A stretch of DNA of 64,000 nt from contig NZ_CP012382.1 of assembly GCF_001267885.1 (NCBI RefSeq), positions 930,001 to 994,000 on the forward strand, in the 5' to 3' direction. This document shows, piece after piece, positions 1-64,000 of this stretch. Numbering within the stretch: position 1 is the first letter of the stretch; every line of letters starts with the position of its first letter. The stretch comes from Streptomyces ambofaciens ATCC 23877. GTDB lineage: Bacteria > Actinomycetota > Actinomycetes > Streptomycetales > Streptomycetaceae. Made by a program: the position numbers and the translations under genes. The notes beneath the pieces are model-generated. The model had not been told where the DNA came from, did no database searches, and worked only from the letters and a program-made list of their open reading frames with translations.

Positions 1-68
1 TGCCGTGACCTGCGGACAGTGGTCCAACAGAAGAATCCGATGGGATTGTGCGGTTACGCTTCTCAATC

Positions 69-953
69 ATGGAACTGCGTCATCTCCAGCACTTCGTGGC
101 GGTCGCCGAGGACCAGCACTTCACCCGCGCGGCGGAACGGCTGCTGGTCTCCCAGTCCGGCCTCTCGGCGTCCATCCGGGCCCTGGAGCGCGAGCTGCGG
201 GCGCCGCTGTTCGTGCGCACGACGCGCAGCGTGACGCTGACGGAGGCCGGACGGGCGCTGCTGGGCGAGGCGGAGCGCATCCTGGCACAGGTCCGCTCGG
301 CGCACGAGGCGGTCGCCGCGGTGCAGGGCGTCCTGCGCGGCACGCTGTCGCTGGGGGCCGAGCAGTGCATCGCCGGAGTGCCGGTGGCGGGACTGCTGGC
401 GGCGTTCCGGCACCGGCACCCGGACGTGGAGATCCGGCTGCGGCAGGCGGGCTCGGGCGAGCTGGCGGAGGAGGTCGCGGCCGGGCGGCTCGACCTGGCC
501 TTCGCCTACCGGACGCAGGACGACACCGACCAGTTGCGGTCGGTGTCGCTGGCCGGCGAGCCGATGACCGTCCTGTGCCACCCCGGTCACCGCCTCGCCA
601 CGGCCGACGCGGTGCGGTCACCGCACGACCTGGCCGACGAGGTCTTCGTCGACTTCCACCCGGACTGGGGCCCGCGCCGCGTCACGGACGCCGCCTTCGC
701 CGCGGCGGGCGTGCGGCGGACCGTCGCCCTGGAGGTGAACGACGTGCACGGCCTGCTGGACCTGCTCGACGAGGACCTCGGCATCGCGGTCGTGCCGCGG
801 CACTTCCGGCACAAGCGGGCCTCGCTCACCTCGCTGCCCCTGAAGGACAGCGCCGAGACGGCGTACGAGACCATCGCGCTGCTGCCGCCCGCGCAGGCCA
901 CCAGTCCGGCGGCGCGGGCGCTCATGGGACTGCTCGGAACGGGGAGCGGGTGA
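69..953 (+). CDS. LysR family transcriptional regulator
   Basis: The protein has 294 residues, the normal length for LysR regulators. An N-terminal winged helix-turn-helix spans about residues 1-60, with the typical opening MELRHLQHFVAVAE and a recognition segment around SQSGLSASIRALE. The substrate-binding-like effector domain follows from about residue 88. The start at 69 is chosen because LysR proteins begin this way. An in-frame GTG at 48 would add seven residues including a TTA codon and has no better ribosome site. No strong Shine-Dalgarno precedes 69, so the transcript may be leaderless. LysR proteins usually control a neighbour, but the upstream neighbour is outside the window, so the target is unknown. 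The DinB gene starts 25 bp downstream on the same strand. Confidence 0.93.
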   Translation: MELRHLQHFVAVAEDQHFTRAAERLLVSQSGLSASIRALERELRAPLFVRTTRSVTLTEAGRALLGEAERILAQVRSAHEAVAAVQGVLRGTLSLGAEQCIAGVPVAGLLAAFRHRHPDVEIRLRQAGSGELAEEVAAGRLDLAFAYRTQDDTDQLRSVSLAGEPMTVLCHPGHRLATADAVRSPHDLADEVFVDFHPDWGPRRVTDAAFAAAGVRRTVALEVNDVHGLLDLLDEDLGIAVVPRHFRHKRASLTSLPLKDSAETAYETIALLPPAQATSPAARALMGLLGTGSG

Positions 954-978
954 GGGCGGACTGCGCGATGGTGGACGC

Positions 979-1494
979 ATGCATGCGAAGGACATCCTCA
1001 TCGAGGGCTACGGCCGCATCCAGGAAGAAGTCCACGCCGCCGTCGAGGGCCTGGACCCCGACGGCCTGAACGCACGGCCCGCCGACGGCGCCAACTCCCT
1101 CGCCTGGCTCGTCTGGCACCTCACCCGCGTCCAGGACGACCATGTGGCGGACGCCTTCGGGCTCGACCAGGTGTGGCTCACCGGAGAGTGGCACAAGCGC
1201 TTCGGCCTCGGGCTGCCCTCCCACGACACCGGGTACGGGCACAGCCCGGCGCAGGTCGCCAAGGTGCGGGTCGACTCCGCGGAGCTGCTGACCGGCTACT
1301 ACGACGCCGTGCACGAGCAGACGCTCGGAGCCCTGCGCTCGCTGGCCGCCAAGGACCTGGAGCGGATCGTGGACGAGAACTGGGACCCGCCGGTCACGTT
1401 GGGCGCCCGCCTGGTCAGCGTCCTGTCCGACGATCTCCAGCACGTCGGACAGGCCGCCTATGTGCGCGGGCTGGTTCAGAGCGCCGCGGCGTAA
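979..1494 (+). CDS. DinB / DUF664 family protein (putative thiol-dependent metalloenzyme)
   Basis: A 171-residue four-helix DinB-like protein. Histidines that would form the metal site are visible at about residues 47 (WLVWHLTR), 55 and 155 (DDLQHVGQA). Actinobacterial DinB/DUF664 proteins are often mycothiol- or bacillithiol-dependent transferases or maleylpyruvate-isomerase-like enzymes acting in the cytosol. Which reaction this one performs cannot be told from sequence. It follows the LysR gene by 25 bp and may be cotranscribed with it. Its last 19 bp overlap the 3' end of the convergent adenosine deaminase gene. Confidence 0.85.
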
Positions 1495-2555
1495 CCCGGC
1501 AGGACGACGTCCTCGATCAGGGCCCTGCGCTCGTCGAACGGGATGAACGCGCTCTTCACCGCGTTCACCGTGACCGTGCGCAGGTCCTCGGCCGTCCAGC
1601 CCGCCTGCTCGACCAGCAGGGACATCTCACGGGTCATCGTCGTGCCCGACACGAGACGGTTGTCGGTGTTGAGGGTGACGCGGAAGCCGAGGTCCTTGAG
1701 CGCCGTGATGGGGTGCTCGGCGATCGAGGTGGCGGCGCCGGTCTGGAGGTTGGAGGTCGGGCACATCTCCAGGGCGATCCGGCGGTCGCGGATCCAGCCC
1801 GCGAGGCGGCCCAGCTTGCCGGCCGCGAGGTCGGGGATGTCGTCGGTGATGCGCACGCCGTGGCCGATGCGCTGGGCGCCGCACACCTGGAGCGCCTGGT
1901 GGATGCTGGGCAGCCCGTGCGCCTCGCCGGCGTGGATGGTGAAGGGCACGCTCTCGCGGCGCAGGTGCTCGAAGGCGTCCAGGTGGTCGGCGGGCGGGAA
2001 GCCGTCCTCGGCGCCCGCGATGTCGAAGCCGACGACGCCCGCGTCCCGGAAGGCGACCGCGAGGTCGGCCGTCTCGCGGGTGCGGTCGAACATCCGCATC
2101 CCGCACAGCAGGGTGCCGACGCGGACCGGCGTACCCGCGGCGGCAGCCTTGGCCATGCCGCCGGCCAGCCCCTCCTGAACGGTCTCGACGACCTCGGCGA
2201 GGGTGAGGCCGCCCTTCAGCATGAGCTCGGGGGCGTAGCGGACCTCGCCGTAGACGACCCCGTCGGCGGCGAGGTCGAGGACGTACTCCTCGGCCGTGCG
2301 CAGCAGCCCCTCGCGGTTCTGCATCACGGCGAGGGTGTGCTCGAAGGTGGCGATGTAGCGCACCAGGTCCCCGGAGTTGGCGGCCTCGAAGTACCAGGCG
2401 GCCAGCTCGTCGGGGTCGGTGGTGGGCAGGGTGTGGCCGACGCTCGCCGCCAGCTCCACGACCGTGGCGGGGCGCAGGCCGCCGTCGAGGTGGTCGTGCA
2501 GCACCGCCTTGGGGAGGCGGCGGAGGGTCTCGGTGTCTATGCGCGTAGATGACAT
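1476..2555 (-). CDS. add: adenosine deaminase
   Basis: 359 residues, full length for bacterial adenosine deaminase, a cytosolic zinc enzyme converting adenosine or deoxyadenosine to inosine in purine salvage. The TIM-barrel metal motif [10 protein letters not shown] begins at residue 20. Further zinc and catalytic segments HAGE (about residue 210), IGHG and LNTDN are present. GAGGAA lies 8 nt before the ATG. The gene follows the VOC protein by 44 bp on the same strand and may share its transcript. It converges with the DinB gene, the two 3' ends overlapping by 19 bp. Confidence 0.95.
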
Positions 2556-2599
2556 GTGTGGCGGTTCCTCGGCGGGTCGGTGCGGAAGTTCGGGAGGGG

Positions 2600-2995
2600 T
2601 CAGGAGGCGGACGGCTGGAGCAGGTCCCAGCGGTTGCCGTACAGGTCCTGGAAGACGGCGACCGAGCCGTAGGGCTCGTGCCGGGGAGCCTCCAGGAAGG
2701 TCACGCCCGCGGCGGTCATGCGGGCGTGGTCGCGGGCGAAGTCGTCGGTGTGCAGGAAGAAGCCGACACGTCCTCCCGTCTGGTCGCCGACCCTGGCCCG
2801 CTGGGCCTCACCCTTGGCCCGGGCCAGCAGCAGCGCGGTGCCACCGCCCTCCGTGCCGGGCTCCACGACGACCCAGCGGGAGCCGTCGGGCCGGGGCGCG
2901 TCCTCGGCGAGGTGGAAACCGAGGGCCTCGGTGTAGAAGCGGATCGCCTCGTCGTAGTCGTCGACGACGAGGGTGACCAGGGCGACGCGTCTCAT
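2600..2995 (-). CDS. VOC (glyoxalase/bleomycin resistance-like) protein
   Basis: 131 residues forming one vicinal-oxygen-chelate fold with two beta-alpha-beta-beta-beta modules. The start [20 protein letters not shown] and the ending [13 protein letters not shown] are typical, and the terminal Asp/Asn region matches the family metal-binding module. The substrate is unknown; family members include glyoxalases, dioxygenases and drug-binding proteins. The ATG at 2995 has AAAGG just upstream. The reading frame stays open for another 370 codons upstream, but that stretch is antisense to the neighbouring gene and repeat region and is not part of the protein. Confidence 0.88.
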
Positions 2996-3130
2996 CGGAG
3001 CCTTTCGGGAGGGGCGATTGACGGGAGAGGTTATACGTAAAACCCATCGCTGCGCCAGTCTCGGACCGGTCTCCGGTCCTACGTCCCGGGCCCGAGGCGC
3101 GGGCGCCGTCCGCCCACTAGCGTCACGATC

Positions 3131-3589
3131 ATGGAGAGCACCGCACCACCGCGCGGGCCCGCGCGACGCAGGCAGGACGTACTGGACCGACTGGCACGGG
3201 AGATGGACATCTGGGTGGCCACGGCGGACGCCGGCGGTCTGCCGTGCATGGTCCCGCTCTGGTTCGTGTGGCACGAGGAGTCGGTCTGGCTGTGGACCCG
3301 CCCCACGAATCCGACCGGTCGCAACCTGAGGGACGGCGGCCGGGCCAGGCTGGCGCTCGGACACACCCGTGACGTCGTCCTGATCGACGGCGAGGCGGAG
3401 ACGTTCGGCGCGGGCGAGGTGCCCCCGGCCGCGGCCGCGGCGTTCCTCGCCAAGACCGGCTGGGACCCGCGCGAGGACCAGGCGCCGTACGCCTGCTACC
3501 GGGTGCGTCCGCTCGCGGTGCAGGCCTGGCACGAGGAGCACGAGCTGAAGGGCCGGCACATCATGCGGGACGGGGCCTGGACCGCGTAG
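3131..3589 (+). CDS. pyridoxamine 5'-phosphate oxidase-like / flavin-binding split-barrel protein
   Basis: 152 residues with the split beta-barrel signature of the PNPOx-like family: MDIWVATADAGGLPCMVPLWFVW near the start, VWLWTRPTNPTGRNL in the middle and a conserved CYRVRPLAVQAW segment towards the end. Such proteins bind FMN or F420 and reduce or oxidise small substrates, or act as haem or flavin binding proteins. The substrate here is not predictable. No clear Shine-Dalgarno precedes the ATG. A TAGCGT hexamer about 8 nt upstream could be a -10 box, giving a leaderless transcript. It diverges from the VOC gene. Confidence 0.82.
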   Translation: MESTAPPRGPARRRQDVLDRLAREMDIWVATADAGGLPCMVPLWFVWHEESVWLWTRPTNPTGRNLRDGGRARLALGHTRDVVLIDGEAETFGAGEVPPAAAAAFLAKTGWDPREDQAPYACYRVRPLAVQAWHEEHELKGRHIMRDGAWTA

Positions 3590-3606
3590 CCCGGGGCGCG
3601 CGTTCC

Positions 3607-3797
3607 GGTAGGGGGCCGGGGCGCGTTCCGGTACGGGGCCGGGGGCGCGTTCCGGTACGGGCCCGACGGGCGTCCCGGTACAGGCCCGACGGGCACCTGT
3701 CCCGGTACGGGCCCGAGCGGGCACCCCGGTACGGGCCCGGCGGGCACCCCGGTACGGGCCCGGCGGGCACCCCGGTACGGGCCCGGCGGGCGCCCCG
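3607..3797. repeat. intergenic tandem repeat, about 23-bp period, 8 copies
   Basis: The 469-bp gap between the PNPOx-like and MBL-fold genes (3590-4058) holds no gene. It contains units beginning GGTACGGGCCCG at 3607, 3630, 3654, 3677, 3704, 3728, 3751 and 3774. The spacings are 23, 24, 23, 27, 24, 23 and 23 bp. The last three units are almost identical and the earlier ones more diverged, which suggests recent expansion at the right end. Each unit contains the palindrome CGGGCCCG. The rest of the gap (3800-4058) is ordinary GC-rich DNA leading into the promoter and ribosome site of the MBL gene. Confidence 0.9.
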
Positions 3798-4058
3798 GGC
3801 CCGTACGTGCATCCCGGTGCGGGCCCGGCTCGCTTCGGCGCCGTGACCGCGCGGCACCCCACCGGACCGGCCGGGCCTCGCCCCTGCCGCTCCGAGCAGG
3901 GGCCCGCACGCCACCCGCGCCGTGCCAGGGCGGTCCCCGGCGACCGTGCGGCCCGGCCGGTGGGTGGGCGGCCACGAGACGGGTACTCCGACCTCCATCC
4001 GCGAGCCCGCCGACCCGGGCCCGAGCGACCGCGACCGCCTCCGGACAGGAACCCCTCC

Positions 4059-4901
4059 ATGGACCCGTCCCTCGACGACAGCCTCCGCCTCCACTTCGTC
4101 GGCAACGCGACCCTGCTCCTCCAGTACCGCGACCTCAGCCTGCTGACCGATCCGAACTTCCTGCACCGGGGCCAGCGTGCTCACCTCGGCTACGGGCTGG
4201 TGAGCCGGCGTCTGACCGAACCCGCGCTGGACCCCGCGGACCTGCCGAGCCTGGACGCGGTGGTCCTCTCCCATCTGCACGGCGACCACTGGGACAGGCG
4301 CGCACGGCGGCACCTGTCCCGGTCGTTGCCGATCGTCACCACTCCGCACGCCTCCCGGCGCCTGCAGGGCGTGCACGGCTTCCACCGGGCCGTGGGACTG
4401 CGTACCTGGCAGGAGGAGACGGTGCGCCGTGGGGAGACCCAGGTCCGGGTCACGGCCCTGCCGGGTCGGCACGCGGGCCACCCGGTCCTGCGCCGTCTGC
4501 TGCCGCCCGTGATGGGCAGCCTGCTGGAGTTCGGGCCCGCCGACGAGCCACCGCGGCACCGTCTGTACGTCTCCGGGGACACCCTGCCCTTCGACGGTCT
4601 CGAAGAGATCGCGCGCCGCTTCCCCGGCCCGGACCTGGCGGTGCTGCATCTGGGCGGCACGACCCTGCCGGGCGGCTTCGTCGTGACGATGGACGGACGC
4701 CAGGGCGCGAAGCTCGCCCGGCTCGTGCGCGCGCGGCTGATCCTGCCGGTGCACTACGGCGACTACACCGTCTTCCGCTCGCCGATCGACGACTTCCTCG
4801 CCGAGGCCGACCGGGCGGGTCTGGCGGACCGCGTCGTGCACTGCCGTCACGGGCAGCGTGCCGTTCTGCGGCCGGGAGGCGGGCCGCCCGTCGTCCTCTG
4901 A
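4059..4901 (+). CDS. MBL-fold metallohydrolase (UlaG/RomA-like)
   Basis: 280 residues. The zinc-binding HxHxDH motif is HLHGDH at residues 72-77. A further metal Asp sits in VSGDT at about residue 175 and a His in LPVHYGDYT near the C terminus. The N-terminal LHFVGNATLLLQYRDLSLLTDPNF is typical of the L-ascorbate-6-phosphate lactonase / N-acyl-phosphatidylethanolamine phospholipase D-like branch of the superfamily. The substrate is unknown. The ATG at 4059 is chosen because AGGA lies about 10 nt upstream and homology begins there; the frame is open further upstream into repeat DNA. It converges with the sulfite-oxidase-like gene 12 bp away. Confidence 0.9.
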   Translation: MDPSLDDSLRLHFVGNATLLLQYRDLSLLTDPNFLHRGQRAHLGYGLVSRRLTEPALDPADLPSLDAVVLSHLHGDHWDRRARRHLSRSLPIVTTPHASRRLQGVHGFHRAVGLRTWQEETVRRGETQVRVTALPGRHAGHPVLRRLLPPVMGSLLEFGPADEPPRHRLYVSGDTLPFDGLEEIARRFPGPDLAVLHLGGTTLPGGFVVTMDGRQGAKLARLVRARLILPVHYGDYTVFRSPIDDFLAEADRAGLADRVVHCRHGQRAVLRPGGGPPVVL

Positions 4902-4913
4902 GGGGCGAGGAGG

Positions 4914-6005
4914 TCACCGGCAGCGGACCCGGGTGCGTGGCCACGAGGTGTTGGCATAGCCCTTGGGGTTCCACAGCCGGCCGGGCGACTCGGGCATGGC
5001 GGTGCCGGCCGAGTCCCACGCGCGGGCCACGATCTCCACGTCACCGCGCGGCAGGTCCAGGGTGGTGTGCCAGTGCTGCCACACCCACGGGCCCGCGGCG
5101 GCGCTCACGTCGGCCCGCTGCCAGGAGCCGCCCGAGTCGCCGGAGACGTCGACGCGGGCGACGGTGCGGCCGTGGCCGGCGAGGGCGTAGCCGGTGACCG
5201 GCGTCGGGCCGCACGGCAGGTGGGCCCTGTCGTCGGGGCGCAGGATCGCACAGTTCAGCGAGAGGGGGCCGAGCGCGGTGCCGCCCTCGCCGGAGGCGGC
5301 GGTGCCCGGTTCCGGATCGGCCGGCGGCAGGCGGTAGGCGACGGCCTGGAAGTAGTTGTCCGAAGGGGTGCTCCGGACGGTGACGCGGGTCAGCCACTTG
5401 ACGCTGCGGGCACCGATCCATCCCTGGACGACCGCACGCAGGGGTGCTCCGTGCACGTGCGGCAGCGGGGCGCCGTTCATGGACCAGGCGAGGAGGACCT
5501 CGGGGCGCAGCGCCTTGGCGAGCGGGACGGAGCCGCCGTAGGGCTGCGGCGGATCGGCGAGCGGGGAGACGTCCGGCGCGGCGAAGGCGACGTGTGCGGC
5601 CCCGGGCCGCGGCCGGGCGTCGGCGAGGACGTCGGCCAGGCGGATGCCGCGGAAGCGGCCGGTGGAGATCGCGCCCGGACCCCACGGGGTCTCGCCCGGG
5701 ATGTCGCGCACCTCGGTCAGGCCGGTCCGCCGGTTGCCCGCGCACTGGAGGGTGACCTCGAGCTCCGTGGGCTCCCATCGCGCGCGCAGCTCGTCCAGGG
5801 ACAGGCTCAGGGGCCTGTCGACCAGTCCGTCCACCTCCAGCCTCCACGTCGCGGGGTCCGCCGCGGGGACGGGGCCGTGGTTGCGGCTGTAGAAGGTGTC
5901 CGCGGGGGTAAGGCGCGAGTCGGCCAGCGCGGATCGGGGCGGTTCGGCGTTGTACGGGTCGCGCTCGTGCACCGTCATGTCGTCCCGCTTGCCCCACGCG
6001 CTCAT
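4914..6005 (-). CDS. sulfite oxidase-like molybdopterin-dependent oxidoreductase
   Basis: 363 residues with the molybdopterin-binding sulfite-oxidase domain followed by the Mo-co dimerisation domain (about residues 240-355). The single cysteine expected to ligate molybdenum is Cys88 in LQCAGNRRTG. HVHGAPLRAVVQGWIGARSVKWL matches the cofactor pocket. Plant-type sulfite oxidases have this architecture without a haem domain, and no Tat signal is visible, so the enzyme is probably cytosolic. Sulfite as substrate is inferred from the family. The ATG at 6005 is used; a second ATG at residue 10 is possible. An ATTATC element (GATAAT on the coding strand) at 6014-6019 may be the -10 box. Confidence 0.9.
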   Translation of the reverse strand: MSAWGKRDDMTVHERDPYNAEPPRSALADSRLTPADTFYSRNHGPVPAADPATWRLEVDGLVDRPLSLSLDELRARWEPTELEVTLQCAGNRRTGLTEVRDIPGETPWGPGAISTGRFRGIRLADVLADARPRPGAAHVAFAAPDVSPLADPPQPYGGSVPLAKALRPEVLLAWSMNGAPLPHVHGAPLRAVVQGWIGARSVKWLTRVTVRSTPSDNYFQAVAYRLPPADPEPGTAASGEGGTALGPLSLNCAILRPDDRAHLPCGPTPVTGYALAGHGRTVARVDVSGDSGGSWQRADVSAAAGPWVWQHWHTTLDLPRGDVEIVARAWDSAGTAMPESPGRLWNPKGYANTSWPRTRVRCR

Positions 6006-6154
6006 GTGTCCTGATTATCCGCTTCCGTCCCTGCGGTCGCCCGGTGCGAGCGGCACGTGGCCCGTCGCAGGTGTGCCGTGCTCCCTGGTGTCGCTCGGCA
6101 CGCTGCGGCGCCTCCGCCGACGGCGGGCCGCACCCGGGGGACGGCGGTCGCCGA

Positions 6155-6222
6155 GGGCCCGGTGCCACCATGGGCCCGGCGCCGCCGAGGGCCCGGTGCC
6201 GCCACGGGCCCGGTGCCGCCAT
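6155..6222. repeat. intergenic tandem repeat, 17-bp period, 4 copies
   Basis: Four consecutive units starting GGGCCCGG at 6155, 6172, 6189 and 6206, exactly 17 bp apart, of the form GGGCCCGGTGCCGCCAN with one or two changes. They occupy the middle of the 340-bp gap (6006-6345) between the divergent sulfite-oxidase-like and cytochrome oxidase genes. The rest of the gap must contain both promoters. A loose inverted repeat AGTGC/GCACT lies close to the cytochrome oxidase start at about 6277-6296, of unknown significance. Confidence 0.85.
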
Positions 6223-6345
6223 ATGGCAGCGGAATCCACCGCCCCGCCATCCGCCAGGCCGCCGTACAGCGTGCCGTAGTGCATCCTGTGCGCACTTACG
6301 GGATTTTGTAGCTGAATGTCCCGTTGGCCGGATGCAAGGAACCAC

Positions 6346-8058
6346 ATGACTGCACAGGCGGAGCCGACCACGTTGGTACCGGTGGAGGGGAAGCGCGGCA
6401 GAGGGCGCGTGCTCGTCTCCTGGCTGTCGACCACCGACCACAAGAAGATCGGGCACCTCTACCTGATCACCTCGTTCGCGTTCTTCCTGATCGCGGGAGT
6501 GCTGGCGATGGCGATCCGGGCGGAACTCGCCCGGCCGGGGCTGCAGTTCCTGTCGAACGAGCAGTACAACCAGTCCTTCACCATGCACGGCACCATCATG
6601 CTGCTGCTGTTCGCCACCCCGACCTTCGCCGGTTTCGCCAACGCGATCATGCCGTTGCAGATCGGCTCACCCGACGTCGCCTTCCCCCGGCTGAACATGC
6701 TGTCGTACTGGCTGTTCCTCTTCGGCGGGCTCATCGTCCTGAGCAGCTTCCTCACCCCGCAGGGCGCCGCCGACTTCGGCTGGACCGCCTACACGCCGCT
6801 GAGCGGACCGATGCGCAGCGACTACCTCGGAGCCGACCTGTGGATCATGGGCCTCGCGCTGTCCGGGTTCGGCACCATCCTGGGGTCGGTCAACTTCATC
6901 ACGACGATCATCTGCATGCGCGCCCCCGGCATGACCATGTTCCGGATGCCGATCTTCACATGGAACGTGCTGCTCACGTCGGTCCTGGTCCTGCTGGCCT
7001 TCCCGGTCCTGGCGGCGGCCCTGCTGGTACTGGAGGCGGACCGTCAGTTCGGCGCGCACGTCTTCGACGCGGAGGTCGGCGGGGCCGTGCTGTGGCAGCA
7101 CCTGTTCTGGTTCTTCGGCCATCCCGAGGTCTACATCCTCGCCCTGCCGTTCTTCGGCGTGGTCACCGAGATCATCCCGGTCTTCGCGCGCAAGCCGATC
7201 TTCGGCTACATGGGGCTGGTCGGCGCCACCATCGCCATCACCGGCCTGTCCGCGACGGTGTGGGCGCACCACATGTTCGCCACCGGCGCCGTGCTGCTGC
7301 CGTTCTTCTCCTTCATGAGCTTCCTGATCGCCGTGCCGACCGGCGTGAAGTTCTTCAACTGGATCGGCACCATGTGGAAGGGCTCGCTGTCGTTCGAACC
7401 GCCGATGCTGTGGGCGGCCGGTTTCCTCGTCACCTTCCTCTTCGGCGGACTGACGGGCGTCCTGCTGGCCTCACCGCCGATCGACTTCCACGTCACCGAC
7501 AGCTACTTCGTCGTGGCGCACTTCCACTACGTGCTCTTCGGCACGATCGTCTTCGCGATGTTCGGCGGATTCAGCTTCTGGTGGCCGAAGATGACCGGCA
7601 CCATGCTCGACACCCGCCTGGAGAAGGTGCACTTCTGGACGCTGTTCGTGGGCTTCCACACGACGTTCCTGGTGCAGCACTGGCTCGGCGCCGAGGGCAT
7701 GCCCCGCCGGTACGCCGACTACCTGGCCGCCGACGGGTTCACCGCCCTGAACACCGTCTCCTCCATCGGCGCCTTCCTGCTCGGCCTGTCCACGCTGCCG
7801 TTCCTCTACAACGTCTGGAAGACCGCCCACCTGGGCAAGAAGATCGAGGTCGACGACCCCTGGGGCTACGGGCGCTCCCTGGAGTGGGCGACCTCCTGCC
7901 CACCGCCGCGGCACAACTTCGTCACGCTCCCCCGCGTCCGATCCGAGTCCCCCGCCTTCGACCTCCACCACCCCGACCTCGCCGGCCTCGACCAGGCGGA
8001 GAACACCGGGCAGCGCGACGCACTGGACACCTCCGGACACAAGGGCGACCGCCCGTGA
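6346..8058 (+). CDS. ctaD: cytochrome c oxidase subunit I (orphan copy)
   Basis: 570 residues, a haem-copper oxidase catalytic subunit with twelve hydrophobic segments that reduces O2 at a haem a3/CuB centre in the plasma membrane. Visible ligands are His81 (haem a, MHGTI), His259 and Tyr263 (GHPEVYIL, the crosslinked pair), His308-309 (WAHHMF), and His392/His394 (AHFHYVLF, haem a3 and haem a). The start at 6346 has AAGGA seven nt upstream; an in-frame ATG at 6316 lacks this. The usual ctaC, ctaE, ctaF and qcr genes are absent, so this is a stand-alone copy that would need subunit II from elsewhere. Its TGA overlaps the GTG of the next gene. Confidence 0.97.
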
Positions 8059-8429
8059 CCGAGGACCCGGCAGCCGGTGCGCCGCAGGCGCGGGCCCCCT
8101 CGCTCGCCGTTCAGGTCGAGGGGTATCTCCTGCTCCGCGCCGAGCGGGAGCAGGCTCGTCGCGAAGCGGCCGCCCTGTGCGCGCGCCTTCCCTGGCTCAC
8201 CAGCGCTCAGGCCGACGACCTCGCATGCCACTACACCGAGCAGCGCCTCGGCCTGACCCGGCACGTGCTGCGGTCCACGGCCCGGCGCGCCGACCGGCTG
8301 CACGAGGAGTACGAGGCCCGCTACCTCGCCCTGCGCCGCACCCTGCTCAAGCGGCACGCCGCGGCGGCCTGCGCCATGGTGGTGTGCGTGAGCGCGGCCG
8401 TCGCGGCCGCGTCCCTGGCGGCCCGATAG
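8055..8429 (+). CDS. small tail-anchored membrane protein coupled to ctaD
   Basis: 124 residues, family not recognised. The GTG start overlaps the ctaD stop (GTGA), which indicates translational coupling. The N-terminal half is charged and helical, and the middle is rich in Arg and Glu ([20 protein letters not shown]). One hydrophobic segment lies at the extreme C terminus (about residues 102-122), giving a cytosolic domain anchored by its tail. Coupling to the oxidase subunit suggests an assembly or stability partner, but this is inference. The gene is too short to place by sequence alone. Confidence 0.75.
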
Positions 8430-8432
8430 GGC

Positions 8433-8508
8433 GTCGCCCCCGGCGCCGCGCCCTCGCCGGGGAAGGCGGGGACGCGCCGCCCGTCCGCCGGGTCGCGCCG
8501 GGGGCGAC
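8433..8508. terminator. bidirectional terminator-like inverted repeat
   Basis: GTCGCCCCCGGCGC at 8433-8446 is repeated as a perfect inverted copy at 8495-8508, with 48 nt between. It lies exactly between the convergent ends of the ctaD-linked small gene and the corrected end of the chitinase gene, where a shared terminator is expected. There is no T tract, as usual for Streptomyces. Confidence 0.6.
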
Positions 8509-8531
8509 ACGGCGAACGGGCCCCGCGGGGC

Positions 8532-9423
8532 TCAGCAGTAGAGGTTGCCCCCCCGGCGAGACGCCGAGGATCTGGCTGAACTGCTGGTACTTGGTGACAC
8601 GGCTCTGGACCTGCGCGGGGTTCTTGCCGTCGCACTCCAGGGAGCCGTTGATGGAGCGGATGGTCTGGCCGAAGCCGGCACCGTTCACCATGGCGTTGTG
8701 CGGGGTCATGCTCCCGGGCCCGGACTGGGTGTTCCAGTACCACAGCGCGGTCTTCCAGGCGACGGCCGCGTCGTTCTGCACCAGCCAGGGGTTGCCCAGC
8801 AGGTCGATGCCGAGCGCGTCGCCCGCGGCCTTGTAGTTGAAGTTCCAGCTGAGCTGGATCGGGCCGCGCCCGTAGTAGGCGGCCTGGCCGGCGGGGCAGC
8901 CGTAGGGCTGGCCCCAGTCGCAGTAGTGCGGGTAGTTGGCGGTGTTCTGCTCGACGACATGGACGAGTCCGCCGGTCTCGTGGCTGACGTTGGCGAGGAA
9001 GGCGGCCGCCTCCTGCTTCTTGGTCGCGTCGCCGCCGGTGTTGGCGAACCCGGGGTAGGCGCTCAGCGCGGCGGTGAGGCCGCTGTAGGTGTAGAAGGAG
9101 TTCCGGCCCGGGAACATCTGGTTGAACTGGGCCTCGGAGACCACGAAGTTGCCGACCGGCGTCCCGGAACCGCCGTCACAGGCGTACGGCTCCCAGTACC
9201 AGGTGCTGATGATCGGGTCGTAGCCCGGGTTGGCGTGCTCGGCGATGTAGGCCTTGCCGTTCGTGTAGCGGACGATGTCGCCCGCGTTGTAGGACTTGCC
9301 GGCCGTCCAGCTCGGGTAGCTCGAGCACGCGGCGGCCGACGCCTCGGTGGCGGGCAGGAGCACGGGCACGGCTCCGGCGAGGGCGAGTGCGGTCACCACT
9401 GCGGATATACGGCGCCTCGACAC
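8532..9423 (-). CDS. secreted family 19 chitinase with CBM5/12, frameshifted at its last codons
   Basis: A Sec signal peptide (about residues 1-31) is followed by a chitin-binding type 3 domain (about 33-82, SYPSWTAGKSYNAGDIV) and a GH19 catalytic domain (about 93-296). The catalytic acid and base pair is Glu149 (SHETGG) and Glu158, nine residues apart as in bacterial GH19 enzymes. The enzyme would cleave chitin outside the cell by inversion. A run of seven C on the plus strand (about 8547-8555) shifts the frame, so the literal reading continues about 60 residues into antisense DNA. With six C the protein ends SPGGNLYC and stops at 8532, a normal family ending. The listed span is that corrected gene (296 residues). 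Confidence 0.9.
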
Positions 9424-9551
9424 GGGTCTGCCTCCTTCGGCGGGACACGGCCGCTCCCGTACAAGGACAGGGAGGAGCGGAGCCTTGAGCGCACGTGCCG
9501 GTCTGGCCGGCCACGGCGTGGGGGCGGCCGTGGTGGGGGGTGTGGAGGCAC

Positions 9552-9594
9552 ACTCAACCGCGTTGGTCTGTACCAGTCAAGGGTGTAGACCAGT
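9552..9594 (-). promoter_or_regulatory. chitinase promoter with 13-bp direct repeats (DasR/dre-like)
   Basis: Reading the minus strand, ACTGGTCTACACC (9594-9582) and ACTGGTACAGACC (9577-9565) are direct repeats four nt apart. A -35 TTGACT (9580-9575) between and overlapping them is followed after 17 nt by TTGAGT (9557-9552). Streptomyces chitinase promoters characteristically carry such paired repeats over the -35 box. Each copy also resembles the DasR dre site, so N-acetylglucosamine-responsive repression is likely. The untranslated leader would be about 120 nt. Confidence 0.75.
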
Positions 9595-9641
9595 CCAACC
9601 CGGCCGGTTCGCGGCCGGGTTGGCGAGGACTCGTCGTACGG

Positions 9642-10964
9642 TCAGGCCAGCGGCTTCTTCAGCACGGCCTTGCGGTGGCTGAACGTCTCGATGGACCAGC
9701 GTCCGTGGTAGCTGCCCATGCCGCTCTCCCCCACCCCGCCGAACGGCAGGTCGGAGACGGTGAGGTGGGCGAGCGGCAGCCCGTGGCCGAGGCCGCCGGA
9801 GGAGGTCTCGGCGGCGAACCGCTCCCGGGTGCCGTCGGACGCGCTGAAGACGTAGAGGGCCAGTGGCTTGTCGCGGTCGTTGACGAATTCGATCGCCTCG
9901 TCCAGGCCGGACACGGTGACGATCGGCAGGATCGGTCCGAAGATCTCCTCGCGCATCACGGCCGCGTCGGGAGCGACGTCGGCGAGGACGGTGGGCGCGA
10001 TGTACTTCTCCGCCCGGTCGCCGTCGCCGCCGACGACCACCCGGCCGGAGTCCAGCAGGCCGGTCAGCCGGTCGAAATGGCGCTCGTTCACGATGCGCGC
10101 GTACTCCGCCGACCTCGCGGGGTCGGCTCCGTACAGGGCCTCGACGGCGCGGACCAGTGCGGGTTCCAGGGCGGCTGCGGTCTCGGGGTCGGTCAGCACG
10201 TAGTCGGGGGCCACGCAGGTCTGGCCGGCGTTCAGGAACTTGCCGCCGGCCAGCCGGGCGGCTACGACGTCGAGGTCGGCGTCGCGGTCGACGAACGCCG
10301 GGGACTTGCCGCCCAGTTCGAGGGTGACCGGCGTGAGGTGCTCGGCGGCGGCGCGCATGACGATCCGGCCGACCGTGCCGTTGCCGGTGTAGAAGATGTG
10401 GTCGAAGCGCTCGGCGAGCAGCGCCGTCGTCTCGGGGACACCGCCCTCGACCACGGCCACGGCCTCGGCGTCCAGGTACTCCGGCAGCAGCCGCGCCAGT
10501 ACGGCGGAGGTGGCCGGGGCCAGCTCGCTGGGCTTGGCCACCACGGTGTCGCCCGCGGCCAGGGCCCCTGCGACCGGGGCGAGCAGGAGCTGCACCGGGT
10601 AGTTCCAGGGCGCGATGACGAGGACGACGCCCAGCGGGTCGTACTGCGTCCAGGCGGTGGCGTCGGCACCGAGGTGCGCCGGGACGGGGGCGGGCTCGGG
10701 GCGCAGCCAGTCGGTGAGGTGGTCGAGGGTGTGGTCGATCTCGCGCACGGTGAAGCCGATCTCCGTCCGCTGGGCCTCGGCCGCGCTCTTGCCGAGGTCA
10801 GCGTGGAGCGCGGCCTCCAGGTCCGGGCCCTTCTCCGTCAGCAGGTCGCGCAGCCGGCGCAGCTGAGCGGTGCGCCACTCCACGGGCTTGGTACGGCCGG
10901 TGCGGAAGGTGGCGCGCAGCCGGGCCACGACATCGGCGGGCTGCTCGGGGGCGGGGTGGTTCAC
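9642..10964 (-). CDS. aldehyde dehydrogenase (NAD(P)-dependent, class-3-like)
   Basis: 440 residues, the short form typical of class 3 fatty/aromatic aldehyde dehydrogenases. The catalytic Cys250 lies in [11 protein letters not shown], the general base Glu216 in LELGGKSP, and the nucleotide-binding segments PWNYPV and KPSELAP are intact. The C-terminal [16 protein letters not shown] is typical of the class. The enzyme oxidises an aldehyde to an acid in the cytosol; the substrate is unknown. The GTG at 10964 has GCGAGG about 8 nt upstream. An upstream ATG at 11012 would add 16 unsupported residues. The AT-richer stretch at 10995-11045 upstream is the likely promoter area. Confidence 0.92.
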
Positions 10965-11156
10965 GATGTGCCTCGCTGGGAGAGAAGACGGTCGGCCGGA
11001 CAGTAGATGCAATCACCAACCTTTCATGCAGCGAAATAATTCCCGCCGCGGCACGCTGTTGCCGTGGCACCGTCGCTCCCTGGCACCTTCCGCCCCCGGC
11101 GTCCTTCGCCCCGTGGCGCCCTCGTCACGGGACGCCCGGGTCGCGAGAATCGCCGC

Positions 11157-12215
11157 ATGACCACCACCGCACCTCATCCGCTCGTCGCCGGGGCCCGTCG
11201 GCTCGCGGACGGCCTGCTGGCCCCGTCCGCCCAGCACGTCGACCAGGACGTCGTGCCCGCGAGCCACATCGACGCCGTACGGCACTCGGGACTGCTGGGC
11301 GTGAGCGCGCCCGAGGAGTACGGCGGGGCGGGGGCCCCGGACCCGGTGGCCCGGGAGGTCGCGGAGATCCTGGCCGGGGCGTGCTGCTCCACCTGGTTCG
11401 TGCAGACCCAGCACCACACACCGGTCCGGCTGCTGACGAAGGCGGAGCCCGGACTCCCCGCCCGGGAACGCCTGCTGCGTCCGCTGGCGACCGGGGAACT
11501 GCTGGCCGGCATCGCCTACGCCCACGTCCGCTCCGCCTCCCGCACCCCGGTGCGGGCCGCCACCGAGCGGGGCGGCGTGCGCTTCGACGGCACCGTCCCC
11601 TGGTACACCGGCTGGGGTCTGAACGACGTGATGCTGCTCGCGGGCGTGACCGAGGCGGACGAGGTCGTGTTCGCCTTCGTCGACGCCCGCGAGCAGCCGG
11701 GACTGCGTCCTTCGCCGCCCCTGCGGCTCGCGGCGCTGACGGCCGCCCGCACGGTGTCCGTGAAGCTGGACGCCCTGTGGGTGCCAGGGGACGCCGTGGT
11801 GCTGCGCACCCCCCGCGAGGATTTCGCCCGCCTCGACCTGCCCCGCAGCACCAACACCTCGCCGGCCGTCTTCGGCGTGGCCCGCGCCGCGCTGGACCTG
11901 CTCGGCGACACACCGGACGAGCGGAGGACGGCCGACGCGCTGCGTGCCCGGCTCGACGAGGTCCGCACGCGGGCGTACGCCCTCGCGGACCATCCCGTCC
12001 CGCACGGACACGTCGAGGAACGGCTGGCGCTGCGGACCCGGGCGTACGACCTCCTGCGGGCGGCCACGGCGGCGGCGGTCGTCAGCGGCGGCGGACGCGC
12101 GACGAGCCTGGACAGCCCCGCCCAGCGGCTCGCCCGGGAGGGGATGTTCCTGCTGGTGCAGGGCCAGACGGCCCCGGTGCGCGAGGCGCATCTGGCCGCG
12201 CTGGCCGGCCTCTAG
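11157..12215 (+). CDS. acyl-CoA dehydrogenase-like flavoprotein (SfnB-like)
   Basis: 352 residues with the N-terminal helical and middle beta domains of acyl-CoA dehydrogenases and a C-terminal helical bundle. SHIDAVRHSGLLGVSAPEEYGGAG is the usual N-terminal helix pair and LFEVAR-like spacing appears in VFGVARAAL. Several relatives (SfnB, DszC-like) are FMN- or FAD-dependent monooxygenases or oxidoreductases used to desulfurise organic sulfur compounds. The neighbouring ssuD and FMN reductase make that role plausible, but it is inference. Its TAG stop shares the sequence CTAG with the stop of the convergent ssuD gene. Confidence 0.8.
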   Translation: MTTTAPHPLVAGARRLADGLLAPSAQHVDQDVVPASHIDAVRHSGLLGVSAPEEYGGAGAPDPVAREVAEILAGACCSTWFVQTQHHTPVRLLTKAEPGLPARERLLRPLATGELLAGIAYAHVRSASRTPVRAATERGGVRFDGTVPWYTGWGLNDVMLLAGVTEADEVVFAFVDAREQPGLRPSPPLRLAALTAARTVSVKLDALWVPGDAVVLRTPREDFARLDLPRSTNTSPAVFGVARAALDLLGDTPDERRTADALRARLDEVRTRAYALADHPVPHGHVEERLALRTRAYDLLRAATAAAVVSGGGRATSLDSPAQRLAREGMFLLVQGQTAPVREAHLAALAGL

Positions 12216-13354
12216 ACCGCGACCGGCACCGGCGCGCCCCGGTCCGCCTCCGCGCGCGCGGGATGGCTCCACAGGCCGCGTGCGGCGAGGCGGGGCAGGA
12301 CGCCCTCGCCGAACCAGTACGCCTCCTCCAGGTGCGGATATCCGGAGAGGACGAACTCGTCGATGCCGAGCGCGTGGTATTCCGCGATCCGGTCGGCGAC
12401 CTCGTCGTGGCTGCCGACCAGGGCGGTGCCCGCGCCGCCGCGCACCAGACCGATGCCCGCCCACAGATTGGGGTGGATCTCCAGGTCGCCACGGGCACCA
12501 CCGTGCAGGGCGAGCATCCGCCGCTGCCCCTCCGACTCGCTGCGGGCGAGGCCGGCCTGCACGGCCCGTACGGTGTCGGGGTCGAAGCCGTCGAGGAGGC
12601 GGTGCGCCTCCGTCCAGGCCGCCTCCGCGGTGTCCCGCGTGATGACGTGCAGCCGGATACCGAAGCGCAGGGTACGACCCTGCTCCGCGGCCAGCCCGCG
12701 CATCCAGGCGATCTTGCCGGCGACCTGCGCGGGCGGCTCCCCCCAGGTCAGGTACACGTCCACGTGCCGTGCGGCGACCTGCCCGGCGGCGGGCGAGGAG
12801 CCGCCGAAGTACACCTCGGGCACGGGGTCGGGCGTCCGGACCAGCTGCGCCTCCTCGACCTGGAGGTGCCGGCCGCTGAGGTTCACCGTGCCGCCCTCCC
12901 ACAACTCCCTGACGACCTGCAGGAACTCACCGGTACGACGGTAGCGGGCGTCCTTGTCCAGGAAGTCGCCGTAGGCCCGCTGTTCGCGGCTCTCGCCGCC
13001 CGTGACGACGTTGAGCAGGAGCCGTCCACCGGTCTGCCGCTGGAAGGTGGACGCCATCTGCGCGGCGAGCGTGGGCGAGAGGAGACCGGGCCGGAAGGCG
13101 ACGAGGAACTTCAGGCGCTCGGTCGCCTGGGAGACCATGGCGGTGGTCAGCCACGCGTCCTCGCACCAGGCACCGGTGGGCGTCAGCGCGCCGACGAAGC
13201 CGAGATCCTCGGCGGCACGGGCGATCTGGCTCAGATAGGCCACCGTCGGCGGCCGGTTGCGCCCCGAGTCGGTGGCCGGGGCACCGTGGCCACCGCCCAC
13301 GACGTCGCGACTGTCGCCGCTGGTGGGCAGGAACCAGTGGAAGGTGAGGGACAC
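12212..13354 (-). CDS. ssuD: FMNH2-dependent alkanesulfonate monooxygenase
   Basis: 380 residues, the length of E. coli SsuD, and recognisable throughout: FHWFLPTSGDSRD at the start, GALTPTGAWCEDAWL around residue 66 with the Cys of the SsuD active-site region, LTWGEPP, IRLHVITRDT, NLWAGIGLVRGGAGTALVG and LSGYPHLEEAY. The enzyme is a TIM-barrel luciferase-type monooxygenase that uses FMNH2 and O2 to release sulfite from alkanesulfonates during sulfur starvation. Reduced flavin would come from the reductase encoded just upstream. The GTG start at 13354 follows GGAG. The open frame further upstream is repeat sequence. A Tat or Sec signal is absent. Confidence 0.95.
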   Translation of the reverse strand: MSLTFHWFLPTSGDSRDVVGGGHGAPATDSGRNRPPTVAYLSQIARAAEDLGFVGALTPTGAWCEDAWLTTAMVSQATERLKFLVAFRPGLLSPTLAAQMASTFQRQTGGRLLLNVVTGGESREQRAYGDFLDKDARYRRTGEFLQVVRELWEGGTVNLSGRHLQVEEAQLVRTPDPVPEVYFGGSSPAAGQVAARHVDVYLTWGEPPAQVAGKIAWMRGLAAEQGRTLRFGIRLHVITRDTAEAAWTEAHRLLDGFDPDTVRAVQAGLARSESEGQRRMLALHGGARGDLEIHPNLWAGIGLVRGGAGTALVGSHDEVADRIAEYHALGIDEFVLSGYPHLEEAYWFGEGVLPRLAARGLWSHPARAEADRGAPVPVAV

Positions 13355-13391
13355 GGGGATCTCCGTTCGAGGACGCGGTGCACGGGCCGGT

Positions 13392-13526
13392 GCACGGCGG
13401 AAGGGCCGCTGCACGGCGGACGGGCCGGTGCACGGCGGAAGGGGCGGGGGCACGGCGGAAGGGGCGGGGACCGGGCGAACGGCGGCCGAGCGGGCGGCGG
13501 GCGAGTGGGCGGCGGCCGAGTGGCCC
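13392..13526. repeat. two adjacent tandem repeats (19-bp and 15-bp periods)
   Basis: Between ssuD and the FMN reductase gene, units beginning GCACGGCGG occur at 13392, 13411, 13430 and 13450 (periods 19, 19 and 20). They are followed directly by three 15-bp units starting GCGGSCGAG at 13482, 13497 and 13512. Nothing coding is seen in the 177-bp gap. The repeats lie inside the presumed ssuE-ssuD transcript. Confidence 0.85.
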
Positions 13527-13531
13527 GGCCC

Positions 13532-14095
13532 TCAGCCGGCCGCGGCCAGCACAGGTGCGTCGAAGCGGGTGCCGAGGACCGCCGAGAACTGGTCGACCAC
13601 TTGGGCGAGGGCCTCCTGCGCCCTCTCGGCGAGCACGACCGCACCGTCCTCCCGGCTCGTGATGTCCCGGTCGAGGGTGAACCAGCCCTGCACGATGTGC
13701 GCCGCGCCCATGGAGTTCAGCACCGGGCGGAGCGCGTAGTCGATCGCCAGGACATGGGCGGTGGTGCCCCCGGTGGCGAGCGGCAGCACCGTCTTGCCGG
13801 TGAGGGCGTACTGCGGGAGGAGATCGAGGAGGGCTTTCAGCACCCCGGAGTAGGACGCCTTGTAGACGGGGGTGCCGACGACGACACCTTCGGCGCGCGC
13901 GAACAGTGCGGTGGCCTCGACGATCGCGGGGTGCGCGAAGTCCGCGCGCAGCAGGGCCTCGGCGGGAAGGGTGCGCACGTCGAGCGTAAGCACCTCGTGG
14001 CCCTGCGCGGCCAGCCGGTCGTCCAGGTGGCGCAGCAGCCTGCTGGTGCGCGAGGAAGCGGAGGGACTGCCGGAGACGGACAGGACGGTGGCCAT
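13532..14095 (-). CDS. ssuE: NADPH-dependent FMN reductase (SsuE type)
   Basis: 187 residues of flavodoxin-like fold. The phosphate-binding loop SGSPSASSRTSRL lies at residues 8-20 and GTPVYKASYSGVLKALLDLLP, the flavin-binding and dimer segment, at about 95-115. The enzyme supplies FMNH2 to the ssuD monooxygenase encoded next. Gene order (reductase first, monooxygenase second) supports a two-component system. The ATG at 14095 has GAGGA five nt upstream. Between it and the leader peptide lie 250 bp of potential attenuator sequence. Confidence 0.9.
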   Translation of the reverse strand: MATVLSVSGSPSASSRTSRLLRHLDDRLAAQGHEVLTLDVRTLPAEALLRADFAHPAIVEATALFARAEGVVVGTPVYKASYSGVLKALLDLLPQYALTGKTVLPLATGGTTAHVLAIDYALRPVLNSMGAAHIVQGWFTLDRDITSREDGAVVLAERAQEALAQVVDQFSAVLGTRFDAPVLAAAG

Positions 14096-14265
14096 GGTTC
14101 CTCTTTTCGGGTGGGCGGGCGCGCGGCGCTCGCCGGCCGGACCCCCGGTGCCGCGCGGACACGAGGAATCCGGCGGTGCGCGACCACCGGTGGGGAGTAC
14201 GACGAGGGGGTGTGGGAGTGGAGGGGCACAGGGGACGGCCGCACGGCCGCACACGGGGCGTCAAC

Positions 14266-14340
14266 GGCCCCCGGGGGCCACGGAATTCAGGCGCGGGGAG
14301 GGCCCGCCTGCGCGGACGCCGGCCCCGAGCGGCGGCTCGG
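14266..14340 (-). promoter_or_regulatory. candidate attenuator structures between leader peptide and ssuE
   Basis: Five bases after the leader stop codon the RNA can form CCGAGC-GGCG-GCTCGG (14325-14340). Further downstream a 14-nt perfect palindrome GGCCCCCGGGGGCC sits at 14266-14279. These are the strongest hairpins in the 250 bp between the leader peptide and the reductase start and could be alternative terminator or anti-sequestering elements. Role inferred from position only. The remainder of 14096-14345 shows no gene. Confidence 0.4.
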
Positions 14341-14345
14341 CGGGC

Positions 14346-14429
14346 TCAGGCCGCGGCGCGACAGGCGGCGCTGGAGACGCGCGCGAGGTCGACGTGGCGT
14401 CGCCGCGTGAGGTCCGGTCGCGTTGTCAT
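14346..14429 (-). CDS. short Cys-containing leader peptide of the sulfur operon
   Basis: 27 residues: the core RRRHVDLARVSSAACR matches the conserved putative leader peptide found upstream of sulfur-assimilation genes in many actinobacteria, with a single Cys close to the end at residue 23. Such peptides are thought to sense cysteine supply by ribosome stalling and to control the genes downstream. Here it precedes the FMN reductase and ssuD genes. The start ATG lies only 7 nt after a good -10 box, so the peptide is probably translated from a leaderless mRNA. It is shorter than usual gene-calling cut-offs. Confidence 0.85.
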   Translation of the reverse strand: MTTRPDLTRRRHVDLARVSSAACRAAA

Positions 14430-14436
14430 ACCGGCG

Positions 14437-14466
14437 ATCGTCGCAGCCGACGTCGAGGAGGGTCAA
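14437..14466 (-). promoter_or_regulatory. promoter of the leader peptide / ssuE / ssuD transcript
   Basis: On the minus strand TTGACC (14466-14461) and GACGAT (14442-14437) are separated by 18 nt, a good vegetative sigma-70 match for Streptomyces. The -10 box ends 7 nt before the leader ATG, so transcription should begin at or next to the start codon. The region from 14467 to 14629 upstream shows no gene. Confidence 0.6.
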
Positions 14467-14629
14467 CGGGAAACGGACCGGTCTCGGATCGCGGACCCGT
14501 ATTTCACACGGGCGTGACAAAACCGGAGTTCGGGGACGTGACGAACCGGAGGCCCCGGGCGGGACGACGAGGGGCCCCACACACGTGCGGTGCGGGCGCC
14601 ACCACGCCCGCACCGCACCCGACCCTGGT

Positions 14630-14797
14630 TCAGTCCTCGTCACGCCCCGGAACGACCACCAGGAAAGCGTCCGACTTCAGATCCATCACGACGGTCGCGG
14701 CCTCGCCCTGATCCCGACGTCGTGCGGCGTACTCCTCCGCCGGCCACGATCCGCGCGGCGACCCCGCCGGAAAACGCTCCAACACCTTCTCAGCCAT
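14630..14797 (-). CDS. small conserved hypothetical protein
   Basis: 55 residues from the ATG (MAEKVLERFPAGSPRGSWPAEEY). No membrane segment or signal peptide is seen. A charged helical start is followed by a short beta-rich end (ATVVMDLKSDAFLVVV). I do not recognise the family. The ATG at 14797 has GGAGG 11 nt upstream. An in-frame GTG at 14815 with a GAGGG just before it would add six residues and cannot be excluded. It stands alone on the minus strand, diverging from the SPW-repeat gene. Confidence 0.6.
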   Translation of the reverse strand: MAEKVLERFPAGSPRGSWPAEEYAARRRDQGEAATVVMDLKSDAFLVVVPGRDED

Positions 14798-15003
14798 AGC
14801 CGCGGCCACCTCCACTGTCCCTCTGTCCGTTCACGCTCCCTCAGCACTGCGCCTGCCCGCGATCCGCGTGGACATGTCCGGTCGGCTCCGCACCTCCTCC
14901 CCCGACTACACATAAGGGCGAAATAAGGGCACACTGGACATATGAGGCGCTACCGCACACCGCATCGGACGCGGTGAGCCCGGTAAGTCAAAGGAGACGA
15001 CTC

Positions 15004-15450
15004 ATGGCCAACGTCTCGCACACCCGAGGTGACATCACCAGCCATCCCGACGCCCCGGAGATGCAGCAACGCTACGACCGCATGCTGGGCGGTCGCGACG
15101 TGGCACTCGTGGACGGGCCGGTGTTCCTGCTCGGCCTGTACTGTGCCGTGTCCCCGTGGATAGTCCACTTCACCACGAGCCAGCCCGCACTGGTGGCCCA
15201 CAACCTGATCATAGGGATCGCCATCGGTCTGCTGGCCCTCGGATTCACCCGCGCTCCGGAACGCATGTACGGCCTCAGCGGGGCGATGTGCGCGATGGGC
15301 ATCTGGATGATCATCTCGCCGTGGATCGTCGGCACGAACCCGGACGCCGGCGTCATCTGGAACAACCTCATCATCGGCGCCCTGACCCTGGCCCTGGGGA
15401 CGGTGTGCGCCGCTACGGCGGCGAAGAGCATGCGCAAGCCCAAGCACTAG
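15004..15450 (+). CDS. SPW-repeat membrane protein
   Basis: 148 residues with two copies of the SPW repeat, each a pair of hydrophobic helices centred on SPWIVHF (about residue 49) and SPWIVGT (about residue 106). Four membrane spans are expected, with the N-terminal 35 residues and a short KSMRKPKH tail outside the hydrophobic core. The function of the family is unknown; in Streptomyces it occurs in small stress-associated gene groups. AAAGGAG precedes the ATG at 15004. The next gene, also a small membrane protein, starts 140 bp downstream on the same strand. Confidence 0.88.
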   Translation: MANVSHTRGDITSHPDAPEMQQRYDRMLGGRDVALVDGPVFLLGLYCAVSPWIVHFTTSQPALVAHNLIIGIAIGLLALGFTRAPERMYGLSGAMCAMGIWMIISPWIVGTNPDAGVIWNNLIIGALTLALGTVCAATAAKSMRKPKH

Positions 15451-15590
15451 ACGCACCGGAAGGGGACCCCCACGAGCCGGCCCGCCCTCGCGGACCGGCT
15501 CGCGCACGCGCCCCGGGCCCTCCGGCGGACTGCGACCGCCCACAGGGGGCATACGCACCCGTGCGGGGGCTTGAACAAGAAGGGGCGGAG

Positions 15591-15860
15591 ATGGAGATCG
15601 ACGGCATCATCAGTGCCATCGTCATCGGAATAGTCATCGGCATCCTGGGCCGACTCGTCGTCCCGGGCCGCCAGCGCATCGGGATCCTGTGGACGATCCT
15701 CGTCGGCATCGCGGCCGCGCTGATCGGGTCGGGGATCGCGTCGGCCTTCGACGTGGCCGACACCGACGGGGTCGACTGGGTCGAGTGGCTCATCCAGATC
15801 GGGCTGGCCGCGGTCGGCGTGGCCGCGCTGGACCGGTCGCGCAGCCGCACCCGCCGCTGA
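15591..15860 (+). CDS. GlsB/YeaQ/YmgE family small membrane protein
   Basis: 89 residues with three hydrophobic segments (about residues 4-20, 30-47 and 65-80) and the glycine-rich pattern IVIGIVIGILGRLVVPGRQRIG with the GRLVVPG turn characteristic of transglycosylase-associated / GlsB stress proteins. These small inner-membrane proteins are induced by stress; their biochemical role is not known. AAGGGG lies just before the ATG. It follows the SPW protein on the same strand. Confidence 0.85.
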   Translation: MEIDGIISAIVIGIVIGILGRLVVPGRQRIGILWTILVGIAAALIGSGIASAFDVADTDGVDWVEWLIQIGLAAVGVAALDRSRSRTRR

Positions 15861-15986
15861 GGGAGTGCGGCGCGTTGCCCGCGTCCTCGGCTCCTGCGCC
15901 CGCGCACCGCGGGCCGACGGGCCGACCGAGCAGCGGGCGGGCATACGCTTCCGGTGAGGATCGCATCGCCGAGGAGGACCTGCGCC

Positions 15987-16481
15987 ATGGTCGTGAAGGA
16001 CGTCGAACTGCCGCACCTGCGCCGCTGCGTGGAGCTGGCGGCCGAGGCGCTGGAAGCCGGTGACGAGCCGTTCGGGTCGGTCCTGGCCGGCGCTGACGGC
16101 GCGGTGCTCGCCGAGGACCACAACCGCGTGGCCTCGGGCGACCGCACCCGTCACCCCGAGTTCGAACTCGCCCGCTGGTCCGCCGCGCATCTCACGCCCG
16201 CCGAGCGGGCCGCCGCCACGGTGTACACCTCCGGCGAGCACTGCCCGATGTGCGCCGCCGCCCACGCCTGGGTGGGACTCGGCCGCATCGTGTACGTCGC
16301 CTCGTCGCAGCAGCTCGGGGGCTGGCTGGCCGAGTTCGGCGCCGCGGCGCCGCCGGTGCGGCCGCTGCCCGTGCACGAGGTGGCGCCCGGTGTGGTCGTC
16401 GAGGGCCCGGTGCCGGAACTCTGCGACGAGATCCGCGCGCTGCACCGTCGCTTCCACGAAGGGGCGGCAGGGCCGGCCTGA
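15987..16481 (+). CDS. nucleoside/guanine deaminase-family zinc protein
   Basis: 164 residues of the cytidine-deaminase-like fold. The zinc ligands and catalytic Glu appear as HPEFE (in place of HAE) at about residue 56 and the paired cysteines as CPMCAAAHAW at about residue 87. The pattern fits guanine deaminase / tRNA adenosine deaminase-type enzymes that hydrolyse an amino group from a purine base or nucleoside. The exact substrate is open. GGAGG lies 8-10 nt before the ATG at 15987; an ATG-proximal alternative 11 codons upstream is less likely. Confidence 0.87.
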   Translation: MVVKDVELPHLRRCVELAAEALEAGDEPFGSVLAGADGAVLAEDHNRVASGDRTRHPEFELARWSAAHLTPAERAAATVYTSGEHCPMCAAAHAWVGLGRIVYVASSQQLGGWLAEFGAAAPPVRPLPVHEVAPGVVVEGPVPELCDEIRALHRRFHEGAAGPA

Positions 16482-16607
16482 GGGCGGCGGGCGGAACGAG
16501 GCCACCGGCCACGCGGACACGCGCGGCGACGCACTCGTCGCCGGCGGAGCGGCACGTCCCGGCCGCGCTCCGCCCGCCGGCGCCCCGGGACGGCCGTCCG
16601 CCGTGGG

Positions 16608-17315
16608 TCAGCCCCCGGCCTCCGGCCGGAAGCGCCGGTAGAGGACGGCCCCGCCCAGCAGCAGCGCGGCGCCACCCGCGAGAGCGGGCAGGGTCTGGTC
16701 CGCGCCGGTGTGGGCGAGGGACACCGACGACGGGGCTGGTGGTGCGGAGTGCGCGGACGGCTTCGGCGGGACGCGCTCCTCCTCCGGCGCGGACGGCTCC
16801 GGCTCGGGTTCCGCGGGGGGCCGCTCGACCTCGGGGCGGTCACCGGAGGTGTTCGTCGACTCGTTGCCGACGGCCGGGTTGCCGATGCCGACCACGTTGA
16901 CGCTGTTGCCGCTCACGTTCACCGGCAGGTGGACCGGGAGCTGCACGCCGTTGCCGGAGAGCACGCCCGGGGAGTCCTTCCCACCGCCCTCGGCGGTGGC
17001 GCCGCCGCCCGTGCCGGACGCTCCACCGCCCGCGGAGGTGCCCTGGCGGGACGTACCGCCCCCGTCGTCGTTGGCGCAGCTGTTGCCCGCGGCCGGGTTC
17101 AGGAGCCCGACCACGTTCACGGTGTTCCCGCACACGTTGACCGGCACGTCCACCGGGAGCTGGACGGTGTTGCCCGAGATCAGCCCGGGCGAGCCGACCG
17201 CGGAACCGTCCGCGCCGGCTCCGCCGGACGCGAACGCGGCATGCGCCGGCAGTGTCACGGCCAGCGCACCGGAGGCGGCGAGGGCGAACACGCCGTTTCG
17301 GGTAACCCTTCTCAT
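16608..17315 (-). CDS. long chaplin with sortase signal
   Basis: 235 residues: a signal peptide (1-29), two chaplin domains (about 38-82 and 115-156), a Pro/Glu-rich wall-spanning linker (160-196), and a C-terminal sorting signal LAHTG (200-204) followed by a hydrophobic helix and RRFRPEAGG tail. Long chaplins are anchored to peptidoglycan by class E sortase and help form the hydrophobic rodlet layer on aerial hyphae. Domain 1 has the normal Cys62 and Cys80. Domain 2 has Ser135 and Ser153 at the equivalent positions, so it cannot form the disulfide. The ATG at 17315 follows AGGGAA. A sigma-BldN-like promoter lies upstream. Confidence 0.92.
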   Translation of the reverse strand: MRRVTRNGVFALAASGALAVTLPAHAAFASGGAGADGSAVGSPGLISGNTVQLPVDVPVNVCGNTVNVVGLLNPAAGNSCANDDGGGTSRQGTSAGGGASGTGGGATAEGGGKDSPGVLSGNGVQLPVHLPVNVSGNSVNVVGIGNPAVGNESTNTSGDRPEVERPPAEPEPEPSAPEEERVPPKPSAHSAPPAPSSVSLAHTGADQTLPALAGGAALLLGGAVLYRRFRPEAGG

Positions 17316-17364
17316 GAGGTTCCCTGCCTTCCAGACATGGTCACGGGCGCTCGCCCGCACCGGT

Positions 17365-17393
17365 TCAACCGCGGACGCACCATCCGAGTTATG
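17365..17393 (-). promoter_or_regulatory. candidate BldN-type promoter of the chaplin gene
   Basis: On the minus strand CATAAC (17393-17388) and GGTTGA (17370-17365) are 17 nt apart. The BldN (sigma) consensus is close to CGTAAC-N16-CGTTGA, so each element differs at one base and the spacer by one. BldN is known to drive chaplin genes in Streptomyces. The leader would be about 45 nt. The 258-bp divergent gap also holds the promoter of the peptidase gene, not identified. Confidence 0.4.
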
Positions 17394-17573
17394 GCTTATA
17401 GGCCTTTCACCCCATCGAGTGGCCGTTTCATCGAACGAGCGGTGGAGCGTCCGCACGCCCGCCGCGCCGCCCACCGCACCGCGACATCGCCCGGAGGCGA
17501 GGTGCCGGGGGCCCGCTTATGGTGATCGAGGGCGTCGACCACCGGTCCGCGACGGGGCGCCCGGGAGGCATCG

Positions 17574-19193
17574 ATGCTGGCCAAGCAGTCGAATCGGCCC
17601 GCGGCCCGGCGCCGCGCGGTCACCGGAGCGCTGGGGCTGGCCCTGCTGGGTGCCGGGCTGCCCGCCGTGACCGCGACCGCGAACGAGGCCGAACCCGGGA
17701 CGGCCCGGTTCTACGACCAGAAGATCACCTGGTCGGCGTGCGAGGGCATGGACGTCCCGAAGGACCTGCAGTGCGGGAAGGTCACCGTCCCCCTGGACTA
17801 CGACCGGCCCGGGTCGGGGACGCTCGACCTGGCCCTCGCCCGCTACCCGGCGACGACCGATGACCCGCGCGGCTCGGTCCTGCTCAACTTCGGTGGACCG
17901 GGCGGCTCCGGCGTCAGCGAACTCTCCGCCGGCGGCAAGGAGTTCATGCACCTGACCAACGACTACGACGTGGTGACCTTCGACCCCCGCGGCGTCGGCC
18001 GGTCCTCACCGGTGACCTGCGGGCCGGCCACGGTGGACATCATCGAGGCGACGAACGGGGACGAGACGCTCACCGAGCCCGAGGACGTGCTCAGGCGGCT
18101 GCGGGACGCGGCCGCCGAGTGCGCGGAACACTCCGGCCCCGTGCTGCGGCACATAGGCACGGTCGACGCGGCGCGTGACCTCGACGTGATGCGTCGGGCA
18201 CTCGGCGACGACCGGCTCAACTACCTGGGATTCTCCTACGGCACCCGGCTCGGCGCGGTCTACGCCGCCCAGTTCCCGGACAAGGTCGGCCGGATGGTGC
18301 TCGACGGCGTGGACACGCTGACGGAACCGCTGACCGAGCAGGGACTGGCCGGCGCGCGGGGACAGCAGACGGCGCTGGAGAACTTCCTCGACTGGTGCGT
18401 GGAGGACATCGCGTGCCCGTTCGGACAGGACGCCCGGGACGCCCGCCGCCAGGTCGAACAGGTCATCGCCTCGCTCGACGAGGACCCCGTCCCGACGGGC
18501 TTCGGCGAGCCCTTCTCCGGACAGGACATGGTCGGCGCCGTCGGCCAGGCGCTGTACAGCGAGGAGTTGTGGCCCTCCTTGCAGCGGGCGCTCGCTCAGC
18601 TCATGGAGGACGGCGACACCCGAGGACTGGAGGGCTTCGTGTCCGGTGGGGTCACCTTCCCGGTCCGGGCGCCGAAGCCCGCGGAGGACCGGGAGCGCGC
18701 CGGCGGCGGCCTCACCGACCAGGAGGACGTCCCCATGGACAACCTGCCGGCCGCCCTCATGGCGATCAACTGCGCGGACGACCCCGACCGTCCCAGCGCC
18801 GCCCAGGTCGCCGGATCCCTGGGCCGGCTGCGCGAACGGTACGAGGAGGCCTCGCCCGTCTTCGGCCGCTACCGCCTCACCCAGGTGCTGATGTGCTACG
18901 GCCGCCCCAAGGGCACCGACTACATCCGCGACGACGTGAAGGACCTCGACACGGCCAGGATGCTGCTCGTGGGCACCCGGGGCGACCCGGCCACGCCGTA
19001 CCGCTGGACCGAGGAGACGGCCGAGCGGCTCGGGGCCCCGGCCGTCGTCCTCGACAACAAGGGCGAGGGGCACACCGGCTACGCCTCCTCCGAGTGCGTG
19101 CACCGCAAGGTCGACGACTTCCTGCTGTACGGCTCCCTGCCGGCCGACGGCAGCTCCTGCGGCTCCGAGACCCCCCGGAGCGAGGACGACTGA
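17574..19193 (+). CDS. secreted alpha/beta hydrolase, tripeptidyl aminopeptidase (TAP) type
   Basis: 539 residues. A signal peptide (about 1-37) is followed by an alpha/beta hydrolase fold with oxyanion segment LLNFGGPGGSG (about 103-113) and catalytic Ser221 in GFSYGT. The catalytic Asp is in TRGDPATPY and the His in GEGHTGY within the TAP-like C-terminal domain. Streptomyces relatives release N-terminal tripeptides from extracellular proteins. Several cysteines (CGPATVD, CAEH, CVED, CPFG) are consistent with disulfides outside the cell. GGGAGG lies 5 nt before the ATG. Confidence 0.93.
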   Translation: MLAKQSNRPAARRRAVTGALGLALLGAGLPAVTATANEAEPGTARFYDQKITWSACEGMDVPKDLQCGKVTVPLDYDRPGSGTLDLALARYPATTDDPRGSVLLNFGGPGGSGVSELSAGGKEFMHLTNDYDVVTFDPRGVGRSSPVTCGPATVDIIEATNGDETLTEPEDVLRRLRDAAAECAEHSGPVLRHIGTVDAARDLDVMRRALGDDRLNYLGFSYGTRLGAVYAAQFPDKVGRMVLDGVDTLTEPLTEQGLAGARGQQTALENFLDWCVEDIACPFGQDARDARRQVEQVIASLDEDPVPTGFGEPFSGQDMVGAVGQALYSEELWPSLQRALAQLMEDGDTRGLEGFVSGGVTFPVRAPKPAEDRERAGGGLTDQEDVPMDNLPAALMAINCADDPDRPSAAQVAGSLGRLRERYEEASPVFGRYRLTQVLMCYGRPKGTDYIRDDVKDLDTARMLLVGTRGDPATPYRWTEETAERLGAPAVVLDNKGEGHTGYASSECVHRKVDDFLLYGSLPADGSSCGSETPRSEDD

Positions 19194-19294
19194 GCCGGCG
19201 GCGGCCGGGCGGCGGCACCGGGCGCGAGGCCGGGACGGTTCGAGGCGGGTCGCCCCCGAATGCCCGATACGCCCATCGGTCCTATCGTGCTGTC

Positions 19295-20389
19295 ATGGAG
19301 CACGATCTGAGTCCCGCCACCCTCGCCGAGCTACGGCGCCCCCGCCCGTACCCGGCCGTGTCCGTGCTGACGCCGACCCACCGCCGCGAACCGGACAACG
19401 CCCAGGATTCCGTCCGGCTGCGCAATGTGGTCGCCGAGGCCAAGAAACAGCTGGAGGACGATCCGGCGGTCACCCGCGAACGGCGCATGGAGGTGTCCCG
19501 GGAACTGGACCGGGCCCTCGCCGAAGTCGATCTGACCCACGCCGAGGACGGCCTGGCGATCTTCGCCGCTCCGGGCGAGCACCAGGTGTGGACGCTCGCC
19601 CGTTCCGTCCCGGAGCGCGTGGTCCTCGCGGACACCTTCCTGACCCGCAACCTCGTGGCCGCGCAGGCCGCTGAGCGGCCGTTCTGGGTGCTGTCGGTCG
19701 CGGCCGACCGCGTCACGCTGTGGAGCGGCGGTGCGGGCCGGGTCGTCGAGGACCGCACCGGCTGCTTCCCCATGGACCGGCCGCCGCTGGACTTCGACCC
19801 CGAACGCCAGGAGCGCATCGGCGACTCGCCGAGCACCTTCCGCGACGAGACCACCCGCCGGTTCCTGCGGGACGCCGACGCCGCGATGGGCAAGGTCCTG
19901 CGCGCGCATCCCCGGCCGCTGTACGTCACCGGCCCGCAGCCCGCGCTGTCCCTGCTGGAGGAGACCGGGAGCACCGTGCGGGAGGCGGTGCTCGTGCCGC
20001 ACGGAGGCCTCGCGCACGGCACGGCCGAGGCCGTGTGGCAGGCGGTGCGGCCGGTGCAGGAGGACGAGGCGCACGGCTCCGTCGAGGCCGTGGCCAGGGA
20101 ACTCGAGGCGGCCCGCGGACGCAAGGACTTCGCCGCCGGCGTGGACGAGTTGTGGGAGAGCGCGCACACCGGCCGGGTCCGACTGCTGGCCGTCGAGGAG
20201 AACTTCAAGGTGACGATGCGCGACGACGGGGAGCACCTGCTCCCCGCGGACGACGGCGACCTCGACGCCCGCGAGGACATCGTGGACGAGATCGTCGAGC
20301 AGTGCCTGGAGACCGGTGCCGAGGTCCGCTTCGTACCGGACGGCGCGCTCGGGGAGGCGGAGGGCATCGCGGGCGTGCTGCGGTACTGA
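19295..20389 (+). CDS. baeRF-family (bacterial eRF1-like) protein
   Basis: 364 residues. The N terminus SVLTPTHRREPDNAQDSVRLRN and the C-terminal VRFVPDGALGEAEGIAGVLRY, a segment resembling the release-factor / L7Ae-like fold (VRFV.dg.L....GIaAvLRy), place it in the bacterial archaeo-eukaryotic release factor family. These proteins are predicted ribosome- or stress-associated; no reaction has been assigned to this branch. It lacks the GGQ motif needed for peptidyl-tRNA hydrolysis as far as I can see. The ATG at 19295 follows a 101-bp gap after the peptidase gene, without a strong ribosome site. Confidence 0.78.
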   Translation: MEHDLSPATLAELRRPRPYPAVSVLTPTHRREPDNAQDSVRLRNVVAEAKKQLEDDPAVTRERRMEVSRELDRALAEVDLTHAEDGLAIFAAPGEHQVWTLARSVPERVVLADTFLTRNLVAAQAAERPFWVLSVAADRVTLWSGGAGRVVEDRTGCFPMDRPPLDFDPERQERIGDSPSTFRDETTRRFLRDADAAMGKVLRAHPRPLYVTGPQPALSLLEETGSTVREAVLVPHGGLAHGTAEAVWQAVRPVQEDEAHGSVEAVARELEAARGRKDFAAGVDELWESAHTGRVRLLAVEENFKVTMRDDGEHLLPADDGDLDAREDIVDEIVEQCLETGAEVRFVPDGALGEAEGIAGVLRY

Positions 20390-20503
20390 CCCCCACCGCC
20401 GCACCCGGGCGGCCCGCTCCTCTTGACGACCGTGAAACCCTGTCCGCCGTACACGTGTCCGCCCTCGCGGACACGCCGCGGACGGGGAAGGAGCCGACGG
20501 AGC

Positions 20504-21523
20504 GTGAGCATACTTCTGGGTGTGGCGGTCCTGGGCGCGGGGCACATGGGCGCCGATCACGTACGACGCCTCGACCGGGTGGTCAGCGGTGCCAGGGTCG
20601 CCGCGGTGGCGGACCCCGACGCCGACCGGGCGAAGGAGGCCGCGGCCGGGATCGACGGCGTGGCCGTGCACACCACCGCGGAGGCCGCGCTCGACGCACC
20701 GGGCGTCGAGGCCGTCCTGATCGCCTCGCCCGGAGAGGCGCACGAGGAGGCGCTGCTGGCCGCCTTCGCACGCGGACTGCCGGTGCTGTGCGAGAAGCCG
20801 ATGGTGCCGGACTCCGCGGGCGCGCTGCGGGTGGTGGAGGCGGAGGCGCGAGGAGGCCGGAGGCTGGCGCAGATCGGTTTCATGCGGCGCTACGACCCCG
20901 AGTACCGTCGGCTGAAGTCGCTGCTGGACGGCGGGCGGCTGGGCCGGCCCCTGATGCTGCACTGCGTCCACCGCAACGTGTCCTCCCCGCCGCACTTCAC
21001 CTCCGCGATGCTCGTCACCAGCTCCGTCTCGCACGAGATCGACGCGGCCCGCTGGCTGCTCGGGCAGGAACTGACCGCGGTGACCGTGCTCCGCCCGCGC
21101 CCCTCGGCGGGCGCGCCCGCGGGGCTGATCGACCCGCAGTTCGTGCTCTTCGAGACCGAGCGGGGCGCCCTGGTCGACGTGGAGATCTTCGTCAACTGCG
21201 GCTTCGGCTACGAGGTGCGCTGCGAGGCCGTCTGCGAGTCGGGCAGCGCCCGGATCGGGGAGGCGCACACCCTGCTGGTGACGGCCGCGGGCGCCGCGCG
21301 CGAAGAGGTGCCGCAGGACTACCTCGTACGGTTCGCGGACGCCTACGACCGCCAGGTGCAGGCCTGGGTCGACGCCACCCGGCGGGGCCGGGTCACCGGC
21401 CCGGGCGCCTGGGACGGGTACGCCGCCTCCGTGGCCGCCGAGGCCGGTGTGCGCTCCCTGGAGACGGGCACCCGCACCCCCGTCGTCCTGGCGCCCCGTC
21501 CGGCCCTGTACGACCCGTCATAG
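20504..21523 (+). CDS. Gfo/Idh/MocA family NAD(P)-dependent dehydrogenase (inositol 2-dehydrogenase-like)
   Basis: 339 residues. An N-terminal Rossmann fold starts at [14 protein letters not shown] with the dinucleotide loop GAGHMG. The family signature CEKPMVPD lies at about residue 98, with its catalytic Lys. The C-terminal alpha/beta domain carries [12 protein letters not shown], whose Asp/His pattern matches inositol 2-dehydrogenases. The enzyme probably oxidises a sugar or inositol C-2 hydroxyl. The GTG at 20504 has AAGGAG 11 nt upstream. It follows the baeRF gene by 114 bp on the same strand. No other inositol genes are nearby, so the substrate is uncertain. Confidence 0.88.
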
Positions 21524-21577
21524 AACAAGGGTCCACCGAACACCAGGGCGACGACTCCGCAGACCCACGACGCCCGT

Positions 21578-21604
21578 CAAGTTCCGTAGGCATCCTACGA
21601 CTTG
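21578..21604 (+). terminator. hairpin after the dehydrogenase gene
   Basis: CAAGT-TC-CGTAGG-CAT-CCTACG-ACTTG: a 6-bp stem with a 3-nt loop, extended by a further 5 bp beyond a two-base bulge. It lies 55 bp after the dehydrogenase stop, within the 272-bp gap before the next gene. Likely transcription terminator. The rest of the gap (to 21795) shows no gene. Confidence 0.5.
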
Positions 21605-21795
21605 GGCCTCCGCGCGCTTACCCCGCCGACGTGCCGAAGTCGCTCCGGGAAGACCGTGGCATATGCCCGAAGCACCACCGTATCGTGTGTCGCCGAATCC
21701 CTTACGGGGCGTCGCGGGCTGTGCAACAGTCGTAACGGTCCTTCCGCCAGCCTCGGTCCCGCCTTGGTCGTACCGTCTGCACATCGGAGTGCGTC

Positions 21796-23130
21796 ATGTC
21801 GTCCCCTCTCTCCGCGGACCATCCAGCCGCCCAGCCACCAGGACGCGGCTCGGTGGAAGCCCTGATATCGCAGACGCGGCGGCTCAGGGGCGATGTGGAC
21901 GCGGTGCGGCGGGACAGCCGGGACGACGGAACGGACCCTCATCGGCGCTGGCAGCGCGCCCTGTACGACCTGGCGCTGCACCAGCTCAGCGATCTGGACG
22001 AGCACCTGGCGCAGCTGCGGGACGGCCCGGCCCCCGTCCCCCGGCCGGGCTCGCTGCTCAGCCGGGTCGGCAGTGCGGAGTGGAACCTGCTGACCGACGA
22101 GGCCGAGTGGTCCGGGGAGCTCTTCCACATCTTCGGCCGCGACCCGGCGTCCGCCCCGCTCAGCCTCGACGAACTCCCTTCCCTGGTGGTCGCCGACGAC
22201 CGGCCCGGACTGACCGCGATGGTCACCGGCTGCCTCGTCGACGGCCGGCCCATCGACGGGGAGTTCCGCGTGGTGCGGCCCGACGGCACGGTACGCACCG
22301 TGCACATGATGGGCGAGCCCGTGCTCGACGCCGACGGCAGCACCGCCTCGATGTGGGCGGTACTGCGCGACGTCAGCGAACTGCGCCGCAGTCAGCGGGC
22401 GGTGAGCGAGACCCGTGACTCGCTCCGGCACCGTCCGCTGCCCGCGGGCGGCGAGCCACGGGCCGCGGTCGAACCGCGGGACGCCGTGCTGCCACCCTGG
22501 CACGGCCTCCTGCGGTTCCCGCACGAGGGACGGCCCGGCCTGGACCTGGCCGCCGGGTACCTGCCGTCACCCGCGCACGCGCCCGGGACCGGTGCCTGGT
22601 ACGACGCATGCGCGCTCCCCGGTGACGACACCCTGCTCAGCGTCGGCGCACTCGCCGGGCCGGACATCGCCGGGGCCCAGGCCCCGGCGATGGTCATCAG
22701 TGCTCTGCGCGGCCTGTCCGTGGCCGGCTCGCAGCCCGCACAACTACCGGACCGACTCGACCGGTTACTCGACTGCGGCGCCCTGCCCCCCGTGCGCGAC
22801 GCCCTGTTCTGCGGCTACCGGTCCGGGACCCGCACCCTGACCTGGGCGCATACCGGACGAGCCGTCCCCCTGCTGGTCCGTGACGGAACGGCGCGGACGA
22901 CGGCCGAGCGGCAGGCGGTGCCCCTCCGCGCCGGCGACCTGGTACTCCTGCACAACGGCGGACTCGTCGAGGAGGACGAGCATCACCTCCTCGCCCTGGC
23001 TCCCCGTCTGGCCGGGGTGCGTTCCGCCCAGGACGGCCTACGGATCGTGACGGAGGTGCTCGACGCGACCGCCGCTTCCGGCCGCCGGGGCGACACCTGC
23101 GTGCTGGTCGCCCGGGTGACGGGGCAGTAA
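21796..23130 (+). CDS. PAS-domain protein with degenerate PP2C/SpoIIE-like phosphatase domain
   Basis: 444 residues. An N-terminal helical region (1-85) precedes a PAS domain (about 92-195, ending SMWAVLRDVSELRRSQ) and an RsbU-like domain (about 235-442). In active enzymes the metal-binding Asp sits in GDWYD and GDVxGHG. Here the first reads TGAWYDAC (265-272) and the second GALAGPD, so both metal Asp are missing, while the late GDT(C)VLVAR is kept. The protein may therefore bind partners such as anti-sigma antagonists without hydrolysing phosphate. Codon 324 is TTA (22765-22767), which makes translation dependent on bldA tRNA. It converges with the TPR regulator. Confidence 0.75.
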   Translation: MSSPLSADHPAAQPPGRGSVEALISQTRRLRGDVDAVRRDSRDDGTDPHRRWQRALYDLALHQLSDLDEHLAQLRDGPAPVPRPGSLLSRVGSAEWNLLTDEAEWSGELFHIFGRDPASAPLSLDELPSLVVADDRPGLTAMVTGCLVDGRPIDGEFRVVRPDGTVRTVHMMGEPVLDADGSTASMWAVLRDVSELRRSQRAVSETRDSLRHRPLPAGGEPRAAVEPRDAVLPPWHGLLRFPHEGRPGLDLAAGYLPSPAHAPGTGAWYDACALPGDDTLLSVGALAGPDIAGAQAPAMVISALRGLSVAGSQPAQLPDRLDRLLDCGALPPVRDALFCGYRSGTRTLTWAHTGRAVPLLVRDGTARTTAERQAVPLRAGDLVLLHNGGLVEEDEHHLLALAPRLAGVRSAQDGLRIVTEVLDATAASGRRGDTCVLVARVTGQ

Positions 23131-23164
23131 GCACGTCGAGCGGGCGCGGGGACCACGGCGGGCA

Positions 23165-24673
23165 CTACGCCGGCGCGACGTCGCCGCCCCTCCCCCTGGC
23201 CCTGGACGACTTCCCCTTGGGCAGCGCCCGTTCGATCTCCTCCCGCAGCTCCTGGATCTTCGGGAAGCCGGCGTACTCCGCGGTCAGCCGGTACATCTGA
23301 CGCAGCCGGTCCCAGGTGCGCTGGGAGGAGTTGGTGCCCATGGACACGAGGGCCAGTCGCGCGTACCGGTCCGCCTGTTCGGGATCGTCGGCGATGAAGC
23401 AGGCGGAGGCCATGGACAGATAGTCGAAGATCTTGGACCGCTGCCGGCCGTCGATCCGCAGTGCCAGTGCCTTCTCCGCGTAGTGCTGGGCGTGCGCGGC
23501 GGCACCCGGTTCGAACTCGGCGAGCGTCCGGTAGGCCAGGGCCTGCATGCCGTACAGGTCCTCCTCCTTGAAGGTCTGCATCCAGTCCGGCGGCGGCACG
23601 TCCGCCTTGTCGGAGACGAAGAGGTCCTCGGCCCGTCCCAGGGTGCGACGCATCGCCTGGCCCTTGCCCATGGAAGCCTGCGCCCAGGCCTCGATGGTGT
23701 AGAGCATGGCCCGGGTACGCGGCAGCACCTCCTCGCCGGAGCCCGACTCGGCGAGCTTCATCAGGTCGAGCGCGTCGTCGGGCCGGCCCAGGTGCACCAT
23801 CTGGCGGGCGGCCCGGGAGAGGGCCTCGCCGGCCCGGGGCCGGTCGCCGCCCTCACGCGCGGCATGGGCGGCGATGACGAAGTACTTCTGGGCCGTGGGT
23901 TCCAGCCCGACGTCGTGCGACATCCAGCCCGCGAGGACCGCGAGGTTGGCGGCGACGCCCCACAGGCGGCGCTGGAGATGGGGTGGGTGGTGGTAGGAGA
24001 GCATGCCTCCCACCTCGTTGAGCTGGCCCACCACGGCCTTGCGCTGCAGCCCGCCGCCCCGGGCGGCGTCCCAGGCGCGGAACACCTCGACCGAGCGCTC
24101 GAGTTCCTCCACCTCCTGGGACCCGATGGGCGCGGCCTCGTAGCGGTCGAACCCGGCGGGATCGGCGTGCAGGGGTTGGCGGGGGTGGGAGGCGTCGGCA
24201 GCCAGGGCCGGGTCGGTGTGCAGCCAGTCGTGCATGGCGCTGCTGAGTGCGGAGCCCGCGGCGAGCGCGGCGCCCGCGCCCACCAAGCCGCGTCGGTTGA
24301 GCATGAGGTCCATTCCCGTGAATTCGGTGAGGACCGCCGCGGTCCGCTCGGGCGCCCACGGCACTCCGTCGGGATGTTCCTCGCTCCCGCCGTCCTGCCG
24401 CTTCCCCGCGCGCCCGTGCCGAACCAGACCGAGGTCCTCGATGGTCACGACACGGCCGAGACGCTCGGTGAACAGAACCGCCAGCACCCGCGGCACCGGA
24501 TCACGCGGGATCTCTCCCATGTCGATCCACCGCCGCACCCGCGAGGTGTCCGTCGCCAGTTGGGGGTGGCCCATGGCCGCCGCCTGCCGGTTGACCAGTC
24601 TCGCGAGTTCACCCTTGGACCAGCCGGCCAGGCCGAACAGGTCCGACAGACGGGTGTTGGGTTCCTTGTTCAC
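23165..24673 (-). CDS. large HTH/TPR regulatory protein (NsdA/NsdB-like)
   Basis: 502 residues from the GTG at 24673; an alternative GTG at 24742 adds 23. The N terminus resembles a Cro/XRE-like helix-turn-helix (WSKGELARLVNRQAAAMGHPQLATDTSRVRRWIDMGEIPRDP). The rest, from about residue 175, consists of helical tetratricopeptide-like repeats. Streptomyces proteins of this build, such as the negative regulators NsdA and NsdB, repress antibiotic production or sporulation; membership of that subgroup is likely but not proven. A short hydrophobic stretch GLVGAGAALAAGSAL lies at about 151-165. It sits between two TTA-containing genes. Confidence 0.75.
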   Translation of the reverse strand: MNKEPNTRLSDLFGLAGWSKGELARLVNRQAAAMGHPQLATDTSRVRRWIDMGEIPRDPVPRVLAVLFTERLGRVVTIEDLGLVRHGRAGKRQDGGSEEHPDGVPWAPERTAAVLTEFTGMDLMLNRRGLVGAGAALAAGSALSSAMHDWLHTDPALAADASHPRQPLHADPAGFDRYEAAPIGSQEVEELERSVEVFRAWDAARGGGLQRKAVVGQLNEVGGMLSYHHPPHLQRRLWGVAANLAVLAGWMSHDVGLEPTAQKYFVIAAHAAREGGDRPRAGEALSRAARQMVHLGRPDDALDLMKLAESGSGEEVLPRTRAMLYTIEAWAQASMGKGQAMRRTLGRAEDLFVSDKADVPPPDWMQTFKEEDLYGMQALAYRTLAEFEPGAAAHAQHYAEKALALRIDGRQRSKIFDYLSMASACFIADDPEQADRYARLALVSMGTNSSQRTWDRLRQMYRLTAEYAGFPKIQELREEIERALPKGKSSRARGRGGDVAPA

Positions 24674-24960
24674 GTCAAGCCCCCAGGTTCTCGGCTGAGT
24701 TGACAGTAGCCCCGTGCGGGTTGCCGAGCGACTATTCGCCACCGTTCGCCAGGGTGCGCCAGATGGTGTGCCAGGGGCGGACGGGTGTCAGGTAGGAATG
24801 CGCCACCCCGACCCGGTTGCCGTGGGGTTACTCCCCAGGGTGGCCCCCGGCGGCCGGTCGGACGGCGCGACGGCTTTCGGAAGGCGGCCCCTCCGCACGA
24901 TCGGTCGGGCACCGCTCTTCAGGCAGGCACAGCAGGCACACGAAGGGATCTGTCTCGCCC

Positions 24961-26097
24961 ATGTACGCAGCATCGTCCTCCGTGTCCGCCCCGCAGCGCT
25001 CGCTGCACCCCCGCCCGGCGGCGGGCGGCGGCCCCTATCTCGCCCCCGCTCGTCCGGCGGCCCCGGTGCTCGGGGCGGGCAGGGCGCGGCGCGGCACGGG
25101 CCCCGGCACCCAGCCGCTCAGCGGGAGAATCGACCTGTCCGGCCCCCAGGGGGCCCAACTGCGCACGGCGATCACCTCCGTGCACCGGATCTGTCCGGAG
25201 TTCGCCCCGGTGCAGGTGCTGCGCCGCAGCGGGCGCTCCGTCCTCCTGGTCGGTACGACCGGCCGCAGCACCGCGGTCGCCAAGTGTTTACTGGACCACT
25301 CCCCCGCGTGGGCGGAGCGCATCCGGCACGAGATAGGGGCATACCGCTCGTTCGTCCGGCACCGCCCCCCGGTGCGGGTGCCGAGGCTGATCGCAGCGGA
25401 TCCGGACAACTGCACCCTGGTGATCGAGCGGATGCCGGGACGGGTGGCGGCTCTGCACCGGCATCCGCTGGAGGCCCCGCCGCGGGCGGACATCAGGGCG
25501 GCGCTCGGCGCGATCTGCCGGCTCAACGCCTGGCGTCCGCCGGCCGGCACCTTCGACGCTCCGCTGGACTACGCGGCCCGGATCTCCCGTTACCACGAGC
25601 TGGGGCTGCTCACCGACCGGGATCTGGGCGACCTCCAGAAGCTGCTGCACGGCATCGCCCACGCGGGCGGCCGCCAGGGCATGGGCCAGTTCTGCCACGG
25701 GGACGCGCTGCTCTCCAACGTCCTGATGTCACCGGCCGGTCCGGTGCTGGTGGACTGGGAGCACGCGGGCTGGTACCTGCCCGGTTACGACCTGGCGACC
25801 CTGTGGGCCGTCCTCGGCGACGCCCCGGTGGTCCGCCGCCAGATCAGCCAGATCGCCCAGGCGGGCGGGACGGCAGCGCGCGACGCGTTCCTGGTCAACC
25901 TGATGCTGGTGCTGACCCGGGAGATCCGTACGTACGAGACGGCCGTGCAGCGTTCCCTTCAGGACACCGCGCCGGTGGCACCGGTCCCTCCCGGTGCCGC
26001 GCCGTCCGGCGAGGAGCAGCGGCTGCTGTTGCGCCGGCTGCACGACGACTGCCAGATGGCCCGGCGGGCCGTACGCGCGGCGGTCGGCACGCGCTGA
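24961..26097 (+). CDS. aminoglycoside phosphotransferase-fold kinase-like protein with TTA codon
   Basis: 378 residues. After a Pro/Arg/Ala-rich N-terminal 50 residues comes a kinase-like fold. AVAKCLL carries the ATP-binding Lys (about 108), IGAYRSFV the helix-C region, and [12 protein letters not shown] the catalytic Asp of the HGD brood motif (about 241). [20 protein letters not shown] contains the metal-binding DWE. The substrate is unknown; homologues phosphorylate aminoglycosides, choline or other small molecules. Codon 110 is TTA (25288-25290), so expression should need bldA. AAGGGA precedes the ATG at 24961. Confidence 0.82.
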
Positions 26098-26112
26098 CAG
26101 AAGGACGACGAT

Positions 26113-26145
26113 CCGCGGTGCACCCCGGACGGGGGTGCACCGCGG
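26113..26145 (+). terminator. intrinsic terminator after the phosphotransferase gene
   Basis: A perfect 14-bp stem CCGCGGTGCACCCC / GGGGTGCACCGCGG with a 5-nt loop, beginning 15 bp after the stop codon and followed by CTTTCGTG. Clear rho-independent-type hairpin. Confidence 0.85.
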
Positions 26146-26362
26146 CTTTCGTGTGCCGCGGCCCGCGCACCGATCATTGGTGTACGCCACTGACGCCGCC
26201 CAGGCCCGTGCCCCGCCGCCACGAAACTCGCCCGTCCCCCTGCTGACGTGGGCAATCGCCGTTGTGACGGCATGATTGACGGATCGTCGGACCGCCGGGT
26301 ACCACTGACCCACGCCCGGCCCCGCACAGTCCGTCACGTCACGCCCGTCACAGGAGGCCGCT

Positions 26363-28300
26363 TTGCGCAGATCCCCCGTCGTGCCCGCCCTGGCCGCGGT
26401 GGCAGTGCTGCTGCCGTTGCTCGGCGCGGCGCCGTCCGCCGGCCGGCCGTCCGCGACGCCACCCACCCAGGAGGACCGCCTGCAGCGGGCGTTCGCCGCC
26501 GCGTCCGCGGAGTACCACGTGCCGCAGAGCGTCCTGCTCGGCGTCTCCTACCTCCAGTCCCGCTGGGACGCGCACGCGGGCGCGCCGAGTGTGACCGGCG
26601 GCTACGGCCCGCTGCACCTCACCGACGCCCGCACGGCCCTGGCCGGAGCCTCGCACCACAGCGAGGGCACCGAGGACCCCCGCGGTGACGACGCCCGGGC
26701 TCCGCTGCACCCGGCGGCGCCCGCCCGGCAGCCGGCCGACCTGCCGGCCCGGCTGTCCACACTGCCGAGGGCGGCCGAGCTGACCGGTCTGAGCCCCGAG
26801 GCGCTGCGCACCGACGCGGCCGCCAACGTGTCCGGCGGCGCCGCGCTGCTGGCCGCCGCCCAGCGGGATCTGGGCGAGCCGCTCAGCGCGGACCCGGCGG
26901 ACTGGTACGGGGCGGTGGCCCGCTTCTCGGGCGCCGAGGACTCCGCGACGGCGGCCGTGTACGCGAACGACGTGTTCGAGGTGATCCGCGAGGGCGGGCG
27001 GCGGATCACGGACGCCGGACAGCGGGTCGCCCTGGCGGCCCGGCCCGACGTGGAGCCCGACGTCTCACAGCTGGCGCGGGCGGGTCTGCGCACCGCCTCG
27101 GCCGCCGGGACCGAGTGCCCGAAGTCGGTGTCGTGCGAATGGCTGCCGGCCCCCTACGAGGAGTTCGGCGACGGCGACTACGGCAACCACGACCTGGGGA
27201 ACCGGCCCGCCACCCAGCGCATCCGGTACATCGTCGTGCACGACACGGAAGGCGCCTGGAACGGCGTGCTCGACATGGTCCAGGACCCGGCGTACGTGTC
27301 GTGGAACTACACCCTGCGCTCCACCGACGGCCACATCGCCCAGCACGTGAAGGCAAAGGACGTGGCCTGGCACGCGGGCAACTGGTACGTCAACGCGAAG
27401 TCGGTCGGCCTGGAGCACGAGGGCTTCCTCGCGGAGCCGGACGCCTGGTACACGGAGGCGATGTACCGGTCGTCGGCGCGGCTGGTGAAGTACCTGTCCA
27501 AGAAGTACGACATCCCACTGGACCGGCAGCACGTCATCGGCCACGACAACGTCCCGGGCACCACCACGGCGACGATCCCGGGCATGCACACCGACCCCGG
27601 CCCGTACTGGGACTGGCGGCACTACTTCGAGCTGCTGGGCCGCCCCTTCGAGCCGACCGCCGCGAAGAGGTCCGGCGTGGTGACGATCCGCCCCGACTAC
27701 GCCGCCAACCGGCCCGAGTACACCGGCTGCGAGACGAGGGGCGAGCCCTGCGCCACGCACGGCTCCAGCGCGGTGCGGCTCTACTCCGACCACGACGTGA
27801 ACGCGCCGCTGATCAGGGACGTCGGCCTCGGCACCACACCCACGACCGGGGTGAACGACCTGTCCTCCCGGGTCTCCACGGGCCAGCAGTACGCGGTGGC
27901 CGACCGGTGGGGCGACTGGACGGCCATCTGGTACCTGGGGCAGAAGGCCTGGTTCCACAACCCGCGGAAGAGCCCGGCGGCGGTGCCCGCCTCGGGCCGG
28001 GTGATCACCCCGAAGGAGGGTCTGGAGAGCGTCCCGGTGTACGGGCGCGCGTACCCCGAGAAGGCCGCCTACCCGGCGGACGTGCCCGCCCAGGCCGTGT
28101 CGCCGCTGCCGTACCGGATGCTCGCGGGGCAGAAGTACGTGGCCGGTGAGAAGGTGCCCGGCGAGTACTACTACGCGGTCACCTTCGACGAGGCCTCCCA
28201 CCGGGTGGTGGGCGGTGAGGACCTGTACTACGAGATCCAGTACGGCCACCGGGTCGCGTACGTGCGTGCCGCCGACGTCACTCTCTCGACCGAGCGGTAG
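26363..28300 (+). CDS. secreted N-acetylmuramoyl-L-alanine amidase
   Basis: 645 residues. A signal peptide (about 1-27) is followed by a lysozyme/transglycosylase-like helical region (40-230), then an amidase_2/PGRP zinc domain (about 285-430). IRYIVVHDTEGAW holds the first zinc His and VIGHDNVPGTTT the catalytic region. A C-terminal SH3-like wall-binding region follows (about 480-640). The enzyme would cleave the amide bond between muramic acid and L-Ala in the cell wall during growth or development. The start is TTG at 26363, with GGAGG six nt upstream and no ATG or GTG fitting the signal peptide. Confidence 0.9.
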   Translation: MRRSPVVPALAAVAVLLPLLGAAPSAGRPSATPPTQEDRLQRAFAAASAEYHVPQSVLLGVSYLQSRWDAHAGAPSVTGGYGPLHLTDARTALAGASHHSEGTEDPRGDDARAPLHPAAPARQPADLPARLSTLPRAAELTGLSPEALRTDAAANVSGGAALLAAAQRDLGEPLSADPADWYGAVARFSGAEDSATAAVYANDVFEVIREGGRRITDAGQRVALAARPDVEPDVSQLARAGLRTASAAGTECPKSVSCEWLPAPYEEFGDGDYGNHDLGNRPATQRIRYIVVHDTEGAWNGVLDMVQDPAYVSWNYTLRSTDGHIAQHVKAKDVAWHAGNWYVNAKSVGLEHEGFLAEPDAWYTEAMYRSSARLVKYLSKKYDIPLDRQHVIGHDNVPGTTTATIPGMHTDPGPYWDWRHYFELLGRPFEPTAAKRSGVVTIRPDYAANRPEYTGCETRGEPCATHGSSAVRLYSDHDVNAPLIRDVGLGTTPTTGVNDLSSRVSTGQQYAVADRWGDWTAIWYLGQKAWFHNPRKSPAAVPASGRVITPKEGLESVPVYGRAYPEKAAYPADVPAQAVSPLPYRMLAGQKYVAGEKVPGEYYYAVTFDEASHRVVGGEDLYYEIQYGHRVAYVRAADVTLSTER

Positions 28301-28308
28301 CCGGCCGG

Positions 28309-28806
28309 TCAGCCCTGCTGGAAAAGCTCCGCCGGGAGCGGCTTCAGCAGGGCGTACAGGTCGTCGGTGATGGGGCGGTCCCAGGCGGCGATGGTCACCA
28401 GGACGCCGTCGCTGCGGTCGAACTGCACACAGGAGATCCGGCCCTCGGAGAGCTTGAGGCGGCGCACGATGAGCAGGTTGTCGCCCTGCATCACGGGGAC
28501 GTCCTCGGCGCCGACGACCGTCACCTCCTCGTCGTTCTCCAGGGCCAGCAGCAGCTGGGCCACCTCGAACGGGATCTCGCCCTCGGGGACCTCGCGGGCC
28601 GGGGAGCCGGCCGGCAGGTTGCCGATGATCATCGCGGGGCCGCGTCCACCGAACAGGTCGTAGCGCAGGAAGACGCCCTGGCAGCTGCCGTCCGGTGCGG
28701 GCAGGAGGCCGGCGCCCAGGTTCCCGGGCCAGTCGCCCGGGTCCATGGCCAGTACGTCGAAGTCGGGCCCGGCGGGCGTGGCGCTGCGGCGGCGGAGGAA
28801 CGACAT
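28309..28806 (-). CDS. conserved actinobacterial protein of unknown function
   Basis: 165 residues, family not recognised. There is no signal peptide or membrane segment. The protein is acidic and beta-rich, with GSCQGVFLRYDLFGGRGPAMIIGNLP in the middle and a C-terminal ALLKPLPAELFQQG. The start is placed at MSFLRRRSATPAG (28806); the ribosome site there is weak and an upstream start at 28839 is possible. It ends 8 bp from the convergent amidase gene and lies near the universal stress protein gene on the same strand. Confidence 0.7.
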   Translation of the reverse strand: MSFLRRRSATPAGPDFDVLAMDPGDWPGNLGAGLLPAPDGSCQGVFLRYDLFGGRGPAMIIGNLPAGSPAREVPEGEIPFEVAQLLLALENDEEVTVVGAEDVPVMQGDNLLIVRRLKLSEGRISCVQFDRSDGVLVTIAAWDRPITDDLYALLKPLPAELFQQG

Positions 28807-28900
28807 GCCGCCATGGTACGTGGCCGCGCCGCCCGGCACGGAGTGCGGGCGGCGCCCGACCGGACCGTGCGGCCCCGCCCTCGCGCGCGCCCGCCTCGTG

Positions 28901-29806
28901 TCACTCCTCCGGAGGGGCCGGCGGCACCACCGCGACCGGGGCGGCCGCGTGCAGCAGGACGGCGTGGGTGACGGAGCCCATCATGCGGGCGGGGGCCAGC
29001 AGGCGCCGGCGGTGACGGCCGACGACGACCAGGTCGGCGTCGCGCGAGGCGGCGACGAGGTGCCCGGCCGCGTCGCCGGGCACGACGTACGTCTCGGCCC
29101 GGACGTCGGGGTGGCGCCCCCGGTAGGGGGCGAGGAAGCCGTCGGCCAGGACCCGGGTCTCGCTCTCGATGGACACCTCGTCGATCACCAGCGGCATCGC
29201 CTGGCCCGCCGCGGCCCAGCTCTGCACCGGCCACGGGTGGGCGGCGACCACCTGGAGGCGGGCGCCGCGCAGCTCCGCCTCGGCGAAGGCGAAGGACAGC
29301 GTGGCGTCGTCGGGACTGTCCACGTGCAGGCCGACGACCACCCGGGGGCCGGGTTCGGCGGGCGGCTCCCCGTGGACCTCGCGCCCGGGGCGGGGCACCA
29401 CCACGACGGGGCACTCGGCGTCGCGGGCGGCGGCCATGCCGTTGGAACCGAGGAGCAGACTGGCGAAGCCGCCGCGGCCCCGGGAGCCGAGAACCAGCAG
29501 CTGGGCGTCCACACCCAGCTCCGGCAGCACGGCACCCGGCACGCCCTCCATGCCGACGTACTCCGTCGCCACCGCGTAGGCCCGCCCCTGAAGGTGCGCG
29601 CGGGCCTGGTCGAGCAGCGGGTCGTCGCCGGTGTCCGGTGGACCCGCGACCAGGACCTCGGCCTGCGCCCAGGCGGCGTACTGACGCACGTGGACCACCC
29701 GCAGGGGTGCCTCGTGCCGGTGGGCGGCGTCGAATGCCCAGTCCAGGGCGCGCAGGCTGTCGTCCGAGCCGTCGACCGCCGCGATGACCGGCAGGGTGGT
29801 GCTCAT
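28901..29806 (-). CDS. universal stress protein, two tandem Usp domains
   Basis: 301 residues made of two Usp domains (about 1-145 and 152-300). The first keeps the ATP-binding motif G-2x-G-9x-G-S as GSRGRGGFASLLLGSNG. The second (GRHRRRLLAPARMMGSVTH) has a degenerate phosphate loop and may not bind nucleotide. Two-domain Usp proteins act in dormancy and stress signalling in the cytosol. GAGG lies upstream of the ATG (GGAGGTGAGGAACCC). The neighbours give no hint of a specific partner. Confidence 0.93.
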   Translation of the reverse strand: MSTTLPVIAAVDGSDDSLRALDWAFDAAHRHEAPLRVVHVRQYAAWAQAEVLVAGPPDTGDDPLLDQARAHLQGRAYAVATEYVGMEGVPGAVLPELGVDAQLLVLGSRGRGGFASLLLGSNGMAAARDAECPVVVVPRPGREVHGEPPAEPGPRVVVGLHVDSPDDATLSFAFAEAELRGARLQVVAAHPWPVQSWAAAGQAMPLVIDEVSIESETRVLADGFLAPYRGRHPDVRAETYVVPGDAAGHLVAASRDADLVVVGRHRRRLLAPARMMGSVTHAVLLHAAAPVAVVPPAPPEE

Positions 29807-29964
29807 GGGTTCCTCACCTCCGGGTACGACCGTCCCCCTCGTGGCGTCAGCCTCGCTCAGGCCTCGGCCCCGCGGGGGCGCTCACGGTCGCGTGTCCGGA
29901 AAAAGGAGGGGAACACCCCCGGATCGGGCGGACGGGCACCCGGCCCGGCCCCCGGGGAGGCGCC

Positions 29965-30207
29965 TCACGTGAGGTCGAACTCCCCCTCCCGCGCTCCTGA
30001 CACGAACGCGCCCCATTCCGCGGGGGTGAAGATCAGGGAGGGGCTCTGCGGGCTACCGCTGTTCCGCATGGCGATGAACCCCTCGACAAAGGCGATCTGG
30101 ACATCTCCCAGGCCTCGGCTGCTGGACTGCCACTGCGCGTTGCTGAGATCCAGCTCCGGCTTGTCCCAGCCCATGAGCGGGCGTTGTTGGGTGGTGCTCT
30201 CGGCCAC
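29965..30207 (-). CDS. DUF397 protein
   Basis: 80 residues from the GTG at 30207, with GGGAGGAG 8 nt upstream. Family features are the pattern WQSSSRG, VQIAFVEGFIAMRNS and FTPAEWGAFVSGAREGEFD. DUF397 proteins are small Streptomyces proteins that usually pair with XRE-type regulators of the BldB/WhiJ system. No such regulator gene is adjacent here, so this copy is solitary. A 74-bp gap separates it from the acyl-CoA synthetase gene on the same strand. Confidence 0.93.
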   Translation of the reverse strand: MAESTTQQRPLMGWDKPELDLSNAQWQSSSRGLGDVQIAFVEGFIAMRNSGSPQSPSLIFTPAEWGAFVSGAREGEFDLT

Positions 30208-30280
30208 GTCCGTGCTCCTCCCGGTCTCGTCGTCCGCGGTCAGCCTAGCGATCGGGTCCGACCGCCGACAGGCCACGTGG

Positions 30281-31786
30281 TCACGGTCCGGCGAACCGGT
30301 CGCGCAGCTCCCGCTTGAGGATCTTCCCGCTGGCGTTGCGCGGCAGCGCGTCCACGAACCTCACCCGTTTGGGCGCCTTGAAGGCGGTGAGCCTCTCGCG
30401 GGCGTGGGCGATCAGTTCGTCCTCCGTGACCTCGCCGCGCGGGACGACGATCGCCGTGACGGCCTCGATCCACCGCTCGTCGGGCAGTCCGATCACGGCG
30501 GCCTCGGCGACCGCCTCGTGCGTGTAGAGGGCGTCCTCGACCTGGCGGGAGGCGACCAGCACACCGCCGGAGTTGATGACGTCCTTCACGCGGTCGACGA
30601 TCGTGAAGTAGCCGTCCGCGTCCCGGACCGCGAGGTCGCCGGAGTGAAACCAGCCGTCGCGGAAGGCGGCTTCGGTCTCCTCGGGCTTGTCCCAGTAGCC
30701 CTGGCACAACTGCGGTGAGCGGTAGACGATTTCGCCGGGCGTGCCGTCGGGCGCGTCCTTGCCGTCCTCGTCGACCACCCGCGCGTCGACGAAGAGGACG
30801 GGGCGCCCGCAGGAGTCCATGCGGCCCTCGTGCTCGTCCGGGCCGAGGACGGTGGCGAGGGGGCCGATCTCGCTCTGGCCGAAGCAGTTGTAGAAGGCCA
30901 GCCCGGGGAGGCGCTCGCGCAGGCGCTCCAGGACGGGGACGGGCATGATCGACGCCCCGTAGTAGGCCTTGTGCAGGCCGCCGAGGTCCCGGGTGGCGAA
31001 GTCGGCGCGGCCCGCGAGGCCGATCCACACGGTGGGCGGCGCGAACAGGCTGTCCACGCGGCCGGACTCGATCAGGTCGAGGATCCGGTCGCCGTCGGGC
31101 GCGTCGAGGACGATGTTCGTCGCGCCGATCGCGAGGTAGGGCAGCAGGAAGACGTGCATCTGCGCCGAGTGGTAGAGGGGCAGCGCGTGCGCCGGGCGGT
31201 CGCCGGCGCCGAGGTCGAGGGCGGTGATGGCGCTCAGGTACTCGTGCACGAGCGCCCGGTGGGTCATCATCGCGCCCTTGGGCAGCGCGGTGGTGCCCGA
31301 GGTGTAGAGCAGCTGGACCAGGTCCTCGCCGTCCGGCTCGGGACCGTCGTACACGGGTGCCGCGGCCAGCCGGGCGAGCAGTGAGTCGTCCGTGTCGCGC
31401 AGCGGGAGCGTGCGGACGCCGTCGGGGAGCCGGTCCGTGAGGTCCGGGTCGGCGAGGACCAGCGTGCTGCCGGACTGGTCCACGATGTAGGCGAGGTCGT
31501 CGCCGGTGAGGTTCTGGTTGACCGGGACGTGCACCAGGCCCGCGCGGGCGCAGGCGAGGAGGGCGATCAGGTAGGCGTCGGAGTTGTGCCCGTAGGCGCC
31601 GACCCGGTCGCCGGGGGCCGCCCCCTCGGCCAGCAGGACGCTCGCCGCGCGGGAGACGGCGGTGTCGAGCTCGTCGTACGTCCAGGAGCGGTCGCGGTAC
31701 TCCACCGCGACGCGGGCCGGAGTGCGCCGGGCGCTGCGGCGCAGCACCCCGTCGACCGTGCTGCCGTGTCCGGGCGTCAGCGTCAT
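30281..31786 (-). CDS. acyl-CoA synthetase / AMP-dependent ligase
   Basis: 501 residues. The ANL-family motifs are present: the phosphate loop LYTSGTTALPKGAMMTH (about residue 161), YNCFGQSE in the middle, DGWFHSGDLAVRDADGYFTIVDRVKDVI, and the C-terminal catalytic Lys in NASGKILKREL. It would activate a fatty or aromatic acid as acyl-AMP, then acyl-CoA, in the cytosol; the substrate is unknown. The start ATG at 31786 is preceded by GAGGATC. It diverges from the Ntn-hydrolase gene, 141 bp away. Confidence 0.93.
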   Translation of the reverse strand: MTLTPGHGSTVDGVLRRSARRTPARVAVEYRDRSWTYDELDTAVSRAASVLLAEGAAPGDRVGAYGHNSDAYLIALLACARAGLVHVPVNQNLTGDDLAYIVDQSGSTLVLADPDLTDRLPDGVRTLPLRDTDDSLLARLAAAPVYDGPEPDGEDLVQLLYTSGTTALPKGAMMTHRALVHEYLSAITALDLGAGDRPAHALPLYHSAQMHVFLLPYLAIGATNIVLDAPDGDRILDLIESGRVDSLFAPPTVWIGLAGRADFATRDLGGLHKAYYGASIMPVPVLERLRERLPGLAFYNCFGQSEIGPLATVLGPDEHEGRMDSCGRPVLFVDARVVDEDGKDAPDGTPGEIVYRSPQLCQGYWDKPEETEAAFRDGWFHSGDLAVRDADGYFTIVDRVKDVINSGGVLVASRQVEDALYTHEAVAEAAVIGLPDERWIEAVTAIVVPRGEVTEDELIAHARERLTAFKAPKRVRFVDALPRNASGKILKRELRDRFAGP

Positions 31787-31927
31787 GACATGATCCTCGG
31801 CCGGTGGGCGGGACGGGTCAAGACATGTGCGCGCGGCGCGGCAAGGCGCTTCTGTCATGCCACTGACACGTACACATACCCGCTGGTACGCTCAGCCGCC
31901 CCTTCCCCAAAGACGTCGGGAGGCACG

Positions 31928-34345
31928 ATGCGCACCCGCCTGAGACGGCTCGTCGTCACGGCCGTCGCCCTGCTCACCGCGGCGACGACGCTGCCCGGGG
32001 CCGCCGCGGACGAACGGTCCGCCGGCCGGCACGAGCATCCGTCCCACGGCGGGCTGTCCGCCGTCATCCGCTACACCGAGTACGGCATTCCACACATCCT
32101 CGCCGAGGACTACGCGAACCTGGGCTTCGGCACGGGCTGGGCCCAGGCCGAGGACCAGGTGTGCACGCTGGCCGACGGTTTCGTGACCGTACGCGGCGAG
32201 CGCTCCCGGTACTTCGGCGCCGACGCGGTGTCCGACCTCTCGCTCTCCTCGGCCGCCACGAACCTCTCCAGCGACCTGTACTTCCAGGGGGTGCGCCGGT
32301 CGGGCACGGTGGAGCGGCTGCTCGCCGAGCCGGCGCCGCGCGGTCCGAGCCGGGACTCCGAGGAGCTGATGCGGGGCTTCGCCGCGGGCTACAACGCCTG
32401 GCTGGAGCAGAACCGGATCACCGACCCGGCGTGCCGTGGCGCCGCCTGGGTGCGCCCGGTGACCTCGCTGGACGTGGCCGTGCGCGGTTTCGCCCTCTCC
32501 GTGCTCGGCGGTCAGGGACGGGCCGTGGACGGCATCACGGCCGCGCGGCCGCCGGCCGGGAACGCGGCGGCCGCCCCCGGCCCCGACGCGGAATCGGCGG
32601 CGCGTGCCGCCCGGGAGCTCTTCGCCGCCGACGGCGCCGACATGGGTTCCAACGCCGTCGCCTTCGGTGGACGCACCACGGCCGACGGCCGCGGGCTGCT
32701 GCTCGGCAACCCGCACTACCCGTGGCACGGCGGACGCCGCTTCTGGCAGTCGCAGCAGACGATCCCGGGCCGGCTCGACGTCGCGGGCGGCTCCCTGCTC
32801 GGCTCCGCCACGGTGTCCATCGGCCACAACGCGCACGTCGCCTGGAGCCACACCGTCGCCACGGGCGTGCCCCTCAACCTCCACCAACTGGCGCTCGATC
32901 CGGCCGACCCGACGGTCTACCTGGTGGACGGCAGACGCGAGCGGATGACGAAACGGTCCGTGACCGTCCCGGTGAAGGACGGCGCACCGGTGACCAGGAC
33001 CCAGTGGTGGACCCGGTACGGCCCGGTGGTGACCTCGCTCGGCGCCTCGCTGCCCCTGCCGTGGACCGCGACGGCCGCGTACGCGCTGAACGATCCGAAC
33101 GCCGCCAACCTGCGCGCCTCCGACACCGCGCTCGGCTTCGGCCGGGCCCGCGGCACGGGTGACGTACTGGACTCGCTGCGCCGCACGCAGGGGCTGCCGT
33201 GGGTGAACACGATCGCCGCCGACTCGCGGGGCCGCACCCTGTTCACCCAGTCGCAGGTCCTCCCCCGCATCACCGACGAACTGGCCGGGCGCTGTTCCAC
33301 ACCGCTCGGCAGGGCCACCTATCCGTCCTCCGGGGTCGCCGTCCTGGACGGATCGCGCGGCGACTGCGCACCGGGCCGGGACCGGGACGCCGTACAGCCG
33401 GGGATCTTCGGTCCGGCGCGGATGCCGACACTCGAGGACGCGCCGTACGCGGAGAACTCCAACGACAGCGCCTGGCTGGCCAACGCGGACCGGCCGCTGA
33501 CCGGTTACGAGCGGGTCTTCGGCACCGTCGGCACCCAGCGGTCGATGCGGACACGGGGCGCGATCGAGGACGTGGCGGCGATGGCCGGACGGGGCGGGCT
33601 GACCGTACGGGACCTTCAGCGGCAGCAGTTCGCCGACCGCGTGCCCGCCGGCGACCTGGCCGCCGCCGACGCGGCACGGGCCTGCGCGGCGCTGCCCGGC
33701 GGCGCGGCGACGGACAGTAAGGGCGGTGCGGTGGACGTGCGCGAGGCCTGCGGCGTCCTCGCCCGCTGGGACCGCACCGTCGACACCGGCAGCCGGGGCG
33801 CGCTGCTCTTCGACCGGTTCTGGCGGGCCCTCACGAGGACGGTGCCGTCCGATCGGTTGTGGAAGGTGCCGTTCTCGCCCGCGGACCCGGTCCGCACCCC
33901 GCACACCCTCGACACCGCCGCGCCCGGCTTCGCCACCGCCCTCGCGGACGCGGTCGGCGAACTGCGGGCGGCGGACATACCGCTCGACGCCCGGCTGGGT
34001 GAGCACCAGTTCGTGGTGCGGGGCGGCAAGCGCATCCCCGTGGGCGGCGGCACGGAGTCGCTGGGCGTCTGGAACAAGATCGAGCCCGTCTGGGACCCGG
34101 CCGGCGGCGGCTACACCGAGGTGACCACCGGCTCCAGCTACATCCAGGCGGTCGGCTGGGACGGGAGCCGGTGCCCGGTGGCCCGTACGCTCCTGACCTA
34201 CTCGCAGTCCGCCGACCCCGCCTCCCGGCACCACGCCGACCAGACCCGGCTGTTCTCCGGCGAGCGGTGGGTGACGTCCCGCTTCTGCGAGCGCGACATC
34301 CGGGCGTCGCCCGCTCTGCGCGTCGTCCGGGTGCGCGAACGCTGA
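31928..34345 (+). CDS. secreted penicillin/AHL acylase-type Ntn-hydrolase
   Basis: 805 residues. A signal peptide (about 1-27) is followed by an alpha-chain region (30-230), then the autocatalytic cleavage site with the nucleophilic Ser241 in [13 protein letters not shown]. The beta-chain region reaches the end. The length and order match aculeacin A acylase and the Streptomyces acyl-homoserine-lactone acylase AhlM (about 804 residues). The enzyme would hydrolyse an amide bond of an acylated lactone, cyclic lipopeptide or beta-lactam outside the cell. GGGAGG precedes the ATG at 31928. Which substrate it takes cannot be read from sequence. Confidence 0.9.
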
Positions 34346-34362
34346 GACCGCGCCCGTCCCGC

Positions 34363-34391
34363 GACCCGCCCGGCGCCGAGCCGGGCGGGTC
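34363..34391 (+). terminator. intrinsic terminator after the acylase gene
   Basis: A perfect 12-bp stem GACCCGCCCGGC / GCCGGGCGGGTC with a 5-nt loop GCCGA, starting 17 bp after the acylase stop, in the gap before the serine hydrolase gene. Confidence 0.75.
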
Positions 34392-34508
34392 CGGTGTCTC
34401 GCCGGCTCCGTACGCCCCATTGACACGACCCGTCACTGACAGGAAAGTTTCACTCCGCACGGCGATCCGGGAAAGATACTTTCAGCTTCGGCGGCGGGAG
34501 ACCCTTCG

Positions 34509-36284
34509 ATGGCCGGACAGGCGACCAACGGATTCACACGGCGTCAACTGGGCGCCGGTGCCATGGCGCTCGGGGGCGCCCTGGCCATCGCCCCGTTCGC
34601 GGCCGGACCGGCCGAGGCCGCTGCGGACGCCGGCCGCCGCCCCACCCTGCGCCGTGGCACGGCCGAGCGCGCCGGACTGCTCCCCGGCCATCTGCGCCGC
34701 CTCGTCACCGACGCCGAGACCTACCTCGGCCCCTCCCCCGAGCACCCGTGGTACGCGGGCGCCGTGCTGCTCGCCGGGCGGGGCGGCACGGTGGCGCTGC
34801 ACGAGCCGATCGGCATGGCGGTGCGCTACCGGGGCTACGACGAAGCGACCGACACCGGCGTCGAGTTCCCCGCGGAACAGCAGATCCCCATGGCCGAGGA
34901 CACCGTGTTCGACCTCGCGTCGATCTCCAAGCTCTTCACCTCCATCCTCGCCGTCCAGCAGCTGGAGCGGGGCGCCCTGGAGCTGGAGGAGCCGGTCGCC
35001 TCGTATCTGCCGGACTTCGGACGGGCCGGCAAGCAGGACGTGACGGTCCGGCAGCTGCTGACGCACACGTCGGGGTTCCGGGCGTGGATCCCGCTGTACG
35101 GCGCGCCGACCCGCGAGGAGAAGATCGAGCTCGTCTACGACCAGGCACCGGTCAGCCCGCCCGGCACCGCGTACCTCTATTCGGACCTGAACCTGATCTC
35201 CCTCCAGCTGGTGCTGGAGGAGGTCACCGGCCGCCCCCTGGACGTCCTGCTGCGTGCGGAGATCACCGCTCCGCTCGGTCTCCGTCGCACCCGCTACAAC
35301 CCGCCCGCGTCCTGGAGACCGCGCATCGCCGCCACGGAGGACGCGCGCCTGCCCTGGTCCGGCCTGGACCGGGGGCTGGTGTGGGGCGAGGTGCACGACG
35401 AGAACGCCTTCAGCCTCGGCGGCGTCGCCGGGCACGCGGGCGTCTTCTCCTGCGCCTGGGACCTGGCGGTCCTCGGCCGCGCGCTGCTCAACGGCGGCTC
35501 CTACGGACGGGAGCGCATCCTGCGGCCGGAGTCGGTGGAGCTGATGTTCACCGACTTCAACACCGACTTCCCGGGGGACGAGCACGGCCTCGGCTTCGAG
35601 CTCTACCAGCACTGGTACATGGGCGCGATGGCCACCCCGCGCACGGCGGGGCACACCGGCTTCACCGGTACCTCGCTGGTGCTCGACCCGACCACCGACT
35701 CGTTCCTCGTCGTACTGGGCAACTCGGTTCATCCGGTGCGCAGCTGGCGTTCCGGATCGGCTCCCCGGGTCGCGGCCGGCACCAACATGGCGCGGGCGGT
35801 GCCGGTGCGTCCCGCGCACGGCCGTACGGCCTGGTTCTCCGGGACGGCGAGTTCCACGACGGCGACGCTGACGCTGCCCGCGCTGGACACGTCCGGCGGC
35901 GGGGCGCGGCTGGGCTGCGCGCTGTGGTGGGACGTCGAACCCGGTTCGGACACCCTCGTCCTGGAGGCCACGACGGACGGCGGCGCCACCTGGACGAGCG
36001 TCCCGTTCACCACGACGCGCCGCGGCGAGGAGCCGCGGGAGCACCCGGCGGGCTCGGCCACCGGCTGGTCGGGCCGCGTCTGGCACCGGCTGACGGCCGC
36101 CCTCCCGGCAGCGCGTGGACTGACGTTGCGCTGGCGGTACACGACCGACCGGCTGTACGTGGGCCGCGGGGCGTACGTCGACGGGTTGCGCGTCGAGGCG
36201 GCCGACGGCGTCCTCTTCCACGACGCGCGCCCCGCGGACGCGGCGCGGATCGCGGCGGTGGGATGGGCGGCGTCGGCCGACTAG
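34509..36284 (+). CDS. Tat-exported serine hydrolase (beta-lactamase / PBP4* type) with C-terminal beta domain
   Basis: 591 residues. The twin-arginine signal is FTRRQLGAGAMALGG (about 9-35). The class C-like penicillin-binding domain has the SxxK motif S138-I-S-K141, the YxN-like tyrosine in LYSDLNLIS, and the KTG-equivalent HTGFTG. A C-terminal beta-sandwich (about 445-590), with TTDGGATWTSV like the MAM/immune-inhibitor domain, is added. The protein would act on esters, amides or D-amino acid peptides in the cell envelope; no single substrate can be assigned. It lies 163 bp after the acylase gene, separated by a terminator. Confidence 0.88.
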   Translation: MAGQATNGFTRRQLGAGAMALGGALAIAPFAAGPAEAAADAGRRPTLRRGTAERAGLLPGHLRRLVTDAETYLGPSPEHPWYAGAVLLAGRGGTVALHEPIGMAVRYRGYDEATDTGVEFPAEQQIPMAEDTVFDLASISKLFTSILAVQQLERGALELEEPVASYLPDFGRAGKQDVTVRQLLTHTSGFRAWIPLYGAPTREEKIELVYDQAPVSPPGTAYLYSDLNLISLQLVLEEVTGRPLDVLLRAEITAPLGLRRTRYNPPASWRPRIAATEDARLPWSGLDRGLVWGEVHDENAFSLGGVAGHAGVFSCAWDLAVLGRALLNGGSYGRERILRPESVELMFTDFNTDFPGDEHGLGFELYQHWYMGAMATPRTAGHTGFTGTSLVLDPTTDSFLVVLGNSVHPVRSWRSGSAPRVAAGTNMARAVPVRPAHGRTAWFSGTASSTTATLTLPALDTSGGGARLGCALWWDVEPGSDTLVLEATTDGGATWTSVPFTTTRRGEEPREHPAGSATGWSGRVWHRLTAALPAARGLTLRWRYTTDRLYVGRGAYVDGLRVEAADGVLFHDARPADAARIAAVGWAASAD

Positions 36285-36314
36285 ACGTCGTGCGCGTCGG
36301 CAGGGGCAGTACGG

Positions 36315-36506
36315 CTAGCCGTTGAAGACGGCCTTCTGCACCTCGTTCGGTCCGTCGAAGCTGTCCTCCTTCAGGCCGTCGAGACGGCTCACGACCTTGT
36401 CGTCCGCCTGGTTCTTGCGGGCGCGGTCGACGAGCGACTTGCGGTCGGCCGGGTAGTCCGCGCCGCTGAGGGCCTTCTGCAGGTCTATGGGGCTGAGGTC
36501 CGCCAT
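36315..36506 (-). CDS. DUF2795 protein
   Basis: 63 residues, MADLSPIDLQKALSGADYPADRKSLVDRARK, matching the small DUF2795 family of actinobacteria, which is related to Rho-like and DUF2795 stress or regulatory proteins of unknown function. AGGGAG lies 6-7 nt before the ATG at 36506. It sits alone, convergent to the serine hydrolase gene with a 30-bp gap. Reading the frame upstream adds a further 16 residues (to 36554) without a ribosome site. Confidence 0.85.
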   Translation of the reverse strand: MADLSPIDLQKALSGADYPADRKSLVDRARKNQADDKVVSRLDGLKEDSFDGPNEVQKAVFNG

Positions 36507-36614
36507 GGCAGGCTCCCTGTGGTGTCGGTTCTCGGGGTCGTGGCACTGATCCACGAGTGCGGAATGTCCGCTATGTCGCGGTACCCGGCCCCGGCCGGCG
36601 CATGCGCCCTCAGC

Positions 36615-38213
36615 TCACCGTCCGGTCAGCACGGCCATCGCCGCGTTGTGCCCCGGCACCCCGCTGACCCCTCCCCCGCGGACCGCGCCCGCTCCGCACA
36701 GCAGGACGTTCGGTTGCCCCGTCTCGACGCCCCAGGGACCGGTGCCCTCCTGGGTGTGCGGCCAGGCCGGCTCGCGGTGGAAGATGTGGCCGCCGGGTAG
36801 GCGCAGGTCGCGCTCCAGGTCGAGCGGCGACCGGGCCTCGATGCAGGGCCGCCCGTCGGCGTCGGCCGCCAGGCACTCCGCGAGGGGCTCGGCCAGGTGG
36901 GCGTCGAGTCGGGCGAGGGTGGACGCGAGGAGCTCCTCGCGGACCGCGTCGTTGTCGCGGGCGAAGAGCCGGGCCGGCGTGTGCAGACCGAACAGGGTCA
37001 GCGTGTGCATGCCCTTCGCGGCCAGGTCGGGTCCGAGGATGGTGGGGTCGGTCAGCGAGTGGCAGTAGATCTCGGAGGGCGGTTCGGCGGGCGGCTCGCC
37101 GGCCGCGGCGCGGGCGTACGCGGTCGCCAGTTGTTCGTAGCCCTCCGCGATGTGGAAGGTCCCGGCGAAGGCCTCGCGCGGGTCGGCCTCGGGGTCGCGC
37201 AGTGCGGGCAGCCGCGTCAGCAGCATGTTCACCTTGAGTTGCGCGCCCTCGGCGGGCGGCGGGGGCGTCCGTCCCGTGAGCGTCGCCAGTTCCCGCGGTG
37301 AGGCGTTCACCAGGACGTGGCGTGCCGCGGCGACGCCCTCCCCGTCGGCGCAGCGGTAGGTGACCTCGGCCGCGCGCCCGTCCGTGTCGATCCGCACCGC
37401 CTCGTGCCCGGTGGCCAGCACCGCGCCTGCGGCGCGCGCCGCGTCGGCCAGGGCGTCGGTGAGGGCGCCCATGCCTCCGACCGGTACGTCCCAGGCGCCG
37501 GTGCCGCCGCCGATCACGTGGTAGAGGAAGCAGCGGTTCTGGCTGAGGGCGGGGTCGTGGGCGTCGGCGAAGGTACCGATCAGGGCGTCGGTGAGGACCA
37601 CTCCCCGTACCAGGTCGTCCGCGAAGTGCTCCTCGATCGCGACACCGATCGGCTCCTCGAACAGCGCCCGCCAGGCCGTCTCGTCGTCGACCCTGCGACG
37701 CAGTTCGTCCCGGGTGGGCAGCGGCTCGGTGAGGGTCGGGAAGACCCGCTGGGCGACGCGGCCGGTCATGCCGTAGAACCGCTGCCAGGCCGTGTGCTCC
37801 CGGTCCGAACCCGTCAGCCGGGCGAAGGACTCCCGGGTCCGCCGCTCGCCCCCGCCGACGAGGAGCCCGGTGGGCCGGCCCTCCCGCTCGACGGGCGTGT
37901 ACGAGGAGACGGTGCGCCCCCGCACCCGGAAGTCGAGGTCCAGGTCTCGCACGATCTTCTTCGGCAACAGGCTGACCAGGTACGAGTAGCGCGACAGCCG
38001 CGCGTCGACCCCGGCGAAGGGGCGCGTCGACACCGCCGCGCCCCCGGTGTGGTCCAGGCGTTCCAGCACGAGCACGGAGCAGCCGGCGCGGGCCAGGTAG
38101 GCGGCGGCGACCAGCCCGTTGTGGCCGCCGCCGACGATGACGGCGTCGTAGGCGTGGGAGGCGTGGGACACGTGGGATGCCCTGGCTGCGTGGGGCGGGG
38201 TGGGCGGGGTCAT
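36615..38213 (-). CDS. NAD(P)/FAD-dependent oxidoreductase, phytoene desaturase/PYROXD2-like
   Basis: 532 residues. The FAD-binding Rossmann motif is VIVGGGHNGLVAAAYLARAG near residue 25, followed by VLERLDHTGGAAVS. A second FAD segment GGGVSGVPGHNAAMAV is at the C terminus. This is the amine oxidase / carotenoid desaturase-like superfamily; the closest known type is the PYROXD2-like group, and the substrate is not known. The start is placed at the ATG at 38213; the ribosome site there is weak (AAGAG), and the same frame runs on upstream only through repeats. It faces the DUF2795 gene downstream. Confidence 0.88.
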   Translation of the reverse strand: MTPPTPPHAARASHVSHASHAYDAVIVGGGHNGLVAAAYLARAGCSVLVLERLDHTGGAAVSTRPFAGVDARLSRYSYLVSLLPKKIVRDLDLDFRVRGRTVSSYTPVEREGRPTGLLVGGGERRTRESFARLTGSDREHTAWQRFYGMTGRVAQRVFPTLTEPLPTRDELRRRVDDETAWRALFEEPIGVAIEEHFADDLVRGVVLTDALIGTFADAHDPALSQNRCFLYHVIGGGTGAWDVPVGGMGALTDALADAARAAGAVLATGHEAVRIDTDGRAAEVTYRCADGEGVAAARHVLVNASPRELATLTGRTPPPPAEGAQLKVNMLLTRLPALRDPEADPREAFAGTFHIAEGYEQLATAYARAAAGEPPAEPPSEIYCHSLTDPTILGPDLAAKGMHTLTLFGLHTPARLFARDNDAVREELLASTLARLDAHLAEPLAECLAADADGRPCIEARSPLDLERDLRLPGGHIFHREPAWPHTQEGTGPWGVETGQPNVLLCGAGAVRGGGVSGVPGHNAAMAVLTGR

Positions 38214-38388
38214 GGCTCTTGGTAACACGGGGCCGCGACGGGCTGCCAGAGGCGCGGTGGGCCGGGTGGGCGAGCACCTGCGAGGGCTGCGACGCCCGGG
38301 CACGGCCGAGGCGTCGCGGCGACCAGGACCGCCCGCCGCACTCGGCACCCGACTCCGGGCCCCGCCTCCGGCTCGGGTGCGGGAACAG

Positions 38389-38530
38389 CCCGGCACGGGA
38401 ACCGCCCGGCACGGGAGCTGGCCAGCACGGGAGCAGGCCAGCACGGGAGCAGGCCGGCGCTGAAGTGCCCCGGCGCGGAAGCACCCCCGGCGCAGAAACA
38501 GCCCGGCGCGGACGCACCCCGGCGCGGGAG
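38389..38530. repeat. intergenic tandem repeat, 16-bp period, about 8 diverged copies
   Basis: In the 347-bp gap between the kinase and the FAD oxidoreductase genes (38214-38560), units with GCACGGGA start at 38393, 38409, 38425 and 38441, exactly 16 bp apart. The period continues in diverged form (GGCGCGGA-like) at 38472, 38489, 38505 and 38521. The gap shows no gene besides. Both neighbours are on the minus strand, so the repeats are upstream of the oxidoreductase and downstream of the kinase. Confidence 0.85.
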
Positions 38531-38560
38531 CCCCCCGCCCGGGTTCCGTGGCGCCTCGGT

Positions 38561-40777
38561 TCAGTGTGCTTCCGCTCTGCGCTGTACCGCGACCCTGCGG
38601 TACAGCTCCACCGCCTCGGCGCCGCGGCCGAGTTGTTCCAGGCAGTGGGCCTCGTCGTCGCGCGCGGCGAGGGTGTCGGGGTGGTCGGGGCCCAGGACGC
38701 CCTCGCGGGCGCGTGCGACCCGGCGGTACTCGGTGAGGGCGGCGGACCAGCGGCCCAGCCAGCCGAGTCCGACGGCGACCTCGCGGCGGCTGACCAGGGT
38801 GTCCGGGTGGTCCGGGCCGAGAACGCGCTCGCGGAGGGCGCACACCTCGCGGGACTCGACGAGGGCCTCCTCCCAGCGGCCGAGCCGGCCCAGGTTGACG
38901 CCCAGGCCGTGGCGGGCGCGCAGGGTCTCGGGGTGCTCGGGGCCCTGGGCGCGGGTGCGGTCGCCGATCAGCGTCTCGTAGAGCGCCAGGGCCTCGGCAC
39001 TGCGGCCGAGGCGGCCGAGGCTGATGCCGATCTCGTGGCGGGCGGCGAAGGTGTCCGGGTGGTCCGGGCCGAGTGCGCTCGCGCGGGCCTCGGCGACCTC
39101 CCGGTAGGTCGACAGGGCCTCCTGCCAGCGGTCCAGCCGGCCGAGCTCGTAGGCCACCTCGAAGCGGGTGACCAGGGTGTCCGGATGGTCGGGGCCGAGC
39201 ACGCGGGCGCGGGCCGCCGCCACCTCGCGGGCCATCCGGTGGGCGTCCTCGGGGCGTCCGAGCCGGCCGAGGTTGAAGGCCAGGTTGTGGCGGCAGCGCA
39301 GGGTGTCGGGGTGGTCGGGCCCCATGACACGCTCACGGGCGGCGAGGACCGAGGTGTAGACCTGGTGCGCGTCGGCGTGCCGGCCCAGTCGGCCCAGGAC
39401 GTACGCCATCTCCTGGCGGACGGCGAGGGTGTCGGCGTGGTCGGCGCCCAGCACCCGGATCCGCGCCTCGGCGACGCGTTTGTACGCGCGCAGCGCGTCG
39501 GCGGCATGACCGGTGCGGCTGAGCGTGAAGGCGGCCTCGTAGCGGCTGGCGAGCGTGTCGGGGTGGTCGGGGCCGAGCAGCCGCTCGCGCTCGCATGCCA
39601 CCGCACGGTGCACCTCGCCCGCCTCCGCCCAGCGGCCGAGCCGCCCCAGGCTCAGTCCCGCGTGGTGCCGTTGTGCCAGCGCGCCGGCCGTCGTGGGCGC
39701 GGGGCCGGGCCGCTCGCCCGGGGCGGGTGCGATCCCGTCGTCGGGCCGCGCGACCCACTCGCCGGACAGGCCGGCGGCGGGGTCCGGGGGCGTGGAGCGC
39801 GGCCCGGTGCCGGTCGCCTTGTGACCGGTGGTCATGCCGTGGGTCCACAGCGGCAGCGCGGCCCGTCCTCCTGTGGGCCGGGGCGTCCGCGACCGGGGCA
39901 CCGCACCGGCCGGCACAAACCCCGGTGCGGTGCGGCCGGCGGCGATGCGGCGGCCCAGTTCGCGGGCGTCGTCCGGACGCTCCTCGGGCCGCTTGGCCAG
40001 CAGGTCCAGGATGATCCGGTCCAGGTACCCGGGCAGCTCGGCCCGGTGGGTGCGGGGCGGCTCGGGCGCCGTGTCGCGGTGGCCGACGAGGACCGCCCAG
40101 GCGTCGTCCAGGTCGAACGGCGGTACGCCGGTGGCGATCTCGTAGAGCACGCAGCCCAGCGAGTACAGGTCGCTGCGCCGGTCGACCTCGTCCCCGCCGA
40201 TCTGTTCCGGCGACATGTAGTGCGGGGTGCCCATCGCGATACCGGTGCCGGTCAGCCGGGCGGTGAAGCCGACGTCGTGGCCGAGCCGGGCGATGCCGAA
40301 GTCGCAGATCTTCACGGTGCCGTCGGCGAGCCGCACGATGTTCGCGGGCTTCAGGTCCCGGTGCACGATGCCCTGGTCATGGGTGTAGGCGAGCGCGGAG
40401 GCGACCTGTTCGGCGATGTCGACGACGTCGGGAACCGGCAGCGGATGGTGCTTGGCGTCCTCCAGCAGCCGGCTCAGGTCGCGTCCCTCCAGCAGCTCCA
40501 TGACCAGGAAGAGCACGCCGTCGCTTTCGCCGAAGTCGTGCACCACGGTCACCCCGCGGTGCTGGAGCGCGGCGGCCACCCGGGCCTCGCGCCGGAACCT
40601 CTCCCGCAGGACGCGGGTGAAGGAGTGGTCGTGGTGCGTGCCCAGCGGTTTGAGGCACTTGACGGCGACACGACGGCCCAGTGACTCGTCGCGTGCCCGC
40701 CACACCTCGCCCATACCGCCGCGCCCGATCCGCTCCAGCAGCCGGTACCGGCCCTGGATCAGCGTGCTGTCCCCCAT
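38561..40777 (-). CDS. Ser/Thr protein kinase fused to tetratricopeptide-type repeats
   Basis: 738 residues. The kinase domain (about 10-285) has the glycine loop IGRGGMGEVW, catalytic Lys40 in VAVKCL, catalytic loop HRDLKPAN (139-146) and DFG (159-161); it looks active. A Pro/Gly-rich linker (290-395) follows, then eight near-regular 42-residue repeats centred on GPDHPDTL (with GADHADTL and GPEHPETL variants), of the kinesin-light-chain TPR type, to the end. There is no transmembrane segment and no PASTA or sensor domain, so it is a cytosolic Hanks-type kinase that probably reads protein partners through its repeats. No substrate is apparent; the next gene downstream codes for an FAD oxidoreductase. 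Confidence 0.94.
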   Translation of the reverse strand: MGDSTLIQGRYRLLERIGRGGMGEVWRARDESLGRRVAVKCLKPLGTHHDHSFTRVLRERFRREARVAAALQHRGVTVVHDFGESDGVLFLVMELLEGRDLSRLLEDAKHHPLPVPDVVDIAEQVASALAYTHDQGIVHRDLKPANIVRLADGTVKICDFGIARLGHDVGFTARLTGTGIAMGTPHYMSPEQIGGDEVDRRSDLYSLGCVLYEIATGVPPFDLDDAWAVLVGHRDTAPEPPRTHRAELPGYLDRIILDLLAKRPEERPDDARELGRRIAAGRTAPGFVPAGAVPRSRTPRPTGGRAALPLWTHGMTTGHKATGTGPRSTPPDPAAGLSGEWVARPDDGIAPAPGERPGPAPTTAGALAQRHHAGLSLGRLGRWAEAGEVHRAVACERERLLGPDHPDTLASRYEAAFTLSRTGHAADALRAYKRVAEARIRVLGADHADTLAVRQEMAYVLGRLGRHADAHQVYTSVLAARERVMGPDHPDTLRCRHNLAFNLGRLGRPEDAHRMAREVAAARARVLGPDHPDTLVTRFEVAYELGRLDRWQEALSTYREVAEARASALGPDHPDTFAARHEIGISLGRLGRSAEALALYETLIGDRTRAQGPEHPETLRARHGLGVNLGRLGRWEEALVESREVCALRERVLGPDHPDTLVSRREVAVGLGWLGRWSAALTEYRRVARAREGVLGPDHPDTLAARDDEAHCLEQLGRGAEAVELYRRVAVQRRAEAH

Positions 40778-40838
40778 CGCGCTGCCCGCCCCCGTAGCAG
40801 TCCGATACGCCCTCCCCTGGCCGGTCCAGTATGGCGGT

Positions 40839-41699
40839 CTACGGTCCGAGTTTGTATGGCGCCGGGCGCGCGGCCGGCCCGAGCCGGGCCATGGCACGCA
40901 GGATGTGTTTGGGCGGCAGCTGCCAGCGCAGACGTGCGGGAACGCCGCGCAGCAGGGTGCCCGTGGCGCGCAGCCGCCGGGTGACGGTGTCGGGCGCGGG
41001 GGCCGGTCTGCCGTAGAGCTCGTGCGCGTACGGCGGTAGGGAGTCGTACGCCAGATGTGCCACTCGGCGCCACAGCAGCTCGCGTGCGGGGACCAGGAGG
41101 GGGTGCGTGGGCGGGTGGAGCAGGAAGTCGTCCACCTCGCGTGCCTCGGGTCCCGCGGCCAGTTCGGGCCGCACCCGCGCGAAGTAGGCGGCCAGCTCGG
41201 CCCGGGTCGCGGGCACGGTGCCGGGGTCGAGGCCGACCAGACGGGCGCTGTGCCGGTGTTCGGCGAGGTAGCGGTCGGCGTGGGCGTCCGTGAACGGGAA
41301 CCCGGAGCGGCGCAGGACGTGGAGGTAGGAGCCGATCTCGGCGCAGTGCACCCACAGCAGCAGCGCGGGTTCGTCGACGCCGTACCGCTCGCCGGTGGCG
41401 GGGTCCGTCGCGCCGAGTCGGCGGTGGATCTTCCGTACCCGGGCGCCGGCCCGCTCCGCCGCCTCGGTGGTCCCGTACGTCGTCGTGCCGACGAAGCTCG
41501 CGGTGCGCATCAGCCGGCCCCAGGCGTCGCGCCGGAAGTCGCTGTTCTGCATGACGCCGCGCACGGCGCGCGGGTGCAGTGCCTGGAGGTACAGGGCGCG
41601 GATGCCGGCGATCCACATCATCGGGTCGCCGTGCGCCTGCCAGGTCACCGAGTCCGGGCCGAACAGCCCCGGATCACCGGTCGTCCGCGTCGCCGTCAT
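40839..41699 (-). CDS. MpaB/DUF2236 family oxygenase-like protein
   Basis: 286 residues. The family core is visible as YLQALHPRAVRGVMQNSDFRRDAWGRLMRTASFV, with the conserved His in LHPRAV. Related proteins include latex-clearing protein (a haem-b oxygenase) and the mycophenolic acid oxygenase MpaB. A cytosolic oxygenase function is inferred; the haem ligands are not certain. It is followed by the kinase gene 61 bp downstream on the same strand, and preceded by the copper-protein gene, also on the minus strand, 40 bp upstream. Confidence 0.85.
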   Translation of the reverse strand: MTATRTTGDPGLFGPDSVTWQAHGDPMMWIAGIRALYLQALHPRAVRGVMQNSDFRRDAWGRLMRTASFVGTTTYGTTEAAERAGARVRKIHRRLGATDPATGERYGVDEPALLLWVHCAEIGSYLHVLRRSGFPFTDAHADRYLAEHRHSARLVGLDPGTVPATRAELAAYFARVRPELAAGPEAREVDDFLLHPPTHPLLVPARELLWRRVAHLAYDSLPPYAHELYGRPAPAPDTVTRRLRATGTLLRGVPARLRWQLPPKHILRAMARLGPAARPAPYKLGP

Positions 41700-41739
41700 A
41701 CCGGCAGGCTAACGCGCCGCACCCGGCGGCCCCAGGGCC

Positions 41740-42117
41740 TCAGCGCAGGGTGTCGAGGAACTCGCCGCAGGCCCGGGCGCAGTCCCGGCACGCCTGGGCG
41801 GCCTCCTCCGCCCCGGGGTGCCCGTCGAAGACGTGCGCGCTCTCCAGGCACACCTGTCGGCACCACTCGAGCTGGACGCGGATCGCGCCCTCGTCCACCT
41901 GGTTCTGCTCGGACAGCACCCGGCAGGTCGCGTCGCAGACCTCCGCGCACATGATGCCCTTGCGCCGTACGAGCTCCTGGTTCTCGGTCCCGTCCGGGTC
42001 CACGAGGCTCGCCCGCAGCGCGCACGCCCTCGCGCACTCGGTGCACGCCTGTGCACAAGCGAAACGGTCCTCCAGGAAGCGGAACAGTTCCTGCTGGGAA
42101 GTCGTCGTCGATGTCAC
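41740..42117 (-). CDS. four-helix-bundle copper-binding (Csp-like) protein
   Basis: 125 residues with 12 cysteines in CxxxC and CxxC patterns along four amphipathic helices (FACAQACTECARACAL, MCAEVCDATCRV, WCRQVCLES, ACRDCARACGE). This is the DUF326 / copper storage protein pattern, which can hold many Cu(I) ions inside the bundle. No signal peptide is seen, so it would be a cytosolic copper buffer. The GTG start at 42117 has no clear ribosome site; the transcript may be leaderless. It is separated from the MpaB-like gene by 40 bp. Confidence 0.9.
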   Translation of the reverse strand: MTSTTTSQQELFRFLEDRFACAQACTECARACALRASLVDPDGTENQELVRRKGIMCAEVCDATCRVLSEQNQVDEGAIRVQLEWCRQVCLESAHVFDGHPGAEEAAQACRDCARACGEFLDTLR

Positions 42118-42246
42118 ACCGCGCGGGTTGCCGCTGCGGTCGCCGCCAAACCGCCGGGCCGCCGCGGGGCCCGTGATCCGGCGGTGGCGGGAGGTGTGTT
42201 GCCGCTGAGCAGGTTGGTCGCGCGAAGCCGGGGGTACCCGCGCTGC

Positions 42247-42603
42247 ATGACCAACGCATGGATGGACCTGGCCGCGGGCTCCGGTGGGATCGGCATCGGT
42301 ATCGGCGTCGCGGCCGTCGTGGTGGTGGCCCTGCTGATCGGCGCGTTCGCTTTCGGGAGCCGGCAGAAGCGCAAGGAGTCGCCGCCGCCGCGCCCGGAGG
42401 AGCAGCCCCGTATGCCCGAGGGCGGGCCCGTTCGGGAGACCCGGGAGCGCCGGGAGCCCGACGAGATGCCGCAGAGCGACGACCGGACGCTGCCGCACGA
42501 CCTCGGTCATCAGGGCAGCCGCCCCTCCTCCGGGCAGGAGCGGCCCCGCTGGGACGAGGGCAGCAGCGGTTCCTTCGGGAGTGGCGGACCGGGCGGACGC
42601 TGA
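42247..42603 (+). CDS. DUF6479 small membrane protein
   Basis: 118 residues with one transmembrane segment (about residues 14-36, GIGIGIGVAAVVVVALLIGAF) and a long charged disordered tail rich in Arg, Glu and Pro (RQKRKESPPPRPEEQPR). The pattern is that of the Streptomyces DUF6479 group, function unknown. The tail faces the cytosol by the positive-inside rule. An ATG four codons later is also possible. It is followed by a long bidirectional terminator hairpin. Confidence 0.85.
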   Translation: MTNAWMDLAAGSGGIGIGIGVAAVVVVALLIGAFAFGSRQKRKESPPPRPEEQPRMPEGGPVRETRERREPDEMPQSDDRTLPHDLGHQGSRPSSGQERPRWDEGSSGSFGSGGPGGR

Positions 42604-42637
42604 CCCGAACATGCCGTGACCGCACGTGGCCGCGCAC

Positions 42638-42674
42638 GTGGGCCCGGACCGGAGTGACTCCGGTCCGGGCCCAC
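42638..42674. terminator. bidirectional terminator, 17-bp perfect stem
   Basis: GTGGGCCCGGACCGGAG (42638-42654) and its exact inverted copy (42658-42674) separated by only TGA. It lies between the convergent DUF6479 and large hydrolase genes and serves both. Confidence 0.9.
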
Positions 42675-42688
42675 TGCCGTGTCCGGGG

Positions 42689-45487
42689 CTACGACGCGTC
42701 GCGCACGGTGCCGGTCAGCACCGGGCCCTGGGGCTCGCCCTCCTCGTCGGTGAGCCGGAAGCCGATGTGCTCCGCGGGCTCGGTGACCTCGTCCCGGACG
42801 GTGGGCACCGTCGCCTCGGCGCTCGTCCCGCCGGGCGGCACCGAGGTCCACAGGGAGAAGTACTCCAGCCGGGAGAGCGGAACCTCTCCGTCGGGGACCT
42901 CCCCCACGGTCTCCAGCAGCCAGTCACGGTCGACGTCCTCGGTGGACAGCTGCGGGCGGGTGTCGTCCGGCACCGGCACGAGCGCCGCGCCGAGGTCCAC
43001 GTCGGCCGGCTCGGACAGCGAGATCCGCCAGCGCAGGGGCTTCCCCTCGGTGACGGTGCCGGCGACCGGGGTCACGCTGACCGCGGGCATCGGGTCGTCG
43101 TTCGTCACGGTGACGCCACCGGCGTACGTGCCCACGACCGAGCCGCGGACCGCCTTCACGAGGACGTCGTGGGAGACGTCCCAGGCGTAGCGCTCGTTGC
43201 CGGCCACCTCGACGGTGACGTCGATGCCGGGGCTGCCGGGACGGACGGAGACCAGACGGGTCTCGGTCGCTCCCGTGGCCGGATCCGTGACGTACGTGCG
43301 GACCGTGCCCCCTCCCTTGCCGGAGACCCGCACCGGGACCGTGTACGTACGCACCCCCGAGTCGCCCTCCTCGACCTTCGTCCGGCCGACGTCGACACGG
43401 GCCAGCGGGGCCGGCCGGACGCCGGGCGTGCCCGGCTGCCAGGCGTGGGCGTCCATCAGCCATGCCCGGCCCGTGCGGGTGCGGGGCGTCAGTTCCAGCG
43501 AGGCGACGCGGCGCAGGTCGACTCCGGCGCGGCCCGCCGCGGTGAGCGGTACGCGCACCTCCTGCGCCCAGTAGGACGCGGTGCGTTCGCTGCCCGGCAG
43601 TCCGTCGACGCGGACCGCGCCGAGTGTGGCCCGCCTGCCCGCGGTGTCGGTGACGGAGACGTCGAGCCGGGTGCCGGTGCTGTTGGGCGGCACGATGACG
43701 CGCAGGGCCAGACTCTCCGCTCCCTTCAGGGACAGGGGCGCGCCGGTCCGGATCCGGGTCGCGGTGCCCGGTGCCGACCAGTTCAGGGCGATCGCGCTGC
43801 GGCCGGCCTCGCGCTCCGGCTGCCAGTACGCGAAGTGCGGTGCCCAGCCGACGGCGTCCTCGCCGAGGCAGGCGGTGGCCGGGTCGGGATCGACCGCCGA
43901 GCACAGGCGTCCGCCGGTCACCTTCACCCCGTCGTCCGGCAGGAGTCCGGCGCCGCGGCCGGCGCCCACCGCGTGGGTCAGGACGCGTGCCGGGTCCGCG
44001 GAGGGGGCCCGGCGGCCCGTTCCGTCGACCAGCTCGCGCACCCGGTCGTCACCGGCGACGAACAGCCGTGCCGCGGCGGCGACGTAGGTCGCGCCCGCGC
44101 GGTGCTGCTGTTCCGCGGTGAGCCGGGTCGGGCTGCCGGGCGAGCACACCGGGTCGCGGTCCTCGGGGTCGTCCCAGAAGTCGTCACTGGCGGGCGCCTG
44201 CGCCAGGCCGGGCGTCCACTCGCTGTTGAAGTAGTTGTGGTTCGCGCCCGTGATGTGGACCGCGCTGTGCAGCGCCCGGCCGCGGCTCACCCCGCGGGTG
44301 CCGTCGACGTACAACTGCCCCTGGAGGTCGGAGACGTCACCGTCACAGCCCGGCAGGATCGTCAGCGACGGCACGTCGGGCACCGGGTTCTGGCCGAAGG
44401 CGGTGGGGCCGACGAGTACGGTTCCGCGGATCTTCCAGCGGGCTCGTGCCGGGTGGCCGTCCTGGCTCGCGGGCGGCGGGTAGAGGCTGTCCATGGCGGC
44501 CCGGTCGACGCCTTCGCCGCCGCGCGAGTGACCGACGAGCAGGACGCGCGACAGGTCGGCCCGCGGGCCCCGGCGAACGGCCGTCGGCGCCGCGGCGGGC
44601 CCGGTGGACCAGTCCGCCCAGCGGGCCAGGTGCGAGCGCACCAGCGACGAGCGCGCCTGGGCACCGCCGTCCTCCAGGTCGCCGTCCTGGCCGTTGATGC
44701 CGTTGGCGGAGATCGAGACGGTCACGTAGCCCTGGGAGGCCAGTAGCTTCTGGTCCTCGAGATAGCCGCGGTGGCTCGGGATCGGCTGGGTGCCGCGGGC
44801 ACAGGGCCAGTCGATCGTGACGGCATCCTCGCCCTCGCCGGGGACGTAGCAGGTGGCGTGCCGGCCGTGCAGGAAGAGCGCGAGCGGGCGCTTGCCGGTC
44901 GCTCCCTTCGGCGCGACGACCAGGCCGCGCATCTCGACCGGGGCGGCGAGGCCGGGCAGCCGGACCGGGTCGAGCGTGTACGCGCCGGTCGTGGTGGCGA
45001 ACCGGCCGGGTCTGCCCGGGTCGACCGCGCCGGCCGGGAGGCGGGCCGGGGGTTTCGCCGGGGGCGTGTCGTCGGGGCGGCGCTCACGGGCGGCGGCGCC
45101 GGCTTCCCGGTCCAGCCGGCGGCCGGCCGCGAGGACCTGGAGGTCCGTCAGGCCGTGCCCGGCGGCCGGATCCGTGTCGTCCAGGGGTAACCGGAACGTC
45201 CGTCCGTCCGCGTCCTGTTCGGGTATGCCGAGCAGGCGGCCGGTGGCGTGGAACTCCACCCGGGCGTCGCCGGGCGGCACGGTCCGCGGGGAGCGCCACT
45301 CCAGGGCCTTCGTCTCACCGCTGCCGGTGAGACGCCAGCCGGGCGGCAGGTCAGCGGTGGTGTGCGGGGTCGTCGGGGCGGAAGCGGCGCCGGGCGGTTG
45401 CGGCCGGGCGTGGGCGGCGGCGGGCGCCACTCCCACCAGGGTCAGCGCCGCTGCCACGGCGGCCCACGTCTTTCGCGCACGTATCAA
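42689..45487 (-). CDS. large secreted alpha/beta hydrolase with C-terminal Calx-beta-like region
   Basis: 932 residues. A signal peptide (about 1-27) precedes an alpha/beta hydrolase domain with nucleophile Ser321 in LLVGHSRGGEG, an oxyanion region LALFLHGRH (203-210) and a C-terminal His in ITGANHNYFNSEW. The last 300 residues are beta-rich and resemble Calx-beta or carbohydrate-associated modules (RVDVGRTKVEEGDSGVRTYTV). Substrate unknown; extracellular polymer or ester hydrolysis is likely. The start is TTG at 45487 with GAGGAG seven nt upstream. Codon 100 is TTA (45188-45190), so translation should depend on bldA. Confidence 0.85.
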   Translation of the reverse strand: MIRARKTWAAVAAALTLVGVAPAAAHARPQPPGAASAPTTPHTTADLPPGWRLTGSGETKALEWRSPRTVPPGDARVEFHATGRLLGIPEQDADGRTFRLPLDDTDPAAGHGLTDLQVLAAGRRLDREAGAAARERRPDDTPPAKPPARLPAGAVDPGRPGRFATTTGAYTLDPVRLPGLAAPVEMRGLVVAPKGATGKRPLALFLHGRHATCYVPGEGEDAVTIDWPCARGTQPIPSHRGYLEDQKLLASQGYVTVSISANGINGQDGDLEDGGAQARSSLVRSHLARWADWSTGPAAAPTAVRRGPRADLSRVLLVGHSRGGEGVDRAAMDSLYPPPASQDGHPARARWKIRGTVLVGPTAFGQNPVPDVPSLTILPGCDGDVSDLQGQLYVDGTRGVSRGRALHSAVHITGANHNYFNSEWTPGLAQAPASDDFWDDPEDRDPVCSPGSPTRLTAEQQHRAGATYVAAAARLFVAGDDRVRELVDGTGRRAPSADPARVLTHAVGAGRGAGLLPDDGVKVTGGRLCSAVDPDPATACLGEDAVGWAPHFAYWQPEREAGRSAIALNWSAPGTATRIRTGAPLSLKGAESLALRVIVPPNSTGTRLDVSVTDTAGRRATLGAVRVDGLPGSERTASYWAQEVRVPLTAAGRAGVDLRRVASLELTPRTRTGRAWLMDAHAWQPGTPGVRPAPLARVDVGRTKVEEGDSGVRTYTVPVRVSGKGGGTVRTYVTDPATGATETRLVSVRPGSPGIDVTVEVAGNERYAWDVSHDVLVKAVRGSVVGTYAGGVTVTNDDPMPAVSVTPVAGTVTEGKPLRWRISLSEPADVDLGAALVPVPDDTRPQLSTEDVDRDWLLETVGEVPDGEVPLSRLEYFSLWTSVPPGGTSAEATVPTVRDEVTEPAEHIGFRLTDEEGEPQGPVLTGTVRDAS

Positions 45488-45631
45488 GAACTGCTCCTCA
45501 ACACCTCGGTCGGGGCTCCGCCCGTGCGGACGCCCCCTCGTTCGAGGAGGAGGGAAAGCCGGACCTCGCGGTTGCCTGGGGGAGGTGAGGCGCCGCCCGA
45601 AGCGCCCGCGTCGGCGCCGCCGTTCGGGCGT

Positions 45632-46246
45632 TCACCGGTTCCCGCGGGCCGCGTCGGCCGGGCAGTCCTCGCTGGACCGGCCCGCGAGTCGGCCGCCGGG
45701 CTGTTCCACCGTCACCTTCGCGCTCGTGAGTGCCGGGTCCTGGCGCAGCCGGGCGACAGCGACCGTGCAGGCGAGCTGGTCGACGGCCAGGGCGCTGAGG
45801 CTCCCGGCGTCCTCGGGGAGCTGGACGCCGACCGCCGCTCCGTCGGTCCGGATGGTGGGTGCCGCCATGGAGGGCGGCAGTTCGGTCGTCAGCCCGTTCC
45901 TGCGTTCCTCGGCGTCCGGCCCCTCGAACAGCATGAGGACGGTGCTGCTGAGGTCGGCCCCCGCGCCGGGCACCGCACGGGGAACCGTGGTCAGCTCGCC
46001 GTCGGCGACGAAGTACAGCGGCACCACGGTGTCGGGAACGGCCTCGGGCCGGGTCTGTGCCGGGCTGGGGCCAGGACCGGGCTCGAGGACCCCGGTCGCG
46101 GGTTCGCCCGCCTCCACCACGCCGGTGGCGGGGATGCCGCAGGCGGCGAGCGGGAGCAGGGCGGCGAGCAGCAGCGGGCGCCGGCGGTGGGCGCGCGTGC
46201 CGCTGCGACGGCAGGCTTTGGCGGGGTCCGGGGCCGGCGGTCTCAT
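45632..46246 (-). CDS. GerMN-domain lipoprotein of the two-component operon
   Basis: 204 residues. A lipoprotein signal ends in LAAC, with the lipidated Cys36 (LLLAALLPLAACGIP). The mature part contains one GerMN domain (about 70-190, VVPLYFVADGELTTVPRAV). Such lipoproteins are exported to the outer face of the membrane. In Streptomyces two-component systems a lipoprotein often modulates the sensor kinase. The ATG overlaps the kinase stop (ATGA at 46243-46246), indicating coupled translation. Confidence 0.9.
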   Translation of the reverse strand: MRPPAPDPAKACRRSGTRAHRRRPLLLAALLPLAACGIPATGVVEAGEPATGVLEPGPGPSPAQTRPEAVPDTVVPLYFVADGELTTVPRAVPGAGADLSSTVLMLFEGPDAEERRNGLTTELPPSMAAPTIRTDGAAVGVQLPEDAGSLSALAVDQLACTVAVARLRQDPALTSAKVTVEQPGGRLAGRSSEDCPADAARGNR

Positions 46247-47754
46247 GGGCGGTGATCCTTCGCGGAGTGCGTCGTCGGTTCCTGTGCGTCGTCCGGTCGC
46301 AGGGGGAGGACGACCGTGAAGACGGCGCCGCCTCGCGGATGGTTGGCCGCACGGACGGTGCCGCCGTGCAGCGCCACGTTCTCCGTGGTGATGGCCAGCC
46401 CGAGGCCGCTGCCCTCGCTCCGGGTCCGGGCGCTGTCCGACTTGTAGAAGCGGTCGAAGACGTGCGGCAGGACGTCGTCGGGGATGCCGGCCCCGCCGTC
46501 GGCGACCGTGACGACCGCCCGCCTTCCGGCACGGGGGTCGTCCTCCTGGCGCAGGCTCAGCCGGACGGGGGGCGCCCCGTGGCGGAGGGCGTTGGCGACG
46601 AGGTTCGCGACCACGACGTCGAGGCGGCGCGGGTCCACCCGGCCCCGCAGCGTGCCCGGTTCGGGAAGGTCGGTCTCCACGGTGTCGAGCCAGCCGCGGG
46701 AGGCGAGCGTGCGCCGCAGGGACTCCGCGAGGTCGATCTCGTCCAGGTGCAGGGCGGCGGCGCCCGCGTCGAAGCGGGAGATCTCCATCAGGTCGTCCAC
46801 CAGGCCGGCCAGCTTCGTGGTCTCCTCGCTGATGAGGCGTACGGCCATGGCGGTGTCGTCGTCCAGGCCGGCCGCGTCCTCGTCCAGCACGTCCGTCACC
46901 GCCGACATCGCCGCGAGCGGGGTGCGCAGTTCGTGCGAGACGTCCGCGGCGAAGCGCCGGGCACCGGCCTCCATGCGCCGCAGTTCGGCCACCGAGCCCT
47001 CCAGCGCGGCGGCCGTCTCGTTGAACGTGCGGGACAGATCGGCGAGTTCGTCGGAGCCCTGCACCGTGAGCCGGGTGTCCAGCCGGCCCTCGGCGATGCT
47101 GCGGGTGGCCCGCCGCAGGGCCCGCACCGGCCGCAGCACCCCGCGCGCGGCCAGGAGGGCGATCAGGACGGCCAGGGCCAGGGCGGGCACGGTGGCCCGT
47201 TCGATGGCGGTGACCAGCGCGTCGACGTAACCCTGCTCCTCCTGCTGCGGCACGGTCAGGTAGACCTCCAGGCCGGAGGCGGGCCGCGAGGTCGTGTACG
47301 GGCCGGCGAAGGTGACCGGCATGCCGACGACGAGCGCGGAACGGCCGTCGCGCGACACCCGCTGGAACACCGTGGCCAGGCGGGTGCGGACCGACTCGCG
47401 CATCGCCGGGGACAGTTCGCGGAACGCGTCCCCGGGGGCGGACGTCGCGCTCGCCTCCCCATAGGTCACCAGGACCCGCCAGGTCTGGGAACGTCCGCCG
47501 CGCGACACATCGGCGGCGAACGACCGCAGGTCGGACTCGCCGGGTGGGAACCGGTAGTGGGGGACGATGGTGTCGACCCGGTGCCGGAAATCCTCGATCA
47601 CCGTGTCCTGGCTCTGCTGGAGGACCCTGGTGCGGGCCTCGCGGAAGGTCAGCGCTCCGGTGGTCACCGTCGCCACGACCGCGACGAGGGTGAAGGCCAT
47701 CACCAGCCGCACGCGCAGCCCGTTCAGGGCGCGCGGCACCCGGGGAGCTCTCAC
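46243..47754 (-). CDS. sensor histidine kinase (AfsQ2/CseC-like)
   Basis: 503 residues. Two transmembrane helices (about 17-37 and 187-204) enclose a periplasmic sensor loop of about 150 residues. A HAMP domain (205-260) is followed by HisKA with phospho-acceptor His274 in DVSHELRTPL and an ATPase domain with NALRHG, DGGAGIPDD and GSGLGLAI. It should autophosphorylate and pass phosphate to the response regulator encoded upstream. The GTG at 47754 overlaps the regulator stop (GTGA) and is chosen for that reason. Its own stop overlaps the lipoprotein ATG, giving a three-gene coupled operon. Confidence 0.95.
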   Translation of the reverse strand: MRAPRVPRALNGLRVRLVMAFTLVAVVATVTTGALTFREARTRVLQQSQDTVIEDFRHRVDTIVPHYRFPPGESDLRSFAADVSRGGRSQTWRVLVTYGEASATSAPGDAFRELSPAMRESVRTRLATVFQRVSRDGRSALVVGMPVTFAGPYTTSRPASGLEVYLTVPQQEEQGYVDALVTAIERATVPALALAVLIALLAARGVLRPVRALRRATRSIAEGRLDTRLTVQGSDELADLSRTFNETAAALEGSVAELRRMEAGARRFAADVSHELRTPLAAMSAVTDVLDEDAAGLDDDTAMAVRLISEETTKLAGLVDDLMEISRFDAGAAALHLDEIDLAESLRRTLASRGWLDTVETDLPEPGTLRGRVDPRRLDVVVANLVANALRHGAPPVRLSLRQEDDPRAGRRAVVTVADGGAGIPDDVLPHVFDRFYKSDSARTRSEGSGLGLAITTENVALHGGTVRAANHPRGGAVFTVVLPLRPDDAQEPTTHSAKDHRP

Positions 47755-48440
47755 CGGGTCCCGAACCGGTAGCCGAAGCCGCGCACGGTGTGCACGTAGC
47801 GCGGTCGGCCCGCGGGCTCGCCGATCTTGGAGCGCAGGCGTTTCACACAGGCGTCCACGAGGCGTGCGTCCCCGTGGTAGTTGTGCTCCCACACGGCTTC
47901 CAGGAGCTGCTGGCGGCTGAAGACCTGCCCGGCCGAGGCGGACAGGGTCAGCAGCAGCCGCAGTTCGGAGGGGCCGAGGGCGACGGGCCGCCCCTGGTGG
48001 GTGACGGTGAGACCGGCACGGTCGATGACCAGGTCGCCGTGGTGTTCCGGACGGGTCGTGCCGTGGTCGTCCGGGGCGCCGCCCACGCGGCGCAGCACCG
48101 CGCGGATGCGTGCGTCCAGTACCCGGGCACGGACCGGTTTCACGACGTAGTCGTCCGCTCCGGCCTCCAGTCCGACGACGATGTCGGTGTCGTCGCCGCG
48201 GGCCGTGGCCATGATGATCGGCACCTGGTGGTGGGCGCGTATCCGTCGGCACACCTCCAGTCCGGGCATGCCCGGCAGCATCAGGTCGAGGATGACGGCG
48301 TCGGGCCGGAAGGACCGCAGGAGCTCCAGTCCGTCCTCGCCCGTCGCGGCCGCGGCGACCTCGTGCCCCTGACGGCGCAGGGCCAGCCGCACGCCCTCCC
48401 GGACGGCGCGGTCGTCTTCGATGATCAGGACCCGTGGCAT
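47751..48440 (-). CDS. OmpR-family response regulator (AfsQ1/CseB-like)
   Basis: 229 residues. The receiver domain has the acidic pocket IEDD (7-10), phospho-acceptor Asp52 in ILDLMLPG and Lys in VVKP. A winged-helix DNA-binding domain (about 130-228) ends in HTVRGFGYRFG. The closest familiar type is AfsQ1, with the kinase and lipoprotein order of afsQ1-afsQ2 and cseABC. It is likely to control envelope or secondary-metabolism genes when its kinase is activated. The gene begins the operon at the ATG at 48440. Confidence 0.95.
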   Translation of the reverse strand: MPRVLIIEDDRAVREGVRLALRRQGHEVAAAATGEDGLELLRSFRPDAVILDLMLPGMPGLEVCRRIRAHHQVPIIMATARGDDTDIVVGLEAGADDYVVKPVRARVLDARIRAVLRRVGGAPDDHGTTRPEHHGDLVIDRAGLTVTHQGRPVALGPSELRLLLTLSASAGQVFSRQQLLEAVWEHNYHGDARLVDACVKRLRSKIGEPAGRPRYVHTVRGFGYRFGTR

Positions 48441-48553
48441 GGATCTCAGTATGCGTATGAACGTGCGAACACCGGCTCCTGGGGCAGGGCTGTTACACAG
48501 CGGTCCACATGCGGTCCCCGGGCGATCACACGGCGGGGGCACGCTGCGTGATC

Positions 48554-49471
48554 ATGAACGAGCATCGATCGACGTCCTCGCCGGTCCCCGAGAGGGGCCG
48601 CCGACGCCGCGGCAGGAGCCGCGTCCGCCGCGGGCGGGGCGGGCCTCCACCGCTGCTGTGGGCCGGGATCCTGGCGGGTGTCGTGCTGCTCATCGCCGGC
48701 GGGCTGGTCCTGAGGGAGCGGACGGAGCCGCCCGGCCGCTCCGCCGACGCCGGCGGACGGTCGGCGGCTCCCGGGCGCCCGGCTCCGCGCGAGGTCGTCG
48801 AGACCGACGGGGCCCTGCGGGAGGGGCGGGTGACCGGGGGCGAGCAGGGGGTCGAGGTCGAGGAGGACGGGCAGGAGGAGAAGGCCCCGGATCCCGGTTC
48901 GATCCCGTCGTCGGGACCGGGCACGTTCGCCACCGCGCCGGGCGGCGGCGCACGGGTCGGGGGGCGTGAGCGGACGCTGACCTACGTCGTCCAGGTCGAG
49001 GACGGCATCGGGATTCCGGCGCGGGACGTCGCCGCCGAGGTCGAGCGCGTCCTCGCCGGCCCGCGTGGCTGGACGGCCGACGGGAGGGTGGGGTTCCGGC
49101 GGGTGTCCGGCGGAGCCGCCGACTTCCGGGTGCGGCTCGCCACGCCGGCGACGGTGGACGACATATGCGGCCGGTACGGCCTCGACACCGGCGGTGAGGT
49201 CAACTGCAACGTGGGGCAGGACGTCATGGTCAACCTCAAGCGGTGGCTGCTGGCGACCCAGTACTACGCGGACGACGTGACGTCCTACCGGGCCCTCGTC
49301 ATCAACCACGAGGTGGGGCACTTCCTCGGCCACGGTCATGTGGGCTGCCCGGGCGCGGGGCGGCCCGCGCCGGTGATGATGCAGCAGATCAAGGGGCTGC
49401 ACGGCTGCCGCACCAACGTCTGGCCCTACGACGCCGAGGGCCGGCTCGTCACCGGGCCGGCCCTCGGCTGA
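48554..49471 (+). CDS. DUF3152 membrane-anchored metalloprotease-like protein
   Basis: 305 residues. A basic N terminus is followed by one transmembrane helix (about residues 35-54), an acidic/Pro-rich linker (60-140) and a C-terminal DUF3152 domain (150-305). That domain contains a zincin-type motif HEVGHFLGHGH and paired cysteines. The catalytic side would face outside the cell. Substrate unknown. The ATG at 48554 is chosen because the region before it is not conserved; the ribosome site is weak. It diverges from the two-component operon with a 113-bp gap. Confidence 0.85.
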   Translation: MNEHRSTSSPVPERGRRRRGRSRVRRGRGGPPPLLWAGILAGVVLLIAGGLVLRERTEPPGRSADAGGRSAAPGRPAPREVVETDGALREGRVTGGEQGVEVEEDGQEEKAPDPGSIPSSGPGTFATAPGGGARVGGRERTLTYVVQVEDGIGIPARDVAAEVERVLAGPRGWTADGRVGFRRVSGGAADFRVRLATPATVDDICGRYGLDTGGEVNCNVGQDVMVNLKRWLLATQYYADDVTSYRALVINHEVGHFLGHGHVGCPGAGRPAPVMMQQIKGLHGCRTNVWPYDAEGRLVTGPALG

Positions 49472-49528
49472 GCGGCTCGGGCGGCGTCCGCCGCACGGAC
49501 GCCCGCGTCGTCGCCCCGGGGCGAGCGG

Positions 49529-49723
49529 TCACGGGCGCCGGTCGGGTACGGCCGCCGCGCAGTCCGGGTTGTGGCAGGTGCCCCGGCGCCAGACCGGGAC
49601 GTAGATCCCGAGGGTCTTGTGCCGGGTGACCTCCGCGGGGACGGTGTGGCCGCAGGACGGGCAGACGTCCTCGCGCTCCGCTGTGGTCTGCGGTGTCTTC
49701 GTTCGCTGGGTGTGATGGATCAT
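49529..49723 (-). CDS. small zinc-ribbon protein
   Basis: 64 residues with a zinc ribbon formed by CPSC and CHNPDC (CxxC and Cx4C). The protein is basic and has no membrane segment. Such proteins bind nucleic acid or proteins; function unknown. The ATG at 49723 is taken (MIHHTQRTKTPQ); a GTG two codons upstream and a longer version to 49825 are open alternatives. The coding part overlaps no other gene on its strand, and it converges with the DUF3152 gene. Confidence 0.7.
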   Translation of the reverse strand: MIHHTQRTKTPQTTAEREDVCPSCGHTVPAEVTRHKTLGIYVPVWRRGTCHNPDCAAAVPDRRP

Positions 49724-49821
49724 GATGCTCACGTCCGCGGCGATAAGGGGCTTTGGTAACTCTTTGCCCGTAATTGACGTGCGTATGTGCGAGGGAGCGG
49801 GCCAATGCCGTGCCGGCCGTT

Positions 49822-50832
49822 TCACTGGTCGTCCCGCTCGCCTCGCGGTGAGGTGAGCGTCTCCTCCCGGGAGTCACCGCCCGTGTCCCCCTCCGGCGCG
49901 TCCGCGGGCCGTCTCAGGCTCAGGATCACGGACCCCGCGAGCACCACCACGATCACCGCCAGGCTCACCGGTGACGGGATCTCCGGCACGGACGGACTGA
50001 CCAGCTTGTGCGTCGCCTGGAGGATGAGCTTGACGCCGATGAACCCGAGGATGATCGCCAGGCCCTTGCTCAGATAGTGGAAGCGGTCCAGCAGCCCGGA
50101 GAGCATGAAGTACAGGGCCCGCAGGCCGAGGATGGCGAAGGCGTTGCTGGTGTAGACGATGAAGGCGTCGTCGCTGACGGCGAGCACGGCCGGCACGCTG
50201 TCGACGGCGAAGATCAGGTCGGCGGCCTCGATGGCGGCGACGACGGCGAGCAGCGGCGTCGCCACGAGCTTGCCCGCCTCTTTCACGAAGAACTTCGGGC
50301 CCGCGTAGGTGTCCCGGACGGGGATCACCTTGCGCAGCAGCCGGACGGCGAAGCTCCGGCCGGGGTCGAAGCTCTCCTCCTCGCCCTTGAGGATCTTGTA
50401 GACGCTGTAGAAGAGGATGGCCGCGAAGACGAACAGGACGGCGGTGAACCGGCTGACCACGGCCACGCCGGCGGCGAGGAAGACGCCCCGGAACACCAGG
50501 GCGCCGATGACACCGAAGAAGAGGACCCGGTGCTGGTAGGCGCGGGGCACCTTGAAGTAGGCGAAGATCAGGGCGAAGACGAAGAGGTTGTCGACGGAGA
50601 GGCTCTTCTCCAGCAGCCACGCGGTGGTGTACTCGGTGCCCGCCGTCCCGCCGAGCACGAGGAAGACGACCGCACCGAAGGCCAGAGCGAGTCCGACCCA
50701 CAGTCCGCTCCAGGCCGCCGCTTCCTTGAAGCCGATGACGTGGGCGTGGCGGTGGGCCAGCAGGTCGACGGCGAGCGACACGACCACGGTCGCGGCGAAA
50801 ACCGCCCAGAGCCAGAACGGCACATCGAACAT
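49822..50832 (-). CDS. TerC/Alx family integral membrane protein
   Basis: 336 residues with about nine hydrophobic segments. The family motifs are SLSVDNLFVFALIFAYF in the first half, where the Asp is conserved, and AADLIFAVDSVPAVLAVSDDAFIVYTSNAFAILGLRALYF in the second. TerC proteins export or handle metal ions, notably manganese, and are linked to tellurite resistance and to metalation of exported proteins. The charged tail after residue 310 (RRPADAPEGDTGG) is on the cytosolic side. It follows the SPFH gene by 65 bp; no riboswitch was seen in this gap. Confidence 0.95.
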   Translation of the reverse strand: MFDVPFWLWAVFAATVVVSLAVDLLAHRHAHVIGFKEAAAWSGLWVGLALAFGAVVFLVLGGTAGTEYTTAWLLEKSLSVDNLFVFALIFAYFKVPRAYQHRVLFFGVIGALVFRGVFLAAGVAVVSRFTAVLFVFAAILFYSVYKILKGEEESFDPGRSFAVRLLRKVIPVRDTYAGPKFFVKEAGKLVATPLLAVVAAIEAADLIFAVDSVPAVLAVSDDAFIVYTSNAFAILGLRALYFMLSGLLDRFHYLSKGLAIILGFIGVKLILQATHKLVSPSVPEIPSPVSLAVIVVVLAGSVILSLRRPADAPEGDTGGDSREETLTSPRGERDDQ

Positions 50833-50897
50833 GCGGGCCTCGCAGTGGTGTGCGGAGAGATCCCCCTACACCCGAGTGTGCACCACGTCGTCGTTCC

Positions 50898-51935
50898 TCA
50901 CCGGTCCTCGGGCACGGGGGCGGGACGCGGCGTCGTCCCGTCGGCCTCGGCGGCGTCGGCGAGTGCCTGTGCGGCGGCCTCCGCGGCCTGGGCCGTGTCG
51001 TTGGCGGCCTGTGCGGCGCCGTCGTCGGAGCGGGTCTCGCGGGTGGCGGGCGACTGCGGCAGCGCCTCGGTGAAGGCACGGGACACGCCCTGCAGGGCGG
51101 AGGTGACCTCGCTGGGGATGACCCAGAAGGTGCTGCCCGAGCCCTGCGCGAGCTGCGGCAGCACCTGGAGGTACTGGTAGGCGAGGAGCTTGGGGTCGGG
51201 GTCGTTGCGGTGTACGGCCTGGAAGACCTCGTCGATGGCCCGGGACTGGCCCTCGGCCTTGAGGATCTCGGCGGTGCGGTTTCCCTCCGCGCGCAGGACC
51301 GCGGCCTGCTTGTCGCCCTCGGCGGTGAGGATCTGCGACTGGCGCTGCCCTTCCGCGCCGAGGATCGCGGCCCGCTTGTCCCGCTCGGCACGCATCTGCT
51401 TCTGCATCGCGTCCTTGATGGACTGCGGGGGGTCGATGGCCTTGATCTCCACCCGGTTCACCCGCAGTCCCCATTTTCCGGTGGCCTCGTCGAGTACCCC
51501 GCGCAGTTGGCTGTTGATGGTGTCCCGTGACGTGAGCGTCTTCTCCAGGTCCATGGACCCGACGACGTTGCGCAGGGTGGTGACGGTGAGCTGTTCGACC
51601 GCCTGGAGGAAGTTGGCGATCTCGTAGAAGGCCGCGCGCGGATCCGTGACCTGGAAGTACAGCACGGTGTCGATCTCGACGACCAGGTTGTCCTCGGTGA
51701 TCACGGGCTGCGGTTTGAAGGAGACGACCTGCTCCCGCAGATCGATCACCGGGTACACGCGATCGATGTACGGGATGACGAGGCTCAGGCCGGGTTTCAG
51801 GGTGCGGTGGTAGCGGCCGAGCCGTTCGACGTTGCGGGCGCGGGCCTGGGGCACGATGCGTACCGCTCGCACCACGGTGAAAACCGCGAGAAGCGCGACG
51901 ATCACACCTGCGACGAGGAACGCCGAGACTTCCAT
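50898..51935 (-). CDS. SPFH/stomatin-like membrane protein (QmcA-like)
   Basis: 345 residues. One N-terminal membrane helix (about 5-24) is followed by the SPFH domain (about 28-200: RIVPQARARNVERLGRYHRTLKPGLSLVIPYID, then VDLREQVVSF and VEIDTVLYFQV). A long alanine/glutamate-rich coiled coil (about 200-300, QRQSQILTAEGDKQAAVLRAEG) completes it. The family assembles membrane microdomain rings that protect or regulate proteases. The next gene upstream is an NfeD protein whose stop is 2 bp before this ATG, a known partner pair. GGGAG precedes the ATG. Confidence 0.94.
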   Translation of the reverse strand: MEVSAFLVAGVIVALLAVFTVVRAVRIVPQARARNVERLGRYHRTLKPGLSLVIPYIDRVYPVIDLREQVVSFKPQPVITEDNLVVEIDTVLYFQVTDPRAAFYEIANFLQAVEQLTVTTLRNVVGSMDLEKTLTSRDTINSQLRGVLDEATGKWGLRVNRVEIKAIDPPQSIKDAMQKQMRAERDKRAAILGAEGQRQSQILTAEGDKQAAVLRAEGNRTAEILKAEGQSRAIDEVFQAVHRNDPDPKLLAYQYLQVLPQLAQGSGSTFWVIPSEVTSALQGVSRAFTEALPQSPATRETRSDDGAAQAANDTAQAAEAAAQALADAAEADGTTPRPAPVPEDR

Positions 51936-51937
51936 GG

Positions 51938-52369
51938 TCACTCCCGGGGGTAGACGAGGGCGGTGCTGCCGCTGATCTCCATGACGTCGACGGTCGCCCC
52001 TGGGGGGATCACCAGCGTCTCGTCGTAGGAACGGGCCGTCCACTCCTCACCGCCGATGCGCACCCTGCCCTCCCTGCCCGTCACCTCCGAGACGACGTAG
52101 GCGGCCCGGCCGACGAGCGCGTCCACACCGAACCGCTCCGTCTGGGGCTGGAGGAGGTGGCGCAGGGCCACGGGGCGCACGAACAGGAGGGTGACCGTGG
52201 CCACGGCGGTGAACACCGCGAACTGGAGAGGCCCGGCCAGTCCGGCCGCGGCGGCTCCGGACGTGATCAGCGCGGCCGCTCCCAGCATTCCGAGCGCGGC
52301 GGTGAGAGTGAAGATCTCCGCCACGATCAGAACCGCCGCGACGATCAGCCAGATCAGCCACGGGTCCAT
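51938..52369 (-). CDS. NfeD-like membrane protein
   Basis: 143 residues. Two or three hydrophobic segments (about 5-27, 30-48 and 52-68) precede an OB-fold C-terminal domain (about 85-143, VGRAAYVVSEVTGREGRVRIGGEEWTARS). NfeD proteins work with SPFH proteins in membrane quality control. The TGA of this gene is two bases before the SPFH ATG, so translation is coupled. The 217-bp gap upstream (52370-52586) shows no gene and holds the promoter. Confidence 0.93.
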   Translation of the reverse strand: MDPWLIWLIVAAVLIVAEIFTLTAALGMLGAAALITSGAAAAGLAGPLQFAVFTAVATVTLLFVRPVALRHLLQPQTERFGVDALVGRAAYVVSEVTGREGRVRIGGEEWTARSYDETLVIPPGATVDVMEISGSTALVYPRE

Positions 52370-52586
52370 TACGACCCCCTCCGTGACGGTGCGGGTGCGT
52401 GCATGGCAGGACGCCTGCTTTGAAGCGATTTTACCTGCTTACCGGAGAAGAGAACCCCCTCGGTCGGCGAGCAGGGCGCCCTTGTGCCGGCTCCGGGAAC
52501 GAGCCTCCCGTCCGCCCGTTCCCGTCTCTCCCGTCCGTCCGTTCCGTCTCTCCGGTGCGCGCCCGCCGCCGCCGTACGCGGAGCGC

Positions 52587-53672
52587 TCAGGCCCGCGTAC
52601 GGGCGCGTCCGCCGAGCGGCGCGGTGCTGGCGCGGACGATCAGCGCGGGCTCGACGGAGGCGGGTTCCGGTGCCGCGCCCGGATCCGCGATGTGCCGCAT
52701 CAGGTGGGCGACCGCCAGGGCTCCCATCTCGGCGAAGGGCTGGGCCACCGTGGTCAGTGAGGGCGAGCAGTACTCGGCCAGCGCGATGTCGTCCACCCCC
52801 ACGACGGAGATGTCCTCCGGGACCCTGCGGCCGAGTTCGTGCAGCGCCCGGATCACCCCGAAGGCCATCTCGTCACTCGCCACGAACACCGCGGTGACGT
52901 CGGGGATGTTGCCCAGGATCAGCCCGTTCCGGTAGCCGGAGGCGGGTGTCCAGTCGCCCTCCAGCACCGGGGGCACGGACAGTCCCGCCGACTCCAGTGT
53001 GTCGCGCCACCCGGCACGGCGGCTGGCGGCGTCGAGCCACTCCTCGGGCCCTGACACGTGCCAGACGGTCTCGTGGCCCAGGTCGATCAGGTGACGTGTC
53101 GCCAGGCGGGCCGCGAGGCTCTGGTCGACCGCGACGACCTCCGTGGCCGGCGTCCTCGATCCGTCGACGGTGACGGTGGGCACCGAGCGGGTGAGCTGCT
53201 CGATCCTCGGGCTCACATGGACCAGCGGCACCGACAGGATGACGCCCTCGACGCCCTGCTCCGCCAGCCGCGACAGCGCCCCCTCGATCGCCGCCGTGTC
53301 CAGCGAGGCGGTGGTCGCCGTGCTCACCGCGTACCCGGCCCCGCGCGCCGCGGTCTCGATGCCGAAGGTCAGGTTCGTACGCGAGGAGAAGTTGGTCTGC
53401 AGGGTCACCACACCGATCGTCCGGCTCCGTCCCGAGGACAGCATCCGCGCCGCGTTGTTCTTGCGGTAGCCGAGTTGTTCGACGGCGGCGAGCACCTTCG
53501 CCCGGGTCTTCGGCTGCACGTGGGGATGACCGGACAGGGTGCGGGACACCGTCTGCGCGGAGACCCCGGCGAGCCGGGCGACGTCGGTCATCCCGGGCTG
53601 TCGCCCGGCGCCGTCTGCTCCGGTCCCCTTCACCGTGGGCCGGTTGCCCGCTCCCTGTGTTTCCGATGACAT
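52587..53672 (-). CDS. LacI family transcriptional regulator
   Basis: 361 residues. The helix-turn-helix is MTDVARLAGVSAQTVSRTLSG (about 28-48), with the hinge helix to about residue 70. The periplasmic-binding-protein-like effector domain follows (SRTIGVVTLQTNFSSR and VFVASDEMAFGVIRALHE, ending VVGVDDIALAEYC). An N-terminal extension of 27 residues is unusual and low-complexity. GGAGAGG precedes the ATG at 53672. It lies at the distal end of the rhamnose block on the same strand and could control it, or the lost gene to its right; both are inference. Confidence 0.93.
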   Translation of the reverse strand: MSSETQGAGNRPTVKGTGADGAGRQPGMTDVARLAGVSAQTVSRTLSGHPHVQPKTRAKVLAAVEQLGYRKNNAARMLSSGRSRTIGVVTLQTNFSSRTNLTFGIETAARGAGYAVSTATTASLDTAAIEGALSRLAEQGVEGVILSVPLVHVSPRIEQLTRSVPTVTVDGSRTPATEVVAVDQSLAARLATRHLIDLGHETVWHVSGPEEWLDAASRRAGWRDTLESAGLSVPPVLEGDWTPASGYRNGLILGNIPDVTAVFVASDEMAFGVIRALHELGRRVPEDISVVGVDDIALAEYCSPSLTTVAQPFAEMGALAVAHLMRHIADPGAAPEPASVEPALIVRASTAPLGGRARTRA

Positions 53673-53782
53673 CGCTCGCCTCTCCGGAGAAACCGGGGTC
53701 CGGGCGTGTCGCCGCAGCTGGTGCCCTGCGGGCAGTCTAGCCAAGCGAGGACCACTGGCATCGATAACAAGGTCTGCCAATA

Positions 53783-53986
53783 GTTCTCGCCATCTGGACC
53801 GACAACCTGCCGACCGCGTTCCCCCAGCACTACCAGCTGACCGAACTGGGGCCGCGGCAGATCCGCGCGGCTCACCGGTGGCGTCCGCGTCGAGTCCGTC
53901 GACGGCGAACGGCGGATCTCCACGGGGGACACCGTCGCCTCGAGGGCGACACCTACCTGTTCTGGGGGAGGCATCGCGTCCGGTGA
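53783..53986 (+). pseudogene. remnant of a gene C terminus, two opposite frameshifts
   Basis: In the 332-bp gap upstream of the LacI gene (53673-54004), the plus strand encodes good protein-like segments that change frame. VLAIWTDNLPTAFPQHYQLT is in one frame (from 53783). GGVRVESVDGERRISTGDTV comes next in another (from 53877). LEGDTYLFWGRHRVR-stop returns to the first (53939-53986). No start codon or 5' part remains. This is a decayed C-terminal fragment, family not recognised. The fragment points away from lacI, so it may have been a target. An ATCGAT-centred site GTTATCGATGCC lies at 53758-53769 between them. Confidence 0.5.
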
Positions 53987-54004
53987 GGAGGCGGGCCGCC
54001 GGAG

Positions 54005-54598
54005 TCAGTGCACGACGTGGAACTCGTTCCCGCCGGCGTCGAGGTACTCGCCGGGCGTCCGGTCGCGTCGGGTGACCTCCGGCCGCAGTCTGTTCCGCGC
54101 CGTCTTCCGCGCCGCCGGCGGCCCCATCACCAGCGAGACGGTACTGGTCGGCCCGCGCCGCAACCGGACTCCCCAGTCCTCGGACTCGGTCACCTGCCAG
54201 CCGGCCCGGTCCTGCCAGAAGGCGGACTGCGCGCGGCGATCCTCCTCGGCGACGTCGAGACAGACGGCGACGAGGCCGGAGTCGGCGAGCACGCCGGGGT
54301 GACCGGGGCGCAGCACACAGAACTCGTTGCCCTCCGGGTCGGCCAGCACGTCCCACGGGACGCTCCCCTGACCGATGTCGGCCCGCGTCGCTCCGAGCGC
54401 GAGCAGGCGCGCCACCTCGGCCTCGTGGTCCGGCCCTCCGGCCAGATCGAGGTGGAGCCGGTTCTTGCGCGCCGTCTTGGGCCCCGCGGCCCGCTCGAAG
54501 CGCAACCGCAGGCCGCCCGCGCGACCCCGCGTGGCGTCCAGCCAGAAGCGTTCCATGCCCGCCGCGTCCAGTGCGTCGATCACGATCCCGGTCAGCAT
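54005..54598 (-). CDS. two-domain VOC (glyoxalase-like) protein
   Basis: 197 residues made of two VOC half-domains: about 1-110 (LHLDLAGGPDHEAEVARLLALGATR then LADPEGNEFCVLRP) and about 115-197 (VCLDVAEEDRRAQSAFWQDRAGW then GNEFHVVH). The DPEGNEFC pattern with a metal Glu is typical. Substrate unknown; related proteins are resistance or dioxygenase-type. The ATG at 54598 follows GGAGAGG. It stands between a LacI gene and the lutC gene with short gaps. Confidence 0.85.
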   Translation of the reverse strand: MLTGIVIDALDAAGMERFWLDATRGRAGGLRLRFERAAGPKTARKNRLHLDLAGGPDHEAEVARLLALGATRADIGQGSVPWDVLADPEGNEFCVLRPGHPGVLADSGLVAVCLDVAEEDRRAQSAFWQDRAGWQVTESEDWGVRLRRGPTSTVSLVMGPPAARKTARNRLRPEVTRRDRTPGEYLDAGGNEFHVVH

Positions 54599-54610
54599 CC
54601 CGTCGCCTCT

Positions 54611-54650
54611 CCCGTGCCCGTGCCCCGTGCCCCGTGCCCCGTGCCCCGTC
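54611..54650. repeat. heptanucleotide tandem repeat
   Basis: CCCGTG(C) units begin at 54611, 54617, 54624, 54631, 54638 and 54645, a 7-bp period with one 6-bp step. It lies just upstream of the two-domain VOC gene within its 155-bp leader gap and could vary in length by slippage. Confidence 0.9.
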
Positions 54651-54753
54651 CCGTCGTATCTGTCGGGGGCCATTGTCGCTGTGCGCGTCGGCACGGTGGC
54701 CCGCCCGGGCGGGCCGGGCGCCGGACCACCGCCGGACCGCGGCTCGTCCGGTC

Positions 54754-55395
54754 TCAGTCCACCACCAGCACGACCTCCAGGGTCCGCGGGCCGTGGACGC
54801 CCTCCACCCGGTCGAGTTCGATGTCGCTCGTGGCGGACGGGCCGGAGATCCACGTGGTCGGGCGGGTGGGGTCGAGGCGCGGCAGGGCCTGCGGAAGGGA
54901 GGCGACCACCTGGCCGGGTACGTCGACGACGCAGATGTGCAGGTCCGGGATGAGGGTGAGGGCACGACGGCCCTGCCCCGGGCCGGCGTCGAGGACGACG
55001 GTGCCGGTCTCCGCTACGGCGAGGGCGCAGCCGGTGACCACGGCGTCGGCGGAGTCGAGCTCGGCGGGGGTCAGGGGGACGTCGTCCGGCAGTCGCCGGG
55101 TGTCGGACGCGGCCAGCCAGGCCTCGGGCAGTCCCGGGGGCACGACGACGGAACCCGCGCCGTGCCCGGCGAGGAGGCGGCCGATGACGGCCGGCAGGTC
55201 ACGCCGGGTGCTGCGCTGCACGCCGGCCCGGTAGTCGGCGAGGTTCCCGTGGAGCAGGTCGAGCACCGTGGCCGGGTCGTCGGGCGTGTGGCTCGCGCGG
55301 TAGTCACGCGTGATCTCGGGGGCCTCGGGCGCGTCGGCGAGTGCCCTGCGCACTCGTCCGAGGACGCGGTCGCGGGAGGAGGACTCGGGCGTCAT
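54754..55395 (-). CDS. lutC: lactate utilisation protein LutC (LUD domain)
   Basis: 213 residues of the LUD fold (LutC/YkgG). Characteristic segments are DAVVTGCALAVAETGTVVLDAG (about 120-142) and RALTLIPDLHICVVDVPGQVV; GPSATSDIELDRVEGVHGPR closes the domain. It forms the L-lactate oxidising complex with LutA and LutB. The ATG overlaps the lutB stop (ATGA at 55392-55395), so translation is coupled. In this setting it lies at the end of the rhaB-lutA-lutB-lutC row. Confidence 0.92.
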   Translation of the reverse strand: MTPESSSRDRVLGRVRRALADAPEAPEITRDYRASHTPDDPATVLDLLHGNLADYRAGVQRSTRRDLPAVIGRLLAGHGAGSVVVPPGLPEAWLAASDTRRLPDDVPLTPAELDSADAVVTGCALAVAETGTVVLDAGPGQGRRALTLIPDLHICVVDVPGQVVASLPQALPRLDPTRPTTWISGPSATSDIELDRVEGVHGPRTLEVVLVVD

Positions 55396-56816
55396 GCGCG
55401 GTTCTTCTTCCACCAGTCACGGAAGGGTTCGGCCGGCAGGTCCGGCAGGTCACGGCTGTTGGTCCACTGGCGCGCCCCGGGTCCGGGGAGCCGTTCGGGA
55501 TGCAGCTTGCGGGTCTTGGAGGCGAGACGTTCGCCGGCGGTCAGGGCGGCGGGATGGTCCAGGAGCCAGGTCGCCGCCCGCATCGCGGCCCGTTCCAGGC
55601 GGTGCCCCTTCCCGCCCTGGTCGGCGACCTTCTCCCGTAGGTGGACGAGGACTTCGGGGATGTCGATGGCGACCGGGCAGACGTCGTAGCAGGCGCCGCA
55701 CAGGGAGGAGGCGTAGGGCAGGGAGGCGTCGATGGCGCTGGCCGTGCCCCGCAGCTGGGGGCTGAGGATGGCGCCGATCGGGCCGGGGTAGACGGAGCCG
55801 TAGGCGTGGCCGCCGGCCCGCTCGTACACCGGGCAGACGTTCAGGCAGGCCGAGCAGCGGATGCAGCGCAGGGCCTGGCGGCCGACCTCGTCGGCGAGGG
55901 TGTCGGTGCGGCCGTTGTCCAGCAGGACCAGGTGGAAGGCGCGGGGGCCGTCGCCGTCGGTGGTGCCGGTCCACATCGTGGTGTAGGGGTTCATGCGCTC
56001 GGCGGTCGAGGAGCGGGGCAGCAGCTGGAGGAAGACCTCCAGGTCGCGCCAGGTGGGGATCACCTTCTCGATGCCGACCACCGAGATCAGTGTCTCGGGC
56101 AGGGTCAGGCACATCCGGCCGTTGCCCTCGGACTCCACGACGACCAGCGTGCCGGTCTCGGCGACCATGAAGTTGGCGCCGGAGATACCGACCCGGGCCC
56201 GCAGGAACTTCTCCCGCAGGTGCAGCCGGGCCGCCTCCGCGAGTTCGGCGGGGGTGTCGGTCAGGCCCTCGGGTGCCGGGCGGCCCCACTCGCTCATCTC
56301 GGAGCGGAAGATGTCCCGGATCTCACCGCGGTTGCGGTGGATGGCCGGGACCAGGAGGTGCGAGGGCCGGTCCTTTCCCAGCTGCACGATCAGCTCGGCC
56401 AGATCGGTCTCGTAGGCGCGGATGCCGTGTGCCTCCAGCGCCTCGTTGAGGCCGGTCTCCTGCGTGGCCATCGACTTGACCTTGACCACCTCCGACTCGC
56501 CGGTCTCCTGGACCAGCCGGGTGACGATCGCGTTGGCCTCGGCAGCGTCGGCGGCCCAGTGCACCGTCCCGCCGGCCGCCGTGACCGCCTCCTCCACCTG
56601 CACCAGATACCGGTCCAGATGACGCAGCGTGTGGTCCTTGATCCGCTTCCCGGCCTCCCGCAGCCGCCCCCAGTCGTCCAGCTCCGCGACCGCGCCGGCC
56701 CGCTTGTCCCGGATCGTGTGCGTCGCACGGCGCAGATTGCCCCGCAGCGTCACATCGCGCACCGCGTCCCGCGCCGCCTCGGGAAAGGACGGCATCCCCA
56801 GATACGTCCCGCTCAT
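55392..56816 (-). CDS. lutB: lactate utilisation iron-sulfur protein LutB
   Basis: 474 residues. An N-terminal LUD domain (about 50-285, GISGANFMVAETGTLVVVESEGNGR) is followed by a ferredoxin-like region with two [4Fe-4S] motifs, CIRCSACLNVCPVYE and CGACYDVCPVAI, and a C-terminal tail (NSRDLPDLPAEPFRDWW). The protein transfers electrons from L-lactate oxidation in the LutABC complex. The ATG overlaps the lutA stop (ATGA, 56813-56816), and its stop overlaps lutC. Confidence 0.95.
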   Translation of the reverse strand: MSGTYLGMPSFPEAARDAVRDVTLRGNLRRATHTIRDKRAGAVAELDDWGRLREAGKRIKDHTLRHLDRYLVQVEEAVTAAGGTVHWAADAAEANAIVTRLVQETGESEVVKVKSMATQETGLNEALEAHGIRAYETDLAELIVQLGKDRPSHLLVPAIHRNRGEIRDIFRSEMSEWGRPAPEGLTDTPAELAEAARLHLREKFLRARVGISGANFMVAETGTLVVVESEGNGRMCLTLPETLISVVGIEKVIPTWRDLEVFLQLLPRSSTAERMNPYTTMWTGTTDGDGPRAFHLVLLDNGRTDTLADEVGRQALRCIRCSACLNVCPVYERAGGHAYGSVYPGPIGAILSPQLRGTASAIDASLPYASSLCGACYDVCPVAIDIPEVLVHLREKVADQGGKGHRLERAAMRAATWLLDHPAALTAGERLASKTRKLHPERLPGPGARQWTNSRDLPDLPAEPFRDWWKKNRA

Positions 56817-57568
56817 CGCAGCGGCTCCTCTTCCGTGCTCGCGAGAATCTCCGCGAGGTGCAGTGCCCGCAGCGGGGCGTCCTGGCGGCGCAGCATCCCG
56901 CCGATGTGCATCAGACAGGAGTTGTCGGCGCCGCACAACACGTCCGCGTCGGTGGACAGGGCGTTGCGGATCTTGTCGTCGCCCATCGCCTCGGACACGT
57001 CGGCGTTCTTCACGGCGAACGTGCCGCCGAAGCCGCAGCACTCCTCCGCGCCCGGCAGCTCGACCAGCTCCAGTCCCCTGACCGCTTCCAGCAGCCGACG
57101 CGGCCGGTCGCCCAGGCCCAGCATGCGCAAGCCGTGGCACGAGGGGTGGTAGGTGACGGTGTGCGGGAAGTAGGCCCCCACGTCCGTCACCCCGAGCACG
57201 TCGACGAGGAACTCCGTCAGCTCGTACGTCTTCGGCACGAGGGAGGCGGCGGCGCCCGACAGTTCCCGGCCCCGGCCCTCGGCCAACGCCTTGGCGCCGA
57301 TCCTGGGGTAGTTGTCGCGGACCATGGCGACACAGGAACCGGAGGGGGTGACGACATGGTCGTAGCCCGCGAAGGCGCGGGCCGTGCGGCGCACCAGTGG
57401 CTCGGTGGCGCGCCGGTAGCCGGTGTTGTACTGCGGCTGGCCGCAGCAGGTCTGCTCGGCCGGGAAGTCCACCTCGACCCCGAGGCGTTCGAGCACCTTG
57501 ACGGTGGCGACGGCCGTGGACGGGTAGAGGGCGTCGTTGACGCAGGTGGCGAAGAGGGCTACGCGCAT
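56813..57568 (-). CDS. lutA: lactate utilisation protein LutA (CCG-domain Fe-S protein)
   Basis: 251 residues with two CCG-type cysteine motifs, CCGQPQYNTGY (about residue 41) and CCGFGGTFAVK (about residue 172), found in glycolate oxidase / heterodisulfide-reductase-like subunits. CNDALYP, SCVAMV and SCHG carry further cysteines. It is a cofactor-binding subunit of LutABC. The ATG is 10 bp inside the 3' end of the rhaB gene, so rhaB and lutA are in the same operon. Its stop overlaps lutB. Confidence 0.94.
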   Translation of the reverse strand: MRVALFATCVNDALYPSTAVATVKVLERLGVEVDFPAEQTCCGQPQYNTGYRRATEPLVRRTARAFAGYDHVVTPSGSCVAMVRDNYPRIGAKALAEGRGRELSGAAASLVPKTYELTEFLVDVLGVTDVGAYFPHTVTYHPSCHGLRMLGLGDRPRRLLEAVRGLELVELPGAEECCGFGGTFAVKNADVSEAMGDDKIRNALSTDADVLCGADNSCLMHIGGMLRRQDAPLRALHLAEILASTEEEPLR

Positions 57569-59067
57569 GGGGGTTCCGTTCGGGCGGGGGTGAGCCTGGC
57601 GGCTGCCGCGTCCCAGGCGGCGCCGTCGCCTCGCGGGGTGTAGCGCCTGAGGTGCTGGGTGGCGGCGACGAGCCGGCGCATCGCGGCCAGGTCGGCCACC
57701 CGTCCGGCGGCTCTGGCCTGGACGAGGATGTTGCCCAGGGCGGTGGCCTCGGTGGGCCCGGCGATGACGGGCAGTCCGGTGGCGTCGGCGGTGAACCGGC
57801 AGAGCAGGTCGTTGCGCGAGCCACCGCCGACCAGGTGGATGTGGGTGATGTCGCGGCCGGCGAGTTCGGCCGCCTGCCGCAGCGTACGGCGGTGTGCCAG
57901 GGCCAGGCTCTCCAGGATGCAGCGGACGAGGGCACCCTGGCTGTCGGGAGCCGGCTGGCCCGTACGGCGGCAGTACTCCCGGATGCGTCCGGGCATGTCG
58001 CCCGGGGCGAGGAACACCGGGTCGTCCGGGTCGACGACCGCACCGAACGCCTCACACCGGGCGGCCTCGGCGAGGAGCCGGGGAAGGCCGGTGGGCAGGC
58101 CCTGCGCCTCCCAGGTCCGACGGCACTCCTCCAGCAGCCACATGCCCATGATGTTACGGAGGTAGCGGACGGTGCCGTCCACGCCCAGTTCGTTGGTGAA
58201 GTTCGCGGCCCGGGACGCCTCGGTCAGCACCGGGGCGTCCAGTTCGAGACCGGCCAGGGACCAGGTGCCGCACGAGATGTAGGCGAAGTGCGGTGCGGTG
58301 GCCGGGATCGCGGCGACGGCGGAGGCGGTGTCGTGCGAGGCGACGGTGACGACCGGGGTGCCCGCGTCGAGACCGGTGTGGGCGGCGACGTGGGGCAGGA
58401 GGGTTCCGGCCGGGTCGCCGGGGTGGCGCAGGGGCGGGAGCAGGCCGGGGTCGAGGGAGAGCCGTTCGAGGAGTTGCGCGGACCAGGTACGGGTGCGGGC
58501 GTCGAAGAGGCCCGTGGTGGAGGCGTTGGTCGCCTCCGCCCCTACGGTGCCGGTGAGCCAGTGGACCAGCAGGTCCGGTATGAGGAGCAGGGTGGCGGCC
58601 GTACGCGACTGGCTGGTGCCGGCCGCCGAGGCGAGCTGGAAGACGGTGTTGAACGGCAGGTGCTGCAGCCCGGTGGTCCGGTACAGCTCCTCGGGCTCGA
58701 CGTGGGGCCAGACCCGCCGGGCGGCGTCGTCGGTGCGGCCGTCCCGGTAGTGGTAGGGGGTGCCGAGCAGTACGCCGTCGGCGTCGAGGAGCCCGTAGTC
58801 GACCGCCCACGTGTCCACTCCGATGGAGGTGACCGAGCCGGCCCGGGCGGCCTCCCGCAGCCCGTCGACGGTTTCCTGGTAGAGCGCGAGCACGTTCCAG
58901 TGCAGTCCGTCGGGCAGGCGGACCGGAGTGTTCGGGAACCGGTGGACCTCGGTCAGGTCGAGGTCGTCCGGGCCGACCCGGCCGAGGATCACCCGTCCGC
59001 TGGTGGCCCCGAGGTCGACCGCGGCGAACGCCGAGGGGGAGACCGAGGAGGCCGGGGTGGTGGTCAC
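57559..59067 (-). CDS. rhaB: rhamnulokinase
   Basis: 502 residues of the FGGY carbohydrate kinase family. The N-terminal phosphate loop AAVDLGATSGRVILG and the rhamnulokinase-type DTWAVDYGLLD are followed by VASHDTASAVAAIP (ATP domain) and HLVGGGSRNDLLCRFTAD at the C terminus. It phosphorylates L-rhamnulose at O-1. The GTG at 59067 has GGAGG 8 nt upstream and the first residues TTTPASSVSPSAFAAVDLG fit the family start. lutA starts within its 3' end, so the kinase is coupled to lactate oxidation genes. Confidence 0.95.
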   Translation of the reverse strand: MTTTPASSVSPSAFAAVDLGATSGRVILGRVGPDDLDLTEVHRFPNTPVRLPDGLHWNVLALYQETVDGLREAARAGSVTSIGVDTWAVDYGLLDADGVLLGTPYHYRDGRTDDAARRVWPHVEPEELYRTTGLQHLPFNTVFQLASAAGTSQSRTAATLLLIPDLLVHWLTGTVGAEATNASTTGLFDARTRTWSAQLLERLSLDPGLLPPLRHPGDPAGTLLPHVAAHTGLDAGTPVVTVASHDTASAVAAIPATAPHFAYISCGTWSLAGLELDAPVLTEASRAANFTNELGVDGTVRYLRNIMGMWLLEECRRTWEAQGLPTGLPRLLAEAARCEAFGAVVDPDDPVFLAPGDMPGRIREYCRRTGQPAPDSQGALVRCILESLALAHRRTLRQAAELAGRDITHIHLVGGGSRNDLLCRFTADATGLPVIAGPTEATALGNILVQARAAGRVADLAAMRRLVAATQHLRRYTPRGDGAAWDAAAARLTPARTEPPCA

Positions 59068-59167
59068 GTGGTGGTACCTCCGCTGTGCGCGGCGAGGAGT
59101 GGCGAGGCGCCGGAGGACGACGCCGGGGCGGCGAGGTGCCGAGGGGCGGCGCCGAGGGGACATGTGC

Positions 59168-59200
59168 GGGGGCGGGGGACGTGTGAGGGGGCGCGGGGGG
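59168..59200 (+). other. G-quadruplex-type motif in the rhaB leader region
   Basis: On the plus strand four runs of five or six G (59168-59172, 59174-59178, 59187-59191 and 59195-59200) are separated by loops of 1, 8 and 3 nt. It lies about 100-135 bp upstream of the rhaB start. The sequence shows the pattern only; whether it folds in the cell is unknown. The surrounding gap (59068-59301) is otherwise ordinary. Confidence 0.5.
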
Positions 59201-59301
59201 CGCCGAAGTGCGGGTCGGCTGGTGTGCCGCGGCACTCACCGGGGACGCGGACACGGCGCCGCGCCCGCCCCCGGCGCCCTCGGGTGACGTTCCGTGAACG
59301 C

Positions 59302-59340
59302 GCCCTGATGCCGTCGTTCGGGGCGCGCCGGCATCAGGGC
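59302..59340 (-). terminator. terminator-like hairpin after the rhaI/aldolase genes
   Basis: GCCCTGATGCCG (59302-59313) pairs perfectly with CGGCATCAGGGC (59329-59340), 15-nt loop. It lies 13 bp after the aldolase/dehydrogenase stop and before rhaB, which therefore probably has its own promoter in the 234 bp upstream. Confidence 0.7.
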
Positions 59341-59353
59341 CCCCGCCTCGGGC

Positions 59354-61399
59354 TCAGCGCAGGAAGGCCGCGGCGACACCCGCGTCCACCGGTACGTGCA
59401 GTCCGGTGGTGTGGGTGAGGTCGCCCCCGGTGAGGGCGAAGACCGCGTTCGCCACGTGCTCGGGCAGCACCTCGCGCTTGAGCAGCGTGCGCTGGGCGTA
59501 GAACTCGCCCAGCTTCTCCTCCTCCACGCCGTACACGGCGGCCCGTTCGGCGCCCCAGCCGCCGGCGAAGATGCCGGAACCGCGGACGACCCCGTCGGGG
59601 TTGACGCCGTTGACGCGGATGCCGTGCTCGCCGAGCTCGGCCGCCAGCAGCCGCACCTGATGGGCCTGGTCGGCCTTGGTCGCCCCGTAGGCGATGTTGT
59701 TGGGGCCCGCGAAGACCCCGTTCTTGGAGGCGATGTAGACGATGTCGCCCCCTAGCCGCTGGGCGGTCATCACCCGGGCTGCCTCCCGGGAGACGAGGAA
59801 GGAGCCGCGGGCCATGACGGCGTGCTGGAGGTCCCAGTCCCTGGCCGTGGTCTCCAGCAGCGGCTTGGAGATGGAGATGCCGGCGTTGTTGACGACCAGG
59901 TCGACGCCGCCGAAGGCGAGTACGGCCTCGGCGAACGCGGCGGCGATCTGCTCCTCGCTGGTGACGTCCACCGTCACGGCGACCGCCCGGTCCGGACCGC
60001 CGAGTTCCTCGGCGACGGCGGCGGCCCCCCGGGCGTCGAGGTCGGCGACCACGACGCAGGCGCCCTCGGCGACGAGCCGGTGGGCGATGGCCTTGCCGAT
60101 GCCCGAGCCCGCGCCGGTGACCAGGGCGACCCGGGTGGCGAGCGGCTTGGGGGCCGGCATCCGGCGCAGCTTGGCCTCCTCCAGCTCCCAGTACTCGATG
60201 CGGAACTTCTCCGACTCCTCGATGGGGCTGTAGGTGGAGACGGCCTCGGCGCCGCGCATCACGTTGATCGCGTTGACGTAGAACTCCCCGGCGACGCGGG
60301 CCGTCTGCTTGTCCTTGCCGAAGGAGAACATGCCCACGCCCGGCACCAGGACGATCGCGGGGTCGGCGCCGCGCATGGTGGGCGAGCCCGGGACGGCGTG
60401 CCGTTCGTAGTACGCCCGGTACTCGGCGCGGTACTCGGTGTGCAGCTCCGCCAGCCGGGCGATCGCCCGTTCCAGCGGCGCGTCGGCGGGCAGGTCCAGG
60501 ACCAGCGGGCGGACCTTGGTGCGCAGGAAGTGGTCGGGGCAGGACGTGCCCAGGGCCGCGAGGCGCGGGTGCTCGGTGCGGGAGAGGAAGTCCAGCACCG
60601 CCTCGGAGTCCGTGAAGTGGCCGACCTGCGGCAGGTCGGCGGAGGCGAGGGCGCGGACGTACGGGGCAAGGGCGGCGGCACGGGCGCGCCGCTCCTCGTC
60701 GGGCAGCGGCGCGTAGCCGTCCCGCACCGGTCCGAACGGCTCGGGGCGGCCCCTGTCGGCGAGGAACGCCTCGGCGGTGCGGATGATGTGCAGCGAGTTG
60801 GCCTCGCACTCCTCGGAGGTGGTGCCCCATGCGGTGACACCGTGGCCGCCGAGGACGCAGCCGATGGCCTGCGGGTTGGCCTCCTTGATCGCGGCGATGT
60901 CCAGGCCGAGCTGGAATCCGGGGCGCCGCCACGGGACCCAGACGACCTGGTCGCCGAAGCACTCCGCGGTCAGCTTCTCGCCGTCGGCCGCGCAGGCCAG
61001 CGCGATACCGGAGTCGGGGTGCAGGTGGTCCACGTGGGCCGCGTCGACCAGGCCGTGCATGGCGGTGTCGATGGAGGGCGCGGCACCGCCCTTGCCGTGC
61101 AGGCAGTAGTCGAACGCGGCGACCATCTCGTCCTCGCGCTCGACGCCCGGGTAGACGTCCTTCAGGGCGCGCAGCCGGTCGAGCCGCAGGGCGGCCAGTC
61201 CTTCCGCCTTGAGCGTGCCCAGATCACCGCCGGAGCCCTTCACCCACAGCAGGTCCAGCTCGCCGCCGGTGACGGGGTCGGTGGCGGTGCCCTTGGCGGA
61301 GGTGTTGCCGCCCGCGTAGTTGGTGTTGCGCGGGTCCGCGCCCAGCCGGTGCGAGCGCGCCAGGAGCTCGGCGACTTCGGGATGAATGGCGGAGGCCAT
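59354..61399 (-). CDS. rhaD: bifunctional rhamnulose-1-phosphate aldolase / L-lactaldehyde dehydrogenase (SDR)
   Basis: 681 residues. The N-terminal half (about 1-400) is a class II aldolase: NYAGGNTSAKG (27-37), HGLVDAAHVDHLHPDSGIA with the metal histidines, and VLGGHGVTAWG. The C-terminal half (about 425-681) is a short-chain dehydrogenase with GAGSGIGKA, NNAGIS and the catalytic Tyr-x-x-x-Lys in AYGATKADQ. The fused enzyme cleaves rhamnulose-1-phosphate to DHAP and L-lactaldehyde and oxidises the latter to L-lactate. AAGGAAAG precedes the ATG at 61399. It follows rhaI by 68 bp on the same strand. Confidence 0.95.
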   Translation of the reverse strand: MASAIHPEVAELLARSHRLGADPRNTNYAGGNTSAKGTATDPVTGGELDLLWVKGSGGDLGTLKAEGLAALRLDRLRALKDVYPGVEREDEMVAAFDYCLHGKGGAAPSIDTAMHGLVDAAHVDHLHPDSGIALACAADGEKLTAECFGDQVVWVPWRRPGFQLGLDIAAIKEANPQAIGCVLGGHGVTAWGTTSEECEANSLHIIRTAEAFLADRGRPEPFGPVRDGYAPLPDEERRARAAALAPYVRALASADLPQVGHFTDSEAVLDFLSRTEHPRLAALGTSCPDHFLRTKVRPLVLDLPADAPLERAIARLAELHTEYRAEYRAYYERHAVPGSPTMRGADPAIVLVPGVGMFSFGKDKQTARVAGEFYVNAINVMRGAEAVSTYSPIEESEKFRIEYWELEEAKLRRMPAPKPLATRVALVTGAGSGIGKAIAHRLVAEGACVVVADLDARGAAAVAEELGGPDRAVAVTVDVTSEEQIAAAFAEAVLAFGGVDLVVNNAGISISKPLLETTARDWDLQHAVMARGSFLVSREAARVMTAQRLGGDIVYIASKNGVFAGPNNIAYGATKADQAHQVRLLAAELGEHGIRVNGVNPDGVVRGSGIFAGGWGAERAAVYGVEEEKLGEFYAQRTLLKREVLPEHVANAVFALTGGDLTHTTGLHVPVDAGVAAAFLR

Positions 61400-61467
61400 G
61401 ATGATCTTTCCTTCGGGATGAATTGACGACGGAGGGTGCCCGGGGCCGTGCGCGCCCGGAGCGGCGG

Positions 61468-62634
61468 CTACGCGCCCCAGCCGGCCTGCTCGCCGCCGAC
61501 GCGTTCGGCGACGATCCGCTCCTGCCAGCCGCTGGCGCGGTAGGCGGCGATCGGGTCGGGGTCCAGGCCCTTCTCCTCGCGGACCTGGGCCAGCAGCGGT
61601 CGGACGTCGGTGTTGTACGCGTCCATCAGAACGGCGTTGGACGCCAGGACGTCGCCCTCCGCCTGGGCCGCGGCCAGTGCCTCGTCGTCGATCAGCAGTG
61701 CCTTGGCGGTCGCTTCCTGCACGTTCATCACGGAGCGGATGATCGCCGGGATCTTGGCCTCGATGTTGTGGCACTGGTCGAGCATGAAGGCGACGCCGGC
61801 GGCGGGGGCCAGGCCGCCGTTCTTGATGACCTCGTGGAGGATGCGGAAGAGCTGGAAGGGGTCCGCGGCGCCGACCATCAGGTCGTCGTCGGCGTAGAAG
61901 CGGGAGTTGAAGTCGAACCCGCCGAGCTTCCCCTCGCGCAGCAGCACCGCCACGATGAACTCGATGTTGGTGCCGGGCGCGTGGTGGCCGGTGTCCACGA
62001 CGACCTGCGCCTTCGCACCGAGCTTCAGGCAGTGCGCGTAGGCCGTGCCCCAGTCGGGGACGTCGGTCGTGTAGAAGGCGGGCTCGAAGAACTTGTACTC
62101 CAGGAGCATCCGCTGGTCCTCGCCGAGCCGCTCGTAGGCGGCGTGGAGCGCCTCGGCGAGCCGGTCCTGGCGGGCCGTGATGTCGTCCTGGCCGGGGTAG
62201 TTGGTGCCGTCGGCGAACCACAGCTTCAGGTCGCGGGAACCGGTGGCGTCCATGATGTCGACGCACTCCATGAGGTGCGCCAGCGCCTTGCGCCGGACGG
62301 CGGCGTCCGGGTGGCAGACACTGCCGAGCTTGTAGGAGTCGTCCTGGAAGACGTTGGCGTTGACGGCGCCCAGTTCCAGACCCAGATCCTTGGCGTGCGC
62401 GGCCAGAGCGGCGTAGTCGTCCACCTTGTCCCAGGGGATGTGGAGCGCCACCCGGGGCGTGACCCCGGTGAACTCGTGCACCTTGGCCGCGTCCTCCAGC
62501 TTCTCGCGCGGCGTCCGCGGCACGCCGGGCTGCGCGAACACCTTGAAACGCGTTCCGGAGTTGCCGTAGCCCCAGGAAGGCGTCTCGACCCGCTGGTCGG
62601 CGAGTGCGGTTCTCACGGCAGTGATGTCAGGCAT
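61468..62634 (-). CDS. rhaI: L-rhamnose isomerase (RhaI type)
   Basis: 388 residues of the TIM-barrel sugar-isomerase fold (RhaI, as in Pseudomonas stutzeri L-rhamnose isomerase). Visible metal-site segments are LEYKFFEPAFYTTDVPDWG, VVVDTGHHAPGTNIEF and FDFNSRFYADDD, with metal-binding Glu, Asp and His. It converts L-rhamnose to L-rhamnulose in the cytosol. The ATG at 62634 follows AGAGGTGG and begins MPDITAVRTAL; the in-frame start at 62691 adds unsupported residues. The gene opens the minus-strand operon from the divergent promoter. Confidence 0.95.
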   Translation of the reverse strand: MPDITAVRTALADQRVETPSWGYGNSGTRFKVFAQPGVPRTPREKLEDAAKVHEFTGVTPRVALHIPWDKVDDYAALAAHAKDLGLELGAVNANVFQDDSYKLGSVCHPDAAVRRKALAHLMECVDIMDATGSRDLKLWFADGTNYPGQDDITARQDRLAEALHAAYERLGEDQRMLLEYKFFEPAFYTTDVPDWGTAYAHCLKLGAKAQVVVDTGHHAPGTNIEFIVAVLLREGKLGGFDFNSRFYADDDLMVGAADPFQLFRILHEVIKNGGLAPAAGVAFMLDQCHNIEAKIPAIIRSVMNVQEATAKALLIDDEALAAAQAEGDVLASNAVLMDAYNTDVRPLLAQVREEKGLDPDPIAAYRASGWQERIVAERVGGEQAGWGA

Positions 62635-62692
62635 GTCCACCTCTGGATGCGCAAGCCGCCCCGTCGCGGGGGACTTGGAGGACCTGTTCATA

Positions 62693-62744
62693 TGAATCGA
62701 TTCAGGCTGACGCCGAAGCTAGCCCGTGGCGCACCTTCCGTCAA
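62693..62744 (-). promoter_or_regulatory. rhaI promoter with LacI-type operator
   Basis: On the minus strand TTGACG (62744-62739) and TAGCTT (62721-62716) are 17 nt apart. Eleven nt further down lies the perfect palindrome TGAATCGATTCA (62704-62693), where a repressor would cover the start of transcription. The -35 box is part of the 12-bp sequence GGACCCTTGACG shared with the opposite promoter. Confidence 0.75.
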
Positions 62745-62815
62745 GGGTCCCGGCACGGGTCGGCCCGGCTGCCGCCTGCTCCCTCGGCCACCCGCCGGGC
62801 AACTGCACGGGCTCC

Positions 62816-62877
62816 GGACCCTTGACGCCCCGGACGGGCTGAAGCTAGCTTCCCGGCAACCCCATTGAAACATTTCA
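62816..62877 (+). promoter_or_regulatory. sugar ABC transporter promoter with LacI-type operator
   Basis: TTGACG (62822-62827) and TAGCTT (62846-62851) are 18 nt apart, in a plus-strand copy of the rhaI promoter (GGACCCTTGACG at 62816-62827 is the exact inverse of 62739-62750). An operator-like TGAAACATTTCA (62866-62877) follows 14 nt after the -10 box, with five of six arm bases matched. An extra palindrome GAAGCTAGCTTC overlaps the -10 box (62841-62852). Confidence 0.75.
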
Positions 62878-62917
62878 CAGCGGGGTTCCCGCTCGGCACA
62901 CGTACTGGAGAGAACCC

Positions 62918-64000
62918 ATGACCCATCCCGAACCGGAGACCACTCCGGTGCTCGCGCTGGAGGGGGTGAGCAGATCCTTCGGTGCCGTCCGGGCCCTGCG
63001 TGACGTGTCCCTGCGGCTCTACGCGGGCGAGGCCCATGCCCTGGCGGGCGAGAACGGCGCCGGCAAGTCCACCCTGATCAAGACTCTCGCAGGCGTGCAC
63101 CGTCCGGACACCGGAACGGTCCTCCTCGACGGCCGGCCGGTGGAGTTCCACAGCCCGGCGGACGCCCGCGACGCGGGGATCGCCGTGATCTACCAGGAGC
63201 CGACGCTCTTCCCCGACCTGTCCGTCGCGGAGAACATCTTCATCGGACGGCAGCCCCGCCGTTCCCTGGGCAGGGTGGACCACCGCACGGTCAGGACGGC
63301 CGCGGCCGGACTCTTCGCCCGGCTCGGTGTCGCCCTCGACCCGGACCGGCCGGCCCGCGGCCTGTCCATCGCCGACCAGCAACTGGTGGAGATCGCCAAG
63401 GCCCTGTCCTTCGAGGCCCGGGTCCTGATCATGGACGAGCCGACGGCGGCACTCACCGGCAGTGAGGTGGCCCGGCTGTTCGGCGTGGTCGAGACCCTGC
63501 GCGCGCAGGGTTCCGCGGTGCTGTTCATCTCGCACCGTCTGGAGGAGATCTTCGAGCTGTGCCAGCGGGTCACCACCCTGCGGGACGGTGCCTGGATCGC
63601 CAGCGAGCCCCTCTCGGACCTCGACGAGGACGGCCTGGTGCGCCGGATGGTGGGCCGCGAACTGGAGGAGCTGTACCCCAAGCAGGAGACGCGGATCGGC
63701 GAGGTCGCCCTCAGCGTGCGCCGGCTGACGCGGGAGGGCGTGTTCACCGACGTCTCCTTCGACGTCCGGCGCGGCGAGATCGTCGGTCTCGCCGGGCTGG
63801 TCGGGGCGGGCCGCAGCGAAGTGGCCCGGGCCGTGTTCGGGGTCGACTCGTTCGACGGCGGCGAGGTCGAGGTGCTCGGCCGGAAGCTGCCTCCGGGGGC
63901 TCCCAGCCTGGCCATGGCCGCCGGTGTCGCCCTGGTGCCCGAGGACCGCCGCGCCCAGGGCCTGGTGATGGAGATGTCCATCGAGCGCAACATCGGGCTC
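62918..64000 (+). CDS. sugar ABC transporter ATP-binding protein (RbsA type), cut by window end
   Basis: 361 residues visible, no stop before the window ends. First ATPase domain: Walker [10 protein letters not shown] (44-52), signature [15 protein letters not shown], Walker B VLIMDEP and switch His in [10 protein letters not shown]. The second domain begins at about residue 265 ([18 protein letters not shown]), as in RbsA/XylG-type double ATPases; [11 protein letters not shown] is the typical second-domain segment. It energises import of a sugar, most likely rhamnose because of the divergent catabolic operon. ATP-binding sites of the first domain look complete. GGAGAG lies about 8 nt before the ATG. 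Confidence 0.93.

Follow-up and report, generated by a model that had tools for sequence, protein, structure and literature searches.

The window, meaning the whole stretch of 64,000 nucleotides analysed here, carries upstream of ssuE a short leader which, on its sequence, is real and belongs to a known class; it is best explained, and probably so, as an NF042934-class cysteine attenuator, leaderless and read by the ribosome itself. The Cys codon at core position 18 is TGT in 132 of the 136 distinct cores that have Cys there, over many downstream genes, and because UGU is near-invariant at this place it supports, indirectly, the sensing of cysteine at the Cys codon, which is very probable. The leader class was known, and the UGU rule is apparently new here and unreported: it was not found in the literature searched, and Canestrari 2020 may mention it.

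The ssu leader, its promoter and its family

The features of the locus are the following, all on the minus strand:
14461-14466, minus: -35-like TTGACC of the leader promoter
14437-14442, minus: -10-like GACGAT, a box conserved in relatives
14346-14429, minus: leader ORF of 27 codons, its start presumed to be the mRNA 5' end; matches NF042934 and is conserved upstream of SsuE
14417-14421, minus: GCGAC, predicted pairing partner of GTCGC at 14358-14362 (RNAalifold, 16 orthologues)
14361-14363, minus: putative sensor codon TGT, Cys23, equal to core position 18
14096-14345, minus: untranslated spacer of 250 nt, possible Rho-loading region
14099-14105, minus: Shine-Dalgarno sequence of ssuE, AAGAGGA; GAGG/GAGA conserved in orthologues
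13532-14095, minus: ssuE, NADPH-dependent FMN reductase (TIGR03567)
12212-13354, minus: ssuD-like FMNH2-dependent monooxygenase (below the NF001939 cut-off)

Regarding the leader itself, the frame encodes MTTRPDLTRRRHVDLARVSSAACRAAA followed by the stop, and its sole Cys is codon 23, near the end, just as the sequence-only reading of this DNA had described it; it scored 34 bits against the NCBIfam model NF042934 (cis_reg_atten; cut-off 27, E 1.6e-8), and 25.4 and 21.1 bits against the Cys-rich leader models NF042936 and NF042933, below their cut-offs of 45. SsuE reached 233.9 bits against TIGR03567 in the profile search (cut-off 164.05), and its ATG at 14095 lies 250 nt past the leader stop on the same strand, which bears out the earlier claim of a leader 250 bp ahead of an FMN reductase. 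The product of the next gene is SsuD-like, and falls under both alkanesulfonate-monooxygenase cut-offs (461.5 versus 518.2 bits, and 471.8 versus 510 with NF001939). A plus-strand frame resembling acyl-CoA dehydrogenases (11157-12215) converges on the ssuD-like gene and has a weak similarity to SfnB (52.5 bits, cut-off 430.9). Rfam gave no match at gathering scores within the window.

As for the conservation of this arrangement, 80 SsuE relatives were examined, with up to 2.5 kb upstream of each. The leader motif occurred upstream on the sense strand in 53 of these loci, so that the proposed check, conservation of the reading frame in related genomes, came out in its favour; it lay within 600 nt in 40 of them and, in the others, farther up, before a monooxygenase-like gene. 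In several of the remaining 27 the available stretch ends before the operon start, and absence is not implied. Counted over the whole SsuE loci, the motif had 56 sense-strand occurrences and one on the opposite strand. Among 54 ssu-type leaders, TTGAC was present in 50, with an 18-nt spacer to the -10-like box in 49; the box was CACGAT in 41, GACGAT in five, CAGGAT in two and GACCAT in two, with none fitting in four, and the first in-frame ATG followed it by 7 nt (47 leaders) or 6 nt (three), the other four being misfits. The window leader has the same geometry, with TTGACC 18 nt upstream of GACGAT and the latter 7 nt before the ATG; the "good" -10 box of the sequence-only reading is therefore confirmed in its spacing and its conservation in relatives, but not in its quality, given that an E. 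coli-type promoter scan did not call the window leader promoter. In a 16-orthologue alignment, conservation was high at the -35, at the -10 and from the ATG through the leader stop, and then dissolved until the Shine-Dalgarno sequence. Because promoter, ATG and peptide are conserved upstream of SsuE, leaderless translation of the ssu leader is a good inference; the idea of a leaderless cysteine leader of a sulfonate operon is well supported by these traits, by the NF042934 match and by the 11 copies in the genome, its start being a predicted one.

These 11 places, all over the NF042934 cut-off in a profile search of the window genome, precede mostly sulfur-type genes. By their domains, five of the downstream genes fall among the sulfur enzymes (a cysteine dioxygenase, SsuE, a sulfite/nitrite reductase, a sulfatase and a rhodanese), four others fit as well (a cysteine-synthase-type PLP enzyme, two NMT1-type substrate-binding proteins and a molybdopterin oxidoreductase), and two, an SDF symporter and a GST-like protein, are unclear; downstream genes were clustered and named from Pfam scans of cluster representatives, except SsuE, which was named by its own profile match, and for five of the 11 (L001, L006, L007, L010 and L011) it was a cluster mate that showed the domain, and not the gene itself. 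A second sulfur island occupies contig positions 7883204-7890461, where another SsuE (75% identical) lies together with two more NF042934 leaders inside 8 kb. Beyond this genome, all 61 genomes sampled from the genus, presumably Streptomyces since the best SsuE relatives belong there, had matches (3 to 16 each), as did 181 of 296 genomes and 72 of 114 genera of a class-wide sample, where up to 29 candidates a genome were scored and the counts per genome are lower bounds, and nine of 119 genomes of a phylum sample. None of 14 control genomes had a match over the cut-off among the matches listed, and ten of them had sub-cut-off matches at E<=10; the window genome's own sub-cut-off loci, L012-L019, never entered the counts.

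The UGU codon and the conserved peptide

The near-fixed TGT stands at one position. Elsewhere in these leaders TGT spells 49 of 178 Cys codons (28%; Fisher p 8e-41 versus Cys18), and in sampled genes of the window genome 65 of 557 (11.7%); the share of T as third base is 0.97 at codon 18, compared with 0.01-0.16 at core codons 13-17 and the two codons that follow the core. When leaders were grouped by downstream cluster, 22 of the 25 clusters with Cys18 had TGT throughout, two had it mostly, and one, with a single member, had TGC; two more clusters were without Cys18. In other genera, 28 of 29 loci had Cys18 (L305 did not) and 27 of these used TGT, versus 34 of 201 Cys codons in neighbouring genes; many of these loci are close kin and seven of the 29 are shared with the main set. 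One of the four exceptions with a codon other than TGT, the L273 leader, has a near-repeated segment, CRCMSAICRCMSAPCRS, with TGC at core position 18. Shared ancestry of the codons alone is an unlikely cause of the UGU rule, as other synonymous sites in the leaders vary.

In leaders adjacent to ssuE, TGT occupies the sensor position in 38 of 38, and an Arg CGA near the leader start is equally fixed (38 of 38), although CGA makes up 2.7% of Arg codons. Over these 38 loci, seven of the 18 core codons are invariant, versus 20 of 96 conserved-residue codons of the ssuE gene itself (six of 74 for A, L, R, V, G, T, S and P); because of this difference, the ssu leaders carry an extra nucleotide constraint beyond the peptide, which is real and only partly explained.

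The peptide is conserved as well. In the 145 distinct cores, R5 is kept in 142, V, I or M at position 8 in 145, D9 in 144, L10 in 137, R12 in 145 (spelled by five different Arg codons) and C18 in 136, counts that are biased since the profile search favours such peptides, whereas it exerts no selection on the codons used. Within downstream-gene clusters pN/pS was 0.43. The 145 cores include seven loci of other genera, which also stand among the 29 mentioned above; these and related counts leave out two true leaders, L033 and L165, and also L184, which was below the cut-off, had no Cys and was judged a chance match, and which is likewise out of the other-genera set. Nine cores lack Cys18, namely eight leaders before GST-like genes (L011, L230, L239, L244, L257, L278, L280 and L282) and one other; the GST-gene leaders read RRHIDLxRVCSA or similar, with Ser or Gly at position 18, often as AGT or AGC, and these eight may respond to a different signal or be degenerating.

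With respect to decoding, the 72 tRNA matches in the genome include two tRNA-Cys genes, at contig positions 1649400 and 3139821, which share 31 of 74 positions in an ungapped comparison. Both have the anticodon GCA, and UGU is therefore read by wobble; by the same token, selective charging of different anticodons was rejected as a cause of the rule. That UGU is read more slowly is assumed, and a difference in charging between the two diverged tRNA-Cys genes could be relevant to cysteine sensing. In the theory of Elf and Ehrenberg, as far as the available part of the paper goes, many regulatory codons are stressed for sensitivity, the rare-codon idea is called an oversimplification, and rarity by itself is no full account of leader codon choice (PMC1183508).

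Candidate mechanism and its alternatives

In the proposed mechanism, the transcript would begin with the leader ATG or immediately beside it. With ample cysteine, the ribosome would read UGU, terminate at the nearby stop and leave the RNA; the C-rich, G-poor spacer would then be naked, and Rho could load on it and halt transcription before ssuE. Under a shortage of charged tRNA-Cys, it would pause at the one UGU codon, where the conserved segment RxHVDLxR of the nascent chain, lying in the exit tunnel, may help to hold it. Because Cys18 is at most five codons from the leader stop in 122 of 136 cores, the waiting ribosome would cover the leader end, and the operon would be expressed. A single control codon is unusual for an attenuator, and the chances that stalling is assisted by the conserved nascent peptide are about even.

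Regarding the output step, C exceeds G in the 120 nt after the leader stop by +0.188 on average (n=145), compared with +0.021 in 96 control upstream regions, which mix promoters and UTRs; the 11 leaders of the window genome differ from the control at p 1.7e-5. Along the leaders, the C-G value is +0.04-0.09 inside the leader, +0.24 just past it and then +0.12 to +0.19. The C-rich, G-poor spacer of a Rho-dependent attenuator is thus found on the class average, and is weaker in the first 120 nt of the window spacer (+0.07), whose best 60-nt stretch has +0.40, whose composition over 14096-14345 is C 0.48 and G 0.34 excluding the last 15 nt, and whose G-poor part, judged by eye, is at about 14189-14235. 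The genome has a Rho RNA-binding domain (PF07497) with 99.5 bits and a second match with 38.9 bits; they are located at contig positions 5409292 and 1028269, the latter being the weaker and 34 kb past the window end. Such composition resembles that of Rho-loading RNA, and makes Rho the likeliest output, at a little under even probability: a lead, not a result.

The sequence-only reading had instead drawn two hairpins between leader and ssuE as part of a possible attenuator, and GC-rich stems can indeed be drawn 3' of the leader. A classical attenuator with terminator and antiterminator is very improbable, because the 334-nt 5' RNA folds no better than its shuffles (z +1.20; 91 of 100 fold at least as well), nor do the 101 nt that begin shortly ahead of the Cys codon (z +0.75; 152 of 200 at least as stable), there are no terminator-like sites (0 found, 0.3 expected), and the spacer is not conserved and has no conserved hairpin in the orthologue alignment (RNAalifold; covariation term -0.21); a terminator with a competing antiterminator was not found, and the two hairpins are not supported beyond base composition. 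An unlikely alternative for the output, better placed than the hairpins, is translational attenuation, where leader RNA and spacer would hide the ssuE ribosome-binding site until stalling of a ribosome on the Cys codon exposes it. It is the experimental model in M. smegmatis, according to the passages of PMC13236596 and PMC9031893 on that species, and in model folds the Shine-Dalgarno sequence is mostly paired (mean unpaired 0.19); however, the spacer is not conserved, and a modelled ribosome at the Cys codon opened this sequence by more than +0.1 in one of 38 orthologues and changed it by less than -0.1 in six, in a fold model that has no power to exclude such release.

Two further explanations touch the UGU rule. 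The leader could act as an arrest peptide in the manner of TnaC, responding not to tRNA charging but to a small molecule, for instance cysteine itself or some other sulfur compound; the Cys residue would then matter and the codon would not. The conservation of R5, D9, L10, R12 and C18 with varying codons and the pN/pS within clusters speak for it, but a need for the residue only does not predict a preference for UGU, and both the small-molecule sensing and the indifference to the codon are improbable. The other explanation is that UGU is kept for RNA reasons, either because the leader pairs with itself or the spacer or because the codon region must be open. In its favour, ssu leaders can pair GCGAC with GUCGC, using the fixed CGA codon, and in the window GTCGC takes in the second and third base of the sensor codon; rhodanese-type leaders can pair GCGACAGG with UCUGUCGC in a longer helix; the bases of UGU have a slightly higher openness than those of a UGC variant (0.57/0.30/0.41 versus 0.49/0.26/0.35); and the invariant core codons of ssuE loci are more than peptide selection alone suggests. 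The GCGAC-GUCGC helix has almost no covariation across the 16 orthologues, though, and the mean helix score of 14.5 is a small pooled gain over the 14.1 (sd 0.26) obtained with permuted 5' segments; own 5' segments beat those of other clusters in ten of 24 cases and own downstream segments in nine of 16, and shuffled spacers give similar UGU opening. In certain leader classes pairing or openness may play a part, but on these models neither is a general account of the UGU rule, for which RNA reasons are a poor candidate.

Returning to the ribosome-read attenuator, its extension to the whole class is tentative and somewhat less probable than Rho as the output: the leaders of Actinomycetes may form one ribosome-directed sulfur regulon, in which a single, nearly obligatory UGU, six residues past the invariant Arg, replaces the Cys run, the nascent RxH[VI]DLxR primes the tunnel, wobble reading is the cysteine-sensitive step and Rho is the output. 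UGU at the sensor would be a plain example of selection acting on the choice of a codon, in a class that is present in every sampled genome of the genus and keeps this codon near-fixed although the window genome seldom uses it for Cys; the question whether codon or peptide senses cysteine reduces to a one-base test.

Comparison with known leaders

Canestrari 2020 is said to have demonstrated translational attenuation by experiment in the poly-Cys leaders of M. smegmatis. The window leader resembles the mycobacterial poly-Cys leaders (models NF042936 and NF042933) in a predicted leaderless arrangement, for which the promoter geometry fits, in the sulfur operons and in a related RRxVDL core; it differs in having one Cys codon and no run of them, and the ssu models gave no sign of Shine-Dalgarno release. 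Experimental work on the mycobacterial leaders is cited in passages of PMC13236596, PMC9094748 and PMC9031893. With the "putative leader peptide" NF042934, the likeness consists in a score over the curated cut-off, a Cys near the C-terminus and a place upstream of sulfur genes; no separating difference was found, in a profile that describes the peptide only and is silent on codon, promoter and output.

Among earlier predictions, the relevant sections of Seliverstov 2005 describe leaders of cys operons in Mycobacterium and P. acnes and of cbs in B. longum, and suggest Rho (PMC1262725); these leaders likewise have Cys codons near the stop and no conserved terminators, but they have runs of Cys codons, and those sections contain no account of cys leaders from Streptomyces. 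The uORFC-8-2 leader of cysS in Rhodobacterales is, in the portion of the source that covers it, also a short ORF that precedes a cysteine gene and whose Cys codons are conserved, and differs by its tandem Cys codons, the dominance of UGC and an intrinsic terminator (PMC8632094). For S. lividans, the attenuator table in PMC8079986 names, in its accessible part, no cysteine leader, and the peptide listed as "metL" contains Cys. Finally, in tnaC of E. coli, as outlined in part of PMC10941005, a stalled ribosome hides the adjacent rut site, so that the proposed ssu model shares with it a conserved nascent peptide and a stalled ribosome beside a Rho-loading spacer; tnaC, however, stalls at a stop codon with excess tryptophan, whereas the ssu leader would stall at a sense UGU under cysteine shortage.
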